DNA from: Chloroflexota bacterium
Lineage (GTDB): Bacteria > Chloroflexota > Anaerolineae > UBA4142
Direction: 5' to 3'
DNA length: 64,000 nt
Assembly (NCBI GenBank): GCA_016219275.1
Contig: JACRBM010000042.1
Location: 37,244-101,243 of the forward strand
In this document: in pieces, positions 1 to 64,000 of the stretch
How the letters are laid out: every line of letters starts with the position of its first letter
How positions within the stretch are numbered: the stretch's first letter is position 1
Translations under genes and position numbers: made by a program
The notes under the pieces: generated by a model
The model's input: only the letters and a program-made list of their open reading frames with translations
The model's database searches: none
What the model was told of the DNA's origin: nothing

Positions 1-56
1 CCGAACGTGTCGCCAACGTGATCGAAGAAACGCTGCGCGAACTGACGGGAGTGTGA
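1..56 (+). CDS. C-terminal end of an upstream gene (partial)
   Basis: An open frame enters from the left edge and ends at a TGA at 54-56, giving about 17 residues that finish in ELTGV. The next gene starts 3 bases later, so the two are probably in one operon. Nothing can be said about function from so short a tail. Confidence 0.6.
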   Translation, partial: ERVANVIEETLRELTGV

Positions 57-59
57 ACG

Positions 60-851
60 ATGCCAACAGTCATTGACACGCACACGCATATCGGGCTTGC
101 TTCATTCATCACCAAGCCGATCTCGGAAGAGAAACTCAAACGCCCGGCTTTCCGCGATCCAATGGAGAACTCGATTAAGAATCTAATCGCGCGGATGGAT
201 GCGAATGGCGTCACGCGCGCGGTGACGTTTGCGTATCCGCTCGAAGAGGTGGACGCGGTGATGGCAAACGAGTACGTGTTCGCCGCCCAGCGCGCGTACC
301 CCGCGCGCATCATTCCGTTCGCGCTGATCGGCGACGATGTCGAACGCTGGGCGAAGGCGGGCGCGCGCGGTTTCAAGGAGCAGGACATTCTCCAAGCGCC
401 GGAGCGATTCAATCTCAAGCGCGCGTACGCGATGGTTGCCGAGACCGGCAAGCCGTTACTTTTGCACGGACGTTCGCGCACGCCGAGCGAAGTATCGGAC
501 AAGATCAAAGGCATGTTGCGCGATGCGCCGCGGCTCAAGGTCATCGTCGCGCACATGGGACGCCACACGCCGAACACGCGCCAACACGTCGAAGAGAATT
601 TGCTCGCGTTGCGCGATGACGCGAATGTGTACTTTGAGACTTCGACGGTGCGCGATCCGGCAATCATCGCGCGTGCGGTTGAATTGATTGGCGAAGATCG
701 CGTGTTGTTCGGCTCCGATTTTCCGTTCAACTCGTACCAGGACCCTGATCCGCTCGCGGTGGAACTCGACGTGATTCGGCGCGCGAACCTTGCGCCGCGC
801 GTGGCGCAGAAAATATTCGGACAAAATATTCTGCGCTTGTTGGAACTGTAG
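60..851 (+). CDS. amidohydrolase family protein (Amidohydro_2 type TIM barrel)
   Basis: This 263-residue protein begins with a DTHTHIG motif at residues 6-12, the usual first metal-binding strand of metal-dependent hydrolases. It ends with a GSDFPF motif near residue 220, the last-strand Asp. The Lys/His positions in the middle (LLLHGRS, VIVAHMGRH) fit the short cytosolic Amidohydro_2 family (PF04909), which includes lactonases and decarboxylases such as ACMSD-like enzymes. The substrate cannot be read from the sequence. It starts 3 bases after the preceding stop, which suggests translational coupling. A second member of this superfamily is encoded at 49898-50737. Confidence is high for the fold and low for the substrate. 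Confidence 0.85.
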   Translation: MPTVIDTHTHIGLASFITKPISEEKLKRPAFRDPMENSIKNLIARMDANGVTRAVTFAYPLEEVDAVMANEYVFAAQRAYPARIIPFALIGDDVERWAKAGARGFKEQDILQAPERFNLKRAYAMVAETGKPLLLHGRSRTPSEVSDKIKGMLRDAPRLKVIVAHMGRHTPNTRQHVEENLLALRDDANVYFETSTVRDPAIIARAVELIGEDRVLFGSDFPFNSYQDPDPLAVELDVIRRANLAPRVAQKIFGQNILRLLEL

Positions 852-945
852 AGCAAATAAGAAATTTGCTCCACGCGAACTGTAGCGCAAATTTCCAATG
901 TGCGATGTTGATGCAGAGTGGCAAATTAGAAATTTGCCCCACAGA
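852..945. repeat. short inverted repeats of the AAATTTGC family
   Basis: Between the amidohydrolase and the lipoprotein gene there are three copies of a small palindrome built from GCAAAT and AAATTTGC, each followed by CCAC or CCAATG. The same unit recurs at 47157-47206. It looks like a dispersed intergenic repeat and could act as a weak hairpin. No gene is seen. Confidence 0.55.
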
Positions 946-1020
946 AGGAGGTGGTTCGAAAGTAAAACGAACGATGCCTACATCCGGTTGTCTGGATTTG
1001 TCTCACCCTTGGAGGAGAAG

Positions 1021-2745
1021 ATGAAAAAGTATTTTCTGCTTTCACTCGCGCTCGTCACGATGTTGATGATGATTGCCGCGTGTGCGCCGACACCGACGCC
1101 GGCGCCAACCCTAGCGCCGCCAACCGCGGCGCCGAAACCAACGGATATGCCCAAGCCGACAGATGCGCCGAAGGCGACTGAAGCACCAAAACCAACTACG
1201 GCTCCGGCAACTGCCGCGCCCAAACCAACCGATGTGCCGAAACCCGCCGCGCCAACTGTCTTGCGCTTTCGTCTGACGCGCGATCCGCGCACACTCGAAC
1301 CTGGGTTGTTCCTCGAACTCATCACCGGTTACATCGCCAAAGATTTGCACGCCGGGTTGGTGCGCTATAACGAAAAAATGGAACTCGTGCCATTCATCGC
1401 GAAGGAATGGTCGGTCTCGACAGATGGTTTGACGTACACGTTCAAACTGCGCGATGACGTCAAATTCCACAACGGGCGCAAAGTGGTTGCGGACGATTTT
1501 GTGTACACGTTCACGCGCATCTTGAATCCCAAAGTCAAAGCCGCCGCTGGTCCGGCGAACCTTGCCAAAGTTAAGGGCGTCAAAGATTTCATTGATGGCA
1601 AAGTCACGAGCGTCGAAGGATTGCAAGCGCCAGACGCGACGACATTCAAAATCGTGATGGCGCAACCTGATCCCGCGTTGATGTTGCGTCTCGGCACGAA
1701 CTTTATGGCGGTCGTGCCGAAGGAAGCCGTGATTGACGGCGAAGCCAAGTGGAAAGACAAACCGGTCGGCGCGGGCGCGTACAAGTACGTGGATTGGCAG
1801 CCGAACGTCAAGGTCGTGCTCGAAGCGAATCCGGATTTTTTCCTGGGCAAACCCAAAGTGGACCGCATCGAATATCTCACGGTGCCGGATGCCGCGACCG
1901 CGCTCGCACAGTACCAAAAAGGCGAACTCGACATCCTGGGTGTGACCGGCGCGCAACTCGCGCAGATCGAACGCGACGCGACGTTGAGCAAAGAATTGAA
2001 TCAATGGTCACGCGGTCAACTGACCTTCTTTGCGTTGAACGAAAAGCGCGTGCCCGCATTCAAAGACAAGAATGTGCGCCAAGCGTTCAACTATGCGGTC
2101 AATCGCAAAGACCTGATCGAAAAAGTGTTGCGCAACGACCGCAACATGGCGACCGGTTATGTGCCGGTGGGCATTCCCGAAGCGATTCCGAACGAGACCG
2201 GTTACGCGTTCGATCCCGCAAAAGCGAAAGAGCTGATGGCAAAAGCCGGTTTTGCGGATGGCAAAGGTTTCCCCAAGATTGAATTTGTGACGACTGCGGA
2301 TGAGCAAACGCTCGCCGAAGCGATCACCGCGCAGTTGAAAGCAAACCTGGGTGTGGATGTCGCCGTTCGCATCGGCGAGAGTGGCGATGTGTTGAACGGT
2401 TTGTGGGCGAAGGACAAGTGGGACATTGTCTCGTGGGGTTGGTCGGCGGATCGCCCCGCCTCCGAAGTCTGGCTCTTTGAATTGTTGTACAGCAAAGCGG
2501 AAAGTAACTTTGCCAGTTACAGCAATCCCGAGTACGACAAACTCGTGGACATGGCGCTCGCGGAAACGGATCCCGCCAAACGTCTTGCCGCGTGGCGTGA
2601 GGTTGCCAAGATGGCGAGCGATGAAGCGCCGCTGATCCCGTTCGGTTTTGCCAAGCACCTGTTCTTGGTCAAGCCATACGTCAAGGGTTTTAGCGCGGAC
2701 TTGCTCGGACCGCGTCGGTTCGAAACTGTTGAGATCGTAAAATGA
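1021..2745 (+). CDS. ABC transporter substrate-binding lipoprotein (SBP_bac_5, Opp/Dpp type)
   Basis: The chosen ATG at 1021 follows a GGAGGAG Shine-Dalgarno and opens a 574-residue protein. Its signal peptide (MKKYFLLSL) ends in a lipobox (IAAC, Cys near residue 21), so it is anchored outside the membrane. Residues 22-80 are a low-complexity linker rich in Pro, Thr, Ala and Lys, typical of Chloroflexota lipoproteins. The rest matches the family-5 extracellular solute-binding fold (LRDDVKFHNGR, FNYAVNRKDLI). Two permease genes follow, forming an importer without an ATPase in the immediate neighbourhood. Opp-type systems carry peptides, oligosaccharides or metals, and the substrate here is open. 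An in-frame upstream start at 898 would put non-signal sequence before the lipobox and is rejected. Confidence 0.9.
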   Translation: MKKYFLLSLALVTMLMMIAACAPTPTPAPTLAPPTAAPKPTDMPKPTDAPKATEAPKPTTAPATAAPKPTDVPKPAAPTVLRFRLTRDPRTLEPGLFLELITGYIAKDLHAGLVRYNEKMELVPFIAKEWSVSTDGLTYTFKLRDDVKFHNGRKVVADDFVYTFTRILNPKVKAAAGPANLAKVKGVKDFIDGKVTSVEGLQAPDATTFKIVMAQPDPALMLRLGTNFMAVVPKEAVIDGEAKWKDKPVGAGAYKYVDWQPNVKVVLEANPDFFLGKPKVDRIEYLTVPDAATALAQYQKGELDILGVTGAQLAQIERDATLSKELNQWSRGQLTFFALNEKRVPAFKDKNVRQAFNYAVNRKDLIEKVLRNDRNMATGYVPVGIPEAIPNETGYAFDPAKAKELMAKAGFADGKGFPKIEFVTTADEQTLAEAITAQLKANLGVDVAVRIGESGDVLNGLWAKDKWDIVSWGWSADRPASEVWLFELLYSKAESNFASYSNPEYDKLVDMALAETDPAKRLAAWREVAKMASDEAPLIPFGFAKHLFLVKPYVKGFSADLLGPRRFETVEIVK

Positions 2746-2750
2746 AATCC

Positions 2751-2777
2751 GTAGGGGCGGGGTCACCCCGCTCCTAC
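2751..2777. repeat. inverted repeat of the GTAGGGGCGGG family
   Basis: GTAGGGGCGGGG and CCCCGCTCCTAC form a stable hairpin with a TCA loop right after the lipoprotein stop. A near-identical copy follows the second lipoprotein gene at 34861-34886. A hairpin here could stabilise the lipoprotein mRNA end or attenuate permease expression. Confidence 0.65.
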
Positions 2778-2796
2778 CACCCCGATTGTGTTTTCA

Positions 2797-3723
2797 ATGT
2801 CACGCTTTCTCGTTCAACGAATCTTTGCCACCATCTTTAGTCTGTTCGCCGCGACGCTCATCGCGTTCCTTGCCTCGCGTCTCGCGCCGGGCGATCCGAT
2901 TCGGATGATGGTCGGCGATCAAAACATCGCACCGCAGGTGATTCGGCAGTTGCAGGCACAGTACGGTCTCGATCAACCAATCCCAGTTCAGTATTTTTAT
3001 TTTCTTCGCAACGCGCTCGTCGGCGATTTTGGCACGTCGTACTATTACATCGGCAAGCCGGTGATGGAGGTGATCGCGCCGGGCGTGCTCGTCTCGTTGC
3101 AGTGGGAGAGCATCGCGCTGTTGCTCGCGGTGGCGAGCGCACTCGTGCTGGGCACGCTCTCGGCGATCAAGCACAACACCTGGCTCGACAACGCGATCAT
3201 GTTCGTAGCATTATCCGGGATTTCACTGCCCAGTTTTGCGCTCGCCACATTTTTAATTGTGATCTTTTCACTTTACTTTAATTTGCTTCCAGTCGCCGGA
3301 CTAACGAGTCCGGCGCACTATGTTCTGCCGTGCCTCACGATGGCGGCGCAACCGTCGGCATTGCTCGCACGCATGTTGCGCGCTTCGATGCTCGAAGTGA
3401 TCAACCAAGAGTACGTCGTCACCGCGCGCGCCAAAGGTCTGCGCGAATCGGCGGTGATCGTGCGGCATGCGCTCAAGAACGCATTGCTCCCGACGCTCAC
3501 CGTACTCGGCATTATGGTCGGACGCATCCTGGCTGGCGCGTTCTTGATCGAAACGGTGTTCAGTATTCCGGGCATCGGGCGCATCGGCGTGCAAGCCGTC
3601 GTGCATCGCGATTATCCGGTCATCCTGGGTGTCACGATCTTACTCTCGGTCGCGTTCTTATTCGTCACATTCATCGTGGATTTGCTGTACGGATTTTTGG
3701 ATCCACGGATTCGGTACACGTGA
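2797..3723 (+). CDS. ABC transporter permease, OppB/DppB type
   Basis: This inner-membrane permease of about 308 residues has an N-terminal helix (FLVQRIFATIFSLFAATLIAF) followed by the short periplasmic loop typical of DppB (APGDPIRMM, YGLDQPIPVQY). It has about six membrane spans and the cytoplasmic EAA-type loop (ARAKGLRESAVIVRHALKNAL) that contacts the ATPase. A GTG at 2788 in the same frame would add three residues, and neither start has a clear Shine-Dalgarno. It lies between the lipoprotein and the second permease and is cotranscribed with them. Confidence 0.9.
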   Translation: MSRFLVQRIFATIFSLFAATLIAFLASRLAPGDPIRMMVGDQNIAPQVIRQLQAQYGLDQPIPVQYFYFLRNALVGDFGTSYYYIGKPVMEVIAPGVLVSLQWESIALLLAVASALVLGTLSAIKHNTWLDNAIMFVALSGISLPSFALATFLIVIFSLYFNLLPVAGLTSPAHYVLPCLTMAAQPSALLARMLRASMLEVINQEYVVTARAKGLRESAVIVRHALKNALLPTLTVLGIMVGRILAGAFLIETVFSIPGIGRIGVQAVVHRDYPVILGVTILLSVAFLFVTFIVDLLYGFLDPRIRYT

Positions 3724-3725
3724 TT

Positions 3726-4613
3726 ATGGCTCAGACTATTCTGCCAACTTCCCCACGCAAACCGGCGGCGTCCAACCTCTGGATGGACGCGTGGTATCGT
3801 CTGCAAAAAAATCGCGCGGCGGTCGTGTCGTTCTTTTTTATCATCGCGTTGATTTTATTTATCGTTCTCTCGCCGATGCTGGGTTTGCCCTCGCCGCTCG
3901 ATCAAGACCTGGGACGCATCAGCGAAGAACCCAGCGCGGACCACTGGTTTGGCACGGATGAACTGGGACGCGATTTACTCAGTCGTGTTGTGCACGGTGG
4001 GCAGGTGTCCTTGATGGTCGGTCTCGTCGTGCAAATTGCGACGGCGAGCATCGGCATGTTGCTCGGATTGATCGCTGGGTATTACGGCGGTACGGTGGAC
4101 ACGATCATCATGCGCGTGGTGGATACGATGTACGCGTTTCCGCCGTTTCTCTTCGCGGTGTTCATGGCGGCGATTTTGCCGCCGTCGGTGTGGAGTATTG
4201 TGCTCGTGCTTGTGCTCGTCGGCTGGCCCTGGGAAGCGCGCGTCACGCGCGGGTTGGTGTTGTCGCTCAAGGAACGCGAGTACGTCACTGCGGCACGCGT
4301 CGTCGGCGCGTCGAATTGGCGGATTATGCTGCGACACATTTTGCCCAACTCGCTCAGCCCGATCATCGTCGGTTTTTCGATTGGCATTGCCGGGACGATT
4401 ATGGCGGAATCGGGCTTGTCGTTTCTTGGCATCGGCATTCGTCCACCCACGCCGAGTTGGGGTGGGATGATTGACAAGGGGCGCTTGTTCTTGCAGGTCT
4501 ATCCACACCTCGCGATTTTTCCCAGCATCGCGCTAGCCGTGACGGTGCTCGCGTTCAACTTTTTGGGTGATGGTCTGCGCGACGCGCTCGACCCGCGGAT
4601 GCGGAGGGAATAG
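3726..4613 (+). CDS. ABC transporter permease, OppC/DppC type
   Basis: The 295-residue permease starts 2 bases after the OppB-type gene. The frame is open upstream to 3330, but the upstream part is a shadow of the preceding gene, so the ATG at 3726 is taken. It shows the OppC N-terminal helix (AAVVSFFFIIALILFIVLS), the HWFGTDELGRDLLSRVVHGG segment characteristic of the family, and an EAA loop (TAARVVGASNWRIMLRHILPN). With its partner it forms the membrane channel. No ATPase gene follows, so the importer must borrow ATPases encoded elsewhere, possibly those at 31565 and 37175. Confidence 0.9.
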   Translation: MAQTILPTSPRKPAASNLWMDAWYRLQKNRAAVVSFFFIIALILFIVLSPMLGLPSPLDQDLGRISEEPSADHWFGTDELGRDLLSRVVHGGQVSLMVGLVVQIATASIGMLLGLIAGYYGGTVDTIIMRVVDTMYAFPPFLFAVFMAAILPPSVWSIVLVLVLVGWPWEARVTRGLVLSLKEREYVTAARVVGASNWRIMLRHILPNSLSPIIVGFSIGIAGTIMAESGLSFLGIGIRPPTPSWGGMIDKGRLFLQVYPHLAIFPSIALAVTVLAFNFLGDGLRDALDPRMRRE

Positions 4614-4675
4614 GACCCATCAACGAAATTGTTCCGCTAAAACAATACCGTCGCCAAATCGTTTTCGCCCGTTTT

Positions 4676-4837
4676 TTTATCCGCGAATAACGCGAATCTC
4701 CGCTAATTTTTAAATTCATTCGCGTTATTCGTGGATGAATTTATGATTTTGGCGAAGGTGTTGTAAAAGCAAAGACTTTTTGAACGCGGACGCTTCGCGC
4801 GCGGACAAACGCAGATAGAAAATATCCGCGTCCGAAT
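4676..4837. repeat. two palindromic repeats in the 4614-4862 gap
   Basis: At about 4678-4738 an ATCCGCGAATAACGCGAAT arm faces an ATTCGCGTTATTCGTGGAT arm. At about 4783-4837 a GAACGCGGACG unit faces ATCCGCGTCCG. Both belong to the GGACGCGGAT-type repeats seen again at 10809, 16736 and 45853. The gap holds no gene. The first hairpin could end the permease transcript. Confidence 0.55.
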
Positions 4838-4862
4838 TTATATTCAAGTCTGGAGAATTTCA

Positions 4863-5852
4863 ATGGCGACAAGAATCGAAAGTTTTGGAGATACAGCCAA
4901 CGTCGAATTAACTATCCTGGTAGACAACCGCACGGATCAGTTGGTCGAGTCCACGGAATCCGTCAAGCGATTTACGGATGCGCCTCTGCTGGCAGAACAC
5001 GGTTTTGCCGCCCTGGTTCATCTCAAAGAGAGCGGCGCACGAATTCTCTGGGATGCCGGTTACACACGCATCGCCTTGTTGGAAAATTTGCGATGGATGA
5101 AAATGGATCCGGCGACGATCAATCAAATCGCGCTTAGTCACGGCGACGACGATCACACAACTGCCGTGACGGAAATTCTCAAAGCGATGGACTTGAAGCC
5201 GCAACCGCGCCAATGGAATGCCGACGCAACATCCGAAACGATGCGCGCGTGGGCAGTCGGTCGCCGGGTTTCGATCATCGCGCACCCTGCCGCTTTCCGC
5301 GAACGGTGGATTTTGCGCGACGACGGTACGCGACGCGGACCGCTGCCAATTCCTCCACGCGATGAATGGCAAGCCCTCGGCGGACAAATCGTTCTCTCGG
5401 AAGGACCTTGCCAACTTGCGCCGGGTGTCTGGACAACGGGCGCGATTCCGCGACGCAGTTTTGAAACTATCGGTGTGTCTCCGTTTTTGTACTATCGAGA
5501 AGGAAATACCTTCGTTAAAGATCAGATGGAAGATGACCAGGCATTGGTGATTCATCTTCGAGACAAAGGATTGGTGGTGCTTTCTGGTTGCGCGCATTCG
5601 GGCATCGTCAACACGGTGAATTACGCGCGTGAAATCAGTGGCGTAGAGCAGGTATTTGCCATCATCGGTGGTTTCCATCTTGCCCGGGCGAAAGCAGACC
5701 TTATTCAACGAACTATTTCGGAAATTGGCGCGCTCGATCCTCAACTCGTTGCGCCGTCGCACTGCAGTGGCTTCAAGACGACCATGCAATTTGCCGAACA
5801 GATGCCAGACGCATTCGTGCAGGCGCTCGTGGGTACGACGTACGCGTTTTAG
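4863..5852 (+). CDS. MBL-fold metallo-hydrolase (COG1237-like)
   Basis: The 329-residue protein has the metallo-beta-lactamase metal motif SHGDDDH at residues 92-98, a second His in SGCAHSG, a third in GGFHLA, and a final PSHCSG. The long insert and the HGDDDH spelling match the family annotated as 7,8-dihydropterin-6-methyl-4-(beta-D-ribofuranosyl)-aminobenzene-5'-phosphate synthase-like (COG1237). That name derives from the methanopterin pathway, and bacterial members are mostly uncharacterised. It is cytosolic, stands alone, and converges with the minus-strand operon that ends at 6093. Confidence is high for fold and metal site and low for reaction. Confidence 0.85.
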   Translation: MATRIESFGDTANVELTILVDNRTDQLVESTESVKRFTDAPLLAEHGFAALVHLKESGARILWDAGYTRIALLENLRWMKMDPATINQIALSHGDDDHTTAVTEILKAMDLKPQPRQWNADATSETMRAWAVGRRVSIIAHPAAFRERWILRDDGTRRGPLPIPPRDEWQALGGQIVLSEGPCQLAPGVWTTGAIPRRSFETIGVSPFLYYREGNTFVKDQMEDDQALVIHLRDKGLVVLSGCAHSGIVNTVNYAREISGVEQVFAIIGGFHLARAKADLIQRTISEIGALDPQLVAPSHCSGFKTTMQFAEQMPDAFVQALVGTTYAF

Positions 5853-6039
5853 CGCGAATGCCGGTTTGGTTTGCGATCTCGGAGAGACGTTAAAATTTGT
5901 TTTCGAACGTGATCGCTTGCTCGTCGCCCTTGGTCGGTGATTCAACAACAAATTCCACGTCTGGCGTACATTCCGTACGCGCAGGACGAACTGTGGTTCG
6001 TGGATTGAGCGCGTGGATGCCGCCGCGCGATGAATCAAA

Positions 6040-6067
6040 AAGGGCAAACCGAACCCGGTATGCCCTT
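6040..6067 (-). terminator. intrinsic terminator of the hdr-chrA operon
   Basis: Read on the minus strand, AAGGGCA pairs with TGCCCTT around an inner CCGG/CCGG-type stem, and a run of five T follows. It lies about 25 bases past the stop of the last chrA gene. This is the expected place for a Rho-independent terminator of the operon running down from 14747. Confidence 0.75.
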
Positions 6068-6092
6068 GCGCTTCTTCGAGCGAAAAATCATT

Positions 6093-6623
6093 TTAACGCC
6101 ACAGCAAGCCAATCAACGCGCCGACGAGAATGAGCATCCACGCTTCGATTTTCGAGAACAACAGAATGCCCAGCGCCGCCAGCGCGAGGAGCACGGACAG
6201 CGGTTCCTGGATCATCGTCGTCGCCAGGCGCAACGAGACCGCGACCAACACGGCAACCGCCGCTGGCTTGACGCCGTTGAGAAACGCGCGCACCCAGCGC
6301 GAATGGCGGACGCGTTGAAAGTATCGCGTCGTCAGAATCACGAGCAAGATACCTGGCGCGTAAATCGCAATCGTCGCGACAAGCGCGCCGCCGATGCCGG
6401 CGACCTTGTAACCGACGAACGTCGCCAGAATCGTGATCGGACCGGGCGTGACCTGACCGAGCGCGAGACCGTCCAGAAATTCCTTGTGCGTCAGCCATTG
6501 CTGACCGATCACGATTTCATCTTCGATCAACGCGACGATGACCAAGCCGCCGCCAAAGATCAGCGCGCCCATCTTGGCGAACGTGATCGCGAGTTCCCAG
6601 AGTGTCATCAACTCCGGCGACAT
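6093..6623 (-). CDS. chrA: chromate transporter family protein, second half (ChrA domain)
   Basis: This 176-residue inner-membrane protein corresponds to one ChrA (PF02417) domain: FAKMGALIFGGGLVIVALIE near the start, then QVTPGPITILATFVGY, then repeated hydrophobic spans. The ATG at 6623 has GGGAG seven bases upstream. An alternative ATG at 6608 would overlap the previous stop as TGATG. The partner gene ends at 6608, so the pair forms a two-gene ChrA (short-chain type) acting as a heterodimer. The family is known for chromate export and, in some members, sulfate or other anion transport. It is the last gene of the Apr/Hdr operon, which suggests an anion linked to that redox chemistry. Confidence 0.85.
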   Translation of the reverse strand: MSPELMTLWELAITFAKMGALIFGGGLVIVALIEDEIVIGQQWLTHKEFLDGLALGQVTPGPITILATFVGYKVAGIGGALVATIAIYAPGILLVILTTRYFQRVRHSRWVRAFLNGVKPAAVAVLVAVSLRLATTMIQEPLSVLLALAALGILLFSKIEAWMLILVGALIGLLWR

Positions 6624-7147
6624 TGCCACCACTCCCAACCGATCCCCGCCACACCTGCGAGCAATAACACGACGACGATATTCGCGTTCAACGCGACAAT
6701 CGCCGCAAACACTAAAAGCGCGACGGCGATATGAAATCGTTGCGCGATCGCAGTGCGTCCCAGCCGATAGCATGAAACCAGGATGAGCGCGATGACGACC
6801 GGATTCATCCCCCACAAAATGCGCGTTGCCGCCGGGGTGTCGCCATATTCGAAATACAACGAACTCAAAACGAGGAGAATGGCGAATGCCGGAAAGAGGA
6901 AACCGAACGCGGCGATGAGCGCGCCGGGCAATCCTTTCAGGCGATAGCCGCAATACACCGCGACCATCGTCGCGGTGGGTCCCGGCAACATTTGGCACAT
7001 GCTCAAGCCCGCCAGAAAATCGTCGCGCGCGAGCCAGCCGCGTCGTTCGACGATTTCGTTCTGGATGTTGGAGATGTGCGCGACCATGCCGCCAAAACTG
7101 GTCGCGCCCAGTTTGAGAAACGCGTGCGCGAGTTGCAATGAGGTCAT
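6608..7147 (-). CDS. chrA: chromate transporter family protein, first half (ChrA domain)
   Basis: The 179-residue membrane protein is the N-terminal-type ChrA domain. It contains FLKLGATSFGGMVAHISNIQ, the CQMLPGPTATMVAVYCGY segment with the family PGP motif, and several membrane helices. Its ATG overlaps the hdrB stop as ATGA, so translation is coupled to the heterodisulfide reductase subunit. It overlaps the second ChrA half by 16 bases. Split ChrA proteins are known, but coupling to hdrB is unusual. Chromate, sulfate and sulfite are all possible substrates and cannot be separated from sequence alone. Confidence 0.85.
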   Translation of the reverse strand: MTSLQLAHAFLKLGATSFGGMVAHISNIQNEIVERRGWLARDDFLAGLSMCQMLPGPTATMVAVYCGYRLKGLPGALIAAFGFLFPAFAILLVLSSLYFEYGDTPAATRILWGMNPVVIALILVSCYRLGRTAIAQRFHIAVALLVFAAIVALNANIVVVLLLAGVAGIGWEWWQCRRS

Positions 7148-7950
7148 ATCCCAAATGCCGCCGTCATCAGTTGCGTAAAATACGAAACCTGGATGTTGTA
7201 TTTCACCCCGAAGCGTTTTTCGATCGTACTCTGCTTGTCGTCTAGACTCATTTTGCACAGCGGACACGCCACCGCAATGCGCCGCGCGCCGGCGTTCTGC
7301 GCTTCGTCTAACACGCGTCTGCTCGCGACGAGCGCCGCGTCGGGATGCGTAAGCAAAAGCGAGCCGCCGCAACAACGCGTCTTTGCGGCGAACGGCAACA
7401 CCGTCGCGCCGAGCGCGTTCAGCAAATCGTCGAGCATCATCGGATTCGCGTCCGACGCTTCAATCGCGATGTCGCGCGGGCGCGTGAGCAGACAGCCATA
7501 GTACGCCACGACGCGCAGGTCGCGCAAGGGTCGTGTCACTTTTTCCGCGATGCGCGCGAATCCAATCTCGCGCGCGAAGATTTCGAGCGGATGCGCGACG
7601 CGCACCGGTTCGGTGTACTCCAAGCCCAGCGATTTCAACGCCGCGTTCACGCGCGTGCGCGTCCCGGTGTCTTGCAACGCGTGCGCGGTGTGCGCGAGAT
7701 TATTGTAACACATACTGCACGGCGCGAAAAGTCGCGCCGATTTTTTTTGCGCGAGCGCGAGCGTGCGCGCCGCCAATGCCAACCCCAACGTTTCGTCGAG
7801 CGAACGCGCGGCGGTCGCGCCACAGCACGCCCAATCGCGCACCTCGGCGAGTTCGATTCCCAAATGTTTCGCGACGAGTTGAAACGATTGATCGTACGCG
7901 CGCGCCATTCCGTGGAGCGAGCATCCCGGCACGTATTGATACTGGGTCAT
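7144..7950 (-). CDS. hdrB: heterodisulfide reductase subunit B-like protein (HdrB)
   Basis: The 268-residue protein carries both CCG domains of HdrB. The first has GCSLHG near residue 9, WACCGATAAR near residue 41, and PCSMCYNNL. The second has YYGCLLTRP, CCGGSLL and CPLCKMSLD. These cysteines build the two non-cubane [4Fe-4S] clusters that reduce disulfides in methanogen Hdr, and all appear present. The ATG overlaps the hdrC stop by 4 bases, and the stop overlaps the ATG of chrA. In this operon HdrB would be the terminal electron acceptor or donor site facing a small thiol/disulfide or a linked partner. The physiological substrate in a bacterium with AprAB is unknown. Confidence 0.92.
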   Translation of the reverse strand: MTQYQYVPGCSLHGMARAYDQSFQLVAKHLGIELAEVRDWACCGATAARSLDETLGLALAARTLALAQKKSARLFAPCSMCYNNLAHTAHALQDTGTRTRVNAALKSLGLEYTEPVRVAHPLEIFAREIGFARIAEKVTRPLRDLRVVAYYGCLLTRPRDIAIEASDANPMMLDDLLNALGATVLPFAAKTRCCGGSLLLTHPDAALVASRRVLDEAQNAGARRIAVACPLCKMSLDDKQSTIEKRFGVKYNIQVSYFTQLMTAAFGI

Positions 7951-8459
7951 CGCGCCGACCCCTGAGCGAGAATTTCTTGAATCATGCGCGTGAGCGATTT
8001 GGCATCGTCAATCCTACCCGGCGCGAGCGCGAGTTCGCCGCGCCGCGCGAGCCGCAGTCCCATCTCGACGTGCGGCAACAACACGCTCATGCCGACGCGC
8101 CGCGCGTATGCTAGCATCAACTCCGGCTCGAACACGATGCCGCGCTTGCGAACGTTTTCGACAAACTCGCGATAGAACCACACGTTCGAATTGAGGATGC
8201 CGCGCGTTTCCGCAACGCGTTTGAGCCGCATCATCAAGTCCGCAATGTCAATCCCGCGCGGACAATATGTCGTGCAACTGTAGCAGGTCGCGCACAGCCA
8301 AAACGTATTCGCGTTGAGTGCGTCGTCCATGTAACCGAGCTGAATCAGTCGAATAAGCAAGCGCGGCGTGTGATCCATCGCGAACGCCATCGGGCATCCG
8401 CCCGCGCAGCGCCCGCACTGGTAACACGCTCGCGCAATGTTGGTGATTTGGGCATCCAT
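7947..8459 (-). CDS. hdrC: heterodisulfide reductase subunit C-like protein (HdrC)
   Basis: This 170-residue soluble ferredoxin-like protein has two classical [4Fe-4S] motifs. One is CYQCGRCAGGCP at about residues 12-23 and the other is CATCYSCTTYCPRG at about residues 56-69. It lacks membrane helices, so it is HdrC rather than the fused membrane QmoC type. Its start overlaps the HdrA stop as TAATG, and its end overlaps hdrB by 4 bases. It should carry electrons between HdrA and HdrB. Confidence 0.92.
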   Translation of the reverse strand: MDAQITNIARACYQCGRCAGGCPMAFAMDHTPRLLIRLIQLGYMDDALNANTFWLCATCYSCTTYCPRGIDIADLMMRLKRVAETRGILNSNVWFYREFVENVRKRGIVFEPELMLAYARRVGMSVLLPHVEMGLRLARRGELALAPGRIDDAKSLTRMIQEILAQGSAR

Positions 8460-10792
8460 TATTTGAACGGACTCGGTCCCAAACGGAGTAAATCAGTAAC
8501 GAAGGTCCGGATGTGTTGCGCGTACGCCGCCGCATCGTTGATGCCCAGGTTCAACATCTTGATTCGCTCCGGCTCGACCATCATGCGCTTGAGCGTCTCT
8601 TGCATATTCGCCAAGCGCGTCCGCGCGAGATCGCTCCCCTGGACGAAATGGCACTGCTTGGAATCGCATCCGAAAATCATCACGCCGTCAATCCCGGCGG
8701 AGAGCGCATCCGTCACCCACGCGACGTTGATCGAACCGGCGCACGGCGCCGGGATCGTCACGACATTCGCGGGATATACAAGCCCTTGTTGCCCGGCGAG
8801 ATCGGCGGCGGGATACGCGTCGTTCGCGCAGAGGAACGCGAGGATCGTCGGTTGTTCCTTGCCGGCAAACCCTGGATTGATCGCCGCGATCATTTGCGCG
8901 CCTTGCTTGATGCTGAAATTCTTGAGCGAGATTACGCGCATCGGACACGCGCCCTGGCAAATGCCGCACTGCCGGCATTTCAAATAATCCGGCGCGGGGT
9001 ACCCGGTCGCGTCCCAGTAGTACGCGTCGAACGGACACTCTTCCATGCACCGTTTGCACTTGTCACACTTGGTCTTGTCCAACACCGGCACCGTCGGACG
9101 AATTTCGATTTGCTGGCGCAACGACGCCATCGCCTTCATCGCCGCGCCACCCGCGCTTTTCACCGCGGTCATCACATCCATCGGACCCTGGGTCGCGCCC
9201 GCGGCGTAAATGCCGGCGCGTTGCGTATCGTACGGAAAACACTGGACATGCCCGGCGGCGAATCCGCCCGCCGATTGCGCGGTTGGCGAAATCGTTTGCG
9301 TCCACGCGCCATTCGGTTGGATGCCGGTCGCCAGCACAACCATATCCGCGCACAGTTCGATTTGCCGCGCAGACAAGGTGTCCTCCGCGCGCACGGTGAG
9401 TTGTTTCGTCGTCGCGTCTTCGACAATCTCGAATGGATTGCCGCGCACGAAAATCGCGCCATGCTTTTCTTGCGCTTCGCGATAGAGTAATTCCGCATCG
9501 CCAATCGCGCGCATGTCCATGTAGAACACCGTCACGCGCGCATCGGGATTCAGTTCTTTGATGTACGCGATTTGTTTGAGCGTGACCGCGCAGCAAATCT
9601 GCGAGCAGTACGGCAAGTGCGCGACATCGCGACTGCCGACGCACTGGATAAACGCGATGTCGCCGACCGGCGCGCCGTCGGACACGCGCGCGAGTGTGCC
9701 ATCGGTGAAGCCATCGCGCGACGCGACGCGTTCGAATTCGAGATTCGTCACGACGTTGGCGAATCGTCCATAGCCGTACCGCTCGACCGCGCGCGCGTCG
9801 AATGGTTCCCACCCTGTCGCCATCACGATGCCGCCGACGTTCACATTCTCGCGCGACGCGGTCGCGTCGAGTTGAATCGCGTGCGTGGGACACGCGCCGA
9901 CGCACGCGTTACAATCGGGCGGGCAGAGTTCACGATCAATCACGTACGCGCGCGGGTTGGCGAACGCGTGCGGCAGGTAAATCGCTTTGGTCGTCCGGCG
10001 TCCAAATTCAAACGGATCGCTCCGCGTGGCTGGGCACACCTCCGCACATTTGCCACACGCGTTGCATTGCGCCGCGTCCACATAGCGCGGCTCGCGGCGC
10101 AAGGTAACATCGAAATTTCCCGGCGAGCCGGCAATCGTCTCGACCTGGGTCTGCGTGTGCATCGCAACGCGCGCATCGCGTTTGGTCCGTTCGACGATAA
10201 AATCCACGCCGCACTGCGGCGGACACATGCGCGGGAAATACTTGTGCAAACCGACGACGCGCCCGCCGAGATACGGTTGTTTTTCGATCAGCGTCACTTG
10301 AACGCCGGCGGCAACGAGATCGGATGCTGCGCTCAACCCGGCGATGCCGCCGCCGACGACGAGCGCGCGGTTGACGCCGGGAAAAGTGAGCGGCGTTAAC
10401 GGTTCGAGCAAACGCGCTTTCGCCAGCGACATCGCGATCAGCGTTTTGGCTTTGCGCGTGGCTTGCTCCGGCGCGTCCGCGTGCGGCAACGCGCACTGCT
10501 CCAAGATGTTGCAGCGTTCGATGAGGTACGGATTCAGTCCAGCATCTGCCAATGCTTGCTCAATCGCCTCTTTGTGCGCGCGCGGCGAACACCCCGCGAT
10601 CACGACGCGATCAATCGCACCGCTCTGCATGTCCGCGCGCACCAGCGCGAGACCGTCGGCGCTACAAACATTCGCGTGCTCGCGACAAAGCGCGACGCCT
10701 TTCGCTTTCGTCAGTTCTTTCGCGAGCGCAGCCGTGACGATGACATTCGACACGCGTCCGTTGCACTGGCAAATGTACAGACCGATGGGCAT
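8459..10792 (-). CDS. hdrA: HdrA-like flavin Fe-S protein fused to an MvhD domain (QmoB-like)
   Basis: The ATG at 10792 follows AGGAG. A TTG three bases upstream is in frame but less likely. The 777-residue protein starts with an HdrA N-terminal domain (YICQCNGRV), then an FAD-binding GGGIAG motif near residue 147. Two [4Fe-4S] motifs lie between about residues 240 and 300 (CNACGKCAEVCP, CNACVGACP) and two more between about 590 and 630 (CDKCKRCMEECP, CRQCGICQGACP). The C-terminal ~130 residues match MvhD (PF02662), but the first Cys cluster is reduced to a single Cys (FLCAND). Four Cys remain, including FGCDSKQC. This architecture is that of QmoB or fused HdrA/MvhD. It accepts electrons via flavin and passes them along Fe-S clusters, possibly with bifurcation. 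Confidence 0.92.
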   Translation of the reverse strand: MPIGLYICQCNGRVSNVIVTAALAKELTKAKGVALCREHANVCSADGLALVRADMQSGAIDRVVIAGCSPRAHKEAIEQALADAGLNPYLIERCNILEQCALPHADAPEQATRKAKTLIAMSLAKARLLEPLTPLTFPGVNRALVVGGGIAGLSAASDLVAAGVQVTLIEKQPYLGGRVVGLHKYFPRMCPPQCGVDFIVERTKRDARVAMHTQTQVETIAGSPGNFDVTLRREPRYVDAAQCNACGKCAEVCPATRSDPFEFGRRTTKAIYLPHAFANPRAYVIDRELCPPDCNACVGACPTHAIQLDATASRENVNVGGIVMATGWEPFDARAVERYGYGRFANVVTNLEFERVASRDGFTDGTLARVSDGAPVGDIAFIQCVGSRDVAHLPYCSQICCAVTLKQIAYIKELNPDARVTVFYMDMRAIGDAELLYREAQEKHGAIFVRGNPFEIVEDATTKQLTVRAEDTLSARQIELCADMVVLATGIQPNGAWTQTISPTAQSAGGFAAGHVQCFPYDTQRAGIYAAGATQGPMDVMTAVKSAGGAAMKAMASLRQQIEIRPTVPVLDKTKCDKCKRCMEECPFDAYYWDATGYPAPDYLKCRQCGICQGACPMRVISLKNFSIKQGAQMIAAINPGFAGKEQPTILAFLCANDAYPAADLAGQQGLVYPANVVTIPAPCAGSINVAWVTDALSAGIDGVMIFGCDSKQCHFVQGSDLARTRLANMQETLKRMMVEPERIKMLNLGINDAAAYAQHIRTFVTDLLRLGPSPFK

Positions 10793-10808
10793 CAAGTACT
10801 CCTGAAAA

Positions 10809-10944
10809 TAGGACGCGGATTAACGCGGATAAAAATAAACGTAAGCATTCAGTTCATCCTGCCATTGCAAACACAGTGCGTTCGCAATGACACCCGACAG
10901 GTTTCAAATGAACATCCGCGTTTGTCCGCGTTCACCCGCGTCCA
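10809..10944. repeat. nested palindromic repeat between aprB and hdrA
   Basis: The outer arms GGACGCGGATTAACGCGGAT and the opposing CCGCGTTCACCCGCGTCC enclose a second, partly degraded element. That inner element runs from CCATTGC to TTCGCAATGACA (about 10861-10891) and belongs to the TGTCATTGCGAG family. One repeat appears to have landed inside the other. There is no gene in the 154-base gap. Confidence 0.6.
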
Positions 10945-10949
10945 AATTT

Positions 10950-11276
10950 TTACTCGTCGTTGCGTGTTCGGACGACGAAGCGTTCGACCTTGCCGTTGAT
11001 GTCCACGCAAGTCCAGGTGATCTTGTTCGTGCCCATCAGCGGAATCAGTTTCGCGCGATAGTAACCCAGTTGATACGGCGCTTTGGTTTCGAGCGCGCCT
11101 TGCGGGCAAATCTTGACGCACGACATACAATCCCAGCAATCACGCGGGGAATGGCAATATCCTTTTTTCGTCTCTAGGTGCAGCGTCATCAAATCGCCGG
11201 GACAGACTTGCTCGCAGAGCGGTTCGTGTTCGGCTTTGCACCCATCGCATTTGTTTACATTTACTCGTGGCGGCAT
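10950..11276 (-). CDS. aprB: adenylylsulfate reductase beta subunit-like ferredoxin (AprB), short form
   Basis: The 108-residue protein has the AprB cluster pattern. Cluster I ligands are Cys10, Cys13, Cys21 and Cys25, and cluster II ligands are Cys47, Cys50, Cys53 and Cys57. Trp48 next to cluster II is the residue seen in known AprB. The middle segment (CPQGALETK, PLMGTNKITWTC) also matches. Known AprB proteins are about 150 residues, and the extra ~40 residues form a tail that wraps around AprA. That tail is missing here, and the protein ends at RTRNDE before a normal stop. It lies between aprA and hdrA and should relay electrons between the AprA FAD and HdrA. Confidence 0.88.
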   Translation of the reverse strand: MPPRVNVNKCDGCKAEHEPLCEQVCPGDLMTLHLETKKGYCHSPRDCWDCMSCVKICPQGALETKAPYQLGYYRAKLIPLMGTNKITWTCVDINGKVERFVVRTRNDE

Positions 11277-11298
11277 AGCTCTCCTTCATAAAATTGCC

Positions 11299-11338
11299 AA
11301 AGGTGCCAAAGCAGAATTTTGGCATGTTTGGCACCTTT
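11299..11338. repeat. 12-bp-arm inverted repeat between aprA and aprB
   Basis: AAAGGTGCCAAA and TTTGGCACCTTT form perfect arms around a 16-base loop, in the 64-base gap after the aprA stop. The hairpin could tune the relative amounts of AprA and AprB, or it may be another dispersed repeat. Confidence 0.7.
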
Positions 11339-11340
11339 GT

Positions 11341-13095
11341 CTACGGTTTATACCGATCCCCCGGCACCATCTGCTCGTACGGTCGCGTGAACACATGCAC
11401 CGCGCCGGTTGCCGGGTCGCGTTTCGAGTTCACAAAGCAATCGAATTTCGCGTCGTTCTTTTCCGGAAAATCGGTGCGCGTTTGCCAACCGGGCCAGCGC
11501 GTCTCTTCGCGAAACAACAAGTGATGCAAGAGAACCTGGGCAACGTCGAGGCGATCCACAACCTCGTGCGCCTCCATCAACTCGTGCAGATTGTGGACGA
11601 CGAGATATTTCGTCTGGTCTTGGAGGATGCGGATATTCTTGAGCGCGTACTCCAACCCCTGGCGATTCATGCGGAAGAATTGATGGATGCCGCCGGCGTA
11701 CTCATCCATCAATCGTTGCATCCGTTCTTCCATCTCGCGCGGTGAAACGCCATCGTCCTCGACCTGGCGCACGGCGGGCGCGAACACGCGCGCCTTTTCA
11801 TACGCGATTTGTTGCGCGTCCACGTGTGGTGCGCTTTGCTTGGCGATGTACTCGACCGCGCCGCGCGCCGCGAGCATTCCTTCCGCCGCGCAGCCGCCGA
11901 CGAACTTGTTCGGCGCGCCGCCGGCGACATCGCCGGACGCAAAGAGACCCTGCATCGTCGTACTGCGTTTGACATCCACCCAGTACCCGCTCGCCGTATG
12001 CCCGCCGACGATGTACGGATCGTTGCCGTAAATTTCGATCGGCTCTTGGCTCACATCTTGCGCGCGACTCGCGAGGAACAAGACGAACGCCGGGCGCTCG
12101 TTGAGATAGTCCACCTTCATATCTTTGATCTGTTCCGGCGTCATGCCGCGTGTGTCCACGTAACACGGACCGCGCCCGGCGAGCCATTCTTCCATCGGCA
12201 CATTCGCGCGGATGAAACGCGGCGCGGATTCACCGCCGAGATGCGCGTAGCGTTCTTGCAAAACCTTTTCGCCTTGCGCGTTGATCATCGGCGTTTCGTA
12301 CCCGACCGAAATCGTGTCAATCGGTCCGTTGAAATCTTTCGTGCGCGTCGCGCACCAGCGCATCTCGAACGTCGTCATCTCCGCGCCGGCGCGAATGCCC
12401 ATCGCGTACCCCGTGCCGACGTTGAACGGGCAGTACCACAGTTGGTGATGACTGTCGATGCTGTCGGCTTGGTACGGTTTGTAGATGCCCGCCGCGCCGC
12501 CGGTCGAGACAATCGTCGCTTTCGCTTTGACGACGTAGAATTTGTTCTCGCGCACGCTAAAGCCCATCGCGCCGATCACGCGCGCGCCGTCGGTGAGAAA
12601 GTTGGTCGCGACGACGCGGTTGAGAATTTCGCAACCGTACTCGCGCACCTTTTCCGCGAGGATCACTTTCATCTCCGACCCTTTGATCGTAATGTCCCAC
12701 TTGCCGCGCGTGTGGTACTCGTCGCCGTCTTCCTCTTTGTCAATCGGCAAGCCCCACTTTTCCCATTCTTCGGTCGGTTGATTCAACACCTCAGCGAGCG
12801 TCGTCATCAAGTCTTCGCGAATGATGCCACCGGCTTGACTGCGACTCCAACGCACGAATTGTTCGACGGTGCGCCCTTTCTTGATGTAGGTGTTGATCGC
12901 GTCCATTCCGCCGGCGAGACAACCACTGCGATCAATGTGCGCTTTTTCCATCAAGGTCACGCGCAGTTGCGGATTTTGCTTTTTCGCTTCAATCGCGGCA
13001 AAGCATCCCGAATTGCCCGCGCCGATGATGAGCAAATCGGTATCGAGGACAACTTCTTGAACTTGGTCTACACTGCTTGGCAGTTTTTCAGTCAT
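11341..13095 (-). CDS. aprA: adenylylsulfate reductase alpha subunit-like flavoprotein (AprA)
   Basis: This 584-residue protein of the fumarate reductase/succinate dehydrogenase flavoprotein superfamily has the FAD motif GAGNSG at 25-30. It resembles AprA along its length, for example RSGCLAGGMDAINTYI, KWGLPIDK, GHTASGYWV and RKETRWPG-like FREETRWPG near the C-terminus. Comparing with the Archaeoglobus enzyme from memory, the AMP/FAD-site residues Asn74, Trp234, Arg265 and His398 correspond to Asn68, Trp220, Arg251 and His366 here. AprA interconverts APS with AMP plus sulfite. No sat or dsr is in the window, so the direction and true substrate stay open. It follows the DASS transporter and precedes aprB. 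Confidence 0.88.
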   Translation of the reverse strand: MTEKLPSSVDQVQEVVLDTDLLIIGAGNSGCFAAIEAKKQNPQLRVTLMEKAHIDRSGCLAGGMDAINTYIKKGRTVEQFVRWSRSQAGGIIREDLMTTLAEVLNQPTEEWEKWGLPIDKEEDGDEYHTRGKWDITIKGSEMKVILAEKVREYGCEILNRVVATNFLTDGARVIGAMGFSVRENKFYVVKAKATIVSTGGAAGIYKPYQADSIDSHHQLWYCPFNVGTGYAMGIRAGAEMTTFEMRWCATRTKDFNGPIDTISVGYETPMINAQGEKVLQERYAHLGGESAPRFIRANVPMEEWLAGRGPCYVDTRGMTPEQIKDMKVDYLNERPAFVLFLASRAQDVSQEPIEIYGNDPYIVGGHTASGYWVDVKRSTTMQGLFASGDVAGGAPNKFVGGCAAEGMLAARGAVEYIAKQSAPHVDAQQIAYEKARVFAPAVRQVEDDGVSPREMEERMQRLMDEYAGGIHQFFRMNRQGLEYALKNIRILQDQTKYLVVHNLHELMEAHEVVDRLDVAQVLLHHLLFREETRWPGWQTRTDFPEKNDAKFDCFVNSKRDPATGAVHVFTRPYEQMVPGDRYKP

Positions 13096-13128
13096 GGACT
13101 AAACTCCTTCATGTATCCAGACACATAG

Positions 13129-13242
13129 TGTCATTGCGAGGAGTGGAGCGACGACCCTGACACTTGCGTTCCCGCCAGAGCAAGTGAGCAATCTCCAACA
13201 AGCAAATGGGAGATTGCTTCGCACACTGCGCTCGCAATGACA
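13129..13242. repeat. TGTCATTGCGAG palindromic repeat
   Basis: Terminal arms TGTCATTGCGAG and CTCGCAATGACA bound a 114-base element with inner arms around GCAATCTCC/GGAGATTGC. It fills the gap between the DASS transporter and aprA. Other copies are at 18583-18663, 53808-53879 (variant) and inside the GH67 gene at 58524-58608. It looks like a MITE-like non-coding repeat. Confidence 0.8.
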
Positions 13243-13250
13243 ACGACGCG

Positions 13251-14747
13251 TCACTTGGTCAACGGAAATCCCAGCATCGCCATCCACGCGGTTTGCGCGA
13301 TGATGACGTAGATGTTGGCGATGATCGAAAGCGGAATGCCGAACTTCATTACCTTCCAACCCGATTCGCCGGACGCGCCCCACGCGATCATGAACGCGGT
13401 GATCGAGATCGGCAGGAAGAATGCGTAACTCAAGCAGTTGGTCGTGATGAGCGTAAAGGGCAGCAAGTTCATGCCCAGTTGTTGCGCCACGCCGACGGTC
13501 AACGGGATAAAGATCGCGCCGGTCGCAACCGCGCTGACGATGCCCGCGCGCGCGATGTGGAAACCGAACACCATGATCGCCAGGACGACGACGGCATTCA
13601 AACCCACCGCGCCCTTGAGCGGATTCACGATAAAGCCGGCGAGCCATTGACCGACGCCGCTCGTTTCCAACGCGCCGCTGAGTGAAATCGCGCCGCCGAG
13701 CAAAACCCACACGTCCCACATGATGTGCTTGTTGATTTCTTTAAAGTCGAGTTTGCCGAACGGCAAGAACAATAACAGCACGACGATCAAAGAGACGATG
13801 CCGGCGGTGATCGTGTGGAGCGAACCTTCCGTCACCCACATCGCCAAGCCGAGCAGGATGCACCCAATCGCCCAAATCTCCGGGCGCGTGATGCGACCCA
13901 GTTCTTGACGCAATTTTGGCAATTCAACTTCCGCGCCGGGAATTTCCAATTTGTTCAGTTTGAAAAACCAGACGACGTAGACGAACAGCACCGGGAGCAG
14001 ACCCCAGAGCGGAATGTTGTAGATGAACCAGTCCATCCACGTGATCGCGAGTTTTTGCGTTTGCTGAAAATGCGCAACGAGTTGCAGATTCGGGAAATGA
14101 CTGGTGAGAATCAGGGGGCCGGTAAAGAGCGGCACCAAACCGGTAATCATCAACAAGATCGCGGTGTTGATGCGTTTGCTCTCCGCGAGATGTTCTCTGC
14201 CGCGCATCAGCCCGGACACGCCTTTCGCGATCGGGAGAAAGAGCGCGGTCTCGCTTACGGTCGGCAGCACGCCGCCAATCGCCAAATCGGACAAGGACAG
14301 CCCCAACAGAATTCGCGTCACGCGCGCCGACTTGAGCGCGGTCGTGATGTTCAATGCGATTCGTTTGCCCAGAGGCGTGCCCATCATAATCGCGGCGATG
14401 ATAAACGCGCCAATCGCCAAAAAGAAACTGTCGCTCGTGAATGCTTTGAACGCGTCGGGAATTTTGAATCCTCCCAGGATTACGATCAATGCCGGACCGA
14501 CCAAGCCGACGACGGCTTTCGGCAGCGCGTCTGTGATCATACAAATGATGAACCACAGGAAAACCGCCAGCACCGTTTGCCCTTGCGGTTTCAAACCGAC
14601 GAGAGTCATGCCGGTCCAGGCGGGCGCGAAATGCAAAACAAACAAGACGCCGAAGGCAATTGCCAGCGCGGTGATTTGCTTTTTGAGCGCGACCTGCTCC
14701 TCCGCATCTGCCTGCGCGAGCGCCTGAACTACAGTTTGAGTCGCCAT
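13251..14747 (-). CDS. DASS/SLC13 family divalent anion:sodium symporter
   Basis: The 498-residue inner-membrane protein has about 11-12 hydrophobic spans and the DASS layout: cytoplasmic N-terminus, conserved VSETALFLPIAKGVSG segment in the first repeat, and a matching hydrophobic second repeat ending in TTNCLSYAFFLPISITA. The family imports sulfate, succinate, citrate or related divalent anions with sodium. As the first gene of the Apr/Hdr operon, sulfate or another sulfur oxyanion is the attractive guess, and a C4-dicarboxylate is the alternative. GAGGTAA lies seven to eight bases before the ATG. It is preceded by the regulated leader at 14771-15010. Confidence 0.88.
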   Translation of the reverse strand: MATQTVVQALAQADAEEQVALKKQITALAIAFGVLFVLHFAPAWTGMTLVGLKPQGQTVLAVFLWFIICMITDALPKAVVGLVGPALIVILGGFKIPDAFKAFTSDSFFLAIGAFIIAAIMMGTPLGKRIALNITTALKSARVTRILLGLSLSDLAIGGVLPTVSETALFLPIAKGVSGLMRGREHLAESKRINTAILLMITGLVPLFTGPLILTSHFPNLQLVAHFQQTQKLAITWMDWFIYNIPLWGLLPVLFVYVVWFFKLNKLEIPGAEVELPKLRQELGRITRPEIWAIGCILLGLAMWVTEGSLHTITAGIVSLIVVLLLFLPFGKLDFKEINKHIMWDVWVLLGGAISLSGALETSGVGQWLAGFIVNPLKGAVGLNAVVVLAIMVFGFHIARAGIVSAVATGAIFIPLTVGVAQQLGMNLLPFTLITTNCLSYAFFLPISITAFMIAWGASGESGWKVMKFGIPLSIIANIYVIIAQTAWMAMLGFPLTK

Positions 14748-14770
14748 TGAAATTACCTCTCATGGATGAG

Positions 14771-14863
14771 AAAAAATTTTGGCTCATGCTAGGTTGCCGA
14801 ATGACGCGAACACACGTTGCGTGTGATCGGGGCGTCAGCGCCAAGGCAACCCACATGAGCCAA
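14771..14863 (-). promoter_or_regulatory. long structured leader with terminator-like end (attenuator or riboswitch candidate)
   Basis: On the minus strand a 10-bp outer stem (TTGGCTCATG with CATGAGCCAA) is stacked on a 7-bp stem (GGTTGCC with GGCAACC). The interior can fold as GACGC/GCGTC and CACACG-CAA-CGTGTG. The whole 85-base hairpin is followed at once by AAAATTTTTTC, 24 bases before the transporter ATG. A hairpin plus T-run in a 5' leader suggests conditional termination. I could not match it to a riboswitch class known to me. Confidence 0.6.
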
Positions 14864-14966
14864 TCTGTCAAACCTTGCACGATTCAATTCAGGGAAAATC
14901 AGAAACGCGTGTGCTTGCCTCCTCCTTGTCTGCCGAGTGGTTGTGAACTATTTTACAACCCAGGAG

Positions 14967-15010
14967 ATTATACGGTAGGCGGACGGCAAGCTCTATCGTC
15001 CAGACGATAG
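14967..15010 (-). promoter_or_regulatory. activator-dependent promoter: perfect palindrome at -41.5 and TATAAT
   Basis: A TATAAT on the minus strand (14972-14967) predicts a start near 14960. The sequence at the normal -35 place is poor. An 18-bp perfect palindrome CTATCGTCCAGACGATAG (14993-15010) is centred exactly 41.5 bases upstream of that start. That is the class II position for Crp/Fnr-family activators, and a Crp/Fnr gene lies just upstream at 15326-16069. The transcript would have a leader of about 213 bases. Confidence 0.65.
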
Positions 15011-15043
15011 TACGCGGACAAGTTCAAACGGAATGGTTGTTGA

Positions 15044-15265
15044 GAAACTCAGTCAACCTTGCGAAGGTTTAGCCGATAAATCAAGTGTGGTTTGCAAACG
15101 GTCGGCGCGTCTATGACCAACGCGTTTCTGATCAACCTTCGCAAGGGTTTTCGCCGAACTGTCCAAGCCCTGAGAGGCTGTCTGTAAAGTCTCACGCCAA
15201 ACCGCAAAGAGCGCAATTTTTTGTTCTCTTTGTGCCTTTGCGCCTTTGCGTGAGAATCCAGTGCC
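15044..15265. repeat. dispersed repeat fragments upstream of the operon promoter
   Basis: Within the gene-free 14748-15325 stretch, two facing copies of a CAACCTTGCGAAGG/CAACCTTCGCAAGG unit lie at about 15053-15150. A CGCAAAGAGCGCAA ... TTGCGCCTTTGCGTGAG repeat lies at about 15198-15253. The latter family recurs at 53885-53935 and in related form near 42260 and 63820. No coding sequence is seen here. Confidence 0.5.
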
Positions 15266-15325
15266 CCTTTGAAGACAAGCTCTGAGACTTGTGTGAAGGG
15301 GAAAATCTTGAGGGAATGGCTATAC

Positions 15326-16069
15326 TTACACGCGGTTGAGCATTTCGGCGGGTTTGAGAACAGTGATCCCTTTACGGGAAACGTGGATGATCCCATCTTT
15401 TTCCAGTTGCGCCAATGTTTCGCTGACGGTCTGTTGGCACGAACCGATCATCGCGGCGATTTGTTCTTGTGTGAGGCGCACCGGCACTTGGACCGGCGCG
15501 CTCCAGGACGCGGGATCCACGAGTTTGGAATAACTGAGATAGACGAGGAGTTTGAGCAGACGCGTCGTGACATCACACACCATCAAGTTTTCGATTTGCT
15601 CGCAGAGAAAGCGAATGCGCTGTCCCAGCGATTGCATCACGCGTTTGGCGAGGAGCGGCGAACGCGCCAACAAAGCATCCAAATTATCTTTGCTGATCTC
15701 GTAATAACAGCACTCGATTTGCGCCTGCGCGTTGCACTCGCGCTTGTTGTGCCCTTCGCCGACGACTTCTGCTAAACCAAACAGCTCACCCTCGCGACGC
15801 GTAAAAATTCCGGATTCTTTGCCGAACGGATTGATGCGACAAATGCGTACTTCGCCGCGCGCGAGATAGTACGCCGCGTCCGCCGCATCGCCCTGGAAGA
15901 AGATGAACGCATGGGGTTCGACTACGCGCTGGGTGGCGAGCGCAATAAAACTCGCTTTTTCTAAAGCCAGTCCTTCAAAGACATCTTGTTCGACGAGATG
16001 CCAATGCGCTTGCGCTTCACTCGGGTTGGTCGTTAATTTAATTGGGATCGCATTCTGATCGTTTGACAT
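15326..16069 (-). CDS. Crp/Fnr family transcriptional regulator
   Basis: The 247-residue protein has a cyclic-nucleotide-binding-type beta-roll at about residues 30-150 (FIFFQGDAADAAYYLARGEVRI, GELFGLAEVV), the long dimerisation helix, and a winged helix at about 170-240. Its recognition helix contains SCQQTVSETL. The three residues that CRP uses for DNA reading (Arg, Glu, Arg) are Gln, Gln and Glu here, so its site should differ from TTGTGA. It has several Cys (ECCYYE, LCEQIENLMVCD) but no obvious N-terminal Fe-S set. It lies directly upstream of the DASS-apr-hdr operon on the same strand and probably controls it. HcpR-like or CooA-like sensing is possible but unproven. Confidence 0.88.
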   Translation of the reverse strand: MSNDQNAIPIKLTTNPSEAQAHWHLVEQDVFEGLALEKASFIALATQRVVEPHAFIFFQGDAADAAYYLARGEVRICRINPFGKESGIFTRREGELFGLAEVVGEGHNKRECNAQAQIECCYYEISKDNLDALLARSPLLAKRVMQSLGQRIRFLCEQIENLMVCDVTTRLLKLLVYLSYSKLVDPASWSAPVQVPVRLTQEQIAAMIGSCQQTVSETLAQLEKDGIIHVSRKGITVLKPAEMLNRV

Positions 16070-16392
16070 CGCGTTTCACTTCTCAGTTGAAAATATAAAA
16101 CGCCAACCTCACGGCAGTGATGGACCATCGTGATGATGGCGTTGGGTTTGCCCCGTCCGATTGATTTGCCGGAACACCAAACTCGAGCGTTGCGTGATGC
16201 TCATTGGTGTTTTACCTCGCGTGCGTCGTTCTGTGGACTGCTCCCCAAAAACTGGAGGATGATTTCATTATATTCCCAATCGAGTGGATAGGCAAAACTC
16301 TGCGCGCTTTCGCTCAGGTACAAGTTGCTTTATCGTTTGTTTTGTGGCACGATAGCGTCCGAGGTTAATTCTGATTCCGAGGAGGTTTTTCC
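16070..16392. other. divergent intergenic region, Crp/Fnr gene and rhamnose mutarotase
   Basis: This 323-base stretch between divergently transcribed genes should hold both promoters. It contains a TATCGT (16331-16336) and an ACGATAG (16349-16355) half-site pair that reuses the half-site of the palindrome at 14993-15010 with a wider spacer. A small CCATCGTGATGATGG dyad lies near 16125. No gene is seen. Confidence 0.45.
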
Positions 16393-16716
16393 ATGCGTCG
16401 CGTTGGATTTTTGCTTCAAGTTCGCCGGGACAAGCTCGCAGAGTACAAGGCGCATCACCAACAAGTCTGGACTGAGATGCTCGACGCGCTGCGCCGAACC
16501 GGCTGGCACAACTATTCGCTCTTTATGCGTGACGATGGCTTGTTGTTCGGGTACTTTGAAACACCCGAAAGTTTTCAAGCCGCGCTCGCCGGCATGGCGA
16601 AAGAAGAGATCAACGCCAAGTGGCAAGTGTTTATGGCGCCCTATTTCGAGAACCTGGGCGGCGCGCACGCGGACGAAAGCATGATCGAGTTGGAAGAGGT
16701 CTTTCACCTCGATTGA
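16393..16716 (+). CDS. rhaM: L-rhamnose mutarotase
   Basis: The 107-residue protein has the length and motifs of RhaM (PF05336). These are an N-terminal RVGFLLQV strand, the HHQQVWTEML helix with its conserved His, the central YSLFMRDDGLLFGYFE strand pair, and the C-terminal LEEVFHLD. The enzyme interconverts alpha and beta anomers of L-rhamnose in the cytosol. AGGAGG lies eight bases before the ATG. It stands alone on the plus strand among sugar genes. No rhamnose isomerase or kinase is in the window, although the xylulokinase-like gene downstream belongs to the same kinase superfamily. Confidence 0.9.
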   Translation: MRRVGFLLQVRRDKLAEYKAHHQQVWTEMLDALRRTGWHNYSLFMRDDGLLFGYFETPESFQAALAGMAKEEINAKWQVFMAPYFENLGGAHADESMIELEEVFHLD

Positions 16717-17019
16717 GCGAGACAGGAAGATACAGGACGCGGATGAACACGGATTTTCGACACTGTATCATCGTGACCGATGGGGCGATTCAAATCGCCT
16801 TTGATGGGCGTTCCGCCGGGCGTCCACCTACGTGGACGCATTTCGCCCGCGCACTTATAGCCCCGTAGCGAAGCGGAGTGGGGGCGGGCGACCAGCCGAA
16901 GGCTCACGCGGGGCAATTTCAATTGCCAAGTCTTGGATTTTCGGATAAGAAATATCCGCGTTCATCCGTGTTCATCCGCGTCCAAAAAATCTTTTCAGAG
17001 GCGGATGCTGAGCGACGAA
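16717..17019. repeat. composite repeat region downstream of rhaM
   Basis: A GGACGCGGATGAACACGGAT arm at about 16736 faces ATCCGCGTTCATCCGTG at about 16953 and a trailing CATCCGCGTCC. Between them lies a separate GATGGGGCGATTCAAATCGCC unit and a GGGCAATTTCAATTGCC hairpin. One repeat seems to be inserted into another. No gene is seen in these 303 bases. Confidence 0.55.
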
Positions 17020-18561
17020 CTATCCGCGCGCCTTTGCCGCCGCGCGCGCGATCGCGTCGAACTCGTTCTTGAGCGCGGGATACAACGCGCGATAGCGCGG
17101 ATAGTACTCGGCGTACACAGACCTTGCCGCGCCGGGTTTATCCGCGCTGTTCGTTTGGATGACCGCATCGCACGCGGATTCGACATCGCGATACATGCCC
17201 GCGCCCACGCCCGCGAGCAATGCCGCGCCGAATGCCGCGCCTTCGGTTATGTTCACTGTGACGATTTCCGCTTCGAACACATCGGCGAGAATCTGTCGCC
17301 ACAACGCGCTGCGCGCGCCGCCGCCCGACGCGCGAACCTGGGTCGGCGTGACGCCGAGCGCGCGCATCAACTCCAACGAATCGCGCAAGCCGTAACTGAC
17401 GCCTTCGAGCACCGCGCGCGTGAGATGCGCTTTGGTGTGCCGCACCGTCAAGCCGATGAACGCGCCGCGGGCATTCGGATCGGGATGCGGTGTGCGTTCG
17501 CCGGTGAGGTACGGCAAAAAGAGCAAGCCCTCGCAACCGGCGGGCGCAGTCGCCGCGTCGCGCGTCAGCACATCGTACACATCCTCATTCGTTCGCGCCG
17601 CGATTTCTTTTTCGTGCGCGCCGAGCGCGTCGCGATACCAACGAAAACTTCCCGCCGCCGAAAGCATCACGCCCATCAAGTGCCACTTGCCCGGAACCGC
17701 GTGACAGAACGCGTGTAAGCGTCCTTGCGGCTCGACGCGATACGCATCGCTCGATGCGAACACGACCCCCGATGTGCCGAGTGTCGCCGAGACGATGCCC
17801 TCGCGCACGATGCCGGTCCCGACCGCGCCCGCGGCTTGATCGCCGCCGCCGCCCACGACCGGCGTGCCGGCGAGCAACCCGGTCGCGTGCGCGGCGTCGG
17901 CGGAAATTTTCGCGCTGACGACCGGCGACTCGGTCACCTCCGGCATCCATGCGCGCGGCAGGTCGAGCGCGCGCAACATCTCATCCGACCACGCGCGCTT
18001 GCCCACGTCGAACAGCGAGGTGCCGGACGAATCGGACACGTCGCTGAAAAATTCGCCGGTCAATTTGTAGCGCGCGTAATCCTTCGGCAACAGAACGTGC
18101 GCGACGCGGCGATACACGTCCGGTTCGTTTTCGCGCACCCACAAAATTTTTGGCGCGGTAAAACCGGTGAGTACGGGATTGCCGGTGAGTTGCAATACGC
18201 GCGCCGCGCCCACGCGTGCGGTGATGTCGTCGCATTGTTTTTGCGTGCGCTGATCGTTCCACAAGATGCACGGGCGCAACGGTTCGCCGTGCGCGTCGAG
18301 CAAGGTCGCGCCGTGCATTTGCCCGGTCAACCCAATCGCGGCAATGTCGCCGGGATTGACGCGCGATTTTTCGAGCACCCCGCGAATGCTTTGCACGGTG
18401 CCGTTCCAAAATAGCGCGGCGTCCTGCTCGCTCCACAACGGGTGCGGCGTCTCGAAAGGATACTCGGTCGCGGCAACGACGACGACCGCGCCGCGTTCGT
18501 CAATCAACAACGCTTTCGTCGCCGTCGTCGAAACATCAATGCCTAGAAGATAACTGGACAT
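17020..18561 (-). CDS. xylB: xylulokinase (FGGY family)
   Basis: The 513-residue protein starts at the ATG at 18561, eight bases after AGGAG. A TTG at 18564 is a weaker alternative. The N-terminal phosphate motif GIDVSTTATKALL, the substrate-loop GLTGQMHGATLLD, ILWNDQRT, and the catalytic-Asp region VGGGGDQAAGAVG are all present, as expected for XylB. It phosphorylates D-xylulose in the cytosol. It is the last gene of a minus-strand sugar cluster starting at 27024. Xylose isomerase is not in the window. Other FGGY pentulokinases are possible, but the GQMHG motif favours xylulose. Confidence 0.9.
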   Translation of the reverse strand: MSSYLLGIDVSTTATKALLIDERGAVVVVAATEYPFETPHPLWSEQDAALFWNGTVQSIRGVLEKSRVNPGDIAAIGLTGQMHGATLLDAHGEPLRPCILWNDQRTQKQCDDITARVGAARVLQLTGNPVLTGFTAPKILWVRENEPDVYRRVAHVLLPKDYARYKLTGEFFSDVSDSSGTSLFDVGKRAWSDEMLRALDLPRAWMPEVTESPVVSAKISADAAHATGLLAGTPVVGGGGDQAAGAVGTGIVREGIVSATLGTSGVVFASSDAYRVEPQGRLHAFCHAVPGKWHLMGVMLSAAGSFRWYRDALGAHEKEIAARTNEDVYDVLTRDAATAPAGCEGLLFLPYLTGERTPHPDPNARGAFIGLTVRHTKAHLTRAVLEGVSYGLRDSLELMRALGVTPTQVRASGGGARSALWRQILADVFEAEIVTVNITEGAAFGAALLAGVGAGMYRDVESACDAVIQTNSADKPGAARSVYAEYYPRYRALYPALKNEFDAIARAAAKARG

Positions 18562-18582
18562 CAATTAGACTCCTGGTCGTCT

Positions 18583-18663
18583 TGTCATTGCGAGGAGCAA
18601 AGCGACGAAGCAATCCCCAACCTGCGAGGAGATTGCTTCGACCCTTCGGGTCTCGCAATGACA
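18583..18663. repeat. TGTCATTGCGAG palindromic repeat
   Basis: An 81-base element with 12-base arms TGTCATTGCGAG/CTCGCAATGACA and inner GAAGCAATC/GATTGCTTC arms fills the gap between the GH3 gene and xylB. Confidence 0.8.
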
Positions 18664-18673
18664 GATCAGGTCT

Positions 18674-21028
18674 TTAGCGAACTTGGGTTGCGCCGGCGAA
18701 CACGCGCTGCGGAACGATGCGTTTGCTTCCCAGAATTTCGAACGAGCCATTCAAGCGAGTGTCTTGCGATGAACTTCCGAGCATCACCTGGATCGTCCCT
18801 GGCTCGACGACGAGTTGCATCGCTTCGTCGTAGAACGCGAGCAAGTCCAGCGGCAGTTCGAATACAACTGTGCGCGATTCGCCGGGCGCGAGATGGACGC
18901 GTTTGAATCCCTTCAGTTCCTTCACCGGGCGCGGCACCGAAGCGACCTCATCGCGGATGTACAACTGCGCGACCTCGTCGCCAGCGCGTGCGCCGATGTT
19001 TTTGATTTGCGCGCTGATCGTGGCGCGCGCGTCTGTCGAATCAATTTGCAAGTTCGAGTACTCGAACTGCGTGTAGCTCAAACCGTGACCGAACGGAAAG
19101 AGCGGCGTGACCGAAAGCGAAACGTAATCGGTTTGCCAGTTGGAGCGTCCGCCCGATGGTTTGTGATTGTAAAAGAGGGGAACTTGACCGACAGAGCGGA
19201 GCCACGTCATCGTCAATTTGCCACCTGGGTTCACCTCGCCGAACAAAACCTCGGCGATTGCCGCGCCGCCCTCTTCGCCCGGCAACCACGCTTCGACAAT
19301 CGCCGGAATATTTTCCGCGATCCACGAAATCGCGAGCGGACGACCGTTGACGAGCACGACGACGGTCGGCTTGCCCACCGCCGCGATTTTCTCGACGAGT
19401 TCTTGTTGCACGCCCGGCAAAAGCAAATCCGCGCTGTCGCGCGATTCGCCGCATGTGCATCCCAGTGCCAAACCGGACTTGTCGCCGACGACGAGGACGA
19501 CGACGTCGGCGGATTGCGCGACCTGAATCGCTTCGGCAAATCCAGAGTGGTCGGCGTTGTTGATCGCGCAGCCCGGCGCAAAGAGCACGCGCGTGTCCGG
19601 CGATACGCGCGCGCGAATCGCGTCGAGAATCGTTTGCGTTTGCACCGATCCTGGGACGATGCCGTTCGAGTGCGGATCGCATTTGAGAAGCGTCGCGAGT
19701 TCGGGTTGCTTTTCTAACAACGTTTCGATGTGCGCGGGATGCGAATAATCGGCGAACAAATGGCGCGCCTCATTCGCATTCGGTCCGATGACGGCAATGC
19801 TCTTCAACGTCTTGGATAGCGGCAAGACATTGCCATCGTTCTTCAACAGCACAATGCTTTGCTCGGCAATCTGCCGCGCGAGTTGGCGTTGCGCCGGCGT
19901 GTCGTACACGGACAGCACGCGATCAATGTCCACGTACGGATTTTCGAACAGACCCAGTTCGAATTTTTTTCGCAGGATGCGCTCGACCGAAATGTCAACC
20001 AGGGATTCGGGAATCACGCCGGCTTGGACTGCTTGCAACAACGGCGAGGCGTAACAATCTATCGTCGGCAGTTCGACATCAATGCCGGCATTCAACGCGA
20101 GGTGCGCGGCGTGCGCCGCGTCGGTCGCGACGCGATGATAATTGTACAGCATCGAAATCGCGCGATAGTCCGAAACGACCAAGCCATCAAAGCCGATCTC
20201 GCCGCGCAAGAGATCGGTCATGATCGCGCGCGACGCCGCGACGACAACGCCATCGAGTTCCGAGTACGCGTTCATCATCGAGGCAAGGTGCGCTTGTTGC
20301 ACGACGGCTTGGAACGGCATCAAAATCACATCGCGCAATTCGCGCGGACCGATATGCACCGGCGTGCAGTTCATCCCGGCTTCGGAAATGCCGTGTCCGA
20401 GAAAATGTTTGCCGGTCGCCATTACGCCCTCGCGTAAATTCGCACCTTGCAAACCGCGCACGTACGCGATGCCCATTTGCGACGCGAGCACCGGGTCTTC
20501 GCCGAACGTTTCTTCGACGCGTCCCCAACGCGGGTCGCGCGCGATGTCGAGCACGGGTGCGAGACCCTGGTGCGCGCCGACTGCGCGCATCTGCGTGCGA
20601 ATGATCGCGGTCATTTGCTCGGCGAGTTCCGGCATCCACGTGCTTGCCAGTCCGATGATTTGCGGAAAGCACGTCGCGCCGAGCGCCATGTAGCCGCTAC
20701 AACATTCTTCGTGGACGATGGCGGGAATGCCGAGTCGTGTGTGATTGACGAGGTACGCTTGAATCGCGTTCGACATTTCGGCGATGGCGCGCGGCGCGAG
20801 CGTGCTGCCGCCGCCGACGCGCGTGATTTGCCCGATGCCTTGCGCGATCAGCGACGATGCTTTGGTTTCCGCCAAACCCTGTTGTTCGTTTTGCAATTCG
20901 TACACCCAGCACGAGCCGAGTTGCGCAATCTTTTCCGCGAGCGTCATCCGCGCGAGCAAATCCTGGACGCGCTCGGCGGTCGAATACGCGGCGGCTTGAT
21001 AAATTGGCGTTGACAGATTCTCTTTCAC
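18674..21028 (-). CDS. glycoside hydrolase family 3 beta-glycosidase (beta-xylosidase/beta-glucosidase)
   Basis: The 784-residue protein starts with GTG at 21028 with AGGA upstream, and no nearby ATG fits. It has the GH3 N-terminal barrel (LARMTLAEKIAQLGS, GKHFLGHG). The nucleophile region is VVSDYRAI with Asp at about residue 287. Next comes the GH3 C-terminal alpha/beta sandwich (SIVLLKNDGNVLPL, IAVIGPNA) and a fibronectin III-like domain at the end (LYIRDEVASVPRPVKELKGF). There is no signal peptide, so it acts in the cytosol on imported oligosaccharides. Given GH67, xylonate and xylulose genes nearby, xylo-oligosaccharides are the likely substrate. Confidence 0.9.
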   Translation of the reverse strand: MKENLSTPIYQAAAYSTAERVQDLLARMTLAEKIAQLGSCWVYELQNEQQGLAETKASSLIAQGIGQITRVGGGSTLAPRAIAEMSNAIQAYLVNHTRLGIPAIVHEECCSGYMALGATCFPQIIGLASTWMPELAEQMTAIIRTQMRAVGAHQGLAPVLDIARDPRWGRVEETFGEDPVLASQMGIAYVRGLQGANLREGVMATGKHFLGHGISEAGMNCTPVHIGPRELRDVILMPFQAVVQQAHLASMMNAYSELDGVVVAASRAIMTDLLRGEIGFDGLVVSDYRAISMLYNYHRVATDAAHAAHLALNAGIDVELPTIDCYASPLLQAVQAGVIPESLVDISVERILRKKFELGLFENPYVDIDRVLSVYDTPAQRQLARQIAEQSIVLLKNDGNVLPLSKTLKSIAVIGPNANEARHLFADYSHPAHIETLLEKQPELATLLKCDPHSNGIVPGSVQTQTILDAIRARVSPDTRVLFAPGCAINNADHSGFAEAIQVAQSADVVVLVVGDKSGLALGCTCGESRDSADLLLPGVQQELVEKIAAVGKPTVVVLVNGRPLAISWIAENIPAIVEAWLPGEEGGAAIAEVLFGEVNPGGKLTMTWLRSVGQVPLFYNHKPSGGRSNWQTDYVSLSVTPLFPFGHGLSYTQFEYSNLQIDSTDARATISAQIKNIGARAGDEVAQLYIRDEVASVPRPVKELKGFKRVHLAPGESRTVVFELPLDLLAFYDEAMQLVVEPGTIQVMLGSSSQDTRLNGSFEILGSKRIVPQRVFAGATQVR

Positions 21029-21053
21029 AATGATGTTTCCTCGTGTCAGATTT

Positions 21054-21096
21054 GTACTAGAAACCAGGTTTCTTCAAGAAACCTGGTTTCTAGTAC
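21054..21096. repeat. 43-bp perfect palindrome before the GH3 gene
   Basis: Arms of 21 bases starting GTACTAGAAACCAGG match perfectly around a single central C. The palindrome occupies almost the entire gap between the HAD stop at 21097 and the GH3 start. A shorter relative is at 22923-22955. Confidence 0.85.
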
Positions 21097-21714
21097 TCAT
21101 GGTGCGACGTGTCCATTCAGACATGTCTGGATGTCGTGAATCGTTTGCGGCGTGTCGCGATACCAAACGCCGCACATACCCAGCGTCTGCGCGACCTGCA
21201 CGTTCGACAACTTGTCGTCTACGAACACGCACGCATCCGCCGGCAGATTGAGCTGCGACAAGGCAAGTTCGTAGATGCGCGGGTCGGGCTTGAGCAGTTT
21301 GACTTCGGCAGAATAGATTGCGCCATCCATCCACGCATCGAACTTGAATTTGGAATTGTGGATCGAACGCGCGTCCGACCACGCGTTGCTCAAAATGCCG
21401 ACCTTGTACGGCGGGCGCAAACCCTGGAGGAACTGGACGAAGACAGTATCGAGTTGCTCGCTCGACCAGAAATCGCGTTGTAATTCCCAGGTCTGTTCAT
21501 CGCTCAATCCGAGTTGGCTGCCGACCGCGCGCCACACCTCAGGTTCGGCGACTAGACCCGACGCGGCGTGTTTCGCCGGTTCGGAATCGAGTACGAGGCG
21601 CGTCAATTGACCCTGGGACAATCCGAGACGCGCCTCCCACTCGAATCGCTTGGTGTGATCGCGCTCATGCAGAATCACGCCGCCCACATCAAGAATGATC
21701 GCGCGAATCGGCAC
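21097..21714 (-). CDS. HAD-superfamily hydrolase (sugar phosphatase-like)
   Basis: The GTG at 21714 with GGAGA seven bases upstream is chosen. An in-frame ATG 60 bases earlier lies inside the preceding gene. The 205-residue protein has ILDVGGVIL as motif I, where the second Asp of the usual DxD is replaced by Gly. Motif II is ILSNAW, and motif III/IV is KPDPRIYELAL with CVFVDDK. This is the subfamily of HAD IA phosphatase-like proteins with a DVGGV start, often annotated as YihX-like alpha-glucose-1-phosphatases. It overlaps the upstream oxidoreductase gene by 26 bases. The substrate is unknown. Confidence 0.82.
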   Translation of the reverse strand: MPIRAIILDVGGVILHERDHTKRFEWEARLGLSQGQLTRLVLDSEPAKHAASGLVAEPEVWRAVGSQLGLSDEQTWELQRDFWSSEQLDTVFVQFLQGLRPPYKVGILSNAWSDARSIHNSKFKFDAWMDGAIYSAEVKLLKPDPRIYELALSQLNLPADACVFVDDKLSNVQVAQTLGMCGVWYRDTPQTIHDIQTCLNGHVAP

Positions 21715-22888
21715 TGGGTTTCTCCTGGGATGGTTGGTCGCTCGATGCGCCGACGATGATTGCATCGTCCGCAAAATTCTCGACGCTCTTGGTCTTTGGG
21801 TGAAAGCGCGGCGCGTGCGCGAGAATGCCTTCGGTCGTGTAGAACGGATTGCTCGGCGTCAGCGGCAATTTTACTTTTTCGCCGTGCGTGCCGGAATAAT
21901 AAATCGCGGTGATCAATTCAATCGTGCGTCGCCCGGCGTGACCATCAATCAGCAAATCCTCTTTGCCTTCCAGCGCCGCGAGCACGTTCGCGATTTGCCC
22001 GGTGTGACCGGTGTAAGCCAATTCGGGTAATCGGTCGTACCGCGCTTGGATTTCTGTCGCCAATGCCGGATCGGGTTCGGGAAAACCGTTTTCTTTTTGT
22101 TTGGACGCGACGACTTTCCAGGGCGCGGCGATGGTCGCGCGCTCGCCTTGAATCACGAATTGTTGCGGCTCGCCGTGATGCAACAACGATGCGGTGATCT
22201 GTCCGATGCCACCGTTCGCGTATCGGAGCACGGTCGTCGAAAAATCTTCGACCTCGGAATTGTCGTGCGCGACGTTCGCGATGACCGCTTGCAATTCGGC
22301 GGGCATCCCGATGATCCATTGAAAAAGATCAATCTGATGAACGGCGTGATTCAGCGTGCAACCGCCGCCTTCCTTGCCCCAGGTGCCGCGCCACCACAGG
22401 TCGTAATAGTTTTGTCCGCGCCACCAGAACGAGTCCACCTGCGCGTGAACGATTTTGCCGATGACATTCTGCTCGACCATCTTTTTCAAGTTCCAGTTCG
22501 GAGTCTTGAAGCGATTTTGCGCGACAATCGAAAGCAGTTTGCCGTTCGCTTGCGCGGCGTTCAGCATCTGATCGCATTCTTGCAGCGAGGTCGCCATCGG
22601 TTTTTCGACGAGCACGTGCTTGCCGGCATTGAGCGAATTGATCGCGATCTCGGCATGAACGTACGGCGGCGTGCAGATCGAAGCCAGGTCGAAATCGCCG
22701 TCGTTCAACAGCAAACGATGATCGTTGTAAATCCTGGCTTTCAGTCCATACTTTTCCGCTTTCTGAACCGCTTTCTCCGGATAAATATCCACGAGCGCGA
22801 CAATTTCGCATTTTTCCGGGAATTCGAGATAGCCCCAAATGTGGCTGTCCGAAATTCCGCCGGTTCCGATGATTGCGACTTGAACCAT
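21689..22888 (-). CDS. Gfo/Idh/MocA family oxidoreductase
   Basis: The 399-residue protein has an N-terminal Rossmann fold (VAIIGTGGISDSHI) and the EKPMATSLQECDQM motif with the family's catalytic Lys. The C-terminal alpha/beta dimerisation domain (GGGCTLNHAVHQIDL) carries the active-site His region. It also has a C-terminal extension of about 40 residues with low similarity to other domains. It should oxidise or reduce a sugar or inositol with NAD(P). Two such genes sit in tandem here, and a D-xylose or uronate-derived substrate fits the locus. Confidence 0.88.
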   Translation of the reverse strand: MVQVAIIGTGGISDSHIWGYLEFPEKCEIVALVDIYPEKAVQKAEKYGLKARIYNDHRLLLNDGDFDLASICTPPYVHAEIAINSLNAGKHVLVEKPMATSLQECDQMLNAAQANGKLLSIVAQNRFKTPNWNLKKMVEQNVIGKIVHAQVDSFWWRGQNYYDLWWRGTWGKEGGGCTLNHAVHQIDLFQWIIGMPAELQAVIANVAHDNSEVEDFSTTVLRYANGGIGQITASLLHHGEPQQFVIQGERATIAAPWKVVASKQKENGFPEPDPALATEIQARYDRLPELAYTGHTGQIANVLAALEGKEDLLIDGHAGRRTIELITAIYYSGTHGEKVKLPLTPSNPFYTTEGILAHAPRFHPKTKSVENFADDAIIVGASSDQPSQEKPSADSRDHS

Positions 22889-22922
22889 GATCGTTTATTC
22901 CTTTCGTGAATCAATATCTTCC

Positions 22923-22955
22923 AGAATCCAGGTTTCTTAAAGAAACCTGGATTCT
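22923..22955. repeat. 33-bp palindrome containing a stop codon
   Basis: AGAATCCAGGTTTCTT and AAGAAACCTGGATTCT form perfect 16-base arms around one A, between the two oxidoreductase genes. Its edge supplies part of the TAG stop of the upstream gene. It is related to the 43-bp palindrome at 21054. Confidence 0.8.
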
Positions 22956-23979
22956 ATGACAAATATCCCAATCTCTGCGCGTTGGCTTCGGCTTCGAGCG
23001 CGAGTTGCGACGCGAGGAAGCAATGCGTTTGCGGCATCGCGGTTTCCGTGCGATTCAAAACATCCGCGATGAGTTGCGGACCGTACGGCAAATCGTGTTG
23101 GCTGCAATCGAAATAGCGAATGCCTTTTTGATCAACGAGGAAGAGGTGATCGCCGCCCGCGCGCCCGGCAATGTCAATGTATTTTCGCAATTCGATGTAA
23201 CCGTCCGTGCCGATGATCGTCAGGCGACCATCGCCCCACATGCCTAGCCCTTGCGGCGTAAACCAGTCCACGCGAATGTACCCTGCGCCCTGGTCGCTTC
23301 GCAACAGCATATCGCCGAAATCTTCCAATTCCGGAAATTGCGGGTGATTGAAATTCGCGACCTGGGACGCGACGACCTCGGCTTGGGTCGAGCCGGTGTA
23401 GAACAGGAATTGGTCAACTTGGTGCGACGCAATGTCGGCGAGGATGCCGCCGTACTTGGCGCGCTGATAAAACCAGTCGGGACGTACGGGTGGATTGATG
23501 CGATGCGGTCCCAAGCCGACCGTCTGCACGACCTTGCCGATCGTGCCAGCTTGGATCAATTCACCGGCTTGGATGGCGGCGCGCACTTCCAAGCGTTCGC
23601 TGAAACAAATCGAGTAGATGCGTTTCGTTGCGGCTTGGACACGGCGCACCTCGGCAAGTTGTTCGAGCGTGGTAAAGCCGGGCTTGTCAGTCATGTAATC
23701 CTTGCCGTGTTGCATGACTTTAATTCCGAGCGGCGCGCGGTCGCACGGGATGCCCGCGCTGATGACGAGTTGAATACTTTCGTCGTCCAAAATTTCTTGC
23801 GCGCTCGAAGCTAGGCGCGCTTGCGGAAATGCTTTGGCGAATTCCGGGATGAGGTCTGGTTCCGGCGCGTAGAACGAAACGAATTCTGCGCCCGCGCGCA
23901 AAAGCAAGCGCGCCTGACCGTAGATGTGGTTGTGATTGATGCCAATCGCAGAAAAGCGGACGATGGGTGAAGGTTTCAT
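22954..23979 (-). CDS. Gfo/Idh/MocA family oxidoreductase
   Basis: The 341-residue protein has a divergent nucleotide-binding start (FSAIGINHNHIYGQ) and the catalytic-Lys motif as MTDKPGFTTLEQL, with Asp before Lys instead of Glu. The later segment GGILADIASHQVDQFLFYTG holds the conserved His pair. This spelling is common in the group of Gfo/Idh proteins found in carbohydrate loci of Chloroflexota and Firmicutes. It is separated from its paralogue by a palindrome and is probably cotranscribed. The substrate is not known. Confidence 0.87.
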   Translation of the reverse strand: MKPSPIVRFSAIGINHNHIYGQARLLLRAGAEFVSFYAPEPDLIPEFAKAFPQARLASSAQEILDDESIQLVISAGIPCDRAPLGIKVMQHGKDYMTDKPGFTTLEQLAEVRRVQAATKRIYSICFSERLEVRAAIQAGELIQAGTIGKVVQTVGLGPHRINPPVRPDWFYQRAKYGGILADIASHQVDQFLFYTGSTQAEVVASQVANFNHPQFPELEDFGDMLLRSDQGAGYIRVDWFTPQGLGMWGDGRLTIIGTDGYIELRKYIDIAGRAGGDHLFLVDQKGIRYFDCSQHDLPYGPQLIADVLNRTETAMPQTHCFLASQLALEAEANAQRLGYLS

Positions 23980-24117
23980 AAACTCTCCGTTATGAATTGT
24001 TTTTTCGCCATAGAGAACATCGAGAGCATAGAGAAAACAAAATGAATTTCTCCATGTGCGAAGCGTCTATGTGCTCTATAGCTAATCCGACATCGCCAAC
24101 GTACTCAGGGCTTGATG

Positions 24118-25452
24118 CTAACCTTGGAACTGAGGCAACCACCGGGCTTGCACCTCTAACATCTCGTCCACCAGCGCATGGATTTGGGGCAGGGTGCAAA
24201 CGGCGGCGGTGAGCGGATCCGCCATCACGGCATAATGCACCGCGTCCTTGTTCCCGGTCAAGGATGCCTCGACCGCCAGCTCTTGCACGTTGATATTGGT
24301 ACGGTTGACCGCCGCCAATTGCGTTGGCAGATTGCCCACGACCACACCTTGGACACCGTTGCAATCTACCAGGCAAGGCACTTCAACGCAACAACCGTCA
24401 GGCAAGTTTGTGATCAGACCGGTGTTGGGCACATTTCCATTGATACGCGCGGGCTGATTCGTTTCCATCGCTTCGACGATGTACGAGCCGTACTCGTGCG
24501 TGCGCTGGGTCGGCAGATTTTTGACGCCTTGGATCAGTTCTTGAAATTCTTGCTCGGCGCGATGGACGCGGGCTTGGCAGTGGCGCAAGTAGCCGCCCGT
24601 GCGCCCAAAGTCGAACCAGGCATCTGCCGAGTTTTTGAAACGGGGCGCTAGTTCTTCTTCGACATTGCGCGCGGTTTTGCGAAAGTACGGCACGTACTCG
24701 CTCGCGTGACCGCTCGACTCGGTGACAAAGTAACCCAGGTTCTTCATCAACTCACCGCGCACCGGTTCTTCGTCCATAATTTCTTGACGTTCCAGTGCTT
24801 GCGAGATGCGCGGGTAAAGGTCTTGTGCGCCATCGCGAAATTCGAGAAACCAGGACTGGTGATTGATGCCCGCGCACAAGAACGAAACTTGCTCGAACGG
24901 CACGTCAATCCATCGCGCCAACATCTCCGCGGTGCCTTGCACGCTATGGCACAGTCCCACGTGCGGGCGACCAGTACCATCGGCGATTGCCCAGCAGTTG
25001 ATTGCCATCGGATTGACGTAGTTGAGGAGCAACGCGTCGGGGGCAAGTTCGTCCATCTCGTCGCACAAATCCAGGAGAACTGGGATCGTTCGCAAGCCGC
25101 GAAAGACGCCGCCCGGTCCCAACGTGTCGCCGACGCATTGTTCGACGCCGTACTTTTTCGGAATCTCGATGTCGAGCGCGTACGCATCCAGTCCGCCCTG
25201 TTGAAAAGTGGTGATCACGTACTGCGCGTCTTGCACGGCTTGCCGCCGGTCGAGTGTGGCTTGGACGCGCGCGGAGAGTCCGCGCTGGTCAATCATCGCT
25301 TGCACGAGATTGCGACTGCGTTCGAGTCGCACTGGGTCAATATCCATCAGCGCGAGCGTGCAATCCTGGAGTACGGGTGTGAGCAGAATATCACTGCACA
25401 GGTTACGCGTAAAGACGATACTACCCGCGCCAATCAAGGCGATTTTGGTCAT
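24118..25452 (-). CDS. glycoside hydrolase family 4 enzyme (alpha-galactosidase/alpha-glucosidase/alpha-galacturonidase type)
   Basis: The 444-residue protein has the GH4 NAD-binding start (IALIGAGSIVFTRNL), NPMA at about 147-150, and the metal ligand motif CHSVQG with Cys168. The second ligand motif GINHQSW has His198. GH4 enzymes use NAD and Mn2+ in a redox-assisted elimination. The CHSVQGT spelling is shared with MelA-like alpha-galactosidases and with alpha-galacturonidases, so substrate is ambiguous. The gene lies in the middle of the minus-strand sugar cluster. The protein has no signal peptide and acts in the cytosol. Confidence 0.88.
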   Translation of the reverse strand: MTKIALIGAGSIVFTRNLCSDILLTPVLQDCTLALMDIDPVRLERSRNLVQAMIDQRGLSARVQATLDRRQAVQDAQYVITTFQQGGLDAYALDIEIPKKYGVEQCVGDTLGPGGVFRGLRTIPVLLDLCDEMDELAPDALLLNYVNPMAINCWAIADGTGRPHVGLCHSVQGTAEMLARWIDVPFEQVSFLCAGINHQSWFLEFRDGAQDLYPRISQALERQEIMDEEPVRGELMKNLGYFVTESSGHASEYVPYFRKTARNVEEELAPRFKNSADAWFDFGRTGGYLRHCQARVHRAEQEFQELIQGVKNLPTQRTHEYGSYIVEAMETNQPARINGNVPNTGLITNLPDGCCVEVPCLVDCNGVQGVVVGNLPTQLAAVNRTNINVQELAVEASLTGNKDAVHYAVMADPLTAAVCTLPQIHALVDEMLEVQARWLPQFQG

Positions 25453-25563
25453 GGAAGGAATACCCCTTGTCGCCGCAGAACCACACAGAAATTCGCAGAA
25501 GAAATCTTGCGTGTTGCGAAGTGTGCGCGCTTCGGCGGCGAAAAGAAATCTGATACCGATAAG
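25453..25563. repeat. remnant of a CGCAGAA-type repeat
   Basis: The gap between GH4 and the next gene contains GCCGCAGAACCACACAGAAATTCGCAGAAG. This resembles the CGCAGAGGGCGCAGAG repeats at the right end of the window. No gene is seen. Confidence 0.4.
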
Positions 25564-27024
25564 CTAATTGCTTTCGCAGTTCAACACGCAATTGATCGCC
25601 TGCCCCGGCGCGACGATGTAACGCACCTCGAAGCAATCCTCGCGCGGTTGAACGTCAAACTCGGCGGCATTCGTTTCGACGCGCAGGGACAAGCCGGGCA
25701 AATCCCAGGTATCGCGCGCAATTTGTGCGATGCGCGCGCCGGGCGCGTGAACGAGAAACGCGATCTCGCTCGTCGTCGTCATCTCCAAACGATTTTTGCT
25801 CGCGCGCGCATCCACCGGTTCGAGATAGAACGCGCGCACCCAGCCAACGTGTTCGGCATCCACGCGCCAATGGATCGTCGCGGGATGCAGTTGATTCGAT
25901 TGCGGCGCGGTGCGACTCGTAAACTCGCCGCCGATAATCCGGTCTTTGCCGAGCCACGCGGTTGCCACGCAACGCGGCGCATCCGCAAGAACGTGCTCGA
26001 CCTGGCGTTCGCCGCGAAACGCGACGAAATGTTCGAGCGCATCGGGGGGCACATTCGCGCCGAGGAACGCGACCAACGGAACGAAGCCAATATCGTGTTC
26101 GTGATCGAAAGGATGATCCGTGTTCGGGAATGGCGCGAGTTGTTTATCCGTTGCCAGCCGCATCCAAATTCCAATGACGGAGATGTAGCGACAGAGATCC
26201 ATGCCGTAACTGCGATCATACGGACCCGCGAGATTTCGCAAATCGGCGTGATAGAATTGCGCGATGTCGCGCCAGAGCGTCGCTTCCATCTCACTGCCGA
26301 GTTGCGCGAGCAGAGGCGAGAGCGCGGGATATGACCGCCACAGCGCGAGCGCGTACACATCAACGCCATAATACGTCGGTGAGTTGTATTCGGCAAATGC
26401 GTCGTGTTGCTTGAAGAGGCGGTACACCTCGCGCGCCATGCGTTCGCCTTCGGCAAACCACGCCGGTTCGTCAAAGCGTTTGCCGGCGAAGCAAAGCATA
26501 AACGCGTACATCAGCGCGATGTTCGTGTACGACGCGCTCAATCCGCGCGCGAGCGCGCCGGCGACTGCTTTACGAATCGCGCCGTCCATTTTTTGCGTCA
26601 GCGTTTCCGGTAATTGCTCCGTGTACTCAAAAAGTACGAGCGCGAGCGCGGTGATGATGAATTCGCGCCAGTTCGGATCGTAATCGCGCCAGATCACGGC
26701 ATCGGCGGGCGGGTACGGTTCTTCCGGCGCGCGAAAGAATGTGCCGTGAAAGACGCGCCCCGGCGCATCGAACTGGTAATCGAGCACCGTGTCCATCACG
26801 CGCACCGCGCGCGCGACATCGCCGGCGCTGTTTCGCATCAGCAAGCCGAACGCGTACCACACGCTCCCGCGAATCGAATGGTACGGTGTGGCGTGATCGT
26901 CGTCGCCTGGGTTCCCCAACAGACCTGCCGCCTCGTCCCAATGGCTTTCCATCCATCGCATCGCAGCGACGAACAAGTCGCGTGCGTTCGCGTCGAGCAA
27001 GTCGAAATGTTTTTTCACCGGCAT
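25564..27024 (-). CDS. uncharacterised protein, probably an (alpha/alpha) toroid carbohydrate-active enzyme
   Basis: The 486-residue protein (ATG at 27024, with a GTG at 27036 as alternative) has no signal peptide. The first ~320 residues are helical with repeated aromatic and acidic motifs (YHSIRGSVWYAFGLLM, IWRDYDPNWREFI, AEYNSPTYYGVDVYAL, GPYDRSYGMD). The last ~150 are beta-rich (IHWRVDAEHVGWVRAFYLEP). That layout is seen in polysaccharide lyases and some glycoside hydrolases, but I recognise no named family. It is the first gene of the minus-strand sugar cluster and diverges from the sensor gene at 27242. Confidence 0.6.
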   Translation of the reverse strand: MPVKKHFDLLDANARDLFVAAMRWMESHWDEAAGLLGNPGDDDHATPYHSIRGSVWYAFGLLMRNSAGDVARAVRVMDTVLDYQFDAPGRVFHGTFFRAPEEPYPPADAVIWRDYDPNWREFIITALALVLFEYTEQLPETLTQKMDGAIRKAVAGALARGLSASYTNIALMYAFMLCFAGKRFDEPAWFAEGERMAREVYRLFKQHDAFAEYNSPTYYGVDVYALALWRSYPALSPLLAQLGSEMEATLWRDIAQFYHADLRNLAGPYDRSYGMDLCRYISVIGIWMRLATDKQLAPFPNTDHPFDHEHDIGFVPLVAFLGANVPPDALEHFVAFRGERQVEHVLADAPRCVATAWLGKDRIIGGEFTSRTAPQSNQLHPATIHWRVDAEHVGWVRAFYLEPVDARASKNRLEMTTTSEIAFLVHAPGARIAQIARDTWDLPGLSLRVETNAAEFDVQPREDCFEVRYIVAPGQAINCVLNCESN

Positions 27025-27054
27025 ACTCCGTCGCACAATTCGGTCGCGTCGTTT

Positions 27055-27083
27055 TTGACACGCTCTATATTCTGCCTTATACT
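27055..27083 (+). promoter_or_regulatory. sigma70 promoter of the sensor/regulator gene
   Basis: TTGACA at 27055-27060 and TATACT at 27078-27083 are separated by exactly 17 bases. Transcription would start near 27090, about 150 bases before the ATG at 27242. The AraC-type direct repeats lie inside that leader. Confidence 0.75.
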
Positions 27084-27132
27084 TTTAGCAGATTTCAAGA
27101 ACAAGGGAATCGGCGCAAGACGCATTCGCTCC

Positions 27133-27204
27133 AAGTTTAGCGCGGTTTGCGGTGCGAGTCTTCTGTTTTTGGGACATTCATTCGAGATTTTGGAACAAAA
27201 TCGC
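27133..27204 (+). promoter_or_regulatory. AraC-type direct-repeat operator, copy A
   Basis: Two 10-base units, TTTTGGGACA (27167-27176) and TTTTGGAACA (27188-27197), are spaced 21 bases start to start, which is two helical turns as in AraC-family operators. About 74 bases around them match the inverted region 30966-31036. It lies in the leader of the gene that encodes an AraC-type DNA-binding domain, which suggests autoregulation. Confidence 0.7.
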
Positions 27205-27241
27205 GCATAGAGATAGTTTATATGCGAACGAGAATAAATCC

Positions 27242-30200
27242 ATGACCGACTCTTCTGCTCGCACACGCCTCACGATTGGCGTTATTTTGGATAATGTCGC
27301 GGGTGATTCGCGCTCCAGTCTGTGGCCCGGCATCGCCGATACGATTCAAGCGCAGGGCGGCGACTTGTTGTGCTTTACCGGCGGCTATCTTGACGATCCT
27401 CTCGATTTCTCCAAGCGCGGCAATGTCGTCTACGATATGATTGACAAGACTGGTCTGGATGGTTTGATCATCTGGACTTCGTCGTTATTTAGCTACGTCG
27501 GTCTTGAGAGCGTCGAACTGTTTTGCGCGCGTTATCGTCCACTCCCGATGGTGAGCATCGGCGTCGTGGTGAACGGTATCCCCAGTGTTCTCCTCGATAG
27601 TTATCAAGGCATGCGCGAAGCCCTGATTCACTTGATTACGATCCATGGACGGCGCCGTCTCGTTTTTATTCGCGGTCCAGAAGGTCACCGCGATGCCCAG
27701 GAACGCTATCGCGCTTATCTCGATGTGTTGAAAGAATACGGCTTGCCTTTCATCCCCGAATTGGTTTCGCCGCCGAACAAATGGTTTAGTTCGGGTGGCG
27801 CGGCGATGATGCACACGCTGCTCGATCAACACCACACGAGTTTTGACGCGGTGGTGGGCGTCAACGATAACCTCGCGGTCGAAGCCATGGAGATTTTGCA
27901 TGCGCGCGGAATCCGCGTGCCGGAGGATGTGTCGGTCGTCGGTTTCGACAATACACCACTGAGCCGAGTTGTCACACCGCTGTTGACGACTGTGCCCTGG
28001 CGCATGTACGAACGCGGACGCCAAGCCGCCAAGTTGATGTTGTCCATGTTGGCGGGCGAGCCGGTTCCCGATCAAGTCCTGTTGCCCACACACCTGGTCG
28101 TGCGCCAATCGTGCGGCTGCCAAGATCCCGCGGTGATGCAAGCCAGGGGCAAGTCGCCTTCGTTCGAGCAGACGACGATGATGACACCTGGGAACGTCAC
28201 ACGTGAACAGTGTTTGGCAATCCTTGAGCAAACGATTGAGGAAAAGGAACGTTTGCCGGAATCACTTGCCCAATTCCTCGACGCATTTTGGGATGAGTTG
28301 GAGGGCAAAGCACCGGACATCTTTTTGCCGACCCTGGAAAGAATCTTGCGCCAAGTCGTCACGCTCGGAGGCGATATTTCCGTCTGGCAAATGGCGGTGT
28401 CGGCGTTGCGGCATCAACTCCTCCCGACCTTGCTGAACGATCAGCCCACACTGATGCGCGCCGAAGACCTTTGGCACCAAGCCAGGGTCATGATTGGCGA
28501 ACGCTCGCGCCGAACGCGCGCGTATCAAGAATGGCTGGCGCGTCAGCAAACCATCCGTCTGCGCCGAATCAACCACGGACTCGCGACGATGACCAGCGTG
28601 CCCGAGTTGATGAATGTCTTAGCGGAAGAGTTACCGCATCTCGGCATCGCGAGCTGTTATCTCGCGTTGTACGAGGACCCCGCCAATCCGACCGAGTGGT
28701 GTCGCCTCGTGTTGGCGTTTGATGAGAACGGGCGTCGCGACCTGGGATTAGGTGGGCGGCGCGTGCAGTCGCGGCAACTAGCAATGGGCAACGATCTGCT
28801 CATCAACAAACCGCGGCACATGTTGATCGCGCCGCTTTATTTTCAAGACGAGCAACTGGGTCTGATCATGTTCGCGCAACGACCCATCGGCGACCTGTAC
28901 GAGGTGTTACGCGACGAAATCAGTACCACACTCAAAGGCGTAATGCTGGCAGAGCAAAATGCGCGCCTCTACCGGCAAGCCCTGGAAGCGCAACAAGCTG
29001 CGCAAGAAGGCAGGCATTTGGCGGAGCAAGCCGACCGTCTCAAGAGTAGTTTTCTTTCGATGGTCAGCCATGAATTGATGACGCCGCTCGTGTTGCTCGT
29101 CGGCTTGAGCGAGATGATGTTGCGCGAAGGTTCCAGCAATCGCCCACCCTTGCCGGAACCCTATCGGTCGGACCTGGCGCGCATTCATCTCAGCGCGCAA
29201 CATCTGGGCAACCTGGTGCGCGATGTGTTGGATCTCACCCGCAGTCAGATGGGACAATTGAAATTGACGAAAGAGCCGCTCAACCTGGGTGAGACCCTGA
29301 AGACGGTCGCACTGGTGGGCGAACAGATGGCGCGGGATAAGGGATTGGCTTGGCAGATCGAGATGCCGGAGCGACTGCCAATGGTGTACGGCGATCCATC
29401 GCGTTTGCAACAAGTGGCGCTGAATTTGGTGGCGAATGCGGTCAAGTTCACCACGCATGGCTGGGTCAAGCTTCAGGTCGCCGTCCACGACGCGACCATC
29501 ACGGTCAGAGTGAGCGATACCGGCTTGGGTGTGCCCAAGTCAGAGCAAGAAGCGATCTTCGACGAATTCCGGCAATCGGAGCGGACCGTCGCGCGCGGAT
29601 ATGGCGGACTTGGCATTGGGCTGGCAATTTGCCGGCAATTGGTGGAACTCCACGGCGGGCAGATTGGGGTTCATTCATCGGGCGACGAAAATGGCGGCTC
29701 TGCTTTCTATTTTACCTTGCCGGTCATGCGTGAGCCGTCGCCGGAGCGCGCGCTCCCGAAAGCGAACCCAGACGCGGTCTTGTTGTTGAATGAACGCGCC
29801 GCCAGTGGCACGCGATTGCAAGAATACTTGGCGCGCGAAGGATTTCAAGTCCGTCGCCTGGACATTGACGCGAACCCGGATTGGTTAGCCCAGGTGTTGG
29901 CGCAATTGCCCGGCGCGGTGGTGTTGGATTATGAACCGGCTTCAGATCGCGGCTGGCAACTCATCGAAATGCTCAAGGACAATCCGGTTACCCAAGACAT
30001 TCCGGTGTTGTTCTATTCGCTCCAAGAGCCAGATACCGGCGCGATGCTGACCCTGGACTATTTGTCCAAGCCGATGGGCACGGCGGCATTGGCGCGCGCT
30101 TTACAACGATACGGGCTGAGGGTCAACCAGCGCGATGAAAAAAGCGTGATCCTGGTCGTAGATGACGATCCGAGTATTTTGGAAATGCACACGCGCATCG

Positions 30201-30865
30201 TGCGGACCTTTTTGCCGGATTGCCGCGTGCTTGAGGCGGCGAACGGACGTATCGCATTGGAGATCATGCGCCAAGAAATGCCGGCGCTCGTCTTGCTTGA
30301 CCTGATGATGCCTGAACTGGATGGAATGGGCGTTCTGGCGGAGATGCAAGAGAACGAAAAATCGCGCGGCATTCCGGTGATCGTATTGACCGCGCAGGCG
30401 CTGACTCTAAAAGAAATGGCGCAATTGAATCGCGGTGTCGCCGCGGTATTGCAAAAGGGGTTGTTCACTGCCGAGGAAACGCTGGAGCACATCAAGCAAA
30501 CCTTGGCGCGGAACAAGCGACTCGGCAGTGAAACCCGGCGCATGGTTGGCAGAGTGATGGCTTTTATTCACGAACATTACGCCGAATCCATTTCACGCGA
30601 CGATATGGCTTCCTACGTCGGCGTCAGTGCGCGGCATTTGACGCGCTGTTTCCATTTGGAAATGGGCATCTCCCCGATTACCTATCTCAACCGCTTTCGA
30701 GTTAAAAAAGCCAAACAGCTTCTAGAAGCGGGAGATCAAAACATCACGCAAGTTGCCGAAGCGGTTGGTTTTTCGAGTAGCAACTATTTCACAGACGCTT
30801 TTCGGCGTGAGATTGGAATGTCTCCCCGCGATTATCAGCGGCGGCAAAACGCGGCGTTACGATGA
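27242..30865 (+). CDS. LacI-type sensor / histidine kinase / receiver / AraC hybrid regulator
   Basis: The 1207-residue protein starts at the ATG at 27242. An upstream in-frame ATG at 27152 lies in the operator leader. Residues 1-290 are a LacI/periplasmic-binding-type sugar sensor (TIGVILDNVAG, VVGFDNTPLSRVVTPLLTTV) without signal peptide or membrane span. A GAF-like region lies at about 440-570. The kinase follows with phospho-His610 (MVSHELMTPL), N box (LVANAVKF) and G boxes (DTGLGVP, GLGIGLAI). A degenerate receiver lies at about 860-960 and a true receiver with Asp1020 (LLDLMMPEL) after it. Residues ~1110-1207 are an AraC HTH pair (ISRDDMASYVGVSARHLTRCF). It is a one-protein signalling chain in the cytosol, probably sensing an imported sugar and controlling the flanking clusters. 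Confidence 0.92.
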   Translation: MTDSSARTRLTIGVILDNVAGDSRSSLWPGIADTIQAQGGDLLCFTGGYLDDPLDFSKRGNVVYDMIDKTGLDGLIIWTSSLFSYVGLESVELFCARYRPLPMVSIGVVVNGIPSVLLDSYQGMREALIHLITIHGRRRLVFIRGPEGHRDAQERYRAYLDVLKEYGLPFIPELVSPPNKWFSSGGAAMMHTLLDQHHTSFDAVVGVNDNLAVEAMEILHARGIRVPEDVSVVGFDNTPLSRVVTPLLTTVPWRMYERGRQAAKLMLSMLAGEPVPDQVLLPTHLVVRQSCGCQDPAVMQARGKSPSFEQTTMMTPGNVTREQCLAILEQTIEEKERLPESLAQFLDAFWDELEGKAPDIFLPTLERILRQVVTLGGDISVWQMAVSALRHQLLPTLLNDQPTLMRAEDLWHQARVMIGERSRRTRAYQEWLARQQTIRLRRINHGLATMTSVPELMNVLAEELPHLGIASCYLALYEDPANPTEWCRLVLAFDENGRRDLGLGGRRVQSRQLAMGNDLLINKPRHMLIAPLYFQDEQLGLIMFAQRPIGDLYEVLRDEISTTLKGVMLAEQNARLYRQALEAQQAAQEGRHLAEQADRLKSSFLSMVSHELMTPLVLLVGLSEMMLREGSSNRPPLPEPYRSDLARIHLSAQHLGNLVRDVLDLTRSQMGQLKLTKEPLNLGETLKTVALVGEQMARDKGLAWQIEMPERLPMVYGDPSRLQQVALNLVANAVKFTTHGWVKLQVAVHDATITVRVSDTGLGVPKSEQEAIFDEFRQSERTVARGYGGLGIGLAICRQLVELHGGQIGVHSSGDENGGSAFYFTLPVMREPSPERALPKANPDAVLLLNERAASGTRLQEYLAREGFQVRRLDIDANPDWLAQVLAQLPGAVVLDYEPASDRGWQLIEMLKDNPVTQDIPVLFYSLQEPDTGAMLTLDYLSKPMGTAALARALQRYGLRVNQRDEKSVILVVDDDPSILEMHTRIVRTFLPDCRVLEAANGRIALEIMRQEMPALVLLDLMMPELDGMGVLAEMQENEKSRGIPVIVLTAQALTLKEMAQLNRGVAAVLQKGLFTAEETLEHIKQTLARNKRLGSETRRMVGRVMAFIHEHYAESISRDDMASYVGVSARHLTRCFHLEMGISPITYLNRFRVKKAKQLLEAGDQNITQVAEAVGFSSSNYFTDAFRREIGMSPRDYQRRQNAALR

Positions 30866-30922
30866 GCCGACAATCTACACACTGCTCGTCACGGCAATAG
30901 CCAAGAACTGAAAATATTTCAC

Positions 30923-30951
30923 AACTGACCCACGGACGGGTCAGTTTTTTG
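30923..30951 (+). terminator. intrinsic terminator after the sensor gene
   Basis: AACTGACCC and GGGTCAGTT form perfect 9-bp arms around a 6-base loop, followed by a run of T. It is a standard Rho-independent terminator, 58 bases past the stop. Confidence 0.85.
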
Positions 30952-30965
30952 TTTGGCTCTCACGC

Positions 30966-31036
30966 ACATTCTTGTTCCAAAATCCCAAGTGAATGTCCTA
31001 AAAACAGAGGATTCGGACGCGAAACTAGATTAAACT
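30966..31036 (-). promoter_or_regulatory. AraC-type direct-repeat operator, copy B (inverted)
   Basis: On the minus strand, TTTTAGGACA (31003-30994) and TTTTGGAACA (30982-30973) repeat the copy A units with the same 21-base spacing. The surrounding ~70 bases, including CAAGTTTA and TCTGTTTTT, are also conserved. It lies upstream of the receiver-importer operon. Confidence 0.7.
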
Positions 31037-31191
31037 TGTATTGGTATTTTCCTGTAGCGCGAAGAATTGATTGTCTTCGTTTTTCGTCATTCCGATTTAT
31101 CTGCGAGTACTCAGCAATACCCGATCCTATGGGCTGAGTTCTGCCTCAGTTGGGGATACGGCGAAGGTTGGTCTCTTGAGAGAAGAATCCT

Positions 31192-31572
31192 ATGTCTCAG
31201 ACAATCATAATTGGCGCCAATGACCCCAATATCGCTTATCTCCTGAAACGCTATTCCGAAGAGAGTGGATTCGAGACTAGCCACGTATCGCGGAGCGGTG
31301 ACGTTTTAGCCATGGCGTTTCACCTCGAACCTACTCTGATCATCCTGGACATCGAACTGGTCGAGACAACGGACTGGGAGGTGGTGCGCCGATTGAAAGC
31401 CGAACCTGCCATCTGCCATGTTCCCGTTGTCATTTACTCGTGTCTGGGTGAGCCGCCCGAAGATTGGCAAGAAGGCGTGGATGGTTATCTGCTCAAGTCG
31501 GTTATGTATGCTGATTTCGTTGCGGTGTTAGAACGCGCGCGCGCGGCACACAAGGAGGAATCCATTGGCTGA
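31192..31572 (+). CDS. stand-alone receiver-domain protein
   Basis: The 126-residue protein is a single CheY-like receiver. It has a beta1 segment ([10 protein letters not shown]), a phospho-acceptor Asp53 ([10 protein letters not shown]) and a C-terminal LLKS with the conserved Lys. The usual acidic pair after beta1 is Asn-Asp, so metal binding may be weaker. It overlaps the start of the ATPase gene by 8 bases. It may be a phosphorylation partner or sink for the hybrid kinase at 27242. Confidence 0.8.
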
Positions 31573-32614
31573 GAATGTACAAGGCGACAAGATGCTACTC
31601 GAAGTGCGTGACCTCAAAATGCACTTTCCCATCAAACGAGGTTTTTTCGCGACCAAAACCGTGGGACACGTCAAAGCCGTGGATAAGGTGAGTTTCTATA
31701 TCCGCGAAGGTGAAACGCTTGGGCTAGTCGGCGAAAGCGGGTGTGGCAAGACCACGACCGGGCGATTGGTGTTGCGCGCCTATGAGCCAACCGCCGGCGA
31801 AGTTTGGTTCACCGATCGCAACCTGGGACGCGTCAACATTCCCGCGCTCGACAAATCGCAGCTCAATCAGTTGCGACAGAATATGCAATTGATCTTCCAA
31901 GACCCGTATTCCTCGCTCAACCCGCGCATGACGCTTTTAGAAATTGTTGGCGAGCCATTGTACGTCAACCAAGTAGCGCAGGGCAAAGAACTCAGAGACC
32001 GCGTCGCCGAACTATTGCGCGTCGTCGGCTTACGTCCCGAATACATGACTCGCTATCCGCACGCCTTTAGCGGTGGACAGCGCCAACGTATCGGCGTTGC
32101 GCGCGCCCTCGCCCTGCATCCCCAACTGGTCGTCTGTGACGAACCGGTCTCGGCGCTCGACGTTTCAGTCCAAGCGCAAATCCTCAATCTGCTCAAGGAA
32201 CTCCAGGAAAAATTTCGGCTGACTTATTTGTTTATCTCCCATGACTTGAGCGTGGTCGAACATATCAGCGACCGCGTTGCAGTGATGTACGTGGGCAAAT
32301 TGGTGGAGAGCGCCGCGACAACGGAATTGTACATCAATCCCCGGCATCCCTACACCGAAGCGTTGCTCTCGGCGGCGCCCAAACCAGACCCGCGCTTGCG
32401 GACCGAGCCGATTGTGTTGCAAGGCGAAGTTGCCGACCCGGCGAATCCGCCAAGCGGCTGTTATTTCCATCCGCGTTGCCAATATCGAATCGAACGGTGC
32501 GTGACAGAAGAACCGGCTTTGCGAGAAATCGCGCGCGATCATTTTGTCAGTTGTCATCGCGCGGATGAATTAAAGTTGATCGGCGTTCTCGGTCAAACTA
32601 AATTGGCGAACTGA
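31565..32614 (+). CDS. ABC transporter ATP-binding protein, OppF/DppF type
   Basis: The TTG at 31565 follows GGAGG by seven bases and is taken as the start, giving 349 residues. It has Walker [13 protein letters not shown], signature [14 protein letters not shown], Walker [12 protein letters not shown], and the C-terminal oligopeptide/HPY domain with [10 protein letters not shown]. It energises the importer encoded by the next four genes. It belongs to an Opp-type operon in which sugar oligosaccharides are the probable cargo because of the surrounding hemicellulose genes. Confidence 0.92.
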
Positions 32615-32745
32615 GCGTTTGCCTGCGCAAGACGCGCAACCAAGTCATCGCGAAAGGAGGTGGGCAAGGATCAAATCGAAAGAATAAACGGCAAGCGCGT
32701 TAAAGATAAGCAAACCGCTAGGATTTCCAAAGGAGGAAAAGAAAA

Positions 32746-34839
32746 ATGAAACGCGAGATTACTCGACGTGAGTTTTTGCGGTTGTCGGGAGTCGTGGCAG
32801 CCGGCGCCGTGATCGCCTCTTGCGCCGCACCGCCAACCGCGACACCGGTGCCGCCCACTAAAGCGCCGGCGCCGACCAGTGCGCCAGCCCCAACCAGTGC
32901 GCCAGCCCCGACCACCGCGCCCGCTGCAACCGTAGCGCCCCCGGGGACCGTCGCCCCGACGCTAGCCCCGGCGGCGCAGTACAAGGAAGCTCCAATGCTG
33001 GCTGATTTGGTGAAAGCCGGCAAGTTGCCCGCTATTGCTAACCGGCTGCCCAAGAAACCCTGGGTCGTCGCATCGTACGAAGGCACCGGCAAGCACGGCG
33101 GTACCTGGCGGCGCGCGTTCAATGGCGTCTCGGACCGCTGGGGTCCCACCAAACTGGTAGACCGTGGGTGGGCTTGGTTCGACAAGAACCTGAACCTGGT
33201 TCCGCGCGTCCTTGAATCCTGGGAGGTCAGCAAGGATGGCACCACCTGGACCATCAAACTGCGCGAGGGACTCAAGTGGTCGGATGGCGTGGAGCACACC
33301 ACCGCAGATTATGCCTGGTGGTACAAGAACGAGTTGCTGAACAAGAAGGTGACTGCCAGCCTGCAAACGATCTGGGCGAACCCCGACAAGACCTATGCCA
33401 AGTTCGAAGTCGTGGACAAGTACACCGCCAAGTTTACGTACAACAAGCCCAAGCCAATGTTCATCTACAACATGGTTCGTGGCGCTCAGGGAGGCACTTC
33501 CTCGGCGGGTCCGGTTACACCCAGCCACTTTATGACAAAATTCCACGAAGATACGACGACCGACAAAGCGGCGCTGGAAGCAGAGTACAAAAAAGCCGGG
33601 TTTGCCAGTTGGGAAAAGTTCTACGTGGATCGGGCGCAGTGGTGGTATCTCAATATTGCCAGACCGCACCTCGGAGGATGGGTCGCAAAAGGCGAAATGT
33701 CAAAAGAGCTTTTCGTCATGGAGCGCAATCCCTATTTCTTCGGCGTAGACCCGCAGGGCAACCAACTCCCCTACATTGACAAGGTCACGCATCGCCTGTT
33801 TGAATCTCCTGAGGTGCTCAATCTGTGGGTGACCAACGGCGAAATTGACATGCAATATCGTCACATGACCATCGCCAACTTGGCGCTTTACAAGAGCGGC
33901 GAAGCCAAGGGCGATTACAAAACGGTCATGGGAATTGGCGCCGGTCACGTTGCCATGCAGCTCAACCTGACGACGAAGAACAAGCCACTTGCCGAATTCT
34001 TCAATCAACGGAACGCGCGTATCGCCATTTCGCATGCGATCAACCGGGAACAAGTCAACCAGTTGGTCTTTAATGGCATGTACAAGCCGCGCCAGTACAG
34101 CCCGATCCCCATGTCGCCGCAGTACTATGAAAAACTGTCCAATGCCTACATCAAGTACGATCCCGACACGGCGAACAAATTGCTGGACGAAGCCGGCTAC
34201 ACCAAGAAAGATGCGAATGGTTTCCGGCTCTACAGGGATGGCAGTGGACCGATCACCTTCACTGTCGAGGGAACTGACCAAGCCGGTACACCAACCGAAG
34301 ATGCCGCGTTGCTCGTGAGCAAGGACCTCGCCAAGATCGGCATCAAAGCAACCTACAAGTATGCCGAGCGGTCACTCTACACCGCACACTATACTGCCAA
34401 CGACATCGAGGCGGCGTGGTGGGGCGGCGACCGCACGGTGTTGCCGATCGTGCCAGAAGCTCAGCTCTTCCGCGGTCTTAACGCCGACCGACCATGGGCT
34501 GTCGCTTGGGGTCTCTGGTATCTCAACCCACAGGACCCGAACGCGGTCGAGCCGCCGAAAGATCACTGGATTCGCAATATCTGGAAGATCTGGGACGAGG
34601 AGGTTATCGTCGAACCGGATCCCGTGAAACAGACGACGGCGTTCAAGAAATTGCTCGACGTCTGGGCGACCGAGTTGCCCTACATCGGCATTCTTGGCGA
34701 GCAGCCCACGCCCACCATCGTGAAGAACGGCTTCAAGGGCTATCCGCCCGGTCTACCGAATGACGATCCAACCGGTGATGAGCAATTCGCCAGCAGTGAG
34801 ACGTACTACTGGGACGACCCCAGCAAGCACATGGCTTAG
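32746..34839 (+). CDS. ABC transporter substrate-binding lipoprotein with Tat-type signal
   Basis: The 697-residue protein follows an AAAGGAGG site. Its N-terminus has a twin-arginine motif (TRREFLRLSG) and a lipobox IASC near residue 25, so it may be folded before export and then lipidated. A Pro/Thr/Ala linker covers residues 26-75. The remainder is a family-5 solute-binding protein (WTIKLREGLKWSDGVEH, ISHAINREQVNQLVF, KIGIKATYKYAERS). Xylo-oligosaccharide binding proteins of thermophilic bacteria belong to this family, which fits the locus. It is the substrate-recognition part of the importer encoded at 31565-38209. Confidence 0.9.
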   Translation: MKREITRREFLRLSGVVAAGAVIASCAAPPTATPVPPTKAPAPTSAPAPTSAPAPTTAPAATVAPPGTVAPTLAPAAQYKEAPMLADLVKAGKLPAIANRLPKKPWVVASYEGTGKHGGTWRRAFNGVSDRWGPTKLVDRGWAWFDKNLNLVPRVLESWEVSKDGTTWTIKLREGLKWSDGVEHTTADYAWWYKNELLNKKVTASLQTIWANPDKTYAKFEVVDKYTAKFTYNKPKPMFIYNMVRGAQGGTSSAGPVTPSHFMTKFHEDTTTDKAALEAEYKKAGFASWEKFYVDRAQWWYLNIARPHLGGWVAKGEMSKELFVMERNPYFFGVDPQGNQLPYIDKVTHRLFESPEVLNLWVTNGEIDMQYRHMTIANLALYKSGEAKGDYKTVMGIGAGHVAMQLNLTTKNKPLAEFFNQRNARIAISHAINREQVNQLVFNGMYKPRQYSPIPMSPQYYEKLSNAYIKYDPDTANKLLDEAGYTKKDANGFRLYRDGSGPITFTVEGTDQAGTPTEDAALLVSKDLAKIGIKATYKYAERSLYTAHYTANDIEAAWWGGDRTVLPIVPEAQLFRGLNADRPWAVAWGLWYLNPQDPNAVEPPKDHWIRNIWKIWDEEVIVEPDPVKQTTAFKKLLDVWATELPYIGILGEQPTPTIVKNGFKGYPPGLPNDDPTGDEQFASSETYYWDDPSKHMA

Positions 34840-34860
34840 TTGTTGGAGAAACAGACCCAA

Positions 34861-34886
34861 GTAGGGGCGGGGTTACCCGCCCCTAC
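34861..34886. repeat. GTAGGGGCGGG inverted repeat, second copy
   Basis: GTAGGGGCGGG pairs with CCCGCCCCTAC around a short loop, directly after the lipoprotein stop, just as at 2751-2777. A hairpin that limits read-through from the abundant binding-protein mRNA into the permeases is plausible. Confidence 0.65.
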
Positions 34887-34917
34887 GCAACCTTTAGGGT
34901 TTTGATGGAGGCAGTAT

Positions 34918-35907
34918 ATGGTAGCTTATATAATGCGGCGAATTATGATCATGGTTCCCACTTTGTTCCTGATCTCTATCATCTCTTTTGTTCTGATCCA
35001 ACTACCGCCGGGCGATTACCTGACCTCGTATGTCGCGCAGTTACGCACCATGGGCGATAACATTCAACAAGAGGCGATTGATGCGATGCGGGATCGCTAT
35101 GGCTTGGGCGAGCCGATCTATGTGCAGTACTTGAAGTGGGTCGAAGGCATTGTGCTGCGCGGCGACTGGGGACAATCCATGGAATGGCAAAAGCCGGTCG
35201 GCGATCTGATCTGGGAGCGGTTGGGTTTGACCGTACTGCTCGCGGTCTTTTCGCTATTGGTCAGTTGGTTGATCGCGATCCCGGTCGGCGTCTATTCTGC
35301 CACGCACCAGTATTCAATACCCGATTATGCCATGTCGGTGATCAGTTTTGTCGGTGTAGGCGTGCCCGCTTTTCTCTGGGCACTGATTGTCATGTATTTC
35401 GCACAGACTCAACTTGGCTTGAACGTCGGCGGGCTATACTCGCAGCAGTACTTGGAAGCGCCGTGGTCGTGGGATAAAGTTGTGGATTTGCTCAAGCACA
35501 TCTGGATTCCGGGCTTGATCGTCGCGATTGAAAATACGGCGGGTGAAATCCGAACGACACGCGCTAATCTGCTCGATGAACTGAACAAACCCTACGTGGA
35601 ATTGGCGCGTGCGAAAGGGTTGACGGAGGGACGCTTGGTCTGGAAATATCCGGTGCGCGTCGCGATGAATCCATTTTTTAGCACGGTCGGTTGGTCGCTG
35701 GCGAACCGAATTTCATCCATCACGTTGATGTCGGTGGTGCTCAGTCTGCAAACGACGGGACCGATGCAGTTGCGCGCGTTGCTGTCACAGGATATGTACT
35801 TGGCGGGCAGTTTCTTGGTATTGTTGAGCGCATTGACGGTCGTCGGCACGCTCATCTCAGACATCTTGTTGGCGTGGGTGGACCCGCGTATCCGGGTGGA
35901 GGGGTAA
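34918..35907 (+). CDS. ABC transporter permease, OppB/DppB type
   Basis: The 329-residue permease follows a GGAGG site. It has the OppB N-terminal helix (YIMRRIMIMVPTLFLISII), the PPGDYLTSYV loop, about six spans, and an EAA-like loop (ELARAKGLTEGRLVWKYPVR). The extended loop between spans four and five (about residues 165-205) is typical of sugar-type Opp permeases. It pairs with the next gene, which starts 3 bases later. Confidence 0.9.
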   Translation: MVAYIMRRIMIMVPTLFLISIISFVLIQLPPGDYLTSYVAQLRTMGDNIQQEAIDAMRDRYGLGEPIYVQYLKWVEGIVLRGDWGQSMEWQKPVGDLIWERLGLTVLLAVFSLLVSWLIAIPVGVYSATHQYSIPDYAMSVISFVGVGVPAFLWALIVMYFAQTQLGLNVGGLYSQQYLEAPWSWDKVVDLLKHIWIPGLIVAIENTAGEIRTTRANLLDELNKPYVELARAKGLTEGRLVWKYPVRVAMNPFFSTVGWSLANRISSITLMSVVLSLQTTGPMQLRALLSQDMYLAGSFLVLLSALTVVGTLISDILLAWVDPRIRVEG

Positions 35908-35910
35908 GCC

Positions 35911-37077
35911 ATGGCTGTTCTAGGAAAAACAGAAAAAGAAATCGAAGATATCGGCTTCGAGGAAGAAGACCTTCAGAAAGCCGCCGAACAGGTTTACGTC
36001 GCCCCGCCATGGAAGCTGATGTGGTGGCGCTATCGTAAACACAAAATGGCGCTGATCAGCAGTGTCGTTCTGATTGTATTTTATTTTACTGCCGTCTTTA
36101 GCGAGTTCGTCTCACCCTACGACCCGGACGAGGCATTGCTCCGCTTCAAGCAAGTGCCGCCGACGGCGATTCACATCCGCGACGCGGCGGGCGATTTTCA
36201 TTTGCCCTTTGTCTATCAGCACACGCGCGCGATGGATCCGCAAACGCTCGCGATCACCTACACGGAAGATACCAGTATCCGGTATCCGATCGAATTCTGG
36301 GTGCATGGATATCAATACAAGTTGCTCGGACAGTGGCAGACGGACATTCATCTATTTGGGGTTCCTCAGGCAAAAGATCAGCAAGGCGTCTTTTTGTTCG
36401 GCACGGACCGCTTGGGCAGAGATATGTTTTCGCGCGTGTCGCACGGCGCGCGCCTTTCGCTATCGCTGGGTTTGGTCGGCGTGTTCCTCAGTCTGGCAAT
36501 TGGGGTTGTCCTGGGCGGCATCTCCGGGTATTATGGCGGTCGCGCGGACATTGTCATTCAACGCGTTATCGAGTTCATCCGCACCATTCCCACGATTCCA
36601 CTGTGGATGACGCTCAGTGCGGCGTTGCCGGCAGGATTGTCCGTCGAGCAGACGTACTTTGGCATCACGGTGATCCTTTCATTGGTCGGATGGACCTGGC
36701 TGGCGCGCGTAGTGCGCGGGCGATTCCTCGCGATGCGCGAGGAAGATTTCGTGCTCGCCGCGCGCTTGAACGGATCGAGTGAGATGCGCATCATTTTGCG
36801 CCACATGCTGCCATCGTTCATGAGCTATATTATCGCGGCGCTGACGTTGCGAATCCCAGAAATGATTCTGGCAGAGACGGGCTTGAGTTTTATCGGTCTG
36901 GGATTGCGTCCCCCGGCGATCAGTTGGGGTGTGTTGTTGCAAGAAGCGATGAACGTGCGCTCGCTGGTGCTGTCGCCCTGGGTGTTGGTGCCGGGCTTTG
37001 CGGTGGTCTTGTCGGTTCTGGCATTCAACTTTGTGGGAGACGGCTTGCGCGACGCGGCGGATCCGTACGCGAGATAA
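35911..37077 (+). CDS. ABC transporter permease, OppC/DppC type
   Basis: The 388-residue protein is longer than ordinary OppC (about 300) because of an N-terminal acidic cytoplasmic extension of about 35 residues. It also has a periplasmic insertion of about 90 residues between the first span and the GTDRLGRDMFSRVSHGARLS motif. The EAA loop (LAARLNGSSEMRIILRHMLPS) is intact. Large periplasmic insertions of this kind occur in oligosaccharide Opp systems and may help dock the large binding protein. Confidence 0.9.
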   Translation: MAVLGKTEKEIEDIGFEEEDLQKAAEQVYVAPPWKLMWWRYRKHKMALISSVVLIVFYFTAVFSEFVSPYDPDEALLRFKQVPPTAIHIRDAAGDFHLPFVYQHTRAMDPQTLAITYTEDTSIRYPIEFWVHGYQYKLLGQWQTDIHLFGVPQAKDQQGVFLFGTDRLGRDMFSRVSHGARLSLSLGLVGVFLSLAIGVVLGGISGYYGGRADIVIQRVIEFIRTIPTIPLWMTLSAALPAGLSVEQTYFGITVILSLVGWTWLARVVRGRFLAMREEDFVLAARLNGSSEMRIILRHMLPSFMSYIIAALTLRIPEMILAETGLSFIGLGLRPPAISWGVLLQEAMNVRSLVLSPWVLVPGFAVVLSVLAFNFVGDGLRDAADPYAR

Positions 37078-37174
37078 AGGATGAAGGATGAAGATTGAAG
37101 GATGGAGAAGGGAACTAGGGGAACTAGGGGAAATTATGTCCTTCATCCTTCAACCTTGAGATAAGAGGCGATCA
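37078..37174. repeat. AAGGATGAAG repeat between permease and ATPase
   Basis: AAGGATGAAGGATGAAGATTGAAGGATG on one side faces TCCTTCATCCTTCAACCTTGAG on the other, around GGGAACTAGGGGAACTAGGGG. It looks like a dispersed hairpin repeat, with no gene. Confidence 0.5.
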
Positions 37175-38209
37175 ATGACAATTGCAAACAATACACTGAT
37201 TGAAATCAAGAATCTCAAGACCTACTTTTTCCTTGACGAAGGTACGGTCAGAGCAATAGACGGCGTTGACTTTAGCATCCCGCGCGGACAAATTTTGGGC
37301 GTTGTGGGCGAAAGCGGTTGCGGCAAGAGTGTCACCGCGCGCTCGATCTTGCGGATTGTGCCCAAGCCGGGACGGATCGTCGAAGGTGAGATCACGCTGC
37401 ATCGCACCGCTGATTCCAGACCTGGTTCTACCGTAACCGATTTGGTGAAACTCACTGAACTCAATCCGATGGGTAGCGAGATTAGGAGTATTCGCGGACG
37501 CGAGATTGCGCTCGTGCCTCAAGAGCCGATGGCGTCGCTTAGTCCAGTTCACACGATTGGCAATCAAATCATGGAAGCCATCTTGCTCCATCAAAAGGTT
37601 GGCAAAGTCGAGGCGCGCGCCAAAGCCATTGAGATGCTCAACCTGGTTGGCTTTCCGCAACCCAAACAACGCGTGGACGCGTACCCGTACCAACTTTCGG
37701 GTGGATTGCGCCAACGCGCGGTCATCGCAATGGCACTCTCGTGCCATCCCAGTTTGCTGATCGCCGACGAGCCGACGACTGCGCTCGACGTGACGACCGA
37801 AGCGCAGATCTTGAAATTGATGCGTTCGTTGCAACAAGAACTGGGTATGGCGATCATGTACATCACACACAATCTCGGCGTCGTCGCGCAGATGTGCGAG
37901 CGCGTGATTGTGATGTACATGGGCAAGGTCGTCGAGGAAGCGGATGTGGAAACGATTTTCCATAATCCCAAGCACCCGTACACCTCCGCGCTCTTGCGTT
38001 CGATTCCGCGCTTGGGACTGAAAGCGCGCGAGCACCAACGGCTCGAGTCCATTCGCGGCACGGTACCCGACCCGTATTCCCTTCCCAAGGGTTGCTCGTT
38101 TCATCCCCGGTGTGGCAAGCGGATTCGTGGAGTGTGCGACCAACAAGAGCCGCCGAACATCCAGGTCGAGGCGGGGCACAAAGTGCGGTGCGTTCTCTAT
38201 CGCGCGTAG
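37175..38209 (+). CDS. ABC transporter ATP-binding protein, OppD/DppD type
   Basis: The 344-residue ATPase has Walker A GESGCGKSVTAR, Q-loop LVPQEPMASLSP, signature LSGGLRQRAVIAMALS, Walker B LLIADEPTTALD, and the C-terminal HPY-type motif CSFHPRCGKRIRGVC. It is the second ATPase of the importer begun at 31565. The order ATPase, binding protein, permease, permease, ATPase is unusual, since the two ATPases are commonly adjacent. Confidence 0.92.
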   Translation: MTIANNTLIEIKNLKTYFFLDEGTVRAIDGVDFSIPRGQILGVVGESGCGKSVTARSILRIVPKPGRIVEGEITLHRTADSRPGSTVTDLVKLTELNPMGSEIRSIRGREIALVPQEPMASLSPVHTIGNQIMEAILLHQKVGKVEARAKAIEMLNLVGFPQPKQRVDAYPYQLSGGLRQRAVIAMALSCHPSLLIADEPTTALDVTTEAQILKLMRSLQQELGMAIMYITHNLGVVAQMCERVIVMYMGKVVEEADVETIFHNPKHPYTSALLRSIPRLGLKAREHQRLESIRGTVPDPYSLPKGCSFHPRCGKRIRGVCDQQEPPNIQVEAGHKVRCVLYRA

Positions 38210-38215
38210 AAGGCG

Positions 38216-38300
38216 GCAGGGAAAACAAAAGGAAATAAAGGAACTGAGGGAAATAAAGTCACGCCGATTTCCCTCAGTTCCTTCATTTCCCTCTCTGCCC
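38216..38300. repeat. GGAACTGAGGGAAAT inverted repeat
   Basis: AAGGAACTGAGGGAAAT faces ATTTCCCTCAGTTCCTT, with looser flanking similarity (GGGAAAACAAAAGG against CCTTCATTTCCC). It follows the last importer gene and may end the transcript. Confidence 0.6.
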
Positions 38301-38353
38301 TATCTCCACGCGGCGCACGATCCACAGTTATTTTTTTTGAGCGAGGCATCCCC

Positions 38354-38797
38354 ATGAAAACAGAGATCAACTCCTCACCGATGTGGAAAGACATTGCGCT
38401 TTTCTTTCTTGCCTATTTGCTCTGGTTGATGAACATCGTGGTGTGTATGGTGGCACTGCTCCAATTTCGTTCGGCGGTCAACGCGCTGTGGCCCGTGTTC
38501 GGCGGCGACCGTTACGCGCTCGGCTTGGTCAATCAGTTGAGTATTCTTCTGGGTGGTCTCGCCGCGTTTGTGTACGTGATGTTCCTGGAGAGTGTTTATC
38601 GCACCAGCGTCACGCATCGCGATGAGAAATCTGCCGCGCAAGCGTTAGCGCAACCGCAAACTCGACGCGCGCCAAGTTTGACGGATTCGCGACTTGTCAT
38701 ATTATTGAAGAAATTCGCGATTACCACCGCGATTCCACTCGCCGCGTGGCTCGCGTCGCTGGGCGGACTCGAAATCGCCTTGCGCGCCTTGCAGTAA
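38354..38797 (+). CDS. small uncharacterised membrane protein
   Basis: The 147-residue protein has three hydrophobic segments at about residues 12-37, 55-78 and 118-140. A charged, Gln-rich cytoplasmic loop lies between the second and third. Its middle (GGDRYALGLVNQLSILLGG) resembles short DUF-type membrane proteins, but I cannot name a family. It starts 21 bases or so before the large unknown gene and is probably cotranscribed with it. Confidence 0.6.
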   Translation: MKTEINSSPMWKDIALFFLAYLLWLMNIVVCMVALLQFRSAVNALWPVFGGDRYALGLVNQLSILLGGLAAFVYVMFLESVYRTSVTHRDEKSAAQALAQPQTRRAPSLTDSRLVILLKKFAITTAIPLAAWLASLGGLEIALRALQ

Positions 38798-38820
38798 ACT
38801 ACTCGTAGGAAGAGGAATCC

Positions 38821-41394
38821 ATGCCTGTACACTATGCGCGTTACGAACTCGAAAAAGGTTACGTTCACAACTGGCTCGTCGCTGGTCCGCAAGCGATTCC
38901 TGTGCTCGACCTAGAACGCTATCAAGGCGAGGATTGGAAATTGCAGATTGCCCGGCATTATCACGAGACCGATTCGGGCGTGACCCAAGCGCCGGTGGAG
39001 ACTGAACCTTTCGAGATCGGCGATGCGAAACTCGAGTGGAATTATTTCCGGTGCGACGACGATCATTTTGTCGAGCGCACCGCGTTTTATCACACGTGCC
39101 ATTACCTCCGCACCTGGGCGTACACTCGCGTCGTGAGTCCGGCGGCAACAACGGTAACGTGTATCCTGACGACGAATGGTCCCGCGGATGTGTGGGTCGC
39201 GGGGCGCGGCGAACATGTTCATCGCCAGGAACATTTCCATCATCAGATTCCACACAGCGTTTCGTTTCAAGCCCAGTTGCGCGAAGGGCACAACGAAATC
39301 CTGGTACGCTTTGAAGAAGTCGCCGCGCGCGAATGTCCGTACGCGATGGCGCTGCAAATCCTGGGTTTGCCATTGGAGGCGTACGTTTTCATCCCCACCG
39401 TGCACGAAGGCGTCGCGCGCCGTCAGGTCGTCGAAAAAGCCATCGTCGCGGCTTACCTGGATCGCGATACGTTCGTGTGGGATGACGAGATCACGGTGCA
39501 TTGGTCGCCCGATCTGGCAACCTCGGCAGAGCTGACAGTTCGTTTGCAAAAACCACCGGCGTGGATTCACTCCGAGGGATGCCCAACCGCGTCGGCGGGA
39601 CACGCGTTGGCGCTTGCCGCACCGTTCCAAGTCCCCGAAGGTGCGTTCCACATCTTTTTGATCCCGTCACCGCGCGAGTACTACGAGGGCAACCTGCGGC
39701 TCGAACGCAAGATCGCGCTGACTGCCGTGAAAAACAAATACGCGGAAACGCCCTACGGCGATTTTGAACAACGCCGGACCGAAGCGTTGACCGATGCGGC
39801 GCAACGCGAGACGAATGTCTTTTCCGAAATCGCCAAGATGGCGCTGGGCTATTGGGCGGACGTGACAACCGACGTCATCCTGCAAACGATTGAAGGGATC
39901 AATCAACGCAAAGATTGCAGCGACTTTTTTCTCGTCGGTTTGCTCGGCATGATGTATCGGTACGGCAACAATCCCAGTTTTCCCGAATCGCTCAAGCAGC
40001 CGTTTGAAGACGGTGTACTCAATTTCAAGTATTGGATGGACGAGCCAGGCGACGACGCGATGTGTTATTGGTCCGAGAACCACCAGATTCTATTTCACGC
40101 GTGCGAAATTTTGGCGGGGCAACTTTATCCAGATCGAATTTTTACGAATGCCGGACAGACCGGACAATGGCATCGCGAAAAAGGCGAACGCATGGCGCTG
40201 TCCTGGTTGAGCAAGCGCGGCGCGGGCGGATTCCGCGAATGGGATTCGAATTGTTATTTCGAAGAAGATCTGCTCGCGCTCGCGCATCTGGCGGATTTGG
40301 CGGAGAGCCATGCCGTGTTCGACCTGGCTTCGGTCATCATGGACAAGCTGTTTTTGACGATGGCGCTCAATTCGTTCAAGGGCGCGTTCGGCTCGACGCA
40401 TGGACGCACGTACACGCAACATATCAAGGGCGCGCGCGGCGAATCCACGTCCGGCGTCAGTCGCTTGATGTGGGGCATGGGCGCATTCAACGACAAGATT
40501 TTGGCGACCGTTAGTTTGGCATGTATGTCGAACTATGGCTTTCCGCTCATCATCGGCGACATCGCCGCCGACCTGCCCCCCTCTGGGGAAATGTGGAATC
40601 GCGAACGACATGCCGGGCAACTCGAAGCGTGGTGCGACCGCGAAACCGGCAACTGGGAAGTGAACAAGGTGACGTACAAAACGCCGGACTATATGCTTTG
40701 CTCGGCGCAGGACTATCATCCCGGTGAACCTGGGTATCAGCAACACATTTGGCAAGCGACAATGGGACCCGATGCGGTCGTCTTTGTCACGCATCCGCCT
40801 TGCATCAGCGAAGAAAATTCACATCGCCCCGGCTTTTGGCACGGCAATGTGATTCTGCCGCGCGTCGCGCAGTGGAAAGATGTGCTTATCGCGGTGCACA
40901 AATCGCCGGCGAACGATTGGCTGGGATTCACGCACGCGTATTTTCCGGTGTGGGCGTTCGACGAGTACGTGTTGCGCGACGGATGGGCGTTCGCGCGCAA
41001 AGGCGATGGCTATCTCGCGCTCACCGCGGCGCGCGGCTTGGAGTTCATCACGCGCGGCGAGAATGCGTTCCGCGAGTTGCGCTCGTACGGTCACGAAAAC
41101 GTGTGGGTGTGCCACATGGGACGCGCCGCGCTCGACGGCGATTTCGCGGCGTTCCAAGAAAAAATTCTCGCGCTCGACGTGCGCTTTGACGGATTGTCCG
41201 TGCGTTGCGCGACCTTGCGCGGCGAGGCATTGGAGTTTGGTTGGCAAGGCGATTTCAAACGCAACGGTCAGGTCGCGGCGATCACCGGATTCAAGCATTA
41301 CGATAACCCGTACTGCGTCGCCGATTTGCCGGCATCGCAGTTGGAGGTCCGCTACGGCGAGCAGGCGATGCGGCTGAACTTGGCGGCGGGGTGA
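38821..41394 (+). CDS. large uncharacterised protein, paralogue A of a putative polysaccharide-active family
   Basis: The 857-residue protein has no signal peptide. The first ~220 residues look like jelly-roll domains similar to GH2-type sugar-binding modules (CILTTNGPADVWVAGRGE, LREGHNEILVRFEEV). The middle ~300-650 is helical and contains FKYWMDEPGDD near residue 402, WSENHQILFH, GFREWDSNCYFEED and GSTHGRTY near 524. The end is beta-rich. The same motifs in the same order occur in the protein at 47222-49861, so these are paralogues. The acidic, His and Tyr motifs would suit an (alpha/alpha) toroid lyase or hydrolase. I recognise no named CAZy family. Confidence 0.7.
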   Translation: MPVHYARYELEKGYVHNWLVAGPQAIPVLDLERYQGEDWKLQIARHYHETDSGVTQAPVETEPFEIGDAKLEWNYFRCDDDHFVERTAFYHTCHYLRTWAYTRVVSPAATTVTCILTTNGPADVWVAGRGEHVHRQEHFHHQIPHSVSFQAQLREGHNEILVRFEEVAARECPYAMALQILGLPLEAYVFIPTVHEGVARRQVVEKAIVAAYLDRDTFVWDDEITVHWSPDLATSAELTVRLQKPPAWIHSEGCPTASAGHALALAAPFQVPEGAFHIFLIPSPREYYEGNLRLERKIALTAVKNKYAETPYGDFEQRRTEALTDAAQRETNVFSEIAKMALGYWADVTTDVILQTIEGINQRKDCSDFFLVGLLGMMYRYGNNPSFPESLKQPFEDGVLNFKYWMDEPGDDAMCYWSENHQILFHACEILAGQLYPDRIFTNAGQTGQWHREKGERMALSWLSKRGAGGFREWDSNCYFEEDLLALAHLADLAESHAVFDLASVIMDKLFLTMALNSFKGAFGSTHGRTYTQHIKGARGESTSGVSRLMWGMGAFNDKILATVSLACMSNYGFPLIIGDIAADLPPSGEMWNRERHAGQLEAWCDRETGNWEVNKVTYKTPDYMLCSAQDYHPGEPGYQQHIWQATMGPDAVVFVTHPPCISEENSHRPGFWHGNVILPRVAQWKDVLIAVHKSPANDWLGFTHAYFPVWAFDEYVLRDGWAFARKGDGYLALTAARGLEFITRGENAFRELRSYGHENVWVCHMGRAALDGDFAAFQEKILALDVRFDGLSVRCATLRGEALEFGWQGDFKRNGQVAAITGFKHYDNPYCVADLPASQLEVRYGEQAMRLNLAAG
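41359..41389 (+). repeat. 31-bp direct repeat, left copy
   Basis: This is the 3' end of paralogue A, encoding the last residues EQAMRLNLAAG. It is repeated with one mismatch at 42214-42244, on the other side of the membrane-protein gene at 41555-42214. Confidence 0.8.
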
Positions 41395-41397
41395 GTT

Positions 41398-41466
41398 TGG
41401 GAACAGACGCCGTTCTGTTCCCTGGTTCCGTCGTGCAAACGGGAACGCTCCGGAGAGCGTTCCCTA
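41398..41466. repeat. two GGGAACG-type hairpins
   Basis: GGGAACAG...CTGTTCCC at 41398-41422 is followed by a perfect GGGAACGCTC-CGGA-GAGCGTTCCC hairpin ending near 41465. They lie directly after paralogue A and are a further intergenic repeat type. Confidence 0.65.
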
Positions 41467-41554
41467 GCAGCGTGACAAACTTTGAGTCAGAATTCGTTAG
41501 GAGTTGTTCGTATTACCAAAGCTTGAACGAAAAAATTAAAAACTGGAGGATGCC

Positions 41555-42214
41555 ATGGAGCTGCTCGTTGCCAATTCTGTAGACGCGACACAAATTGCCG
41601 TCGTTCAAAAAATGCTCACCCTACAAAATCAAATAAAGGGTGGTATCGGTTGGTTCTTCTGGATCGCAGGATTGTCCTTGATCAATTCGGCAACCTTTTT
41701 TGCAGGTGTTTCCTTAACGTTCGTAATTGGATTAGGTGCGACCCAGATTATTGATGTTTTCAGTTCAGCACTTGCGCGCGAGTTTAGCCCTGGGATAGGA
41801 ACAGCCATACGCGTTGTTGGCTTTGGCTTGGATCTCTTCATTGCTGGTATTTTTGCGATATGCGGAGTGCTGGGACGAAAGCGGTTCAAAGGGATCGTTG
41901 TAATTGGAATGGTTTTGTACGCTTTAGATGCTGTGATATTCCTGGCGGTTGGCGAATGGTTAGGCGTTGTCTTTCATGCTTGGGCTTTATCGGGATTATG
42001 GCGCGGGATCAAGGCAATCAATGAACTTGGGCAATTGGAAAAAAACTTTTCCACCGGCGATGTGGCTTCATTGCAGAAACTCATTGCAGCACAAACTCAG
42101 ACTAACTCGCCTGCGGCACGCAAGAACCTGTTGCGTTTTGCGCTCATAATCATCATACCCATTGCATTCTTACTTGGGTTCTTGATTTTGATGCTCGCAC
42201 TTTACCAAAAGTAG
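41555..42214 (+). CDS. uncharacterised polytopic membrane protein
   Basis: The 219-residue protein has five or six hydrophobic spans (GIGWFFWIAGLSLINS, VSLTFVIGLGATQI, FGLDLFIAGIFAICGVLG, VVIGMVLYALDAVIFL and a C-terminal anchor). A soluble linker with NELGQLEKNFSTGD precedes the last span. It resembles small membrane proteins of unknown function found in Bacteroidota and Chloroflexota. Its base composition is more AT-rich than its neighbours, and it is bracketed by a 31-bp direct repeat taken from the end of paralogue A. This suggests a later insertion. RBS: GGAGG before the ATG. Confidence 0.7.
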   Translation: MELLVANSVDATQIAVVQKMLTLQNQIKGGIGWFFWIAGLSLINSATFFAGVSLTFVIGLGATQIIDVFSSALAREFSPGIGTAIRVVGFGLDLFIAGIFAICGVLGRKRFKGIVVIGMVLYALDAVIFLAVGEWLGVVFHAWALSGLWRGIKAINELGQLEKNFSTGDVASLQKLIAAQTQTNSPAARKNLLRFALIIIIPIAFLLGFLILMLALYQK

Positions 42215-42244
42215 AGCAGGCGATGCGGCTGAATTTGGCGGCGG
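42214..42244 (+). repeat. 31-bp direct repeat, right copy
   Basis: This second copy of the paralogue A tail still encodes EQAMRLNLAA followed by an in-frame TAG, but it is detached from any gene. It matches 41359-41389 at 30 of 31 positions. The bases just before the two copies do not match. Confidence 0.8.
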
Positions 42245-42249
42245 CGTAG

Positions 42250-42340
42250 AAATCTTATCCACGAAGGACACGAAGACGCACGAAAGTTTTTTCTTGGCGC
42301 CCTTCGTGACCTTCGTGGGCATTTTCATCTTTGGTGGTAA
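42250..42340. repeat. CACGAAGGACACGAAG repeat
   Basis: CCACGAAGGACACGAAGACGCACGAAAG and the facing CGCCCTTCGTGACCTTCGTGGGC form a dispersed repeat pair upstream of the next gene. A relative lies at 63818. Confidence 0.5.
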
Positions 42341-42349
42341 ACACTTGTA

Positions 42350-44032
42350 ATGATGCTGACTCTGACTAACGTACTTGAATCGCTCGAACAAACTATCGTC
42401 GCCGCGTTGCCGCGCCAAATCACCGATCCCGCTCATCCCGACTATGGCGGGATCATTCGCCCGGAATGGGGCTTGGCGGATCCCAGCCACGTCACGACCA
42501 CGCCGTTTATCGCCGGGTGCGCGTACTTGTATCTCGATCAAGCCGAGGCGCGGCGCCACGTTCCCAGCATCGCGCCGGCGGATTTGCTCGCGCGCGCGAC
42601 GATGGCAATCGAGTACCTATTGCGCGTGCAACGTCCCAGCGGCTTGATTGATCTGCGCGATTGCAATTACGATTCCAGCCCCGACACCGGCTTTGCCGTC
42701 CAGAGTTTGTGCGCGGTCATCGAACTGGGTCGTCCGCTCGCGCCACGCGATTCAGCGTGGGCGAATTTTCTCGGCAAGGTCGAACGCTTTGTCCGGCTCG
42801 CCGTGCCGGGATTGCTCACCGGCGGATTTCACACGCCGAACCATCGCTGGGTGATCGCGTCCGCGCTCGCACAAGCCGGCGCGCTGTTTCCCGATTTGCC
42901 GGTCAGGTCCGTCATCGAAGCGTATCTCGCCGAAGGATTCGATATTGACGCCGACGGCGCGTACATCGAACGCAGTTCCGGTATTTACGATTCCGTGTGC
43001 GACCGTTCGTTGTTGTTGTTGGCAGACCACTGGGATTGCCCCGCCGCGCGCCCAACCGTCGCCGCGAATCTAAATTTTAATTTGCATTTGTTCCACGCCG
43101 ATGGCACAATGGAGACCGGTCTTTCGCACCGGCAAGATTATGGCACGGCAATTGTTCCGCTCGGACTCGCGGCGGCGTATTTGCATTACGCATCGGTCGT
43201 TCCGAATCCGGTGTTCGCGCGCACAGCACAGTGGCTGTGGGACAAGGCATCTGCGCGCGGCGTGGGTGCGGAAGTATGGATGACGTACGTGATGTTCAAA
43301 TTCGGCGAGCCGGCGCAAACGAGCGCGCCACTGCCGGAAAATTTCGCTCGATTCTTTTCACACAACGGCATCTGGCGCGTACGCCGCGACGCGCTGAGCG
43401 CATCGTTCTTTCGCGGCGTGACACGTTTGATGACGCTGCGTTTTGGGCAAGCCGAGTTATCGTCCGTCAAAATCTCGGCGAATTATTTTGGCACCGCCGG
43501 CGGTTGGTTCATCGGCGACGCGCTCGATGTGCAAGGTGACACGGCGACGTTTCGTTCAGAAGGGTTGGGGCGTCCGCGCCGACCAGGGTACGAACAACCG
43601 CTCGGTCGTCCCGTGCCACCGGATCAATATGAAGCGATGATTCCACAGCGCGCGCTTCGCACGCTGCCGCCGCTGACGAGCACACTCATCGCGCGTGAGA
43701 CAACCCAGGGTTTCGATTTTCGCTACCAAACACTCGACGGACTCGACCGCGTCGTGTCGCAAATCGCGTTTGATTTTCCGCCGGGCGGAATTTGGGAGAC
43801 CCAGGATTCGTGTTTGAAACCGCACGCCGGGCAAATCATTTTTCTCAAGCAGGGTTTCGGCGCGATGCGCTACGGCGACGACGTGATTCGCATCGAACCC
43901 GGCGCGGTCGCGCATCGCATCTGGAATATGCGCGACGCCGAGCCAGCGCCGCAGCACGTTCGCGTGCTGATGACGTTTGTCACGCCCATTGACCACGCGT
44001 TCTCGATTCGCGTGAGCAGGGGGCATACCTAG
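42350..44032 (+). CDS. uncharacterised protein, probable (alpha/alpha) toroid plus beta-sandwich enzyme
   Basis: The 560-residue protein has no signal peptide. Its first ~330 residues are helical with motifs such as RPEWGLADPSH, GLIDLRDCNYDSSPDTGFA, TGGFHTPNHRW, YIERSSGIYDSVCDRSL and ETGLSHRQDYGTA. The last ~220 form beta strands (NGIWRVRRDALSASFFRG). The NHRW and RSSGIYD motifs recall heparinase II/III-like or alginate-lyase-like lyases (PL12/PL15/PL21 fold), but I cannot place it. It lies between the two big paralogues and is followed by the radical SAM gene 15 bases later. Confidence 0.6.
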   Translation: MMLTLTNVLESLEQTIVAALPRQITDPAHPDYGGIIRPEWGLADPSHVTTTPFIAGCAYLYLDQAEARRHVPSIAPADLLARATMAIEYLLRVQRPSGLIDLRDCNYDSSPDTGFAVQSLCAVIELGRPLAPRDSAWANFLGKVERFVRLAVPGLLTGGFHTPNHRWVIASALAQAGALFPDLPVRSVIEAYLAEGFDIDADGAYIERSSGIYDSVCDRSLLLLADHWDCPAARPTVAANLNFNLHLFHADGTMETGLSHRQDYGTAIVPLGLAAAYLHYASVVPNPVFARTAQWLWDKASARGVGAEVWMTYVMFKFGEPAQTSAPLPENFARFFSHNGIWRVRRDALSASFFRGVTRLMTLRFGQAELSSVKISANYFGTAGGWFIGDALDVQGDTATFRSEGLGRPRRPGYEQPLGRPVPPDQYEAMIPQRALRTLPPLTSTLIARETTQGFDFRYQTLDGLDRVVSQIAFDFPPGGIWETQDSCLKPHAGQIIFLKQGFGAMRYGDDVIRIEPGAVAHRIWNMRDAEPAPQHVRVLMTFVTPIDHAFSIRVSRGHT

Positions 44033-44047
44033 AAAGTTCGACCACCG

Positions 44048-45787
44048 ATGAAAATATATCTCGTCTTTCCGCCACCCTGGACACCGGCGATGCCATACCT
44101 GGCGCTGCCGGTGTTGACCTCTTTTCTGCGGTCGCACGGAGTTGACGTTGTTCAACGCGATCTCAATCTCGAAACGTACGACACCGTCCTGAGTCGCGCC
44201 TATCTCGAGCAATCAATCGAGCGTCTCCGTGCCGATTTCCCGCCCAGTCGCAAGCATGACCTCCCCGAAAAAATTCAATGGGCATTCGATAAAGGTCCAC
44301 AACTCGCGGCGCAAATACAAGCCGCGAAAGCCGTGTTTCGCAGTCCCGCGTTCTACGACGGCGAGAAGAGTCTGGACGCGTTCACCGTCATCGCGCCATC
44401 CTTCGACCTGGCTTCGTTGCCGTTCCATCCCGCGCGACTCGACTTGTTGAATTATCAACCAGCGCAATCGGTAGATAACAGCCGCACCTTGTTGCAAGCG
44501 GTGCGCGATCCGCGCCACAACATGTTCCTCGACATCTACCAGCGCGGCATCATCGCCGACATTGTGCGCGAGCGACCCGACATCGTCGGCATTTCGATTC
44601 CGACGATGGGACAGATGCTTTCGGCGATGACGCTCGCGCATCTCGTCAAGCAAACGGGGTTAAAGTGCCACGTCACCGTGGGCGGACCGCACATCTCGAT
44701 GTTGCGCGAACAAATTCCGCACGTGCCGGCGTTGTTCGAACTGATTGACAGCGCGATCATCTACGACGGCGAAACGCCGTTGCTCCGATTAGCGGAAGCG
44801 TTGGATGGTCGCGGCGATTTGGCAGACGTGCCCAACTTGATCTATCACGCGAATGGCGCGATTCACGCGAACCCGGCGCAGATGCATCCCGACGCGTCCA
44901 TCGCAACCCTGCCTGATTTCGATGGACTGCCGCTGGAGCGTTACCTCGCGCCCGACCTGGTTTTGCCGCTCATCACCGCACACGGATGCTATCACGGTCT
45001 CTGCGCGTTTTGCAATGTCGGCTACGGCGCGGGCAAGGGATTCGCGCCGGTCGTGGTCGAGCAGTTAGTCGAGCAAATGCTGACGTTGCATAACAAGTAC
45101 GGCGCGCGCCACATCTTTTTCGCCGACGAAGCGATTCCGCCGCGCACGATGCGCCTGCTTTCGGCGCGCCTTGCAGAACTCGGTACGCCGATTGATTGGT
45201 GTAGTTGCGCGCGATTCGAAAAAGTGATTACGCCCGAGTTGTTGCACAGTCTGGCGCGCGGCGGCTGTGTCATGTTGCTCTTTGGTTTGGAGACGGCATC
45301 GGAGCGCATGATTCAACTCATGGTCAAGGGCACGCAACGCGAAACGATGAGCCGTCTCTTGCAAGAGGGCACGCAAGCCGGCATTTGGAATCACACGTTT
45401 TTCTTTTTCGGTTTTCCAACCGAGACGATGGACGACGCGCAAGACACGGTCAACTTTATCTACGCCAATCAAGATGCGATTCATTCCGCATCGCCGGGCA
45501 CGTTTGTTTTGGAGCGCTACTCGCCGGTGCATTTGAATCCAAACCAGTACGGCGTCAAGCGGATCATCGAAAACCCGGCGCGCGACCTGGCAATCTATTT
45601 CGATTACGAACTCGAGTCGGGTCTGGATGAAGACACGGCGCAGACCGTCGTCGAGCGCTTGCTCGATGTGTTGCCGGGCAAACGCTTCGGTCAGTACTAT
45701 ACGCACGACGTGCATCGTTTTTTGTACGCGAGCCATCTGCGCGCGCAAGGCAAACAATTTCCGCCCTGGTTGATGAAGGAAAGTTGA
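44048..45787 (+). CDS. B12-binding-type radical SAM protein
   Basis: The 579-residue protein has an N-terminal cobalamin-binding-like fold (MKIYLVFPPPW, PDIVGISIPTMGQML, VTVGGPHIS). It lacks a clear DxHxxG, so B12 may bind base-off or not at all. The radical SAM core starts with CYHGLCAFC (Cys314, Cys319, Cys322), a CX4CX2C spacing instead of CX3CX2C. This spacing is known from a subset of B12-type radical SAM enzymes. FADEAIPPRTM and LLFGLETASERM follow. Such proteins perform methylations or ring rearrangements. The partner substrate is unknown. The gene follows the toroid protein and precedes an Fe-S aldo/keto reductase. Confidence 0.85.
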   Translation: MKIYLVFPPPWTPAMPYLALPVLTSFLRSHGVDVVQRDLNLETYDTVLSRAYLEQSIERLRADFPPSRKHDLPEKIQWAFDKGPQLAAQIQAAKAVFRSPAFYDGEKSLDAFTVIAPSFDLASLPFHPARLDLLNYQPAQSVDNSRTLLQAVRDPRHNMFLDIYQRGIIADIVRERPDIVGISIPTMGQMLSAMTLAHLVKQTGLKCHVTVGGPHISMLREQIPHVPALFELIDSAIIYDGETPLLRLAEALDGRGDLADVPNLIYHANGAIHANPAQMHPDASIATLPDFDGLPLERYLAPDLVLPLITAHGCYHGLCAFCNVGYGAGKGFAPVVVEQLVEQMLTLHNKYGARHIFFADEAIPPRTMRLLSARLAELGTPIDWCSCARFEKVITPELLHSLARGGCVMLLFGLETASERMIQLMVKGTQRETMSRLLQEGTQAGIWNHTFFFFGFPTETMDDAQDTVNFIYANQDAIHSASPGTFVLERYSPVHLNPNQYGVKRIIENPARDLAIYFDYELESGLDEDTAQTVVERLLDVLPGKRFGQYYTHDVHRFLYASHLRAQGKQFPPWLMKES

Positions 45788-45852
45788 TCGCGAGAACCGC
45801 GACAGCATGGCAATCAACCACATAACGCGGCAAGACCGCAACCAAAATTATT

Positions 45853-45922
45853 TGGACGCGGATGAACGCGGATAAACGCGGATTTTTTGTTTTTATCCGC
45901 GTATTCCGCGTTCGTCCGCGTC
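45853..45922. repeat. GGACGCGGAT inverted repeat
   Basis: GGACGCGGATGAACGCGGAT with a third GCGGAT unit faces ATCCGCG...TCCGCGTCC around a T-rich loop. It is the best-preserved copy of this family and lies after the radical SAM gene, where it could terminate transcription. Confidence 0.75.
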
Positions 45923-45988
45923 CCAAACATCTCTACGGTTTTGATCGTTCTTCGCGACGAATATTACAAAAACCGGAGGCAACCCCAG

Positions 45989-47149
45989 ATGAATTATCGT
46001 AGATTCGGAAAATTGGACTGGCACGCATCGGCGTTGGGCTTTGGGTGTATGCGGCTCCCGATCAAGAATGGGGACAGCGCGAACATTGACGAACCCGAAG
46101 CGACGCGCATGGTGCGGTACGCGATTGATCGCGGCGTGAATTACATTGACACCGCGTACCCTTATCACGGCGGCAACAGTGAATTGTTCGTTGGGCGCGT
46201 GCTCAAGGACGGTTATCGCGAAAAAGTTCGCTTGGCGACGAAGTTGCCCGTCTGGAAAGTTCAGAGCGCGGATGACCTCGACCCGATCTTGAACGAGCAA
46301 TTGCAAAAATTGCAGACCGACCACATTGATTTTTATTTGTTGCACGGACTCAATCGCGAACGCTGGGACAAACTGCGCGGCATGGACACGCTCAAATGGG
46401 CGGCGCGCGCGCTGGCGGATGGACGCATCCGGCATCTCGGTTTTTCGTTTCACGACAAGTTGCCGGTCTTTCAAGAGATCGTGGACGCGTACGATTGGAC
46501 GTTCTGTCAGATTCAGTACAACTTTATGGACATTGAAAATCAAGCCGGCACCCAGGGTTTGAAATACGCGGCGGCGAAGAGCATGGCGGTCGTCGTCATG
46601 GAGCCGTTGCTTGGCGGCAAACTCGTTGACCCGCCCGCGCCGGTTCAGGACATTTGGGACACGGCTGTTGCCAAGCGCGCGCCCGCTGACTGGGCTTTGC
46701 AGTGGTTGTGGAATCAACCCGAAGTGTCGGTCGTGCTCAGCGGCATGAACACAATGGAGCAGGTCGTCCAAAATATCGCGAGCGCATCCGCATCGCGCGT
46801 CAATTCGTTCGCCGCGCCGGAACTCGCGTTGTTCGATCAGGTGCGTGCCAAGTATGGCGAACTCTCCCCGATTCCGTGCACCAAGTGCGAGTACTGCTTG
46901 CCGTGTCCGAACGGCGTCGCGATTCCGCGCGTCTTTGCGGCGTACAACGAAGGGATGATGTACGACAAACCGGATGCGATGCGCGGCTGGTACAAGCAAT
47001 GGGTTCCCGCCGAAAACCAAGCGAGCGCGTGCCTGCAATGTCTCGATTGCGAAAACAAGTGCCCGCAAAATATCCCGATCAGCCAGTGGCTGCCCATCGT
47101 GCACGAGGTGCTTGCCGAGGGCAAGCCGTACGTCAAACGTCTCAACTAA
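45989..47149 (+). CDS. aldo/keto reductase with C-terminal 4Fe-4S domain
   Basis: The ATG at 45989 follows CCGGAGG. The 386-residue protein has the AKR start (YRRFGKLDWHASALGFGCMRLP), the catalytic Asp-Tyr pair (YIDTAYPYHGG), a barrel with LLHGLNRERWDKL, and QIQYNFMDIENQ. It continues into a ferredoxin-like tail with CTKCEYCLPCPNG and CLQCLDCENKCPQNIP, eight Cys in all. This fused AKR/ferredoxin family (COG1453) is common in anaerobes and may use ferredoxin rather than NADPH. A sugar or uronate reduction is plausible here. Confidence 0.9.
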   Translation: MNYRRFGKLDWHASALGFGCMRLPIKNGDSANIDEPEATRMVRYAIDRGVNYIDTAYPYHGGNSELFVGRVLKDGYREKVRLATKLPVWKVQSADDLDPILNEQLQKLQTDHIDFYLLHGLNRERWDKLRGMDTLKWAARALADGRIRHLGFSFHDKLPVFQEIVDAYDWTFCQIQYNFMDIENQAGTQGLKYAAAKSMAVVVMEPLLGGKLVDPPAPVQDIWDTAVAKRAPADWALQWLWNQPEVSVVLSGMNTMEQVVQNIASASASRVNSFAAPELALFDQVRAKYGELSPIPCTKCEYCLPCPNGVAIPRVFAAYNEGMMYDKPDAMRGWYKQWVPAENQASACLQCLDCENKCPQNIPISQWLPIVHEVLAEGKPYVKRLN

Positions 47150-47156
47150 AAAATCG

Positions 47157-47206
47157 TAACGCAAATTGGAAATTTGCGCCACGTGGGGCAAGTTACCAAC
47201 TTGCCA
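47157..47206. repeat. AAATTTGC-type repeats
   Basis: AACGCAAATTGGAAATTTGCGCCACG and GGGCAAGTTACCAACTTGCC form two hairpins of the family first seen at 852-945. They lie between the aldo/keto reductase and paralogue B. Confidence 0.6.
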
Positions 47207-47221
47207 ATGGAGCGCGTTACC

Positions 47222-49861
47222 ATGTCTGCAACCGAAAACCTGGTTCGTCAAGTTCACGCCGGCGATACACTCAAACCCTGGATCATGCTTGGCGCGTTCA
47301 ATCACGATGTGTCGGATAAAGTCGTGGGCTTGTCGTACTTTGAAAACAAGACCTCGCCGGTGGGACGCACCGCGATGAATGAGATTGTGGATGAGGCGCA
47401 GAAACTTTTCGCGCTCGCGCCAGTCGAAGGACAAACGACTACGTTTCACGGCGAGACGACGCGCTGGAACCTGGTGCGCGGTCCGGAAAAATATCTTTCG
47501 TGGGGCACGTACAACATCAAGAATCATCTCGGCGCGGCGTTGTTGTCCACGCTCGTCACACCCGCGCAAGCCGGCACGCGCGAATGCCGTTTGATTATCA
47601 ACGATTGTCGCGCCATCGTGTTCATCAACGGCACGCTCGTCTTTGATAGCGCGAACGCGTCGCCGACGCGCCAAGGCATGGTCAACGCGTTTCATTTTCA
47701 AGCGGCGTTGCAATCGGGCGAAAACGTGGTGAACGTCGGCTTGTTCCGCATCGCGCGCATGGCGCAGGTTGGCATACAACTCGTCATCACCGATAGCGAT
47801 GCGACTGTGCGCGCGCCGCTTGCGCCGGAGATGACGCTGCAAACGCGCGCGCTCGTCGAAGAGGAATTGAGCCGGCTACGTTTACCGCGCGACATTATTT
47901 ATCCTGAGCACGACCTGGGTCTGATCCTGGGTCAAGCCGCCGCGAGTGGCGATCCGAACAGTGGATTCAAGTTGAAGGTCGATCTCGTATCGTCAGAAGG
48001 CAAGGTGTTGCAAACCGTGATGCCGACCGTCGCGGGGCAAGTGACGTTGGCTTTAGGCAAGTTCCTTGCCGATGGCGTGTATCATCTCCACTGCGCGTGG
48101 TTACGCGACGGACAACCGTTCACGACCACGTCGTTCAATAATCTCCACAAGGTCACGCCGGTCGCCGCACCGCAGGGGTACGCCAAGATTGACGAACGGC
48201 GTCGTCTCGCGTTGGAGCACTATGCCGACAACGTCGAGACCGGCATCCATCGCATCTGGACGCCGGTCGCGCGCTATGCGTTGGGGCAATTCGACCGCGT
48301 GGACGAAAGCGCGATTCGCTGGACGTGCGAGTTCATCGCCGCGCGCAACGACTGCGCCGATTTTGTCATTCAAGGAATTTTGCGTTTGATGTTTTGGGAA
48401 CGCGAGCAACGCCGTCTCAGTCCCGAAATCAACGCGCTGATGAAGGACACAATCCTGGGATTCAAGTATTGGATTGACGAACCCGGCGACACGGTGATGT
48501 ACATGGGTTCGGAGAATCATCGCTTGCTGTTTCACGTCGCCGAGTGGCTGGCGGGATTCTTGTTCCCGACCGACGAGTTCACGAACAGCCGGCAGAACGG
48601 GTTGTTCCACTATCACAAGGCGTTCACGTACATCACCGAATGGCTGCGCCAGCGCGGACGATTCGGTTTCGACGAATGGCACTCGAATTCGTACTTTCCA
48701 ATTTGCATCGCGCCGCTCTTGAACGTGTACGATTTCGCGACGATTGAAGGGCAATACAAATTGCGGCAGATGGTCGGCGCAGTGCTCGACGAAATGTTTT
48801 TCAACCTGGGTTCCGATTCGTACCAAGGCATCTGGGGGACGACGCACGGACGCAGTTACGGCGTTTACATCAAGTATCCGGATTTCGAAGGCACGGCGGC
48901 TTTGTGCTGGATGCTGTTCGGCAATGGCTCGCTGACGAAAGGAACATCGGGCATGGCGCCGGTCTGTTTGGGCACGAGCACGTACCAGCCGCCGAAAATT
49001 ATTTTCGATATGGCGACCGACAACACGAGTGTGATTGAAGCGAAAGAGCGGCACGGTATTTTGCGAACGACGATGCGTCACGCGGATTTCGTCGTCTATC
49101 GCACGCCCGATTATTTGTTGTCCGGTTTGCAAGACCATCGCAAGGGCGAGTTTGAATCTTCGACGCACACCGCGCAAATCACGCTCGGCAACAAGGCAAA
49201 TATTTTTTGGTCGTGCCCGCACACGACCGGCGAAGGATCGGGCTTGCGCCCGGACTATTGGTCGGGCACGAGCGTGATGCCGCGCGTCATTCAATACCAG
49301 AACGTCATGTCGCTCACGTTTCGCTTGAACGATTTCACGTGGATGAGCCATGCCTGGTTTCCGCAAGAATTATTCGACGAAGTGCGCTTTGCCGGAAACT
49401 GGGTCTTTGTGCGCGTCAGGCAAGGTTACGTCGGCATCTATTCGCAGAATGGAATGAGGATTGGCGATGAAGGTCAGTACGCCGGACGCGAGTTGCAATG
49501 TTGGGCGAAGGAAAATACCTGGTTCGTCGAGTGCGGACGCCAAGCGGACTGGCAATCGTTCGATGCGTTTGTCAATGCGGTGAGCGCGGCGAAGATCACA
49601 ACGGACAAAACCGAAATGAACGGACAAACCCATTCGCCGCGTTCAGTTATTTCGCAATTGTCCGATCTGATCACATTTGAATCGCCGTCCATTGGCAGGT
49701 TTGTCACCGGTTGGGATGTCAAACCAACCGTGAATGGCGCGCCGATTCAGTTGAATCGCTATCCGCTCGTGGACAGCGCGTGGGCGCATTCCGATTTCGG
49801 ATCGGGCGAGATGGTGTTAAAGTACGGCGAGCAAGTGTACGAGTTGTGGTTCAATCAGTAG
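47222..49861 (+). CDS. large uncharacterised protein, paralogue B of a putative polysaccharide-active family
   Basis: The ATG at 47222 gives 879 residues, and an ATG at 47207 is possible. It shares domain order and motifs with paralogue A: an N-terminal jelly-roll with LIINDCRAIVFINGTLVFD, then RNDCADFVIQGIL, FKYWIDEPGDT near residue 414, GSENHRLLFH, GFDEWHSNSYF, GTTHGRSYGVY near 538, and a beta-rich end (NDFTWMSHAWFPQELFDE). The second half-motif ENH and the THGR motif are identical in both. No signal peptide is seen. As with paralogue A, an (alpha/alpha) toroid lyase or hydrolase is inferred, and no named family is recognised. Confidence 0.7.
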   Translation: MSATENLVRQVHAGDTLKPWIMLGAFNHDVSDKVVGLSYFENKTSPVGRTAMNEIVDEAQKLFALAPVEGQTTTFHGETTRWNLVRGPEKYLSWGTYNIKNHLGAALLSTLVTPAQAGTRECRLIINDCRAIVFINGTLVFDSANASPTRQGMVNAFHFQAALQSGENVVNVGLFRIARMAQVGIQLVITDSDATVRAPLAPEMTLQTRALVEEELSRLRLPRDIIYPEHDLGLILGQAAASGDPNSGFKLKVDLVSSEGKVLQTVMPTVAGQVTLALGKFLADGVYHLHCAWLRDGQPFTTTSFNNLHKVTPVAAPQGYAKIDERRRLALEHYADNVETGIHRIWTPVARYALGQFDRVDESAIRWTCEFIAARNDCADFVIQGILRLMFWEREQRRLSPEINALMKDTILGFKYWIDEPGDTVMYMGSENHRLLFHVAEWLAGFLFPTDEFTNSRQNGLFHYHKAFTYITEWLRQRGRFGFDEWHSNSYFPICIAPLLNVYDFATIEGQYKLRQMVGAVLDEMFFNLGSDSYQGIWGTTHGRSYGVYIKYPDFEGTAALCWMLFGNGSLTKGTSGMAPVCLGTSTYQPPKIIFDMATDNTSVIEAKERHGILRTTMRHADFVVYRTPDYLLSGLQDHRKGEFESSTHTAQITLGNKANIFWSCPHTTGEGSGLRPDYWSGTSVMPRVIQYQNVMSLTFRLNDFTWMSHAWFPQELFDEVRFAGNWVFVRVRQGYVGIYSQNGMRIGDEGQYAGRELQCWAKENTWFVECGRQADWQSFDAFVNAVSAAKITTDKTEMNGQTHSPRSVISQLSDLITFESPSIGRFVTGWDVKPTVNGAPIQLNRYPLVDSAWAHSDFGSGEMVLKYGEQVYELWFNQ

Positions 49862-49897
49862 GCGGGTATTGTCGGACACCATTCGGGAGAACGGGGA

Positions 49898-50737
49898 ATG
49901 ATCATTGACGGACACGCGCATGCTTGCGGAGATTTCCTGACTGCAGAAGGGATTCTCGCCGCGATGGATGCAAATGGGGTGGACAAACTCGTGTTGTTGC
50001 CCGGCGAACATGGCAGCGCGAAAAACTACCGTCTTCTCAATCTGGCGAAAATGTTTCCAACCTGGGAGGTCGCCAAACTGACGAATGCGATGACGCGGAT
50101 GGTTGTTCGTGTGAGCGGCGCGGCGCGGCATTTGGATCAAGGCAACCAAACAGTATTCAACTATTGCCAATCTCATCCAGACAAAATTCTCCAATTTTAC
50201 TGGGTCACGCTCAAGTCTGGATTTGATCTTGCCAAATTAGACGATTGTTATCGCTCGTGGAAATTCAAAGGATTGAAACTGCATCAGTGCTGGGATGATT
50301 TCAGGATCGGAGCCGAAGCGTTTGCAAGTCTGGTTCGCTTTGCCAAGACCTACGACTTGCCGATTTTCATTCATCTGGGAAATTCGACGCAAGCCGCGGC
50401 GCTCGTCGAATTCGCCGGGAAAAATCCAGAGGTCAAGTTCATCGTTGGTCATCTCTTTGACATCGAGCGATTTATCAATGCGCGCCAGCCCATGCCGAAT
50501 GTGTATTTTGATATTTCTTGTCCCGATTTGATCTCCGACATACGTCTGCAAAAGGCGCTTGGCTTTTTCGGCGCCCAGCGATTCATCATGGGTTCAGACA
50601 CACCGTACGGACAAGCCAACCTCGCGCGCAATATTCGGCGCGTACGCGCGTTGGAAATCTCGGAGCATGATAAAGAGTTGATCCTGGGAACCACCCTGGC
50701 AAGGATGCTGAACCTGGTGAGCGCGAATAGCTGGTGA
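49898..50737 (+). CDS. amidohydrolase family protein
   Basis: The 279-residue protein begins MIIDGHAHACGDF, with the HxH of metal-dependent hydrolases at residues 6-8. It then has FKGLKLHQCWDDF with the strand-4 Lys/His region, PIFIHLGNS, IVGHLFDIERF and finally MGSDTPYGQ with the last Asp. It belongs to the same superfamily as the protein at 60-851 but is not closely similar. A lactonase in the xylonate/uronate pathway would fit. Substrate is not determinable. Confidence 0.85.
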   Translation: MIIDGHAHACGDFLTAEGILAAMDANGVDKLVLLPGEHGSAKNYRLLNLAKMFPTWEVAKLTNAMTRMVVRVSGAARHLDQGNQTVFNYCQSHPDKILQFYWVTLKSGFDLAKLDDCYRSWKFKGLKLHQCWDDFRIGAEAFASLVRFAKTYDLPIFIHLGNSTQAAALVEFAGKNPEVKFIVGHLFDIERFINARQPMPNVYFDISCPDLISDIRLQKALGFFGAQRFIMGSDTPYGQANLARNIRRVRALEISEHDKELILGTTLARMLNLVSANSW

Positions 50738-50865
50738 AAGGCATCCGGCGGTGCGGCGAATTAGGCGCGAGCATCGCGTTTGTCGGATCCGATCAGGAAT
50801 TCTACCAGACGCTCGGTTTCAGAGAGGCGTTCACGAGCAACTGTTGGAAAAAATACTTGGAGTGA
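50734..50865 (+). pseudogene. remnant of a GNAT acetyltransferase (C-terminal end)
   Basis: Read in frame from 50734, this encodes about 43 residues including ASIAFVGSDQEFYQTLGF and CWKKYLE before a TGA at 863-865. The FVG...FYQTLGF spelling is the end of a GNAT fold (acetyl-CoA loop then the Y..LGF helix). The rest of the domain is absent, and the preceding amidohydrolase gene occupies the place where it should be. A full GNAT gene follows 11 bases later in another frame. Confidence 0.65.
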
Positions 50866-50875
50866 GGAAACATCA

Positions 50876-51817
50876 ATGTCGCTTGAAGTAGTCCCGTTCA
50901 ACAAAGAACATCTTGAGGATGCAGCAAGACTGGTCGCTCTGCGCTATGGACAATTTCGTGAGCAGATGCCGCTATTGCCAAGCCGTTACGCCAAGATCGG
51001 GACGTTATTGCCACTCCTGAATAATCTCATCGAAAAAGGGCGGGGTGTCGTCGCGCTTGAGAATGGCAAGCTCAAAGGTTTTCTGGCGGCATGGCAACTG
51101 GCTTCATTCAGGGGAAAGCGAAGCGTCTTTTCTCCCGAATGGGCGAACGCTGTGATTCAACCGAATGGCCGGCGCATTTACGAGACGATGTATACCCGTC
51201 TTGCGGCGGATTGGAAAGCAGATGGCTACGATACTCATTTGATTAGTCTGTTTGCAAACGATCATCATGCCATCGAAACTTGGCAATGGCTTGGCTTTGG
51301 AATGATTGCCGCCGATGCCGTCCGCGATATGCAACCAGTGTCAGAGAATAGCTGTGAAGCGGAGATTCGCCAAGCCGGTTTGAGCGACATCGAAGCGGTC
51401 ATCGCGTTGGACACTGCGCTGCGCCATCATGTCGCGAGCTCTCCGATTTTTCTCGCGGGAGGCAATCCGCCGGAACGCGCGTACTACGAAGAGTGGTTGC
51501 AGAATCCTGGGAAGGCGATTTGGTTGGCGTGCCAAGAAAAAGAGCCAATTGCTTTTTTAAGAATCGGTCCAGCCAACGCGGATGCCTGCACCATCATCAA
51601 CGATGACAAGACCACTAGCATCACCGGCGCATTTACTCGAGACGATTCGCGCGGAGCCGGCATCGCCACCGCTCTACTCAATCAATCGCTGGACTGGGTG
51701 CGTGCTCAAGGATATGAACGTTGCGCGGTGGATTTTGAACCGATGAATCATTGGGCGAGGCGTTTTTGGTTGAGGTATTTCACGGCGGTTTGTTATACAT
51801 TTATTCGCCAGGTTTAG
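50876..51817 (+). CDS. GNAT family N-acetyltransferase
   Basis: The ATG at 50876 lies 8 bases after GAGTGAGG, and the longer frame from 50780 runs into the remnant. The 313-residue protein has two GNAT-like halves. The N-terminal half contains [28 protein letters not shown] and [10 protein letters not shown]. The C-terminal half contains [26 protein letters not shown] and a [12 protein letters not shown] end. The complete acetyl-CoA loop R/G-x-x-G-x-A (RGAGIA) is in the second half. Function is probably acetylation of a small molecule. It overlaps no neighbour, and the next gene starts 1 base after its stop. Confidence 0.85.
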
Positions 51818-51818
51818 G

Positions 51819-53789
51819 ATGAAGACGGGAATGAAACACATCCAATTTGAATCTTCCGATCCAAATCTGTACGACGTTCCAACCCACGCGCGCGGTCCGG
51901 CGGGACGATTGCCACTGCAAGCCGATTGGCTGATCAACTCGCCAAGCGGCGATGTGTTCGGCTGGACGATGGATGCGGCGATGGGCTGGTCGCCCGACCA
52001 ACTGGGTCGCAAAGAATTTTTGATTCTCAGCACCCAGGGTGGCATCCGCGCGCCGGACGGCACGCCCATCGCGCTCGGCTATCACACCGGACACTGGGAA
52101 GTTGGACTGCTCGCGCAAGCCGCGTCCGAAGAATTCGCGCGACTCGGCGCGATCCCGTTCGCGGGATTTGTCAGCGATCCATGCGACGGTCGCACGCAAG
52201 GCACGCTCGGCATGATGGACTCGCTCGCGTATCGCAACGACGCGGCAACCGTCTTGCGCCGCCTCATTCGCTCGCTCCCGACGCGGCGCGGCGTGCTCGG
52301 CATCGCGACGTGCGACAAGGGCTTGCCCGCAATGATGCTCGCTCTGTCCGCGCAGAAAGCGTTGCCGGGCGTCATCGTTCCCGGCGGCGTCACATTGTTG
52401 CCGGAGCATGGCGAAGACGCCGGCAAAATTCAATCGCTCGGCGCGCGTTTTGCGCACGGCTTGCTCACGCTCGAAGAAGCGAGCGAACTGGGATGCCACG
52501 CGTGCGCGTCGCCGGGCGGCGGCTGCCAATTCCTCGGCACGGCGGCGACGAGCCAGGTCGTCGCCGAAGCGTTGGGACTCGCGGTCACGCATTCCGCGCT
52601 ATCGCCATCGGGTCAACCGATCTGGCTCGATATGGCGCGGCGTTCGGTGCGCGCATTGATCGCGCTCGAAGCGCAAGGCGTCACGACGCGCGATATTCTG
52701 ACCCAGGATTCGATTCACAACGCGATGGTGACGCACGCGGCGTTCGGCGGCAGTACGAATTTATTGTTGCACATTCCCGCGATTGCGCACGCCGCGCGTC
52801 TGGCGCGCCCGACCATTGAGGATTGGACGCGCATCAATCGGCAGACGCCGCGCCTCGTGGACGTTCTACCAAATGGACCGACGGGGTTTGGCACCGTCCA
52901 GGTTTTTCTCGCGGGCGGCGTGCCCGAAGTAATGTTGCATCTGCGCGACCTGGGATTGTTGCGCTTGAACGCGCGCACGGTGAACGGATGCACGCTGGGC
53001 GAGGCGCTTGATGCGTGGGCGCAGAGCGAGCGGCGTCAAAAAGTGCGCGCGCGATTGCAATCGCTCGACGGCGTTGATCCCGACGATGTGATTATGAATC
53101 CGCACAAGGCGCGCGAACGCGGACTGACGAGCACGATCACATTTCTGACCGGCAATCTCGCGCCGCAAGGCGCGGTGATCAAGAGCACCGCGATTGATCC
53201 CAGTGTCGTGGATGCGGATGGCGTTTATCGCAAGGTCGGTTCCGCGCGCGTGTTCACATTGGAGCGCGATGCAATTGCCGCGGTCAAGGGCACGAGCGCG
53301 CGACCGGTCAAGGCGGGCGACATTATCGTGTTGATGGGCGCGGGTCCGATGGGCACGGGTATGGAAGAGACATACCAACTAACTGCGGCGTTGCGTCATT
53401 TGCCCGAAGGCAAACAGATCGCGTTAATCACCGATGCGCGATTCAGCGGCGTGAGCACCGGCGCGTGCATCGGGCACGTTGGACCCGAGGCGCTCGCCGG
53501 TGGTCCGCTCGGTCGCGTGCGCGATGGCGACACGATTCAAATCATCGTGGACCGCGTCAACCTGGTCGGGCGAATTGATTTGCTCGGCGGCGATGATGTG
53601 TTGGCGACGCGTCCGCCGCATCCCGATTTGCAACGCCACGCCGATTTGCCGGACGACACGCGCTTGTGGGCGGCGCTTCAAAATGTCGGCGGCGGAACCT
53701 GGGGCGGCTGTGTGTACGACGTGGACAAGATCATCAAACGGTTGAATGAATCTAACCGCGAAGGCGCAAAGGACGCCAAGATTTTATAA
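51819..53789 (+). CDS. yjhG: YjhG/YagF-family D-xylonate dehydratase
   Basis: The 656-residue protein belongs to the IlvD/Edd dehydratase superfamily and matches the YjhG/YagF branch in length and motifs. Examples are [73 protein letters not shown] and [22 protein letters not shown]. The three Fe-S cysteines are in SDPC, ATC and the CASPGGGC segment. It converts D-xylonate (or a related pentonate) to 2-keto-3-deoxy acid in the cytosol. The last ~12 residues ([12 protein letters not shown]) are encoded by a dispersed repeat. The FAH-fold partner follows at 53951. A second start at 51831 is possible. Confidence 0.9.
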
Positions 53790-53807
53790 TTGAGTCTGTG
53801 CGCCATC

Positions 53808-53879
53808 TGTCATTTCGAGGAGCGGAGCGACGAGAAATCTATCCGAATGTAGAGATTTCTCGCTTCGCTCGAAATGACA
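53808..53879. repeat. TGTCATTTCGAG palindrome
   Basis: A 72-base variant of the TGTCATTGCGAG element, with arms TGTCATTTCGAG/CTCGAAATGACA and inner GAGAAATCT/AGATTTCTC arms. It lies between the xylonate dehydratase and its partner gene. Confidence 0.75.
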
Positions 53880-53884
53880 CCAAA

Positions 53885-53935
53885 TATCATTGAATTCTTT
53901 CTTCGCGCTCTTTGCGCCTTTGCGGTTCAATTTTT
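53885..53935. repeat. TTCGCGCTCTTTGCGCC repeat
   Basis: This unit, CTTCGCGCTCTTTGCGCCTTTGCGG, is the complement-type partner of the CGCAAAGGCGC-type unit that forms the C-terminus of the upstream gene (53752-53780). It also resembles the repeat at 15198-15253. Confidence 0.55.
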
Positions 53936-53950
53936 TTGATAAGGTAAACG

Positions 53951-54781
53951 ATGAAACTAACACGACATCAAACGAACTCTGGCGCGCGCTGGGCGATGGA
54001 TGGATTTTTTCTGCCGCCGAGTTTCGCGCTGAGCGCGCTCCTCGAATTGCGCCGCGATGCAATGATGCAATTGTTGGCGACGTTGCCGCGCGACGAATCC
54101 GCGAACGACGCATTGCTCGCGCCGATTGATGCGCTGCAAGAAGTGTGGGCGGCGGGCGTCACGTACTTGCGTAGCCGCGATGCGCGCCGCGCCGAATCCC
54201 AGGTCGCGGACGTGTACGAGCGCGTCTACGATGCGGCGCGTCCCGAACTGTTTTTCAAAGCGGCGGGCTGGCGCGTCGTTGGAACGGGAATGCCGATTCG
54301 CATTCGCGCGGACAGCCGCTGGAATGTGCCGGAGCCGGAATTGGTCATCGTGATCAATCGTCACCGCGAGATTGTCGGCTATTGCGCGGGGAACGATGTG
54401 TCGTCGCGTGACATTGAAGGCGAGAACCCGCTTTACTTGCCGCAGGCAAAAGTGTACACTGGCTCGTGTGCGCTAGGACACGGAATCGTGCTGTGTGACG
54501 CCAACGAAATCGTCAACGTGCCGGTGCGAATTCAAATCGAACGTGGCGGCGCAAAATTATTTGCGGGCGAGGCGACGACGGCGATGATGAAGCGCACGCT
54601 CTCCGAGTTGGCAGAGTACTTGACGCGCGAACTCGCTTTTCCGCACGGCGTTTTTCTGATGACTGGGACGTGCGTTGTGCCCGGCGATAATTTTTCGTTG
54701 CAGCCGGAGGATGTGGTGCGGATTCAGGTGGGGGAGGTGAGGATGGAGAATAGAGTGGCAAGTTATACGAGTAATGTGTGA
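53951..54781 (+). CDS. fumarylacetoacetate hydrolase-fold protein, probable 2-keto-3-deoxypentonate dehydratase
   Basis: The 276-residue protein has the FAH C-terminal fold: AAGVTYLRSRDARR, then PEPELVIVINRHREIVGYCAGNDVSSRDIE with the metal-binding acidic residues. ENPLYLPQAKVYTGSCALGHGIVL follows, and a closing FLMTGTCVVPGDNFSLQPEDVV. Related enzymes dehydrate 2-keto-3-deoxy-D-xylonate or -arabinonate to 2-oxoglutarate semialdehyde in the Weimberg pathway. The gene follows the xylonate dehydratase, which supports that role, although an oxaloacetate decarboxylase-like function is possible. Confidence 0.85.
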   Translation: MKLTRHQTNSGARWAMDGFFLPPSFALSALLELRRDAMMQLLATLPRDESANDALLAPIDALQEVWAAGVTYLRSRDARRAESQVADVYERVYDAARPELFFKAAGWRVVGTGMPIRIRADSRWNVPEPELVIVINRHREIVGYCAGNDVSSRDIEGENPLYLPQAKVYTGSCALGHGIVLCDANEIVNVPVRIQIERGGAKLFAGEATTAMMKRTLSELAEYLTRELAFPHGVFLMTGTCVVPGDNFSLQPEDVVRIQVGEVRMENRVASYTSNV

Positions 54782-54828
54782 TCCATCAAAATAGCTTGCA
54801 GATTAAGTAAATATATTGGAGAAATGAA

Positions 54829-56640
54829 ATGGTGCAAACTCAGGAAGTGCCAAATGATTGGTGGCCAGAATTACTTCGACCTATTTTAGCTGAAAGACCA
54901 CTCGACCATGAGCAGGTTTTAGTCGCTGAGATTGGTCACCCTTGGGGACCACGTAGCTATCGTCACCTTTACTCAGCGTTAGCCCCATCTGAAACAGTAT
55001 CAAAACTACTTGAATATCCTGGCGGAATAGGTCACGAAATTTCCACAACTGGTCCACACCCGGATATCTCATCATCTCAGCGAGATTCCAACTACGTGCC
55101 CAGGTTTTGGGTGTTTGCAGCCGAAGTAGTTCCCGAGGGGCTAGAACCACTCGTTATTTCTTGGCGTTCGGCTAATCAGAACTTTATTGCCCCAGATCAG
55201 GGTTTCCTAATGACTTATGGTCTTATTCCACGAATAGTGACTACTGAAACAGGACCTGAGTTACATTGGGATGATCCATCGGTACCAAAGCATGATGTCG
55301 TTGTGTCGCGCAATGTCTCAGTATATGATTTTCCTAACTACACTCGTGCCTTCGTTACAATTCAACGCGACTATTTGCATGATTACGCTACTATTCGCGA
55401 TTGCCATATTATCCAGGTTTATTATGCTGAGAGATGGGGGGAACCATCTTCCAATATTGTTTCTCTTCTCGCTGGACGTGAAGCACGCGAGTTCACTTTT
55501 CCAGGTAGACTGATTGAGATTCGCAACATGTCAAATTCTCGACCCAGCCATTTGGCAAAAGTATGGGGGACAAGAGCACTGATCGAGCCCAACGATTCTC
55601 CCGTGATAGCAGGAAGATGGCAATACGGTGAACTGGTGTGGCCCGGCATACAGGATCCGGTCACAAATGAGCGCGCTCTACCATCCATGTTGCTTGTGGC
55701 GTTCGTCTCAGATGCTGTTCTGGCACATTACGAGGGCAATCCTCAGTTTCAAATCCATCCGGAGTCTGGGAATGTGAGTTATGGAAATCAATGGAGTACT
55801 GGAAATACACAAAGGGTAGGTAGGGACCTAATTTTAGTCGAACTCAAGAAACTCTATGAAGGATGTCCTCCTAATGTGGTTCACTATTGGCACCGGTATG
55901 CGGTATTACCTTCAGCCGAAAATCTGGACAGACTGCGACAAACTCCTAATGTAGCAACACGTGCCAAGCGAATTACATACGCCTTAGTCTCGGTAGGTGA
56001 AGCTCTTGCGAAAATGGCTACTGAAGTATTCCAACGGGCTCTTAACTCGAAGGAAATAGTTGGTCTGTCTCGCCAAGAGATGAACTATCGTGGCTGGTGG
56101 AATGATCCTATCGTCGAACCGGTAACACGTACTATCCCTTTGAGTATGAGCAAAGACGATTTCCTCGCGCGATGCGAGTCCTTGGACCAACTTGTTGTAG
56201 AGGGACTCCAAGAACGCATATTACGCGAGATTTTACTCGGGCTCGGTGAAGGTGACAAAGATATTCTCCAATACAAGTCTATTAGGCTTTTGGGTCGACT
56301 TCTAGAACTATCAACTGTGGCTAATCAATCTGGGTTATGGCTAGGGTCAGATTTCCAAGAGATACATGCGCGTACGCCCCAACCGGCGCGCATAGTCCAA
56401 CTCCCAGTCTTAGCGACACTTCACGATTTGCGAATTGTCAGAAGTCATCGCGGCAATGAAAGTCATCAAAAGAGAGTTAGCGATGCTTTGAAAGTTTTGA
56501 ATGTTGATCCAGCTTTGACTGCAACCGGTTGGGGCACTGTTATGGACGCTCTGCTTGATGCTATTGCCAAAGAAATCGAACATACATTTGCAATCCTCAA
56601 ACAAGGGCAACTCTTTAGACCGTCAAACCAAGCGAAGTGA
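54829..56640 (+). CDS. uncharacterised orphan, possible HEPN-domain protein
   Basis: The 603-residue protein differs in base use from its neighbours: codons are AT-richer and use fewer GCG and CGC, which suggests recent transfer. The first ~300 residues are beta/alpha without a recognised domain. The C-terminal third is helical and contains LHDLRIVRSHRGNESH near residue 530. This holds an R-x4-H motif in the L-x-x-L-R setting typical of HEPN nuclease or antitoxin domains. The final segment (VMDALLDAIAKEIEHTFAIL) is amphipathic. A role in phage defence or RNA cleavage is possible but not shown. The motif is the only positive evidence. Confidence 0.45.
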   Translation: MVQTQEVPNDWWPELLRPILAERPLDHEQVLVAEIGHPWGPRSYRHLYSALAPSETVSKLLEYPGGIGHEISTTGPHPDISSSQRDSNYVPRFWVFAAEVVPEGLEPLVISWRSANQNFIAPDQGFLMTYGLIPRIVTTETGPELHWDDPSVPKHDVVVSRNVSVYDFPNYTRAFVTIQRDYLHDYATIRDCHIIQVYYAERWGEPSSNIVSLLAGREAREFTFPGRLIEIRNMSNSRPSHLAKVWGTRALIEPNDSPVIAGRWQYGELVWPGIQDPVTNERALPSMLLVAFVSDAVLAHYEGNPQFQIHPESGNVSYGNQWSTGNTQRVGRDLILVELKKLYEGCPPNVVHYWHRYAVLPSAENLDRLRQTPNVATRAKRITYALVSVGEALAKMATEVFQRALNSKEIVGLSRQEMNYRGWWNDPIVEPVTRTIPLSMSKDDFLARCESLDQLVVEGLQERILREILLGLGEGDKDILQYKSIRLLGRLLELSTVANQSGLWLGSDFQEIHARTPQPARIVQLPVLATLHDLRIVRSHRGNESHQKRVSDALKVLNVDPALTATGWGTVMDALLDAIAKEIEHTFAILKQGQLFRPSNQAK

Positions 56641-56670
56641 GTGTAGCGAGAAGAACAACGAAACATATTA

Positions 56671-56763
56671 ATGAATCCACCAAACGAAGACGGCTATGAA
56701 CTCTGGTTGCGTTATCGCCGCGTAAATAACGCGAATCAATTGAGAACCCACCACCATGGATGA
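56671..56763 (+). pseudogene. duplicated N-terminus of the GH67 gene
   Basis: A 30-codon frame encodes EDGYELWLRYRRV and ends at a TGA inside the start of the methyltransferase gene. The same peptide opens the GH67 gene at 58174, with about 88 percent identical bases over 50 positions. No GH67 sequence continues here. It is a displaced copy of the gene start. Confidence 0.75.
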
Positions 56764-57535
56764 AATCGCGCGGTACAACATCGCACGTTGGCAGGCGCTC
56801 GCCCAAGCCAACGCGCTTTTCACGCGTCCGTATTTGAATCTGGACGCGGCTTCTGCGCGCGCCAGGATTGATCCCGATGGATGGTTGGGCGAGCTTACCG
56901 GCAAATCCGTCTTGTGTCTCGCCGGCGGCGGCGGGCAACAATCGGCTTGCTTCAGCTTGTTGGGTGCGGCGGTCACCGTCGTTGACCTGTCGGAAGAGCA
57001 ATTGCAAAAGGATCGCCAAGCCGCCGCGCATTATCAAGTCAACCTCCAAACGCATCAAGGCGATATGCGCGATTTGTCATTCCTGGATGCCGATTGCTTT
57101 GACATCGTTTGGCAACCGTACTCGATCAACTTTGTGCCCGATGCGCGCCAGGTGTTCGCCCAGGTCGCGCGCGTCTTGCGGCGCGATGGCGTTTATCGTT
57201 TCAACTGCGCGAATCCATTCGTCAGTGGACTCACCGAGCATGATTGGAACGGCGTGGGCTATCCGCTGAAACAACCCTATCTTGAAGGCGTTGCAATCAC
57301 TTATGCGGACTCGTCCTGGGTTTACGAATCGGGCGCGGCGGTTCCCATGCCGCGCGAATATCGGCACACCTTGAGCACGTTGATCAACGGATTGATCGAG
57401 CAAGGTTTCGTGATTCGCCACGTTTCGGACTCGACCGATTTCTCTCCCGATGCGAACGCCGCGCCCGGAACCTGGGAACACTTTACTGCGATTGCGCCAC
57501 CCTGGCTAACTGTTTGGGCGGTCTATCGTTCGTAG
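56756..57535 (+). CDS. SAM-dependent methyltransferase
   Basis: The 259-residue protein is a class I methyltransferase with motif I (VLCLAGGGGQQSA), the acidic end of strand 2 (VTVVDLSEEQL), motif post-I (HQGDMRDL) and motif IV (FDIVWQPYSINFV). The GGGGQQ spelling is that of small-molecule or lipid methyltransferases of the Methyltransf_11 type. Its start overlaps the GH67 remnant and its ATG has no strong Shine-Dalgarno. It is not obviously related to sugar use and appears to be part of an inserted segment. Confidence 0.85.
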   Translation: MDEIARYNIARWQALAQANALFTRPYLNLDAASARARIDPDGWLGELTGKSVLCLAGGGGQQSACFSLLGAAVTVVDLSEEQLQKDRQAAAHYQVNLQTHQGDMRDLSFLDADCFDIVWQPYSINFVPDARQVFAQVARVLRRDGVYRFNCANPFVSGLTEHDWNGVGYPLKQPYLEGVAITYADSSWVYESGAAVPMPREYRHTLSTLINGLIEQGFVIRHVSDSTDFSPDANAAPGTWEHFTAIAPPWLTVWAVYRS

Positions 57536-57598
57536 GTTTTGTGCAAACCAAACATCGTCTGATTAAGTCTTGACTAGCGATTTGAGAGAGGGAATCGC

Positions 57599-58177
57599 AT
57601 GAGCAAAATCCTATGTTTTATTTCTGAGGATATGGCTGATTTTGAAATTACGCTTGTGCTCCATAAATTAAAGAATATCGGTAGACGAGACATCGTCGCC
57701 GTTGGGTACACGCTTGATCCGATTTGTAGCGAGTCAGGATTACGGTATCTCCCGGATATCACTTTGGCAGAGGCATTCCAGCTTGACCATATCCAAGGTC
57801 TGCTCATCCCAGGCGGACCCATTCACTCTCAAGAACCGGCGCTGACGGACATTATCCGGAAACTGGATGCAGAGAAAAAATTACTCGCGGCAATTTGTAA
57901 CGGTCCGCAATACTTGGGGCGCGCCGGCATTCTCACGCATCGCAAATTCACCACGTCGTGTTCTCCCGAAAAGATTGCTGAACTTCAAGTCAGTGATCCA
58001 TTTCCCCGACAAAATTATCTTGACCAACGCGTCGTTCGAGATGGACATGTCATCACCGCACAAGGTCGGGCTTTTGTTGATTTTGCATTTGAGATTTTCA
58101 CATATCTTCACATTTATGAAGCGAATCCACAGGAACAACTGCGCCTATTTCAGGATATCGTCAACAGGAAAACATGA
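57599..58177 (+). CDS. DJ-1/PfpI family protein
   Basis: The 192-residue protein has the class I glutamine amidotransferase-like fold of the DJ-1/PfpI family. The start is ILCFISEDMADFE (with the acidic residue that sits by the nucleophile), then LLIPGGP, and the nucleophile elbow AAICNGPQYLG with Cys near residue 100. VSDPFPRQNYLDQRVVRDGHVITAQGRAFVDF then covers the second acidic site. Family members are chaperones, glyoxalases or proteases. Its stop overlaps the GH67 ATG as ATGA, so the two are translationally coupled. Confidence 0.88.
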   Translation: MSKILCFISEDMADFEITLVLHKLKNIGRRDIVAVGYTLDPICSESGLRYLPDITLAEAFQLDHIQGLLIPGGPIHSQEPALTDIIRKLDAEKKLLAAICNGPQYLGRAGILTHRKFTTSCSPEKIAELQVSDPFPRQNYLDQRVVRDGHVITAQGRAFVDFAFEIFTYLHIYEANPQEQLRLFQDIVNRKT

Positions 58178-60336
58178 ACATGCAAGCCGAAGACGGCTAC
58201 GAACTCTGGTTGCGCTATCGCCGCGTGGATGACGCGGAACGCTTGGCGCAGTATCGCGACGCGATTAACAGTGTCGTCGTGCTCGGCGCGGACGCCACCG
58301 CCGCGATCATCAAGAGCGAACTCGCGCGCGCATTGCCGGCGTTACTCGACCGCGCGGTGCCGATTTTGGAAGATCGTAGAGACGTTCGCGAAGCGTGCAA
58401 TGTCTCTACGGGCAACGCGATGATTGTCGGCACGGTTGACGAACTCAAAACAATTGACGTGTCCATTCCGCAGAATGATTGTCGTAATTTGGGGAGTGAT
58501 GGATTTTTGATTCGCTCTTACTCTGTCATTGCGAGCGACGAAGGAGCGAAGCAATCCCCAACATCGGATTGGGGATTGCTTCGGGCACAGAACGCCCTCG
58601 CAATGACAGAAAACAATTGCATTCTCATCACCGCGAACTCCGCGCCTGCTGTTTTGATCGGCGCGTTTCATTTCCTGCGCTTGCTTCAAACGCACCAAGA
58701 CATTCGCGTGCTCGATGTCACGGGTCGTCCCAGGATTCGGCATCGCATCCTCGCGCACTGGGACAATTTGGATGGCTCGATTGAACGCGGCTATGCGGGG
58801 CGTTCGTTGTGGAATTGGGACGAGTTACCCAAGATTGATCCGCGCTATCACGATTACGCGCGCGCGTGCGCGTCCATCGGCATCAACGGCACGTGTCTCA
58901 ACAACGTCAACGCGAGCGCGACGAGTCTGACGACCGCGTATCTCGAAAAAACTGCCGCACTCGCGGACGTGTTTCGACCGTACGGCATTCGCGTTTACCT
59001 GTCGCCGAATTTTTCCGCGCCGATGCGACTTGGCGGATTGACAACGAGCGACCCGCGCGACCCAGGTGTCGCCGCGTGGTGGCAGCAAAAGGTGGACGAG
59101 ATTTACCGGCTGATTCCGGATTTTGGCGGATTCCAGGTCAAGGCAAATTCCGAAGGACAACCCGGACCGCAAGACAACGGCGCGAATCATGACGATGGCG
59201 CGAACATGCTCGCCGACGCGTTCGCGCCGCATGGCGGCATTGTGCTGTGGCGCGCATTTGTGTATGATACAACTGTTGACGCCGACCGCGCGAACTGTGC
59301 GAACAAGGAGTTTGTGCCGCTCGATGGCAAGTTTCGCGCGAACGTGGTCGTGCAAGTGAAAAATGGCGCGATTGATTTCCAGCCGCGCGAACCGTTTCAC
59401 CCGCTCTTCGGCGCGGCGCCGCGAACTGCGCTCGCGCTCGAATTGCAAATCACGCAGGAATATCTGGGGCAATCCAAGCACCTGGTTTACCTCGGCGGTA
59501 TGTGGCAAGAGGTTTTGGATTCGGACACGTACGCGAACGGCGCGGGCATGACGGTTGCGAAGATTGTTAGCGAGCCAGCCAACTCGTGCGTCGTCGGCGT
59601 AGCGAATACCGGCACGGAGCGCAACTGGTGCGGGCATCATTTTTCGCAAGCGAACTGGTACGCGTTCGGACGACTCACCTGGGATCACACTTTGAGCGCG
59701 GGGATCATCGCGGATGAATGGATTCGGATGACCTGGTCGAACGCGCCGCGCGTCGTGGACGCGCTCAAGACGATGATGCTCGGCTCGTGGGAAGCGTGCA
59801 TCAATTACATGACGCCGCTGGGTCTGCATCACTTGATGCAAGAGGGACATCACTATGGACCCGACCCAGGATTCGACGGCGCGCCGCGCGCGGACTGGAA
59901 CAGCGTGTACTATCATCGCGCGGATGCGCACGGGCTGGGCTTTGATCGCACGCGCGCCGGCAGTAACAACGTCAGTCAGTATCACAGCCCGTTGCGCGAG
60001 CAGTTCGACAATCTCGACACGTGCCCGGAAAAATTCTTGCTGTGGTTTCATCACGCATCCTGGGATCATCTCCTCGCGTCCGGTAGAACGTTGTGGCAAG
60101 AGTTACAACAGCGGTACGATGCGGGCGTCGCCTTTGTCGAAACGATGCGCGACGCATGGCAGAGTTTGCAACCCAAGATTGATCCGGCGCGGCACGCGCA
60201 CGTTGCCGCGCGGCTCGCTCATCAGCTCGAAAACGCACGCGAGTGGCGCGAGGTGTGCCTTGGTTATTTCAGTCGGTTTGCAAATTTGAGATTTCAGCCC
60301 AGGGTTTTTGGGGAAGGAGACAACCAAACCCCATGA
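58174..60336 (+). CDS. aguA: alpha-glucuronidase, glycoside hydrolase family 67
   Basis: The 720-residue protein has the GH67 N-terminal start (EDGYELWLRYRRV), the barrel signature FGGFQVKANSEGQPGPQD, DGANMLADAFAPHGG, WCGHHFSQANWYAFGRLTWD, and the late HHYGPDPGF motif. It removes 4-O-methyl-glucuronic acid from the ends of xylo-oligosaccharides, and no signal peptide means cytosolic action after import. Two palindromic repeats are inserted in frame at residues ~68-79 and ~117-145, making it longer than usual GH67 (about 680-690). The catalytic region is not touched. It fits with GH3, xylulokinase and the xylonate pathway in this window. Confidence 0.93.
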   Translation: MNMQAEDGYELWLRYRRVDDAERLAQYRDAINSVVVLGADATAAIIKSELARALPALLDRAVPILEDRRDVREACNVSTGNAMIVGTVDELKTIDVSIPQNDCRNLGSDGFLIRSYSVIASDEGAKQSPTSDWGLLRAQNALAMTENNCILITANSAPAVLIGAFHFLRLLQTHQDIRVLDVTGRPRIRHRILAHWDNLDGSIERGYAGRSLWNWDELPKIDPRYHDYARACASIGINGTCLNNVNASATSLTTAYLEKTAALADVFRPYGIRVYLSPNFSAPMRLGGLTTSDPRDPGVAAWWQQKVDEIYRLIPDFGGFQVKANSEGQPGPQDNGANHDDGANMLADAFAPHGGIVLWRAFVYDTTVDADRANCANKEFVPLDGKFRANVVVQVKNGAIDFQPREPFHPLFGAAPRTALALELQITQEYLGQSKHLVYLGGMWQEVLDSDTYANGAGMTVAKIVSEPANSCVVGVANTGTERNWCGHHFSQANWYAFGRLTWDHTLSAGIIADEWIRMTWSNAPRVVDALKTMMLGSWEACINYMTPLGLHHLMQEGHHYGPDPGFDGAPRADWNSVYYHRADAHGLGFDRTRAGSNNVSQYHSPLREQFDNLDTCPEKFLLWFHHASWDHLLASGRTLWQELQQRYDAGVAFVETMRDAWQSLQPKIDPARHAHVAARLAHQLENAREWREVCLGYFSRFANLRFQPRVFGEGDNQTP
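58375..58410. repeat. in-frame CGTAGAGACGTT palindrome inside GH67
   Basis: CGTAGAGACGTT and AATGTCTCTACG (one mismatch) bound a 36-base unit that codes for residues ~68-79. The same unit is a known kind of dispersed intergenic palindrome in several bacterial groups. Confidence 0.7.
58524..58608. repeat. in-frame TGTCATTGCGAG element inside GH67
   Basis: The 85-base element has the same 12-base arms as those at 13129 and 18583, plus an inner 14-base perfect inverted repeat. It is read through as part of the protein (residues ~117-145), between the strands LIRS and ILITANS, without a stop. Confidence 0.85.
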
Positions 60337-61376
60337 TCTCAAACTCAATGGCACCGCCATTGGCAGCGCCGATTATTCGCGTAACCGATCTCTACAAAAC
60401 CTTTCGGACGTTGAAACGCAAGCCAGGGTTTGTTGGCGCAATTCAGAACCTGTTCTCGACCGACTATGAAGAGATCAAAGCGGTAAACAACATCTCCTTC
60501 GACATCGCACCCGGCGAACTGGTTGGTTACATCGGACCAAACGGCGCGGGCAAATCTACCACGATCAAAATGCTTACCGGCATTCTCCACCCGACGGCGG
60601 GCGAGGTCGTGGTAGATGGTCTGGTCCCGCAGCGTGAGCGTGTGCGTAACAGCAAAAAGATCGGGGTTATCTTTGGTCAGCGCAAACAACTGATGTGGGA
60701 TATTCCCGCCAGTGACAGTTTTGAGTTGATGCGCAAGATGTACGCCATTCCGACGGCGCGGTATCAAGCCAATCTGAAGCAGTTTGTCGAACTGCTCGAG
60801 CTGGGAAGTTTTTTGAAGCGACCGGTGCGACAATTGTCGTTGGGTCAGCGGATGCGCTGTGAGCTGGTGGCTTCGCTGCTGCACGATCCCAAGATCGTCT
60901 ATCTGGACGAGCCGACGATCGGTTTGGATGTTGTCGCCAAGGAGCGCATTCGCGAATTTATCCTGCATCTAAATCGAGAGCGTGAGACGACGATCATTCT
61001 GACGACACATGACATCAACGACATCGAGCGACTCTGCAAACGCGTCATCATCATTGACAAAGGACGGCTCATCTACGATGGCACACTCGCGGAGATCAAG
61101 CGGCGCTATGGGCGATTGCGGCGAGTGGTTTTTTCCTTGAGTGATGGCGCCAAGCCCGATGATTTGATGGCATCGTTGGAACAGATCGGCCCTGGTTTGC
61201 GAATACAAACCAGGGATGATGGCAGTGTGGTTGTCAGTTTCGATCCACAGCAAGTTGCCGCGACGACAATCACCCGGCATATCGTCAACAACTTTCCGGT
61301 CAATGATCTGTCGGTTGAAGAAGCAGATTTAGAGGCGATCATTCGAGAGATTTATCAGCAAGGGACAACCCGATGA
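60333..61376 (+). CDS. ABC-2 exporter ATP-binding protein (COG4586-like)
   Basis: The ATG at 60333 overlaps the GH67 stop as ATGA and gives 347 residues. It has Walker A GPNGAGKSTT, signature LSLGQRMRCELVASLL and Walker B IVYLDEPTIGLD, then a C-terminal extension of about 90 residues. In this family the extension regulates the ATPase (COG4586 type). It forms a three-gene set with two ABC-2-type permeases. Such exporters move drugs, polysaccharide or lipid, and the cargo is unknown. Confidence 0.9.
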   Translation: MISNSMAPPLAAPIIRVTDLYKTFRTLKRKPGFVGAIQNLFSTDYEEIKAVNNISFDIAPGELVGYIGPNGAGKSTTIKMLTGILHPTAGEVVVDGLVPQRERVRNSKKIGVIFGQRKQLMWDIPASDSFELMRKMYAIPTARYQANLKQFVELLELGSFLKRPVRQLSLGQRMRCELVASLLHDPKIVYLDEPTIGLDVVAKERIREFILHLNRERETTIILTTHDINDIERLCKRVIIIDKGRLIYDGTLAEIKRRYGRLRRVVFSLSDGAKPDDLMASLEQIGPGLRIQTRDDGSVVVSFDPQQVAATTITRHIVNNFPVNDLSVEEADLEAIIREIYQQGTTR

Positions 61377-62185
61377 AAATCTACGAAGCATTCAATCGGC
61401 AGATCGGCGTTGTCGCGGCGGCGATCAAGCAAGAACTCGCTTACCGTTTCGAATCCTTTACTGCCATTCTGGGTGCTTTGCTGATGATGGCATTACTCTA
61501 CTATCTCTGGACGGCGATTTATCACAACGCCACGTCAATCGAAATGTCCTATCCGGCGTTGATCACCTACGTTTGTCTGGGGCAGGCGTTCAGTTTTGCG
61601 CGTCCCGGTCAACGGCGGATCATCACGCGAATCGGCGGCGGCATTCGCAGTGGCGATGTGTTGATTGATTTGGTTCGACCGACCGATTATCAACTGCTTA
61701 CCTTTTCGGATACCTTGGGCGCGTATGTCGTGGAGACACTCTTGGTCTCGTTGCCTTCTTATCTATTGGCATTTCTTTTCTTTGGCATCAACCCGCCGGC
61801 TTCGCCGCAAGCCGCGCTGGGTTTTATCGTCAGTCTCTTTGGCGCATTCTTCCTGGTCTGTTCGGTTGATTTTTTGATCGGACTGATGGCTTTCTGGACC
61901 TATAGTATTTGGGGGTTGGCTTATGCCAAGATCGCGGTGCTGGATATACTCGCCGGGACCATGGTTCCGTTGAGTCTCTTTCCCGATTGGCTGCGCGGCA
62001 TTGCCCTGGCTCTGCCATTCCAGGGTATGGCGTACACGCCGCTGGCGATTTACGTTGGCGCGATCCAGGGGAGCGCGATTTGGACGAGTATCCTGAATCA
62101 GTTCGCCTGGGGTGTGGGCTTGGTCCTGCTCACGCGGTTGATCTGGCTGAAGGCTAAACAGCGCATGGAGATCCAGGGGGGCTGA
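61373..62185 (+). CDS. ABC-2 type permease (COG4587-like)
   Basis: The 270-residue membrane protein overlaps the ATPase gene by 4 bases. It has about six spans (ITYVCLGQAFSF, SYLLAFLFFGINPP, FGAFFLVCSVDFLIGLMAFWTYSIW, WGVGLVLLTRLIWL) and the family's LVRPTDYQL loop. Together with the next gene it should form a heterodimeric channel. Confidence 0.88.
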   Translation: MKIYEAFNRQIGVVAAAIKQELAYRFESFTAILGALLMMALLYYLWTAIYHNATSIEMSYPALITYVCLGQAFSFARPGQRRIITRIGGGIRSGDVLIDLVRPTDYQLLTFSDTLGAYVVETLLVSLPSYLLAFLFFGINPPASPQAALGFIVSLFGAFFLVCSVDFLIGLMAFWTYSIWGLAYAKIAVLDILAGTMVPLSLFPDWLRGIALALPFQGMAYTPLAIYVGAIQGSAIWTSILNQFAWGVGLVLLTRLIWLKAKQRMEIQGG

Positions 62186-62187
62186 CG

Positions 62188-62979
62188 ATGGCTTACTATG
62201 CGGAACTCTATGTGGTCTATGTTCGATGTCTCTTCAAAGCCTGGTCGCAATACCGCGCCGATTTTGCGATCACGTTTGTGTCTTCGATTCTCCACACCGG
62301 ATCAAGCTTGGTCTTTCTGACGATTATCTTCGCCAGTATTCGCCAACTCGAGGGATGGTCTTTTCACGAAGTGCTACTCATTTGGGGTCTGATAACGGCG
62401 GGCACCAATGTGGCGAATGGCGTTCTCGATGTACCACACCGGATTCTGTATTACATCCAAAGCGGTGAGTTGGATCGTTTGCTAGTCCGCCCGCCCGCGC
62501 CGCTCTTTCAAATTGCCGGCGAGGGCGGGATCACTTTGCCAGCCCTGGGACGAGTATTGGTCGGAGTAGCCGCCATCGCGACGGCTCTGGCGGCGTTACC
62601 CACTCCACTGCCCTGGTGGGGAATGTACTATTTGTTGCTCGCCATCCTTAGTGGTACGCTCATCATGTTCAGTGTGCAACTGCTTATGGCTTGCCTGAGC
62701 TTTTGGTATGTCAGTACCTTCTCGCTGATGCAGACGATGGGTTGGATGAATCAGTTCGGGCGGTTCCCGGTGAATATCTTTGGTCTGCCACTGCAATTTC
62801 TTTTTACCTGGATCGTGCCTTATGCCATGATGGGTTTTTATCCGGCGGCTTTTCTACTGCGCGGCGACGAGTATCAGTTCTATGGTTTGCTCGCGCCGCT
62901 GATGGGCTGGCTCTTTTTGGGATTATCGTTGTTGGTTTGGCGGGTAGCGATTCGGCATTATCAGAGTACGGGATCCTAG
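62188..62979 (+). CDS. ABC-2 type permease (COG3694-like)
   Basis: The 263-residue membrane protein starts 2 bases after its partner. It has six hydrophobic spans and the typical DVPHRILYYIQSGELDRLLVRP loop, where LLVRP matches the partner's LVRP. It ends the exporter operon. Cargo unknown. Confidence 0.88.
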   Translation: MAYYAELYVVYVRCLFKAWSQYRADFAITFVSSILHTGSSLVFLTIIFASIRQLEGWSFHEVLLIWGLITAGTNVANGVLDVPHRILYYIQSGELDRLLVRPPAPLFQIAGEGGITLPALGRVLVGVAAIATALAALPTPLPWWGMYYLLLAILSGTLIMFSVQLLMACLSFWYVSTFSLMQTMGWMNQFGRFPVNIFGLPLQFLFTWIVPYAMMGFYPAAFLLRGDEYQFYGLLAPLMGWLFLGLSLLVWRVAIRHYQSTGS

Positions 62980-63009
62980 ATCAAGCAACGTCGGATTCTG
63001 TTGGAAAGA

Positions 63010-63798
63010 ATGTCTCTAGTGAAAGTGATGAGTTTCAATATTCGGTACGGCACTGCCGATGATGGCGAACATCGGTGGGAGAATCGCAAAGAGATGGTGA
63101 TTCGCCGAATCCAATCGTTCGATCCGGATTTGGTCGGTCTTCAAGAATGTCGGGACGACGCGCAAGCCGCGTACGTGAAAAACAGTTTGCCCAACTATGA
63201 ATTTATCGGCGTGCGGCGCGGCGGCAACAGCGAGACCACGCTGGAAATGACGCCCATCCTCTACAAGAAAACGGTATTCGCAGAAATCGCGCGTGGAAAT
63301 TTCTGGTTGAGCGAAACGCCCGATGTGCCGGGAAGCAAGGGCTGGGGCAGTCTCTTTCCGCGCACGGTAACGTGGACGAAACTGCAATGCAAAAACTCCA
63401 CTCACTCGGTCGTGTTCCTAAACGCGCATTTCGATCACCGCTCCGTAACCGCGCAAGAGCAGTCCGCTGCTCTCGTTTGCAAGTGGGCGCAACAATTCGC
63501 CGCGCAACACGCGGTGATTGTGACCGGCGATTTCAACACCGGCAAAGATACCCTTGCCTATGAGTGTCTGGTGAACGGCGACGTGCTCTACGATGTGTAT
63601 CGCAAAGCACACGCAGGCAGAAACCAGGAAGAAACTTATCACGGCTATGGCAAGCCCGGCGCACAAGCGGCGATTGACTGGCTTTTGGCATCGCACCAAT
63701 TCGAAACCATCGCCGCTGAGATTGACCGATTCTGCGAGCGCGGTTTGTATCCCTCCGATCACTTTCCGCTCACGGCGGTGTTGCAATTCTGCAAATAA
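63010..63798 (+). CDS. endonuclease/exonuclease/phosphatase family protein
   Basis: The ATG at 63010 gives 262 residues, with a later ATG at 63028 as alternative. The EEP fold motifs are in order: MSFNIRYG, the metal Glu in LQECRDDAQ, VVFLNAHFDHRS, TGDFNTGK and the final SDHFPLTAV. The order and spacing are those of the family's small, soluble Mg-dependent phosphodiesterases and phosphatases. Substrate may be a nucleic acid or a sugar/lipid phosphate. It follows the exporter but is not obviously linked to it. Confidence 0.88.
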   Translation: MSLVKVMSFNIRYGTADDGEHRWENRKEMVIRRIQSFDPDLVGLQECRDDAQAAYVKNSLPNYEFIGVRRGGNSETTLEMTPILYKKTVFAEIARGNFWLSETPDVPGSKGWGSLFPRTVTWTKLQCKNSTHSVVFLNAHFDHRSVTAQEQSAALVCKWAQQFAAQHAVIVTGDFNTGKDTLAYECLVNGDVLYDVYRKAHAGRNQEETYHGYGKPGAQAAIDWLLASHQFETIAAEIDRFCERGLYPSDHFPLTAVLQFCK

Positions 63799-63817
63799 AA
63801 AGTCAATAGATTTTTCC

Positions 63818-63980
63818 ACGAAGGACACCAAGGGCACAAAGAAAAACAGGAAAATTTTAGAGACTGTAGCATTGCTACTGCGAATTTGGTGTTTACCGCC
63901 GAGACGCAGAGGGCGCAGAGAAAAATCAAAAGAACTCTGCGTTCTCAGCGTGCTCCGCGCCTCGGCGGTAAAATTTCCGA
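63818..63980. repeat. repeat cluster at the right edge
   Basis: CCACGAAGGACACCAAGGGCAC at 63818 is a relative of the unit at 42258. At about 63897-63970 GCCGAGACGCAGAGGGCGCAGAG faces CTCCGCGCCTCGGCGG around TCTGCGTTCTCAGCGTG. No gene is seen in the last ~200 bases. Confidence 0.55.
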
Positions 63981-64000
63981 CGTATCAGTAACGGTGCTAC

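Follow-up and report, generated by a model that had tools for sequence, protein, structure and literature searches.

An AprAB-like flavoprotein linked to anion transporter and Hdr genes in bacteria with sulfite reductase genes

Introduction

The aprA gene is a marker for sulfate reduction, and a Chloroflexota operon in which an aprA-like gene lies among Hdr and anion transporter genes raises the question of what its product acts on. The initial annotation of this DNA described a reductase of Apr type coupled to anion transporters and an Hdr relay, with a role in sulfur oxyanion metabolism and perhaps a substrate other than APS, and that part of the description is supported here. Here we compare the operon with related loci and their host genomes; "the window" refers to the whole 64,000-nucleotide stretch of DNA analysed.

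Results

Organization of the operon

The module occupies positions 14747-6093 on the minus strand of the window in the order DASS-AprA-AprB-HdrA(MvhD)-HdrC-HdrB followed by two half-ChrA genes, with a CRP-type regulator upstream. The features are as follows.

15326..16069, minus strand: CRP/FNR-type regulator (PF00027 and PF13545)
13251..14747, minus strand: DASS-family anion symporter (PF00939, 163 bits)
11341..13095, minus strand: AprA-like flavoprotein of the W-R-D-D clade, 584 aa (NF005331, pocket residues, tree)
11277..11340, minus strand: aprA-aprB gap of 64 bases with a strong inverted repeat (fold of 11277-11345, -21.0 kcal/mol)
10950..11276, minus strand: AprB-like two-cluster ferredoxin subunit, short form, 108 aa (phmmer to 1jnr_B)
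8459..10792, minus strand: HdrA fused to an MvhD-like (MvhD/FlpD) domain, 777 aa (PF02662 and Fer4 domains; solved HdrA relatives)
7947..8459, minus strand: HdrC, two [4Fe-4S] motifs (TIGR03290 and Cys motifs)
7144..7950, minus strand: HdrB, two complete CCG motifs (PF02754 over cut-off, two stretches)
6608..7147, minus strand: split chromate/sulfate-type (CHR) transporter, N-terminal half, one domain (PF02417, 151 bits)
6093..6623, minus strand: CHR transporter, C-terminal half, one domain (PF02417, 157 bits)
6031..6092, minus strand: predicted intrinsic terminator (fold of 6031-6100, -23.5 kcal/mol, T-run after the stem)

Every gene of the contiguous one-strand order described initially is found in its place. 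By the gene starts used, the genes of the first half lie 155, 64 and 157 bases apart, and the spacings in the second half are -1, -4, -4 and -16, so the small overlaps noted there hold. The terminator at the operon end is likewise borne out as a stem and T-run, seen by folding only and absent from the pattern-scan list. The order from DASS through both ChrA halves is also present in a sister Chloroflexota genome (L022), which rejects a chance assembly of these genes, and the sister operon continues into YeiH-dsrA-dsrB. Three matches came from the 396 genomes surveyed in this class: the window's own, one in G342 with contig number and coordinates identical to those of L022, and a protein with 29% identity.

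The AprA-like subunit belongs to a separate clade

The AprA-like protein scores above the cut-off of NF005331 (654.9 versus 557 bits) and below that of TIGR02061, the canonical APS reductase alpha model (392.5 versus 641.75 bits). It holds N74, W234, R265, R317 and H398 (A. fulgidus numbering), which we take to be the catalytic residues of APS reductase; the first four are conserved in 84/84 aligned rows and H398 in 83/84, the lone exception being an unread base. Residues Y/M95, E/S141 and V-G-A-W-F-L at 273-278 presumably form part of the APS pocket in the canonical enzyme. The window protein has W at 95, R at 141, D at the position of Gln145, an APS-pocket residue of APS reductase (PMC10322725), and I-D-T-I-S-V for V-G-A-W-F-L.

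The combination W-R-D-D at A. fulgidus positions 95/141/145/274 is present in all 59 clade rows (58 public loci and the window) and in all 63 clade rows of a 91-row tree alignment. At these positions the five canonical AprAs aligned have Y-E-Q-G (three) or M-S-Q-G (two), PAPS reductase-type sequences Y-R-S-G (8 rows), and other short AprAs Y-R-N-G (15 rows). With the pocket columns masked, the 63 W-R-D-D rows all fall on one side of a single branch, corresponding to one change (SH-aLRT 99, the only support measure of this quick search without an outgroup); one sequence, L106_short2, joins the canonical AprAs on long branches and serves as a warning. A first root was discarded, as two distant SdhA-like outgroup rows fell inside Desulfovibrionaceae on long branches. 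The AlphaFold model (mean pLDDT 75.4, below 50 in the pocket loops) was left out of the substrate argument. The protein is not placed among fumarate reductases, in keeping with the Apr assignment, but it is also separate from canonical APS reductases, and by its sequence it is a non-canonical AprA of a distinct conserved clade with its own pocket and context.

Database names for W-R-D-D AprAs are often "adenylyl-sulfate reductase subunit alpha". With the Mailhella AprA as query, the names given among the 120 relatives listed are Desulfovibrionaceae or Deltaproteobacteria.

AprB and the Hdr relay

AprB falls below the TIGR02060 cut-off (95.3 versus 135.65 bits) and matches 1jnr_B by phmmer (E 1.3e-27), with cysteines at 10, 13, 21, 25, 47, 50, 53 and 57. 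All three Hdr proteins are below the cut-offs of the NCBIfam HdrA, HdrB and HdrC models (HdrC 87.6 bits against 160 for TIGR03290). The features of an HdrABC relay are present, with two CCG motifs in HdrB, two [4Fe-4S] motifs in HdrC (cysteines 12, 15, 18, 22 and 56, 59, 62, 66), and FAD and FeS sites in HdrA, and the HdrA-MvhD fusion is predicted to be an FAD and FeS electron hub. In a midpoint-rooted tree the window HdrA lies beside the QmoA/QmoB branch (SH-aLRT 93, not starred), and the HdrAs of the module do not form one group. An HdrA-like gene is near AprA in only 27 of the 58 W-R-D-D loci and in none of those from Desulfovibrionaceae, which means that the reaction can do without Hdr. 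At three loci (L041, L043 and L048) genes for FeS proteins and an NAD-binding flavoprotein come after AprB-HdrA and resemble FlxABC, an NAD(P)H-oxidising set that makes NAD(P)H the likely electron source there; no Flx-like genes are seen in the window's own cluster.

Transporters, regulator and host genomes

The DASS protein scores 185.9 bits against TIGR00785 (cut-off 198.6) and is predicted from sequence to be the substrate importer. Transporters near AprA in the 58 W-R-D-D loci are of the DASS (39), TctA (9) or TauE (6) type, with one of these on the same strand in 54. TctA-type transporters are associated with carboxylates and sulfocarboxylates more than with thiosulfate. The ChrA halves occur in L022 alone among the 58 related loci, so the suggested export by ChrA is not a general property. 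A same-strand CRP homologue with up to 55% identity is near AprA in 51/58 loci, and the CRP/FNR-type protein is likely the regulator of the module. Sat is near AprA in none of the 58, and 21 other short-AprA loci have no such transporter and no CRP homologue near AprA, and Sat in 10. The CRP-DASS-AprAB-HdrACB module is conserved in dozens of bacteria with sulfite reductase genes.

We examined 50 host genomes, many of them named as sulfate reducers. A canonical AprA over cut-off is present as a second gene in 37. The pair is a conserved paralogue, and the initial reading of a dissimilatory APS-type pair in which other genes stand in for sat and qmoA is not supported in that form. All 50 have a dsrA match, which exceeds the cut-off in 47 and falls short of it in three. 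Sat is present in 2/13 hosts lacking a canonical AprA over cut-off versus 12/12 hosts with one (one-sided Fisher 1.7e-5), where the absences in G006, G007, G033 and G040 may reflect assembly gaps. Five hosts, one of them the isolate Moorella stamsii, lack both Sat and APS kinase and give CysD matches of at most 25 bits, and all five carry dsrA over cut-off. The widespread W-R-D-D AprA thus occurs in organisms with no found route of sulfate activation while the clade often bears the name of APS reductase, and some aprA-based assignments of sulfate reduction would accordingly be wrong.

Sulfur genes elsewhere in the genome

The window AprA is the sole AprA of its genome. A single sat is located on contig C12, away from the module and adjoining an APS kinase gene, so both APS and PAPS are available, and this proximity, seen here and twice in the sister genome, points to PAPS. 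Contig C72 carries dsrABDC-MK with dsrA and dsrB adjacent; all six reductive Dsr pathway genes are thus found, with DsrA (582.5 bits), DsrB (515), DsrC (117.5) and DsrK (520.6) above cut-off, DsrD just above (25.3 versus 24.2) and DsrM below (167.5 versus 300). Among eight HdrA matches in the genome there is no QmoA- or QmoB-size protein except a 351-aa sHdrA in an sHdr-LbpA-like locus on C16, which also encodes DsrE, Etf and two GcvH-like proteins. The reported lack of sat and qmoA is therefore correct within the cluster; genome-wide, qmoA was not found, sat is present beside APS kinase, and dsrAB is intact elsewhere.

These genes would also suit an APS or PAPS reductase in a full sulfate reduction pathway scattered over the genome, with HdrABC replacing Qmo. 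Sulfate reducers with QmoAB-HdrBC relays have been described (in the accessible part of PMC10504309), the window HdrA adjoins QmoA/QmoB in the tree, and R130 and K132 correspond to Arg118 and Lys120 of the Methanothermococcus thermolithotrophicus PAPS reductase. Against this, the pocket residues of APS and of PAPS reductases are both replaced, Sat is missing from 11 of the 13 hosts in which no canonical AprA passes the cut-off (five of them also lacking APS kinase and CysD above 25 bits), no W-R-D-D locus has Sat nearby, and the sat here points to PAPS. The pocket and the Sat-free hosts rule out ordinary sulfate reduction as the function of the family, and we consider it unlikely for this genome, the one setting in which it competes. 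An assimilatory PAPS reductase was considered and set aside.

Discussion

Proposed function

The reading that we favour, and to which we give an even chance, is that the module is an ATP-free, sulfite-releasing reductase fed by the importer and Hdr. In this scheme a sulfur oxyanion, with thiosulfate the most likely one, would enter through DASS and be split reductively to sulfite at the FAD of the AprAB-like flavoprotein. HdrABC would probably provide the electrons for this step, and the sulfite would probably be converted to sulfide by DsrAB. The probable mechanism follows that of APS reductase, which forms an FAD-sulfite adduct: reduced FAD would attack the sulfonyl sulfur and expel sulfide (in the case of thiosulfate) rather than AMP.

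Thiosulfate is the most likely of the candidate substrates because Calderihabitans maritimus, which carries a W-R-D-D AprA (P0004), respires thiosulfate or sulfite and has no phs genes found, its thiosulfate pathway being unexplained in the accessible part of PMC7306483, which lists fumarate and Fe(III) as used too. Should the enzyme liberate sulfite from thiosulfate, or from some other sulfur anion, it would fill this stated gap and would provide a sulfite source in Sat-free, Dsr-bearing organisms such as Moorella. Moorella carbonis, known here by physiology alone, uses neither thiosulfate nor sulfite (PMC11328732, accessible part). D. alaskensis reduces thiosulfate by PhsAB and probably DsrAB according to the available sections of PMC4215793, so thiosulfate use does not require a W-R-D-D AprA. 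More tentatively, and with some doubt on our part, the APS reductase fold may have been rebuilt as a cytoplasmic thiosulfate reductase, in which importer, flavoenzyme and an Hdr relay (Hdr-Flx in some hosts), perhaps driving low-potential electrons through bifurcation, would pass sulfite straight to Dsr without molybdenum or ATP, and which would have spread horizontally among Bacillota, Desulfobacterota, Nitrospirota, Chloroflexota and archaea.

Other substrates and directions

The enzyme could instead be a reductive desulfonase that splits an organic sulfonate, such as a sulfocarboxylate, to sulfite. DASS, TctA/TctC and TauE/SafE families all occupy the same slot and could import such a compound by DASS, TctABC or TauE, the acidic D134 and D260 could hold its organic part, and sulfite suits Dsr; yet in a flavin-sulfite mechanism the group expelled from an unactivated C-S bond would leave poorly, and no sulfonate catabolism gene was recognised by eye in gene clusters common to at least four loci (part of them also checked with Pfam), which makes this improbable in our view. 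Operation in the oxidative direction, with sulfite from the genome's own sHdr-LbpA-like system oxidised by AprAB and HdrABC as acceptor, would give the C16 locus a role. It is very unlikely given DsrD, a reductive marker albeit close to its cut-off, in the dsr locus, a dsrA match in 50/50 hosts with many named sulfate reducers, and Sat-free hosts that presumably could not make ATP that way. A fumarate-type dicarboxylate reductase fed by a dicarboxylate symporter is scarcely credible, even though AprA is a member of the fumarate reductase superfamily, DASS proteins carry dicarboxylates and Calderihabitans accepts fumarate (PMC7306483, accessible part), as the window AprA has neither the HPT motif nor counterparts of His355 and Arg390, every tested host has a dsrA match, and TauE-type transporters fill the same slot.

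Related systems

We found no description of the putative sulfite-releasing module in the literature covered, which excludes most subscription journals; the family appears there only as AprA-like paralogues without an assigned role. Such divergent paralogues are reported from sulfite-reducing Diaforarchaea with DsrAB and no Sat, their function left open, and the accessible part of that account (PMC7174415) makes no mention of a link to transporter, CRP or Hdr genes; its MV2-Eury genome, to judge by the name of L076, has the W-R-D-D pocket.

Canonical AprAB (TIGR02061/TIGR02060; PDB 1JNR, 2FJA, 3GYX) is of the same family, with an FAD subunit, a two-cluster beta subunit and the same five catalytic residues. 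It differs in its longer alpha and beta subunits and in its pocket, and the W-R-D-D clade stands apart from it in having no adjacent Sat and in coexisting with it in most hosts. Among solved structures the nearest in sequence (541 bits) is the AprAB-type PAPS reductase of M. thermolithotrophicus (PDB 8A8O), which shares the short subunits and an Arg and a Lys at two pocket places. In its Lys120-Arg121-Ser122 loop the Lys is kept and R121-S122 are replaced by W133-D134 in the window protein, which also has I-D-T-I-S-V for T-G-T-I-A-Q, a separate clade and a transporter-linked context. The FlxABCD-HdrABC NADH-linked complex is resembled by the three Flx-like loci, with AprAB as the partner here.

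The QmoAB-HdrBC relay of Gram-positive sulfate reducers likewise places an Hdr-type flavoprotein and HdrB/HdrC beside an AprAB. In the window the single 777-aa HdrA-MvhD replaces QmoA and QmoB (413-426 and 738-742 aa in L104 and L106) and appears to form a neighbouring, separate tree branch. Desulfofundulus thermosubterraneus carries both types of cluster, at different places in its genome (L025 and L104).

Organization of the operon and its regulator

The operon in the window encodes a conserved, transporter-coupled AprAB paralogue that shows linkage to Dsr and does not depend on Sat in several hosts; in the literature as far as searched, this paralogue appears only as an AprA-like family without an assigned function. 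Re-examination of the window confirmed the gene content and order in the initial annotation. The operon should also be taken to include the CRP-type regulator upstream of it, since 51 of 58 related public loci have a CRP homologue on the same strand near AprA (here, at most 6 kb before it or 9 kb after it, within the extent of the locus).

14747-6093, minus strand: operon, DASS-AprA-AprB-HdrA(MvhD)-HdrC-HdrB-ChrN-ChrC (the last two being half-ChrA genes)
15326-16069: CRP-type regulator, upstream extension of the operon

A REP-like word, GTCATTGCGARCGCA, occurs once in each of the operon's two wide gaps (10877-10891 and 13227-13241; 0.01 expected in the window), and repeat insertion may therefore have spread the first half of the operon. 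Another feature, between aprA and aprB, is a strong inverted repeat (11277-11345, -21 kcal/mol), which could be an attenuator or a processing site.

The AprA pocket

The best solved relative of the window AprA is the AprAB-type PAPS reductase 8A8O (541 bits), followed by Archaeoglobus fulgidus AprA (339 bits). PMC10322725 gives Lys120, Arg121 and Ser122 as PAPS traits and expects Gln145 of APS reductase to clash with the 3'-phosphate of PAPS. Pocket residues were compared in an 84-row alignment (AprAs longer than 500 aa from 80 genome loci, one long L072 AprA, the window and three structures), leaving out the L084 AprA, which is in two pieces. W95, R141, D145, D274, T275 and S277 (A. fulgidus numbering) are invariant in the window and the 58 public loci, referred to as W-R-D-D after the first four. 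At position 273 these rows have either I or V; position 276 is I in 57 rows and L in two, position 278 is V in 58 and I in one, and residues 143 and 144 are variable. Pelosinus P0026, in the row set of the masked-pocket tree, has L at 278. One branch of that tree (SH-aLRT 99) sets apart all 63 W-R-D-D rows.

A third kind of AprA, of 599 aa with a Y-R-N-G pocket, adjoins a canonical aprBA-qmoAB cluster in Desulforudis (G020, L106:9759-15863), which also has the W-R-D-D form.

Gene neighborhoods

The transporter near AprA is of the DASS family in 39 of the 58 W-R-D-D loci, TctA in nine and TauE in six, with none of the three in four; HdrA-like proteins are near AprA in 27 and PhnD-like proteins in six, and Sat in none. 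Two transporter-less loci (L049, L076) are short contigs and a third (L055) has 740 bases upstream, and in L070, with 10 kb available, no DASS, TctA or TauE was found. In contrast, the 21 other short AprAs have neither transporter nor CRP nearby, and Sat in ten, so pocket type and gene context go together. Families were assigned by Pfam in example loci (TauE in L058, L061 and L064, TctA with TctC in L073, PhnD-like in L046, DASS in L025 and L059) and in the remaining loci by blastp to such examples. The PhnD-like periplasmic binding proteins (L045, L046, L047, L051, L055 and L079) may serve in substrate binding or sensing.

Co-occurrence with Sat and Dsr

Host genomes were surveyed for 50 of the 58 loci (leaving out L026, L049, L058, L062, L065, L067, L074 and L076), two of them Desulfovibrio piger assemblies, and 37 have a canonical AprA over the cut-off of the profile model. 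Sat was sought in 25, and is present in two of the 13 hosts without canonical AprA over the cut-off (G001, the sister Chloroflexota, and G024) versus all 12 hand-chosen from the 37 with it. Assembly gaps may account for some absences among the 13, since a fragment of canonical AprA (208 bits) occurs in G006, and the assemblies of G007, G024, G033 and G040 span 1.2-1.8 Mb. In G001 the two long Sat frames measure 881 and 898 aa, and roughly 3 kb separates each from an APS kinase. None of 17 genomes searched has CysD over the cut-off (229 bits in G019, 199 bits in G002); G019 also has a second short AprA, whose contig carries an APS kinase and a sulfite reductase match as well.

The clean Sat-free cases are Moorella stamsii (G003, an isolate), G013, G015, G017 and G040 (a small assembly), in which no Sat or APS kinase was found and CysD matches are at most 25 bits, and all five have dsrA over the cut-off. 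The same holds for dsrA in 47 of the 50 hosts, the exceptions being G007 (a 196-bit fragment), G033 (full-length, 327 bits, under the cut-off) and G048 (D. piger; pieces, best 223 bits). In the sister Chloroflexota (L022) DASS-AprA-AprB-HdrA-HdrC-HdrB-ChrN-ChrC is followed on one strand by YeiH, a 250-aa ORF and DsrA, then DsrB.

The window forms the end of contig C42 in a 6.16 Mb genome that is 97.9% complete and has a single AprA copy (next matches 23 and 25% identical). YeiH, DsrA and DsrB are on contig C72, where the dsr genes are dsrA, dsrB, dsrD, dsrC, dsrM-like and dsrK, alongside genes for a Rieske protein and for a molybdopterin oxidoreductase. The one ATP sulfurylase (L005:7359-9980 on C12, 873 aa) carries a fused type I phosphodiesterase/nucleotide pyrophosphatase domain and has an APS kinase downstream on the same strand; the genome yielded no protein of the PF01507 family (CysH or CysD type). 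Besides the DsrD-bearing locus there is an sHdr-LbpA-like sulfur-oxidation locus (L018:6469-19581, C16) with DsrE-like proteins, sHdrC1B1A, an HdrC-B fusion, EtfBA, two GcvH-like proteins and a lipoate ligase-like protein.

Predicted reaction

Sulfite is strongly indicated as the product of the AprAB paralogue. Our guess for the substrate is thiosulfate, from the chemistry, the transporters and one physiological gap: Calderihabitans maritimus uses thiosulfate, sulfite, Fe(III) or fumarate as acceptor, and its authors found no phs genes and called the thiosulfate pathway unknown (PMC7306483, in the main text of which the terms apr and adenylylsulfate were not found). Against this, Desulfovibrio alaskensis is described as using thiosulfate via PhsAB and probably DsrAB (PMC4215793), and Moorella carbonis as using neither thiosulfate nor sulfite (PMC11328732).

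Origin and electron relay

In AprA trees the two sequences from Chloroflexota are nested with those from Bacillota and Moorella, and among 396 genomes of the class only the window genome and its sister have a close relative, suggesting horizontal transfer. The Hdr proteins would pass electrons to AprB. In a quick HdrA tree (27 rows, midpoint root) the window HdrA-MvhD groups with those of L022, L023 and M. stamsii (95); other Bacillota hosts join next (85), and QmoA/QmoB of L104 and L106 lie beside the resulting set (93). Desulfobacterota and Nitrospirota module HdrAs are placed elsewhere, and thus the relay was probably assembled more than once. Desulfofundulus thermosubterraneus has both a canonical sat-aprBA-qmoAB-hdr cluster (L104) and a DASS-AprAB-HdrA cluster (L025).

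In three loci AprB-HdrA is followed by genes resembling FlxABCD (L041:9584-12864, L043:14496-17328 and L048:8897-11757), encoding FeS proteins plus a flavoprotein that binds NAD and has an FeS domain of the DHODB type, with a separate MvhD-like protein in L041; these NAD(P)H dehydrogenase-like genes suggest NAD(P)H as the electron source in those hosts.

The window genome has one other long HdrA, which adjoins a hydrogenase on C40 and is farther off in the tree, and a short sHdrA on C16. The C40 HdrA, an MvhD-like match and the hydrogenase neighbor a formate dehydrogenase alpha gene (L019:16447-19590) with one in-frame TGA, likely selenocysteine (HQARI-U-HSATVAG).
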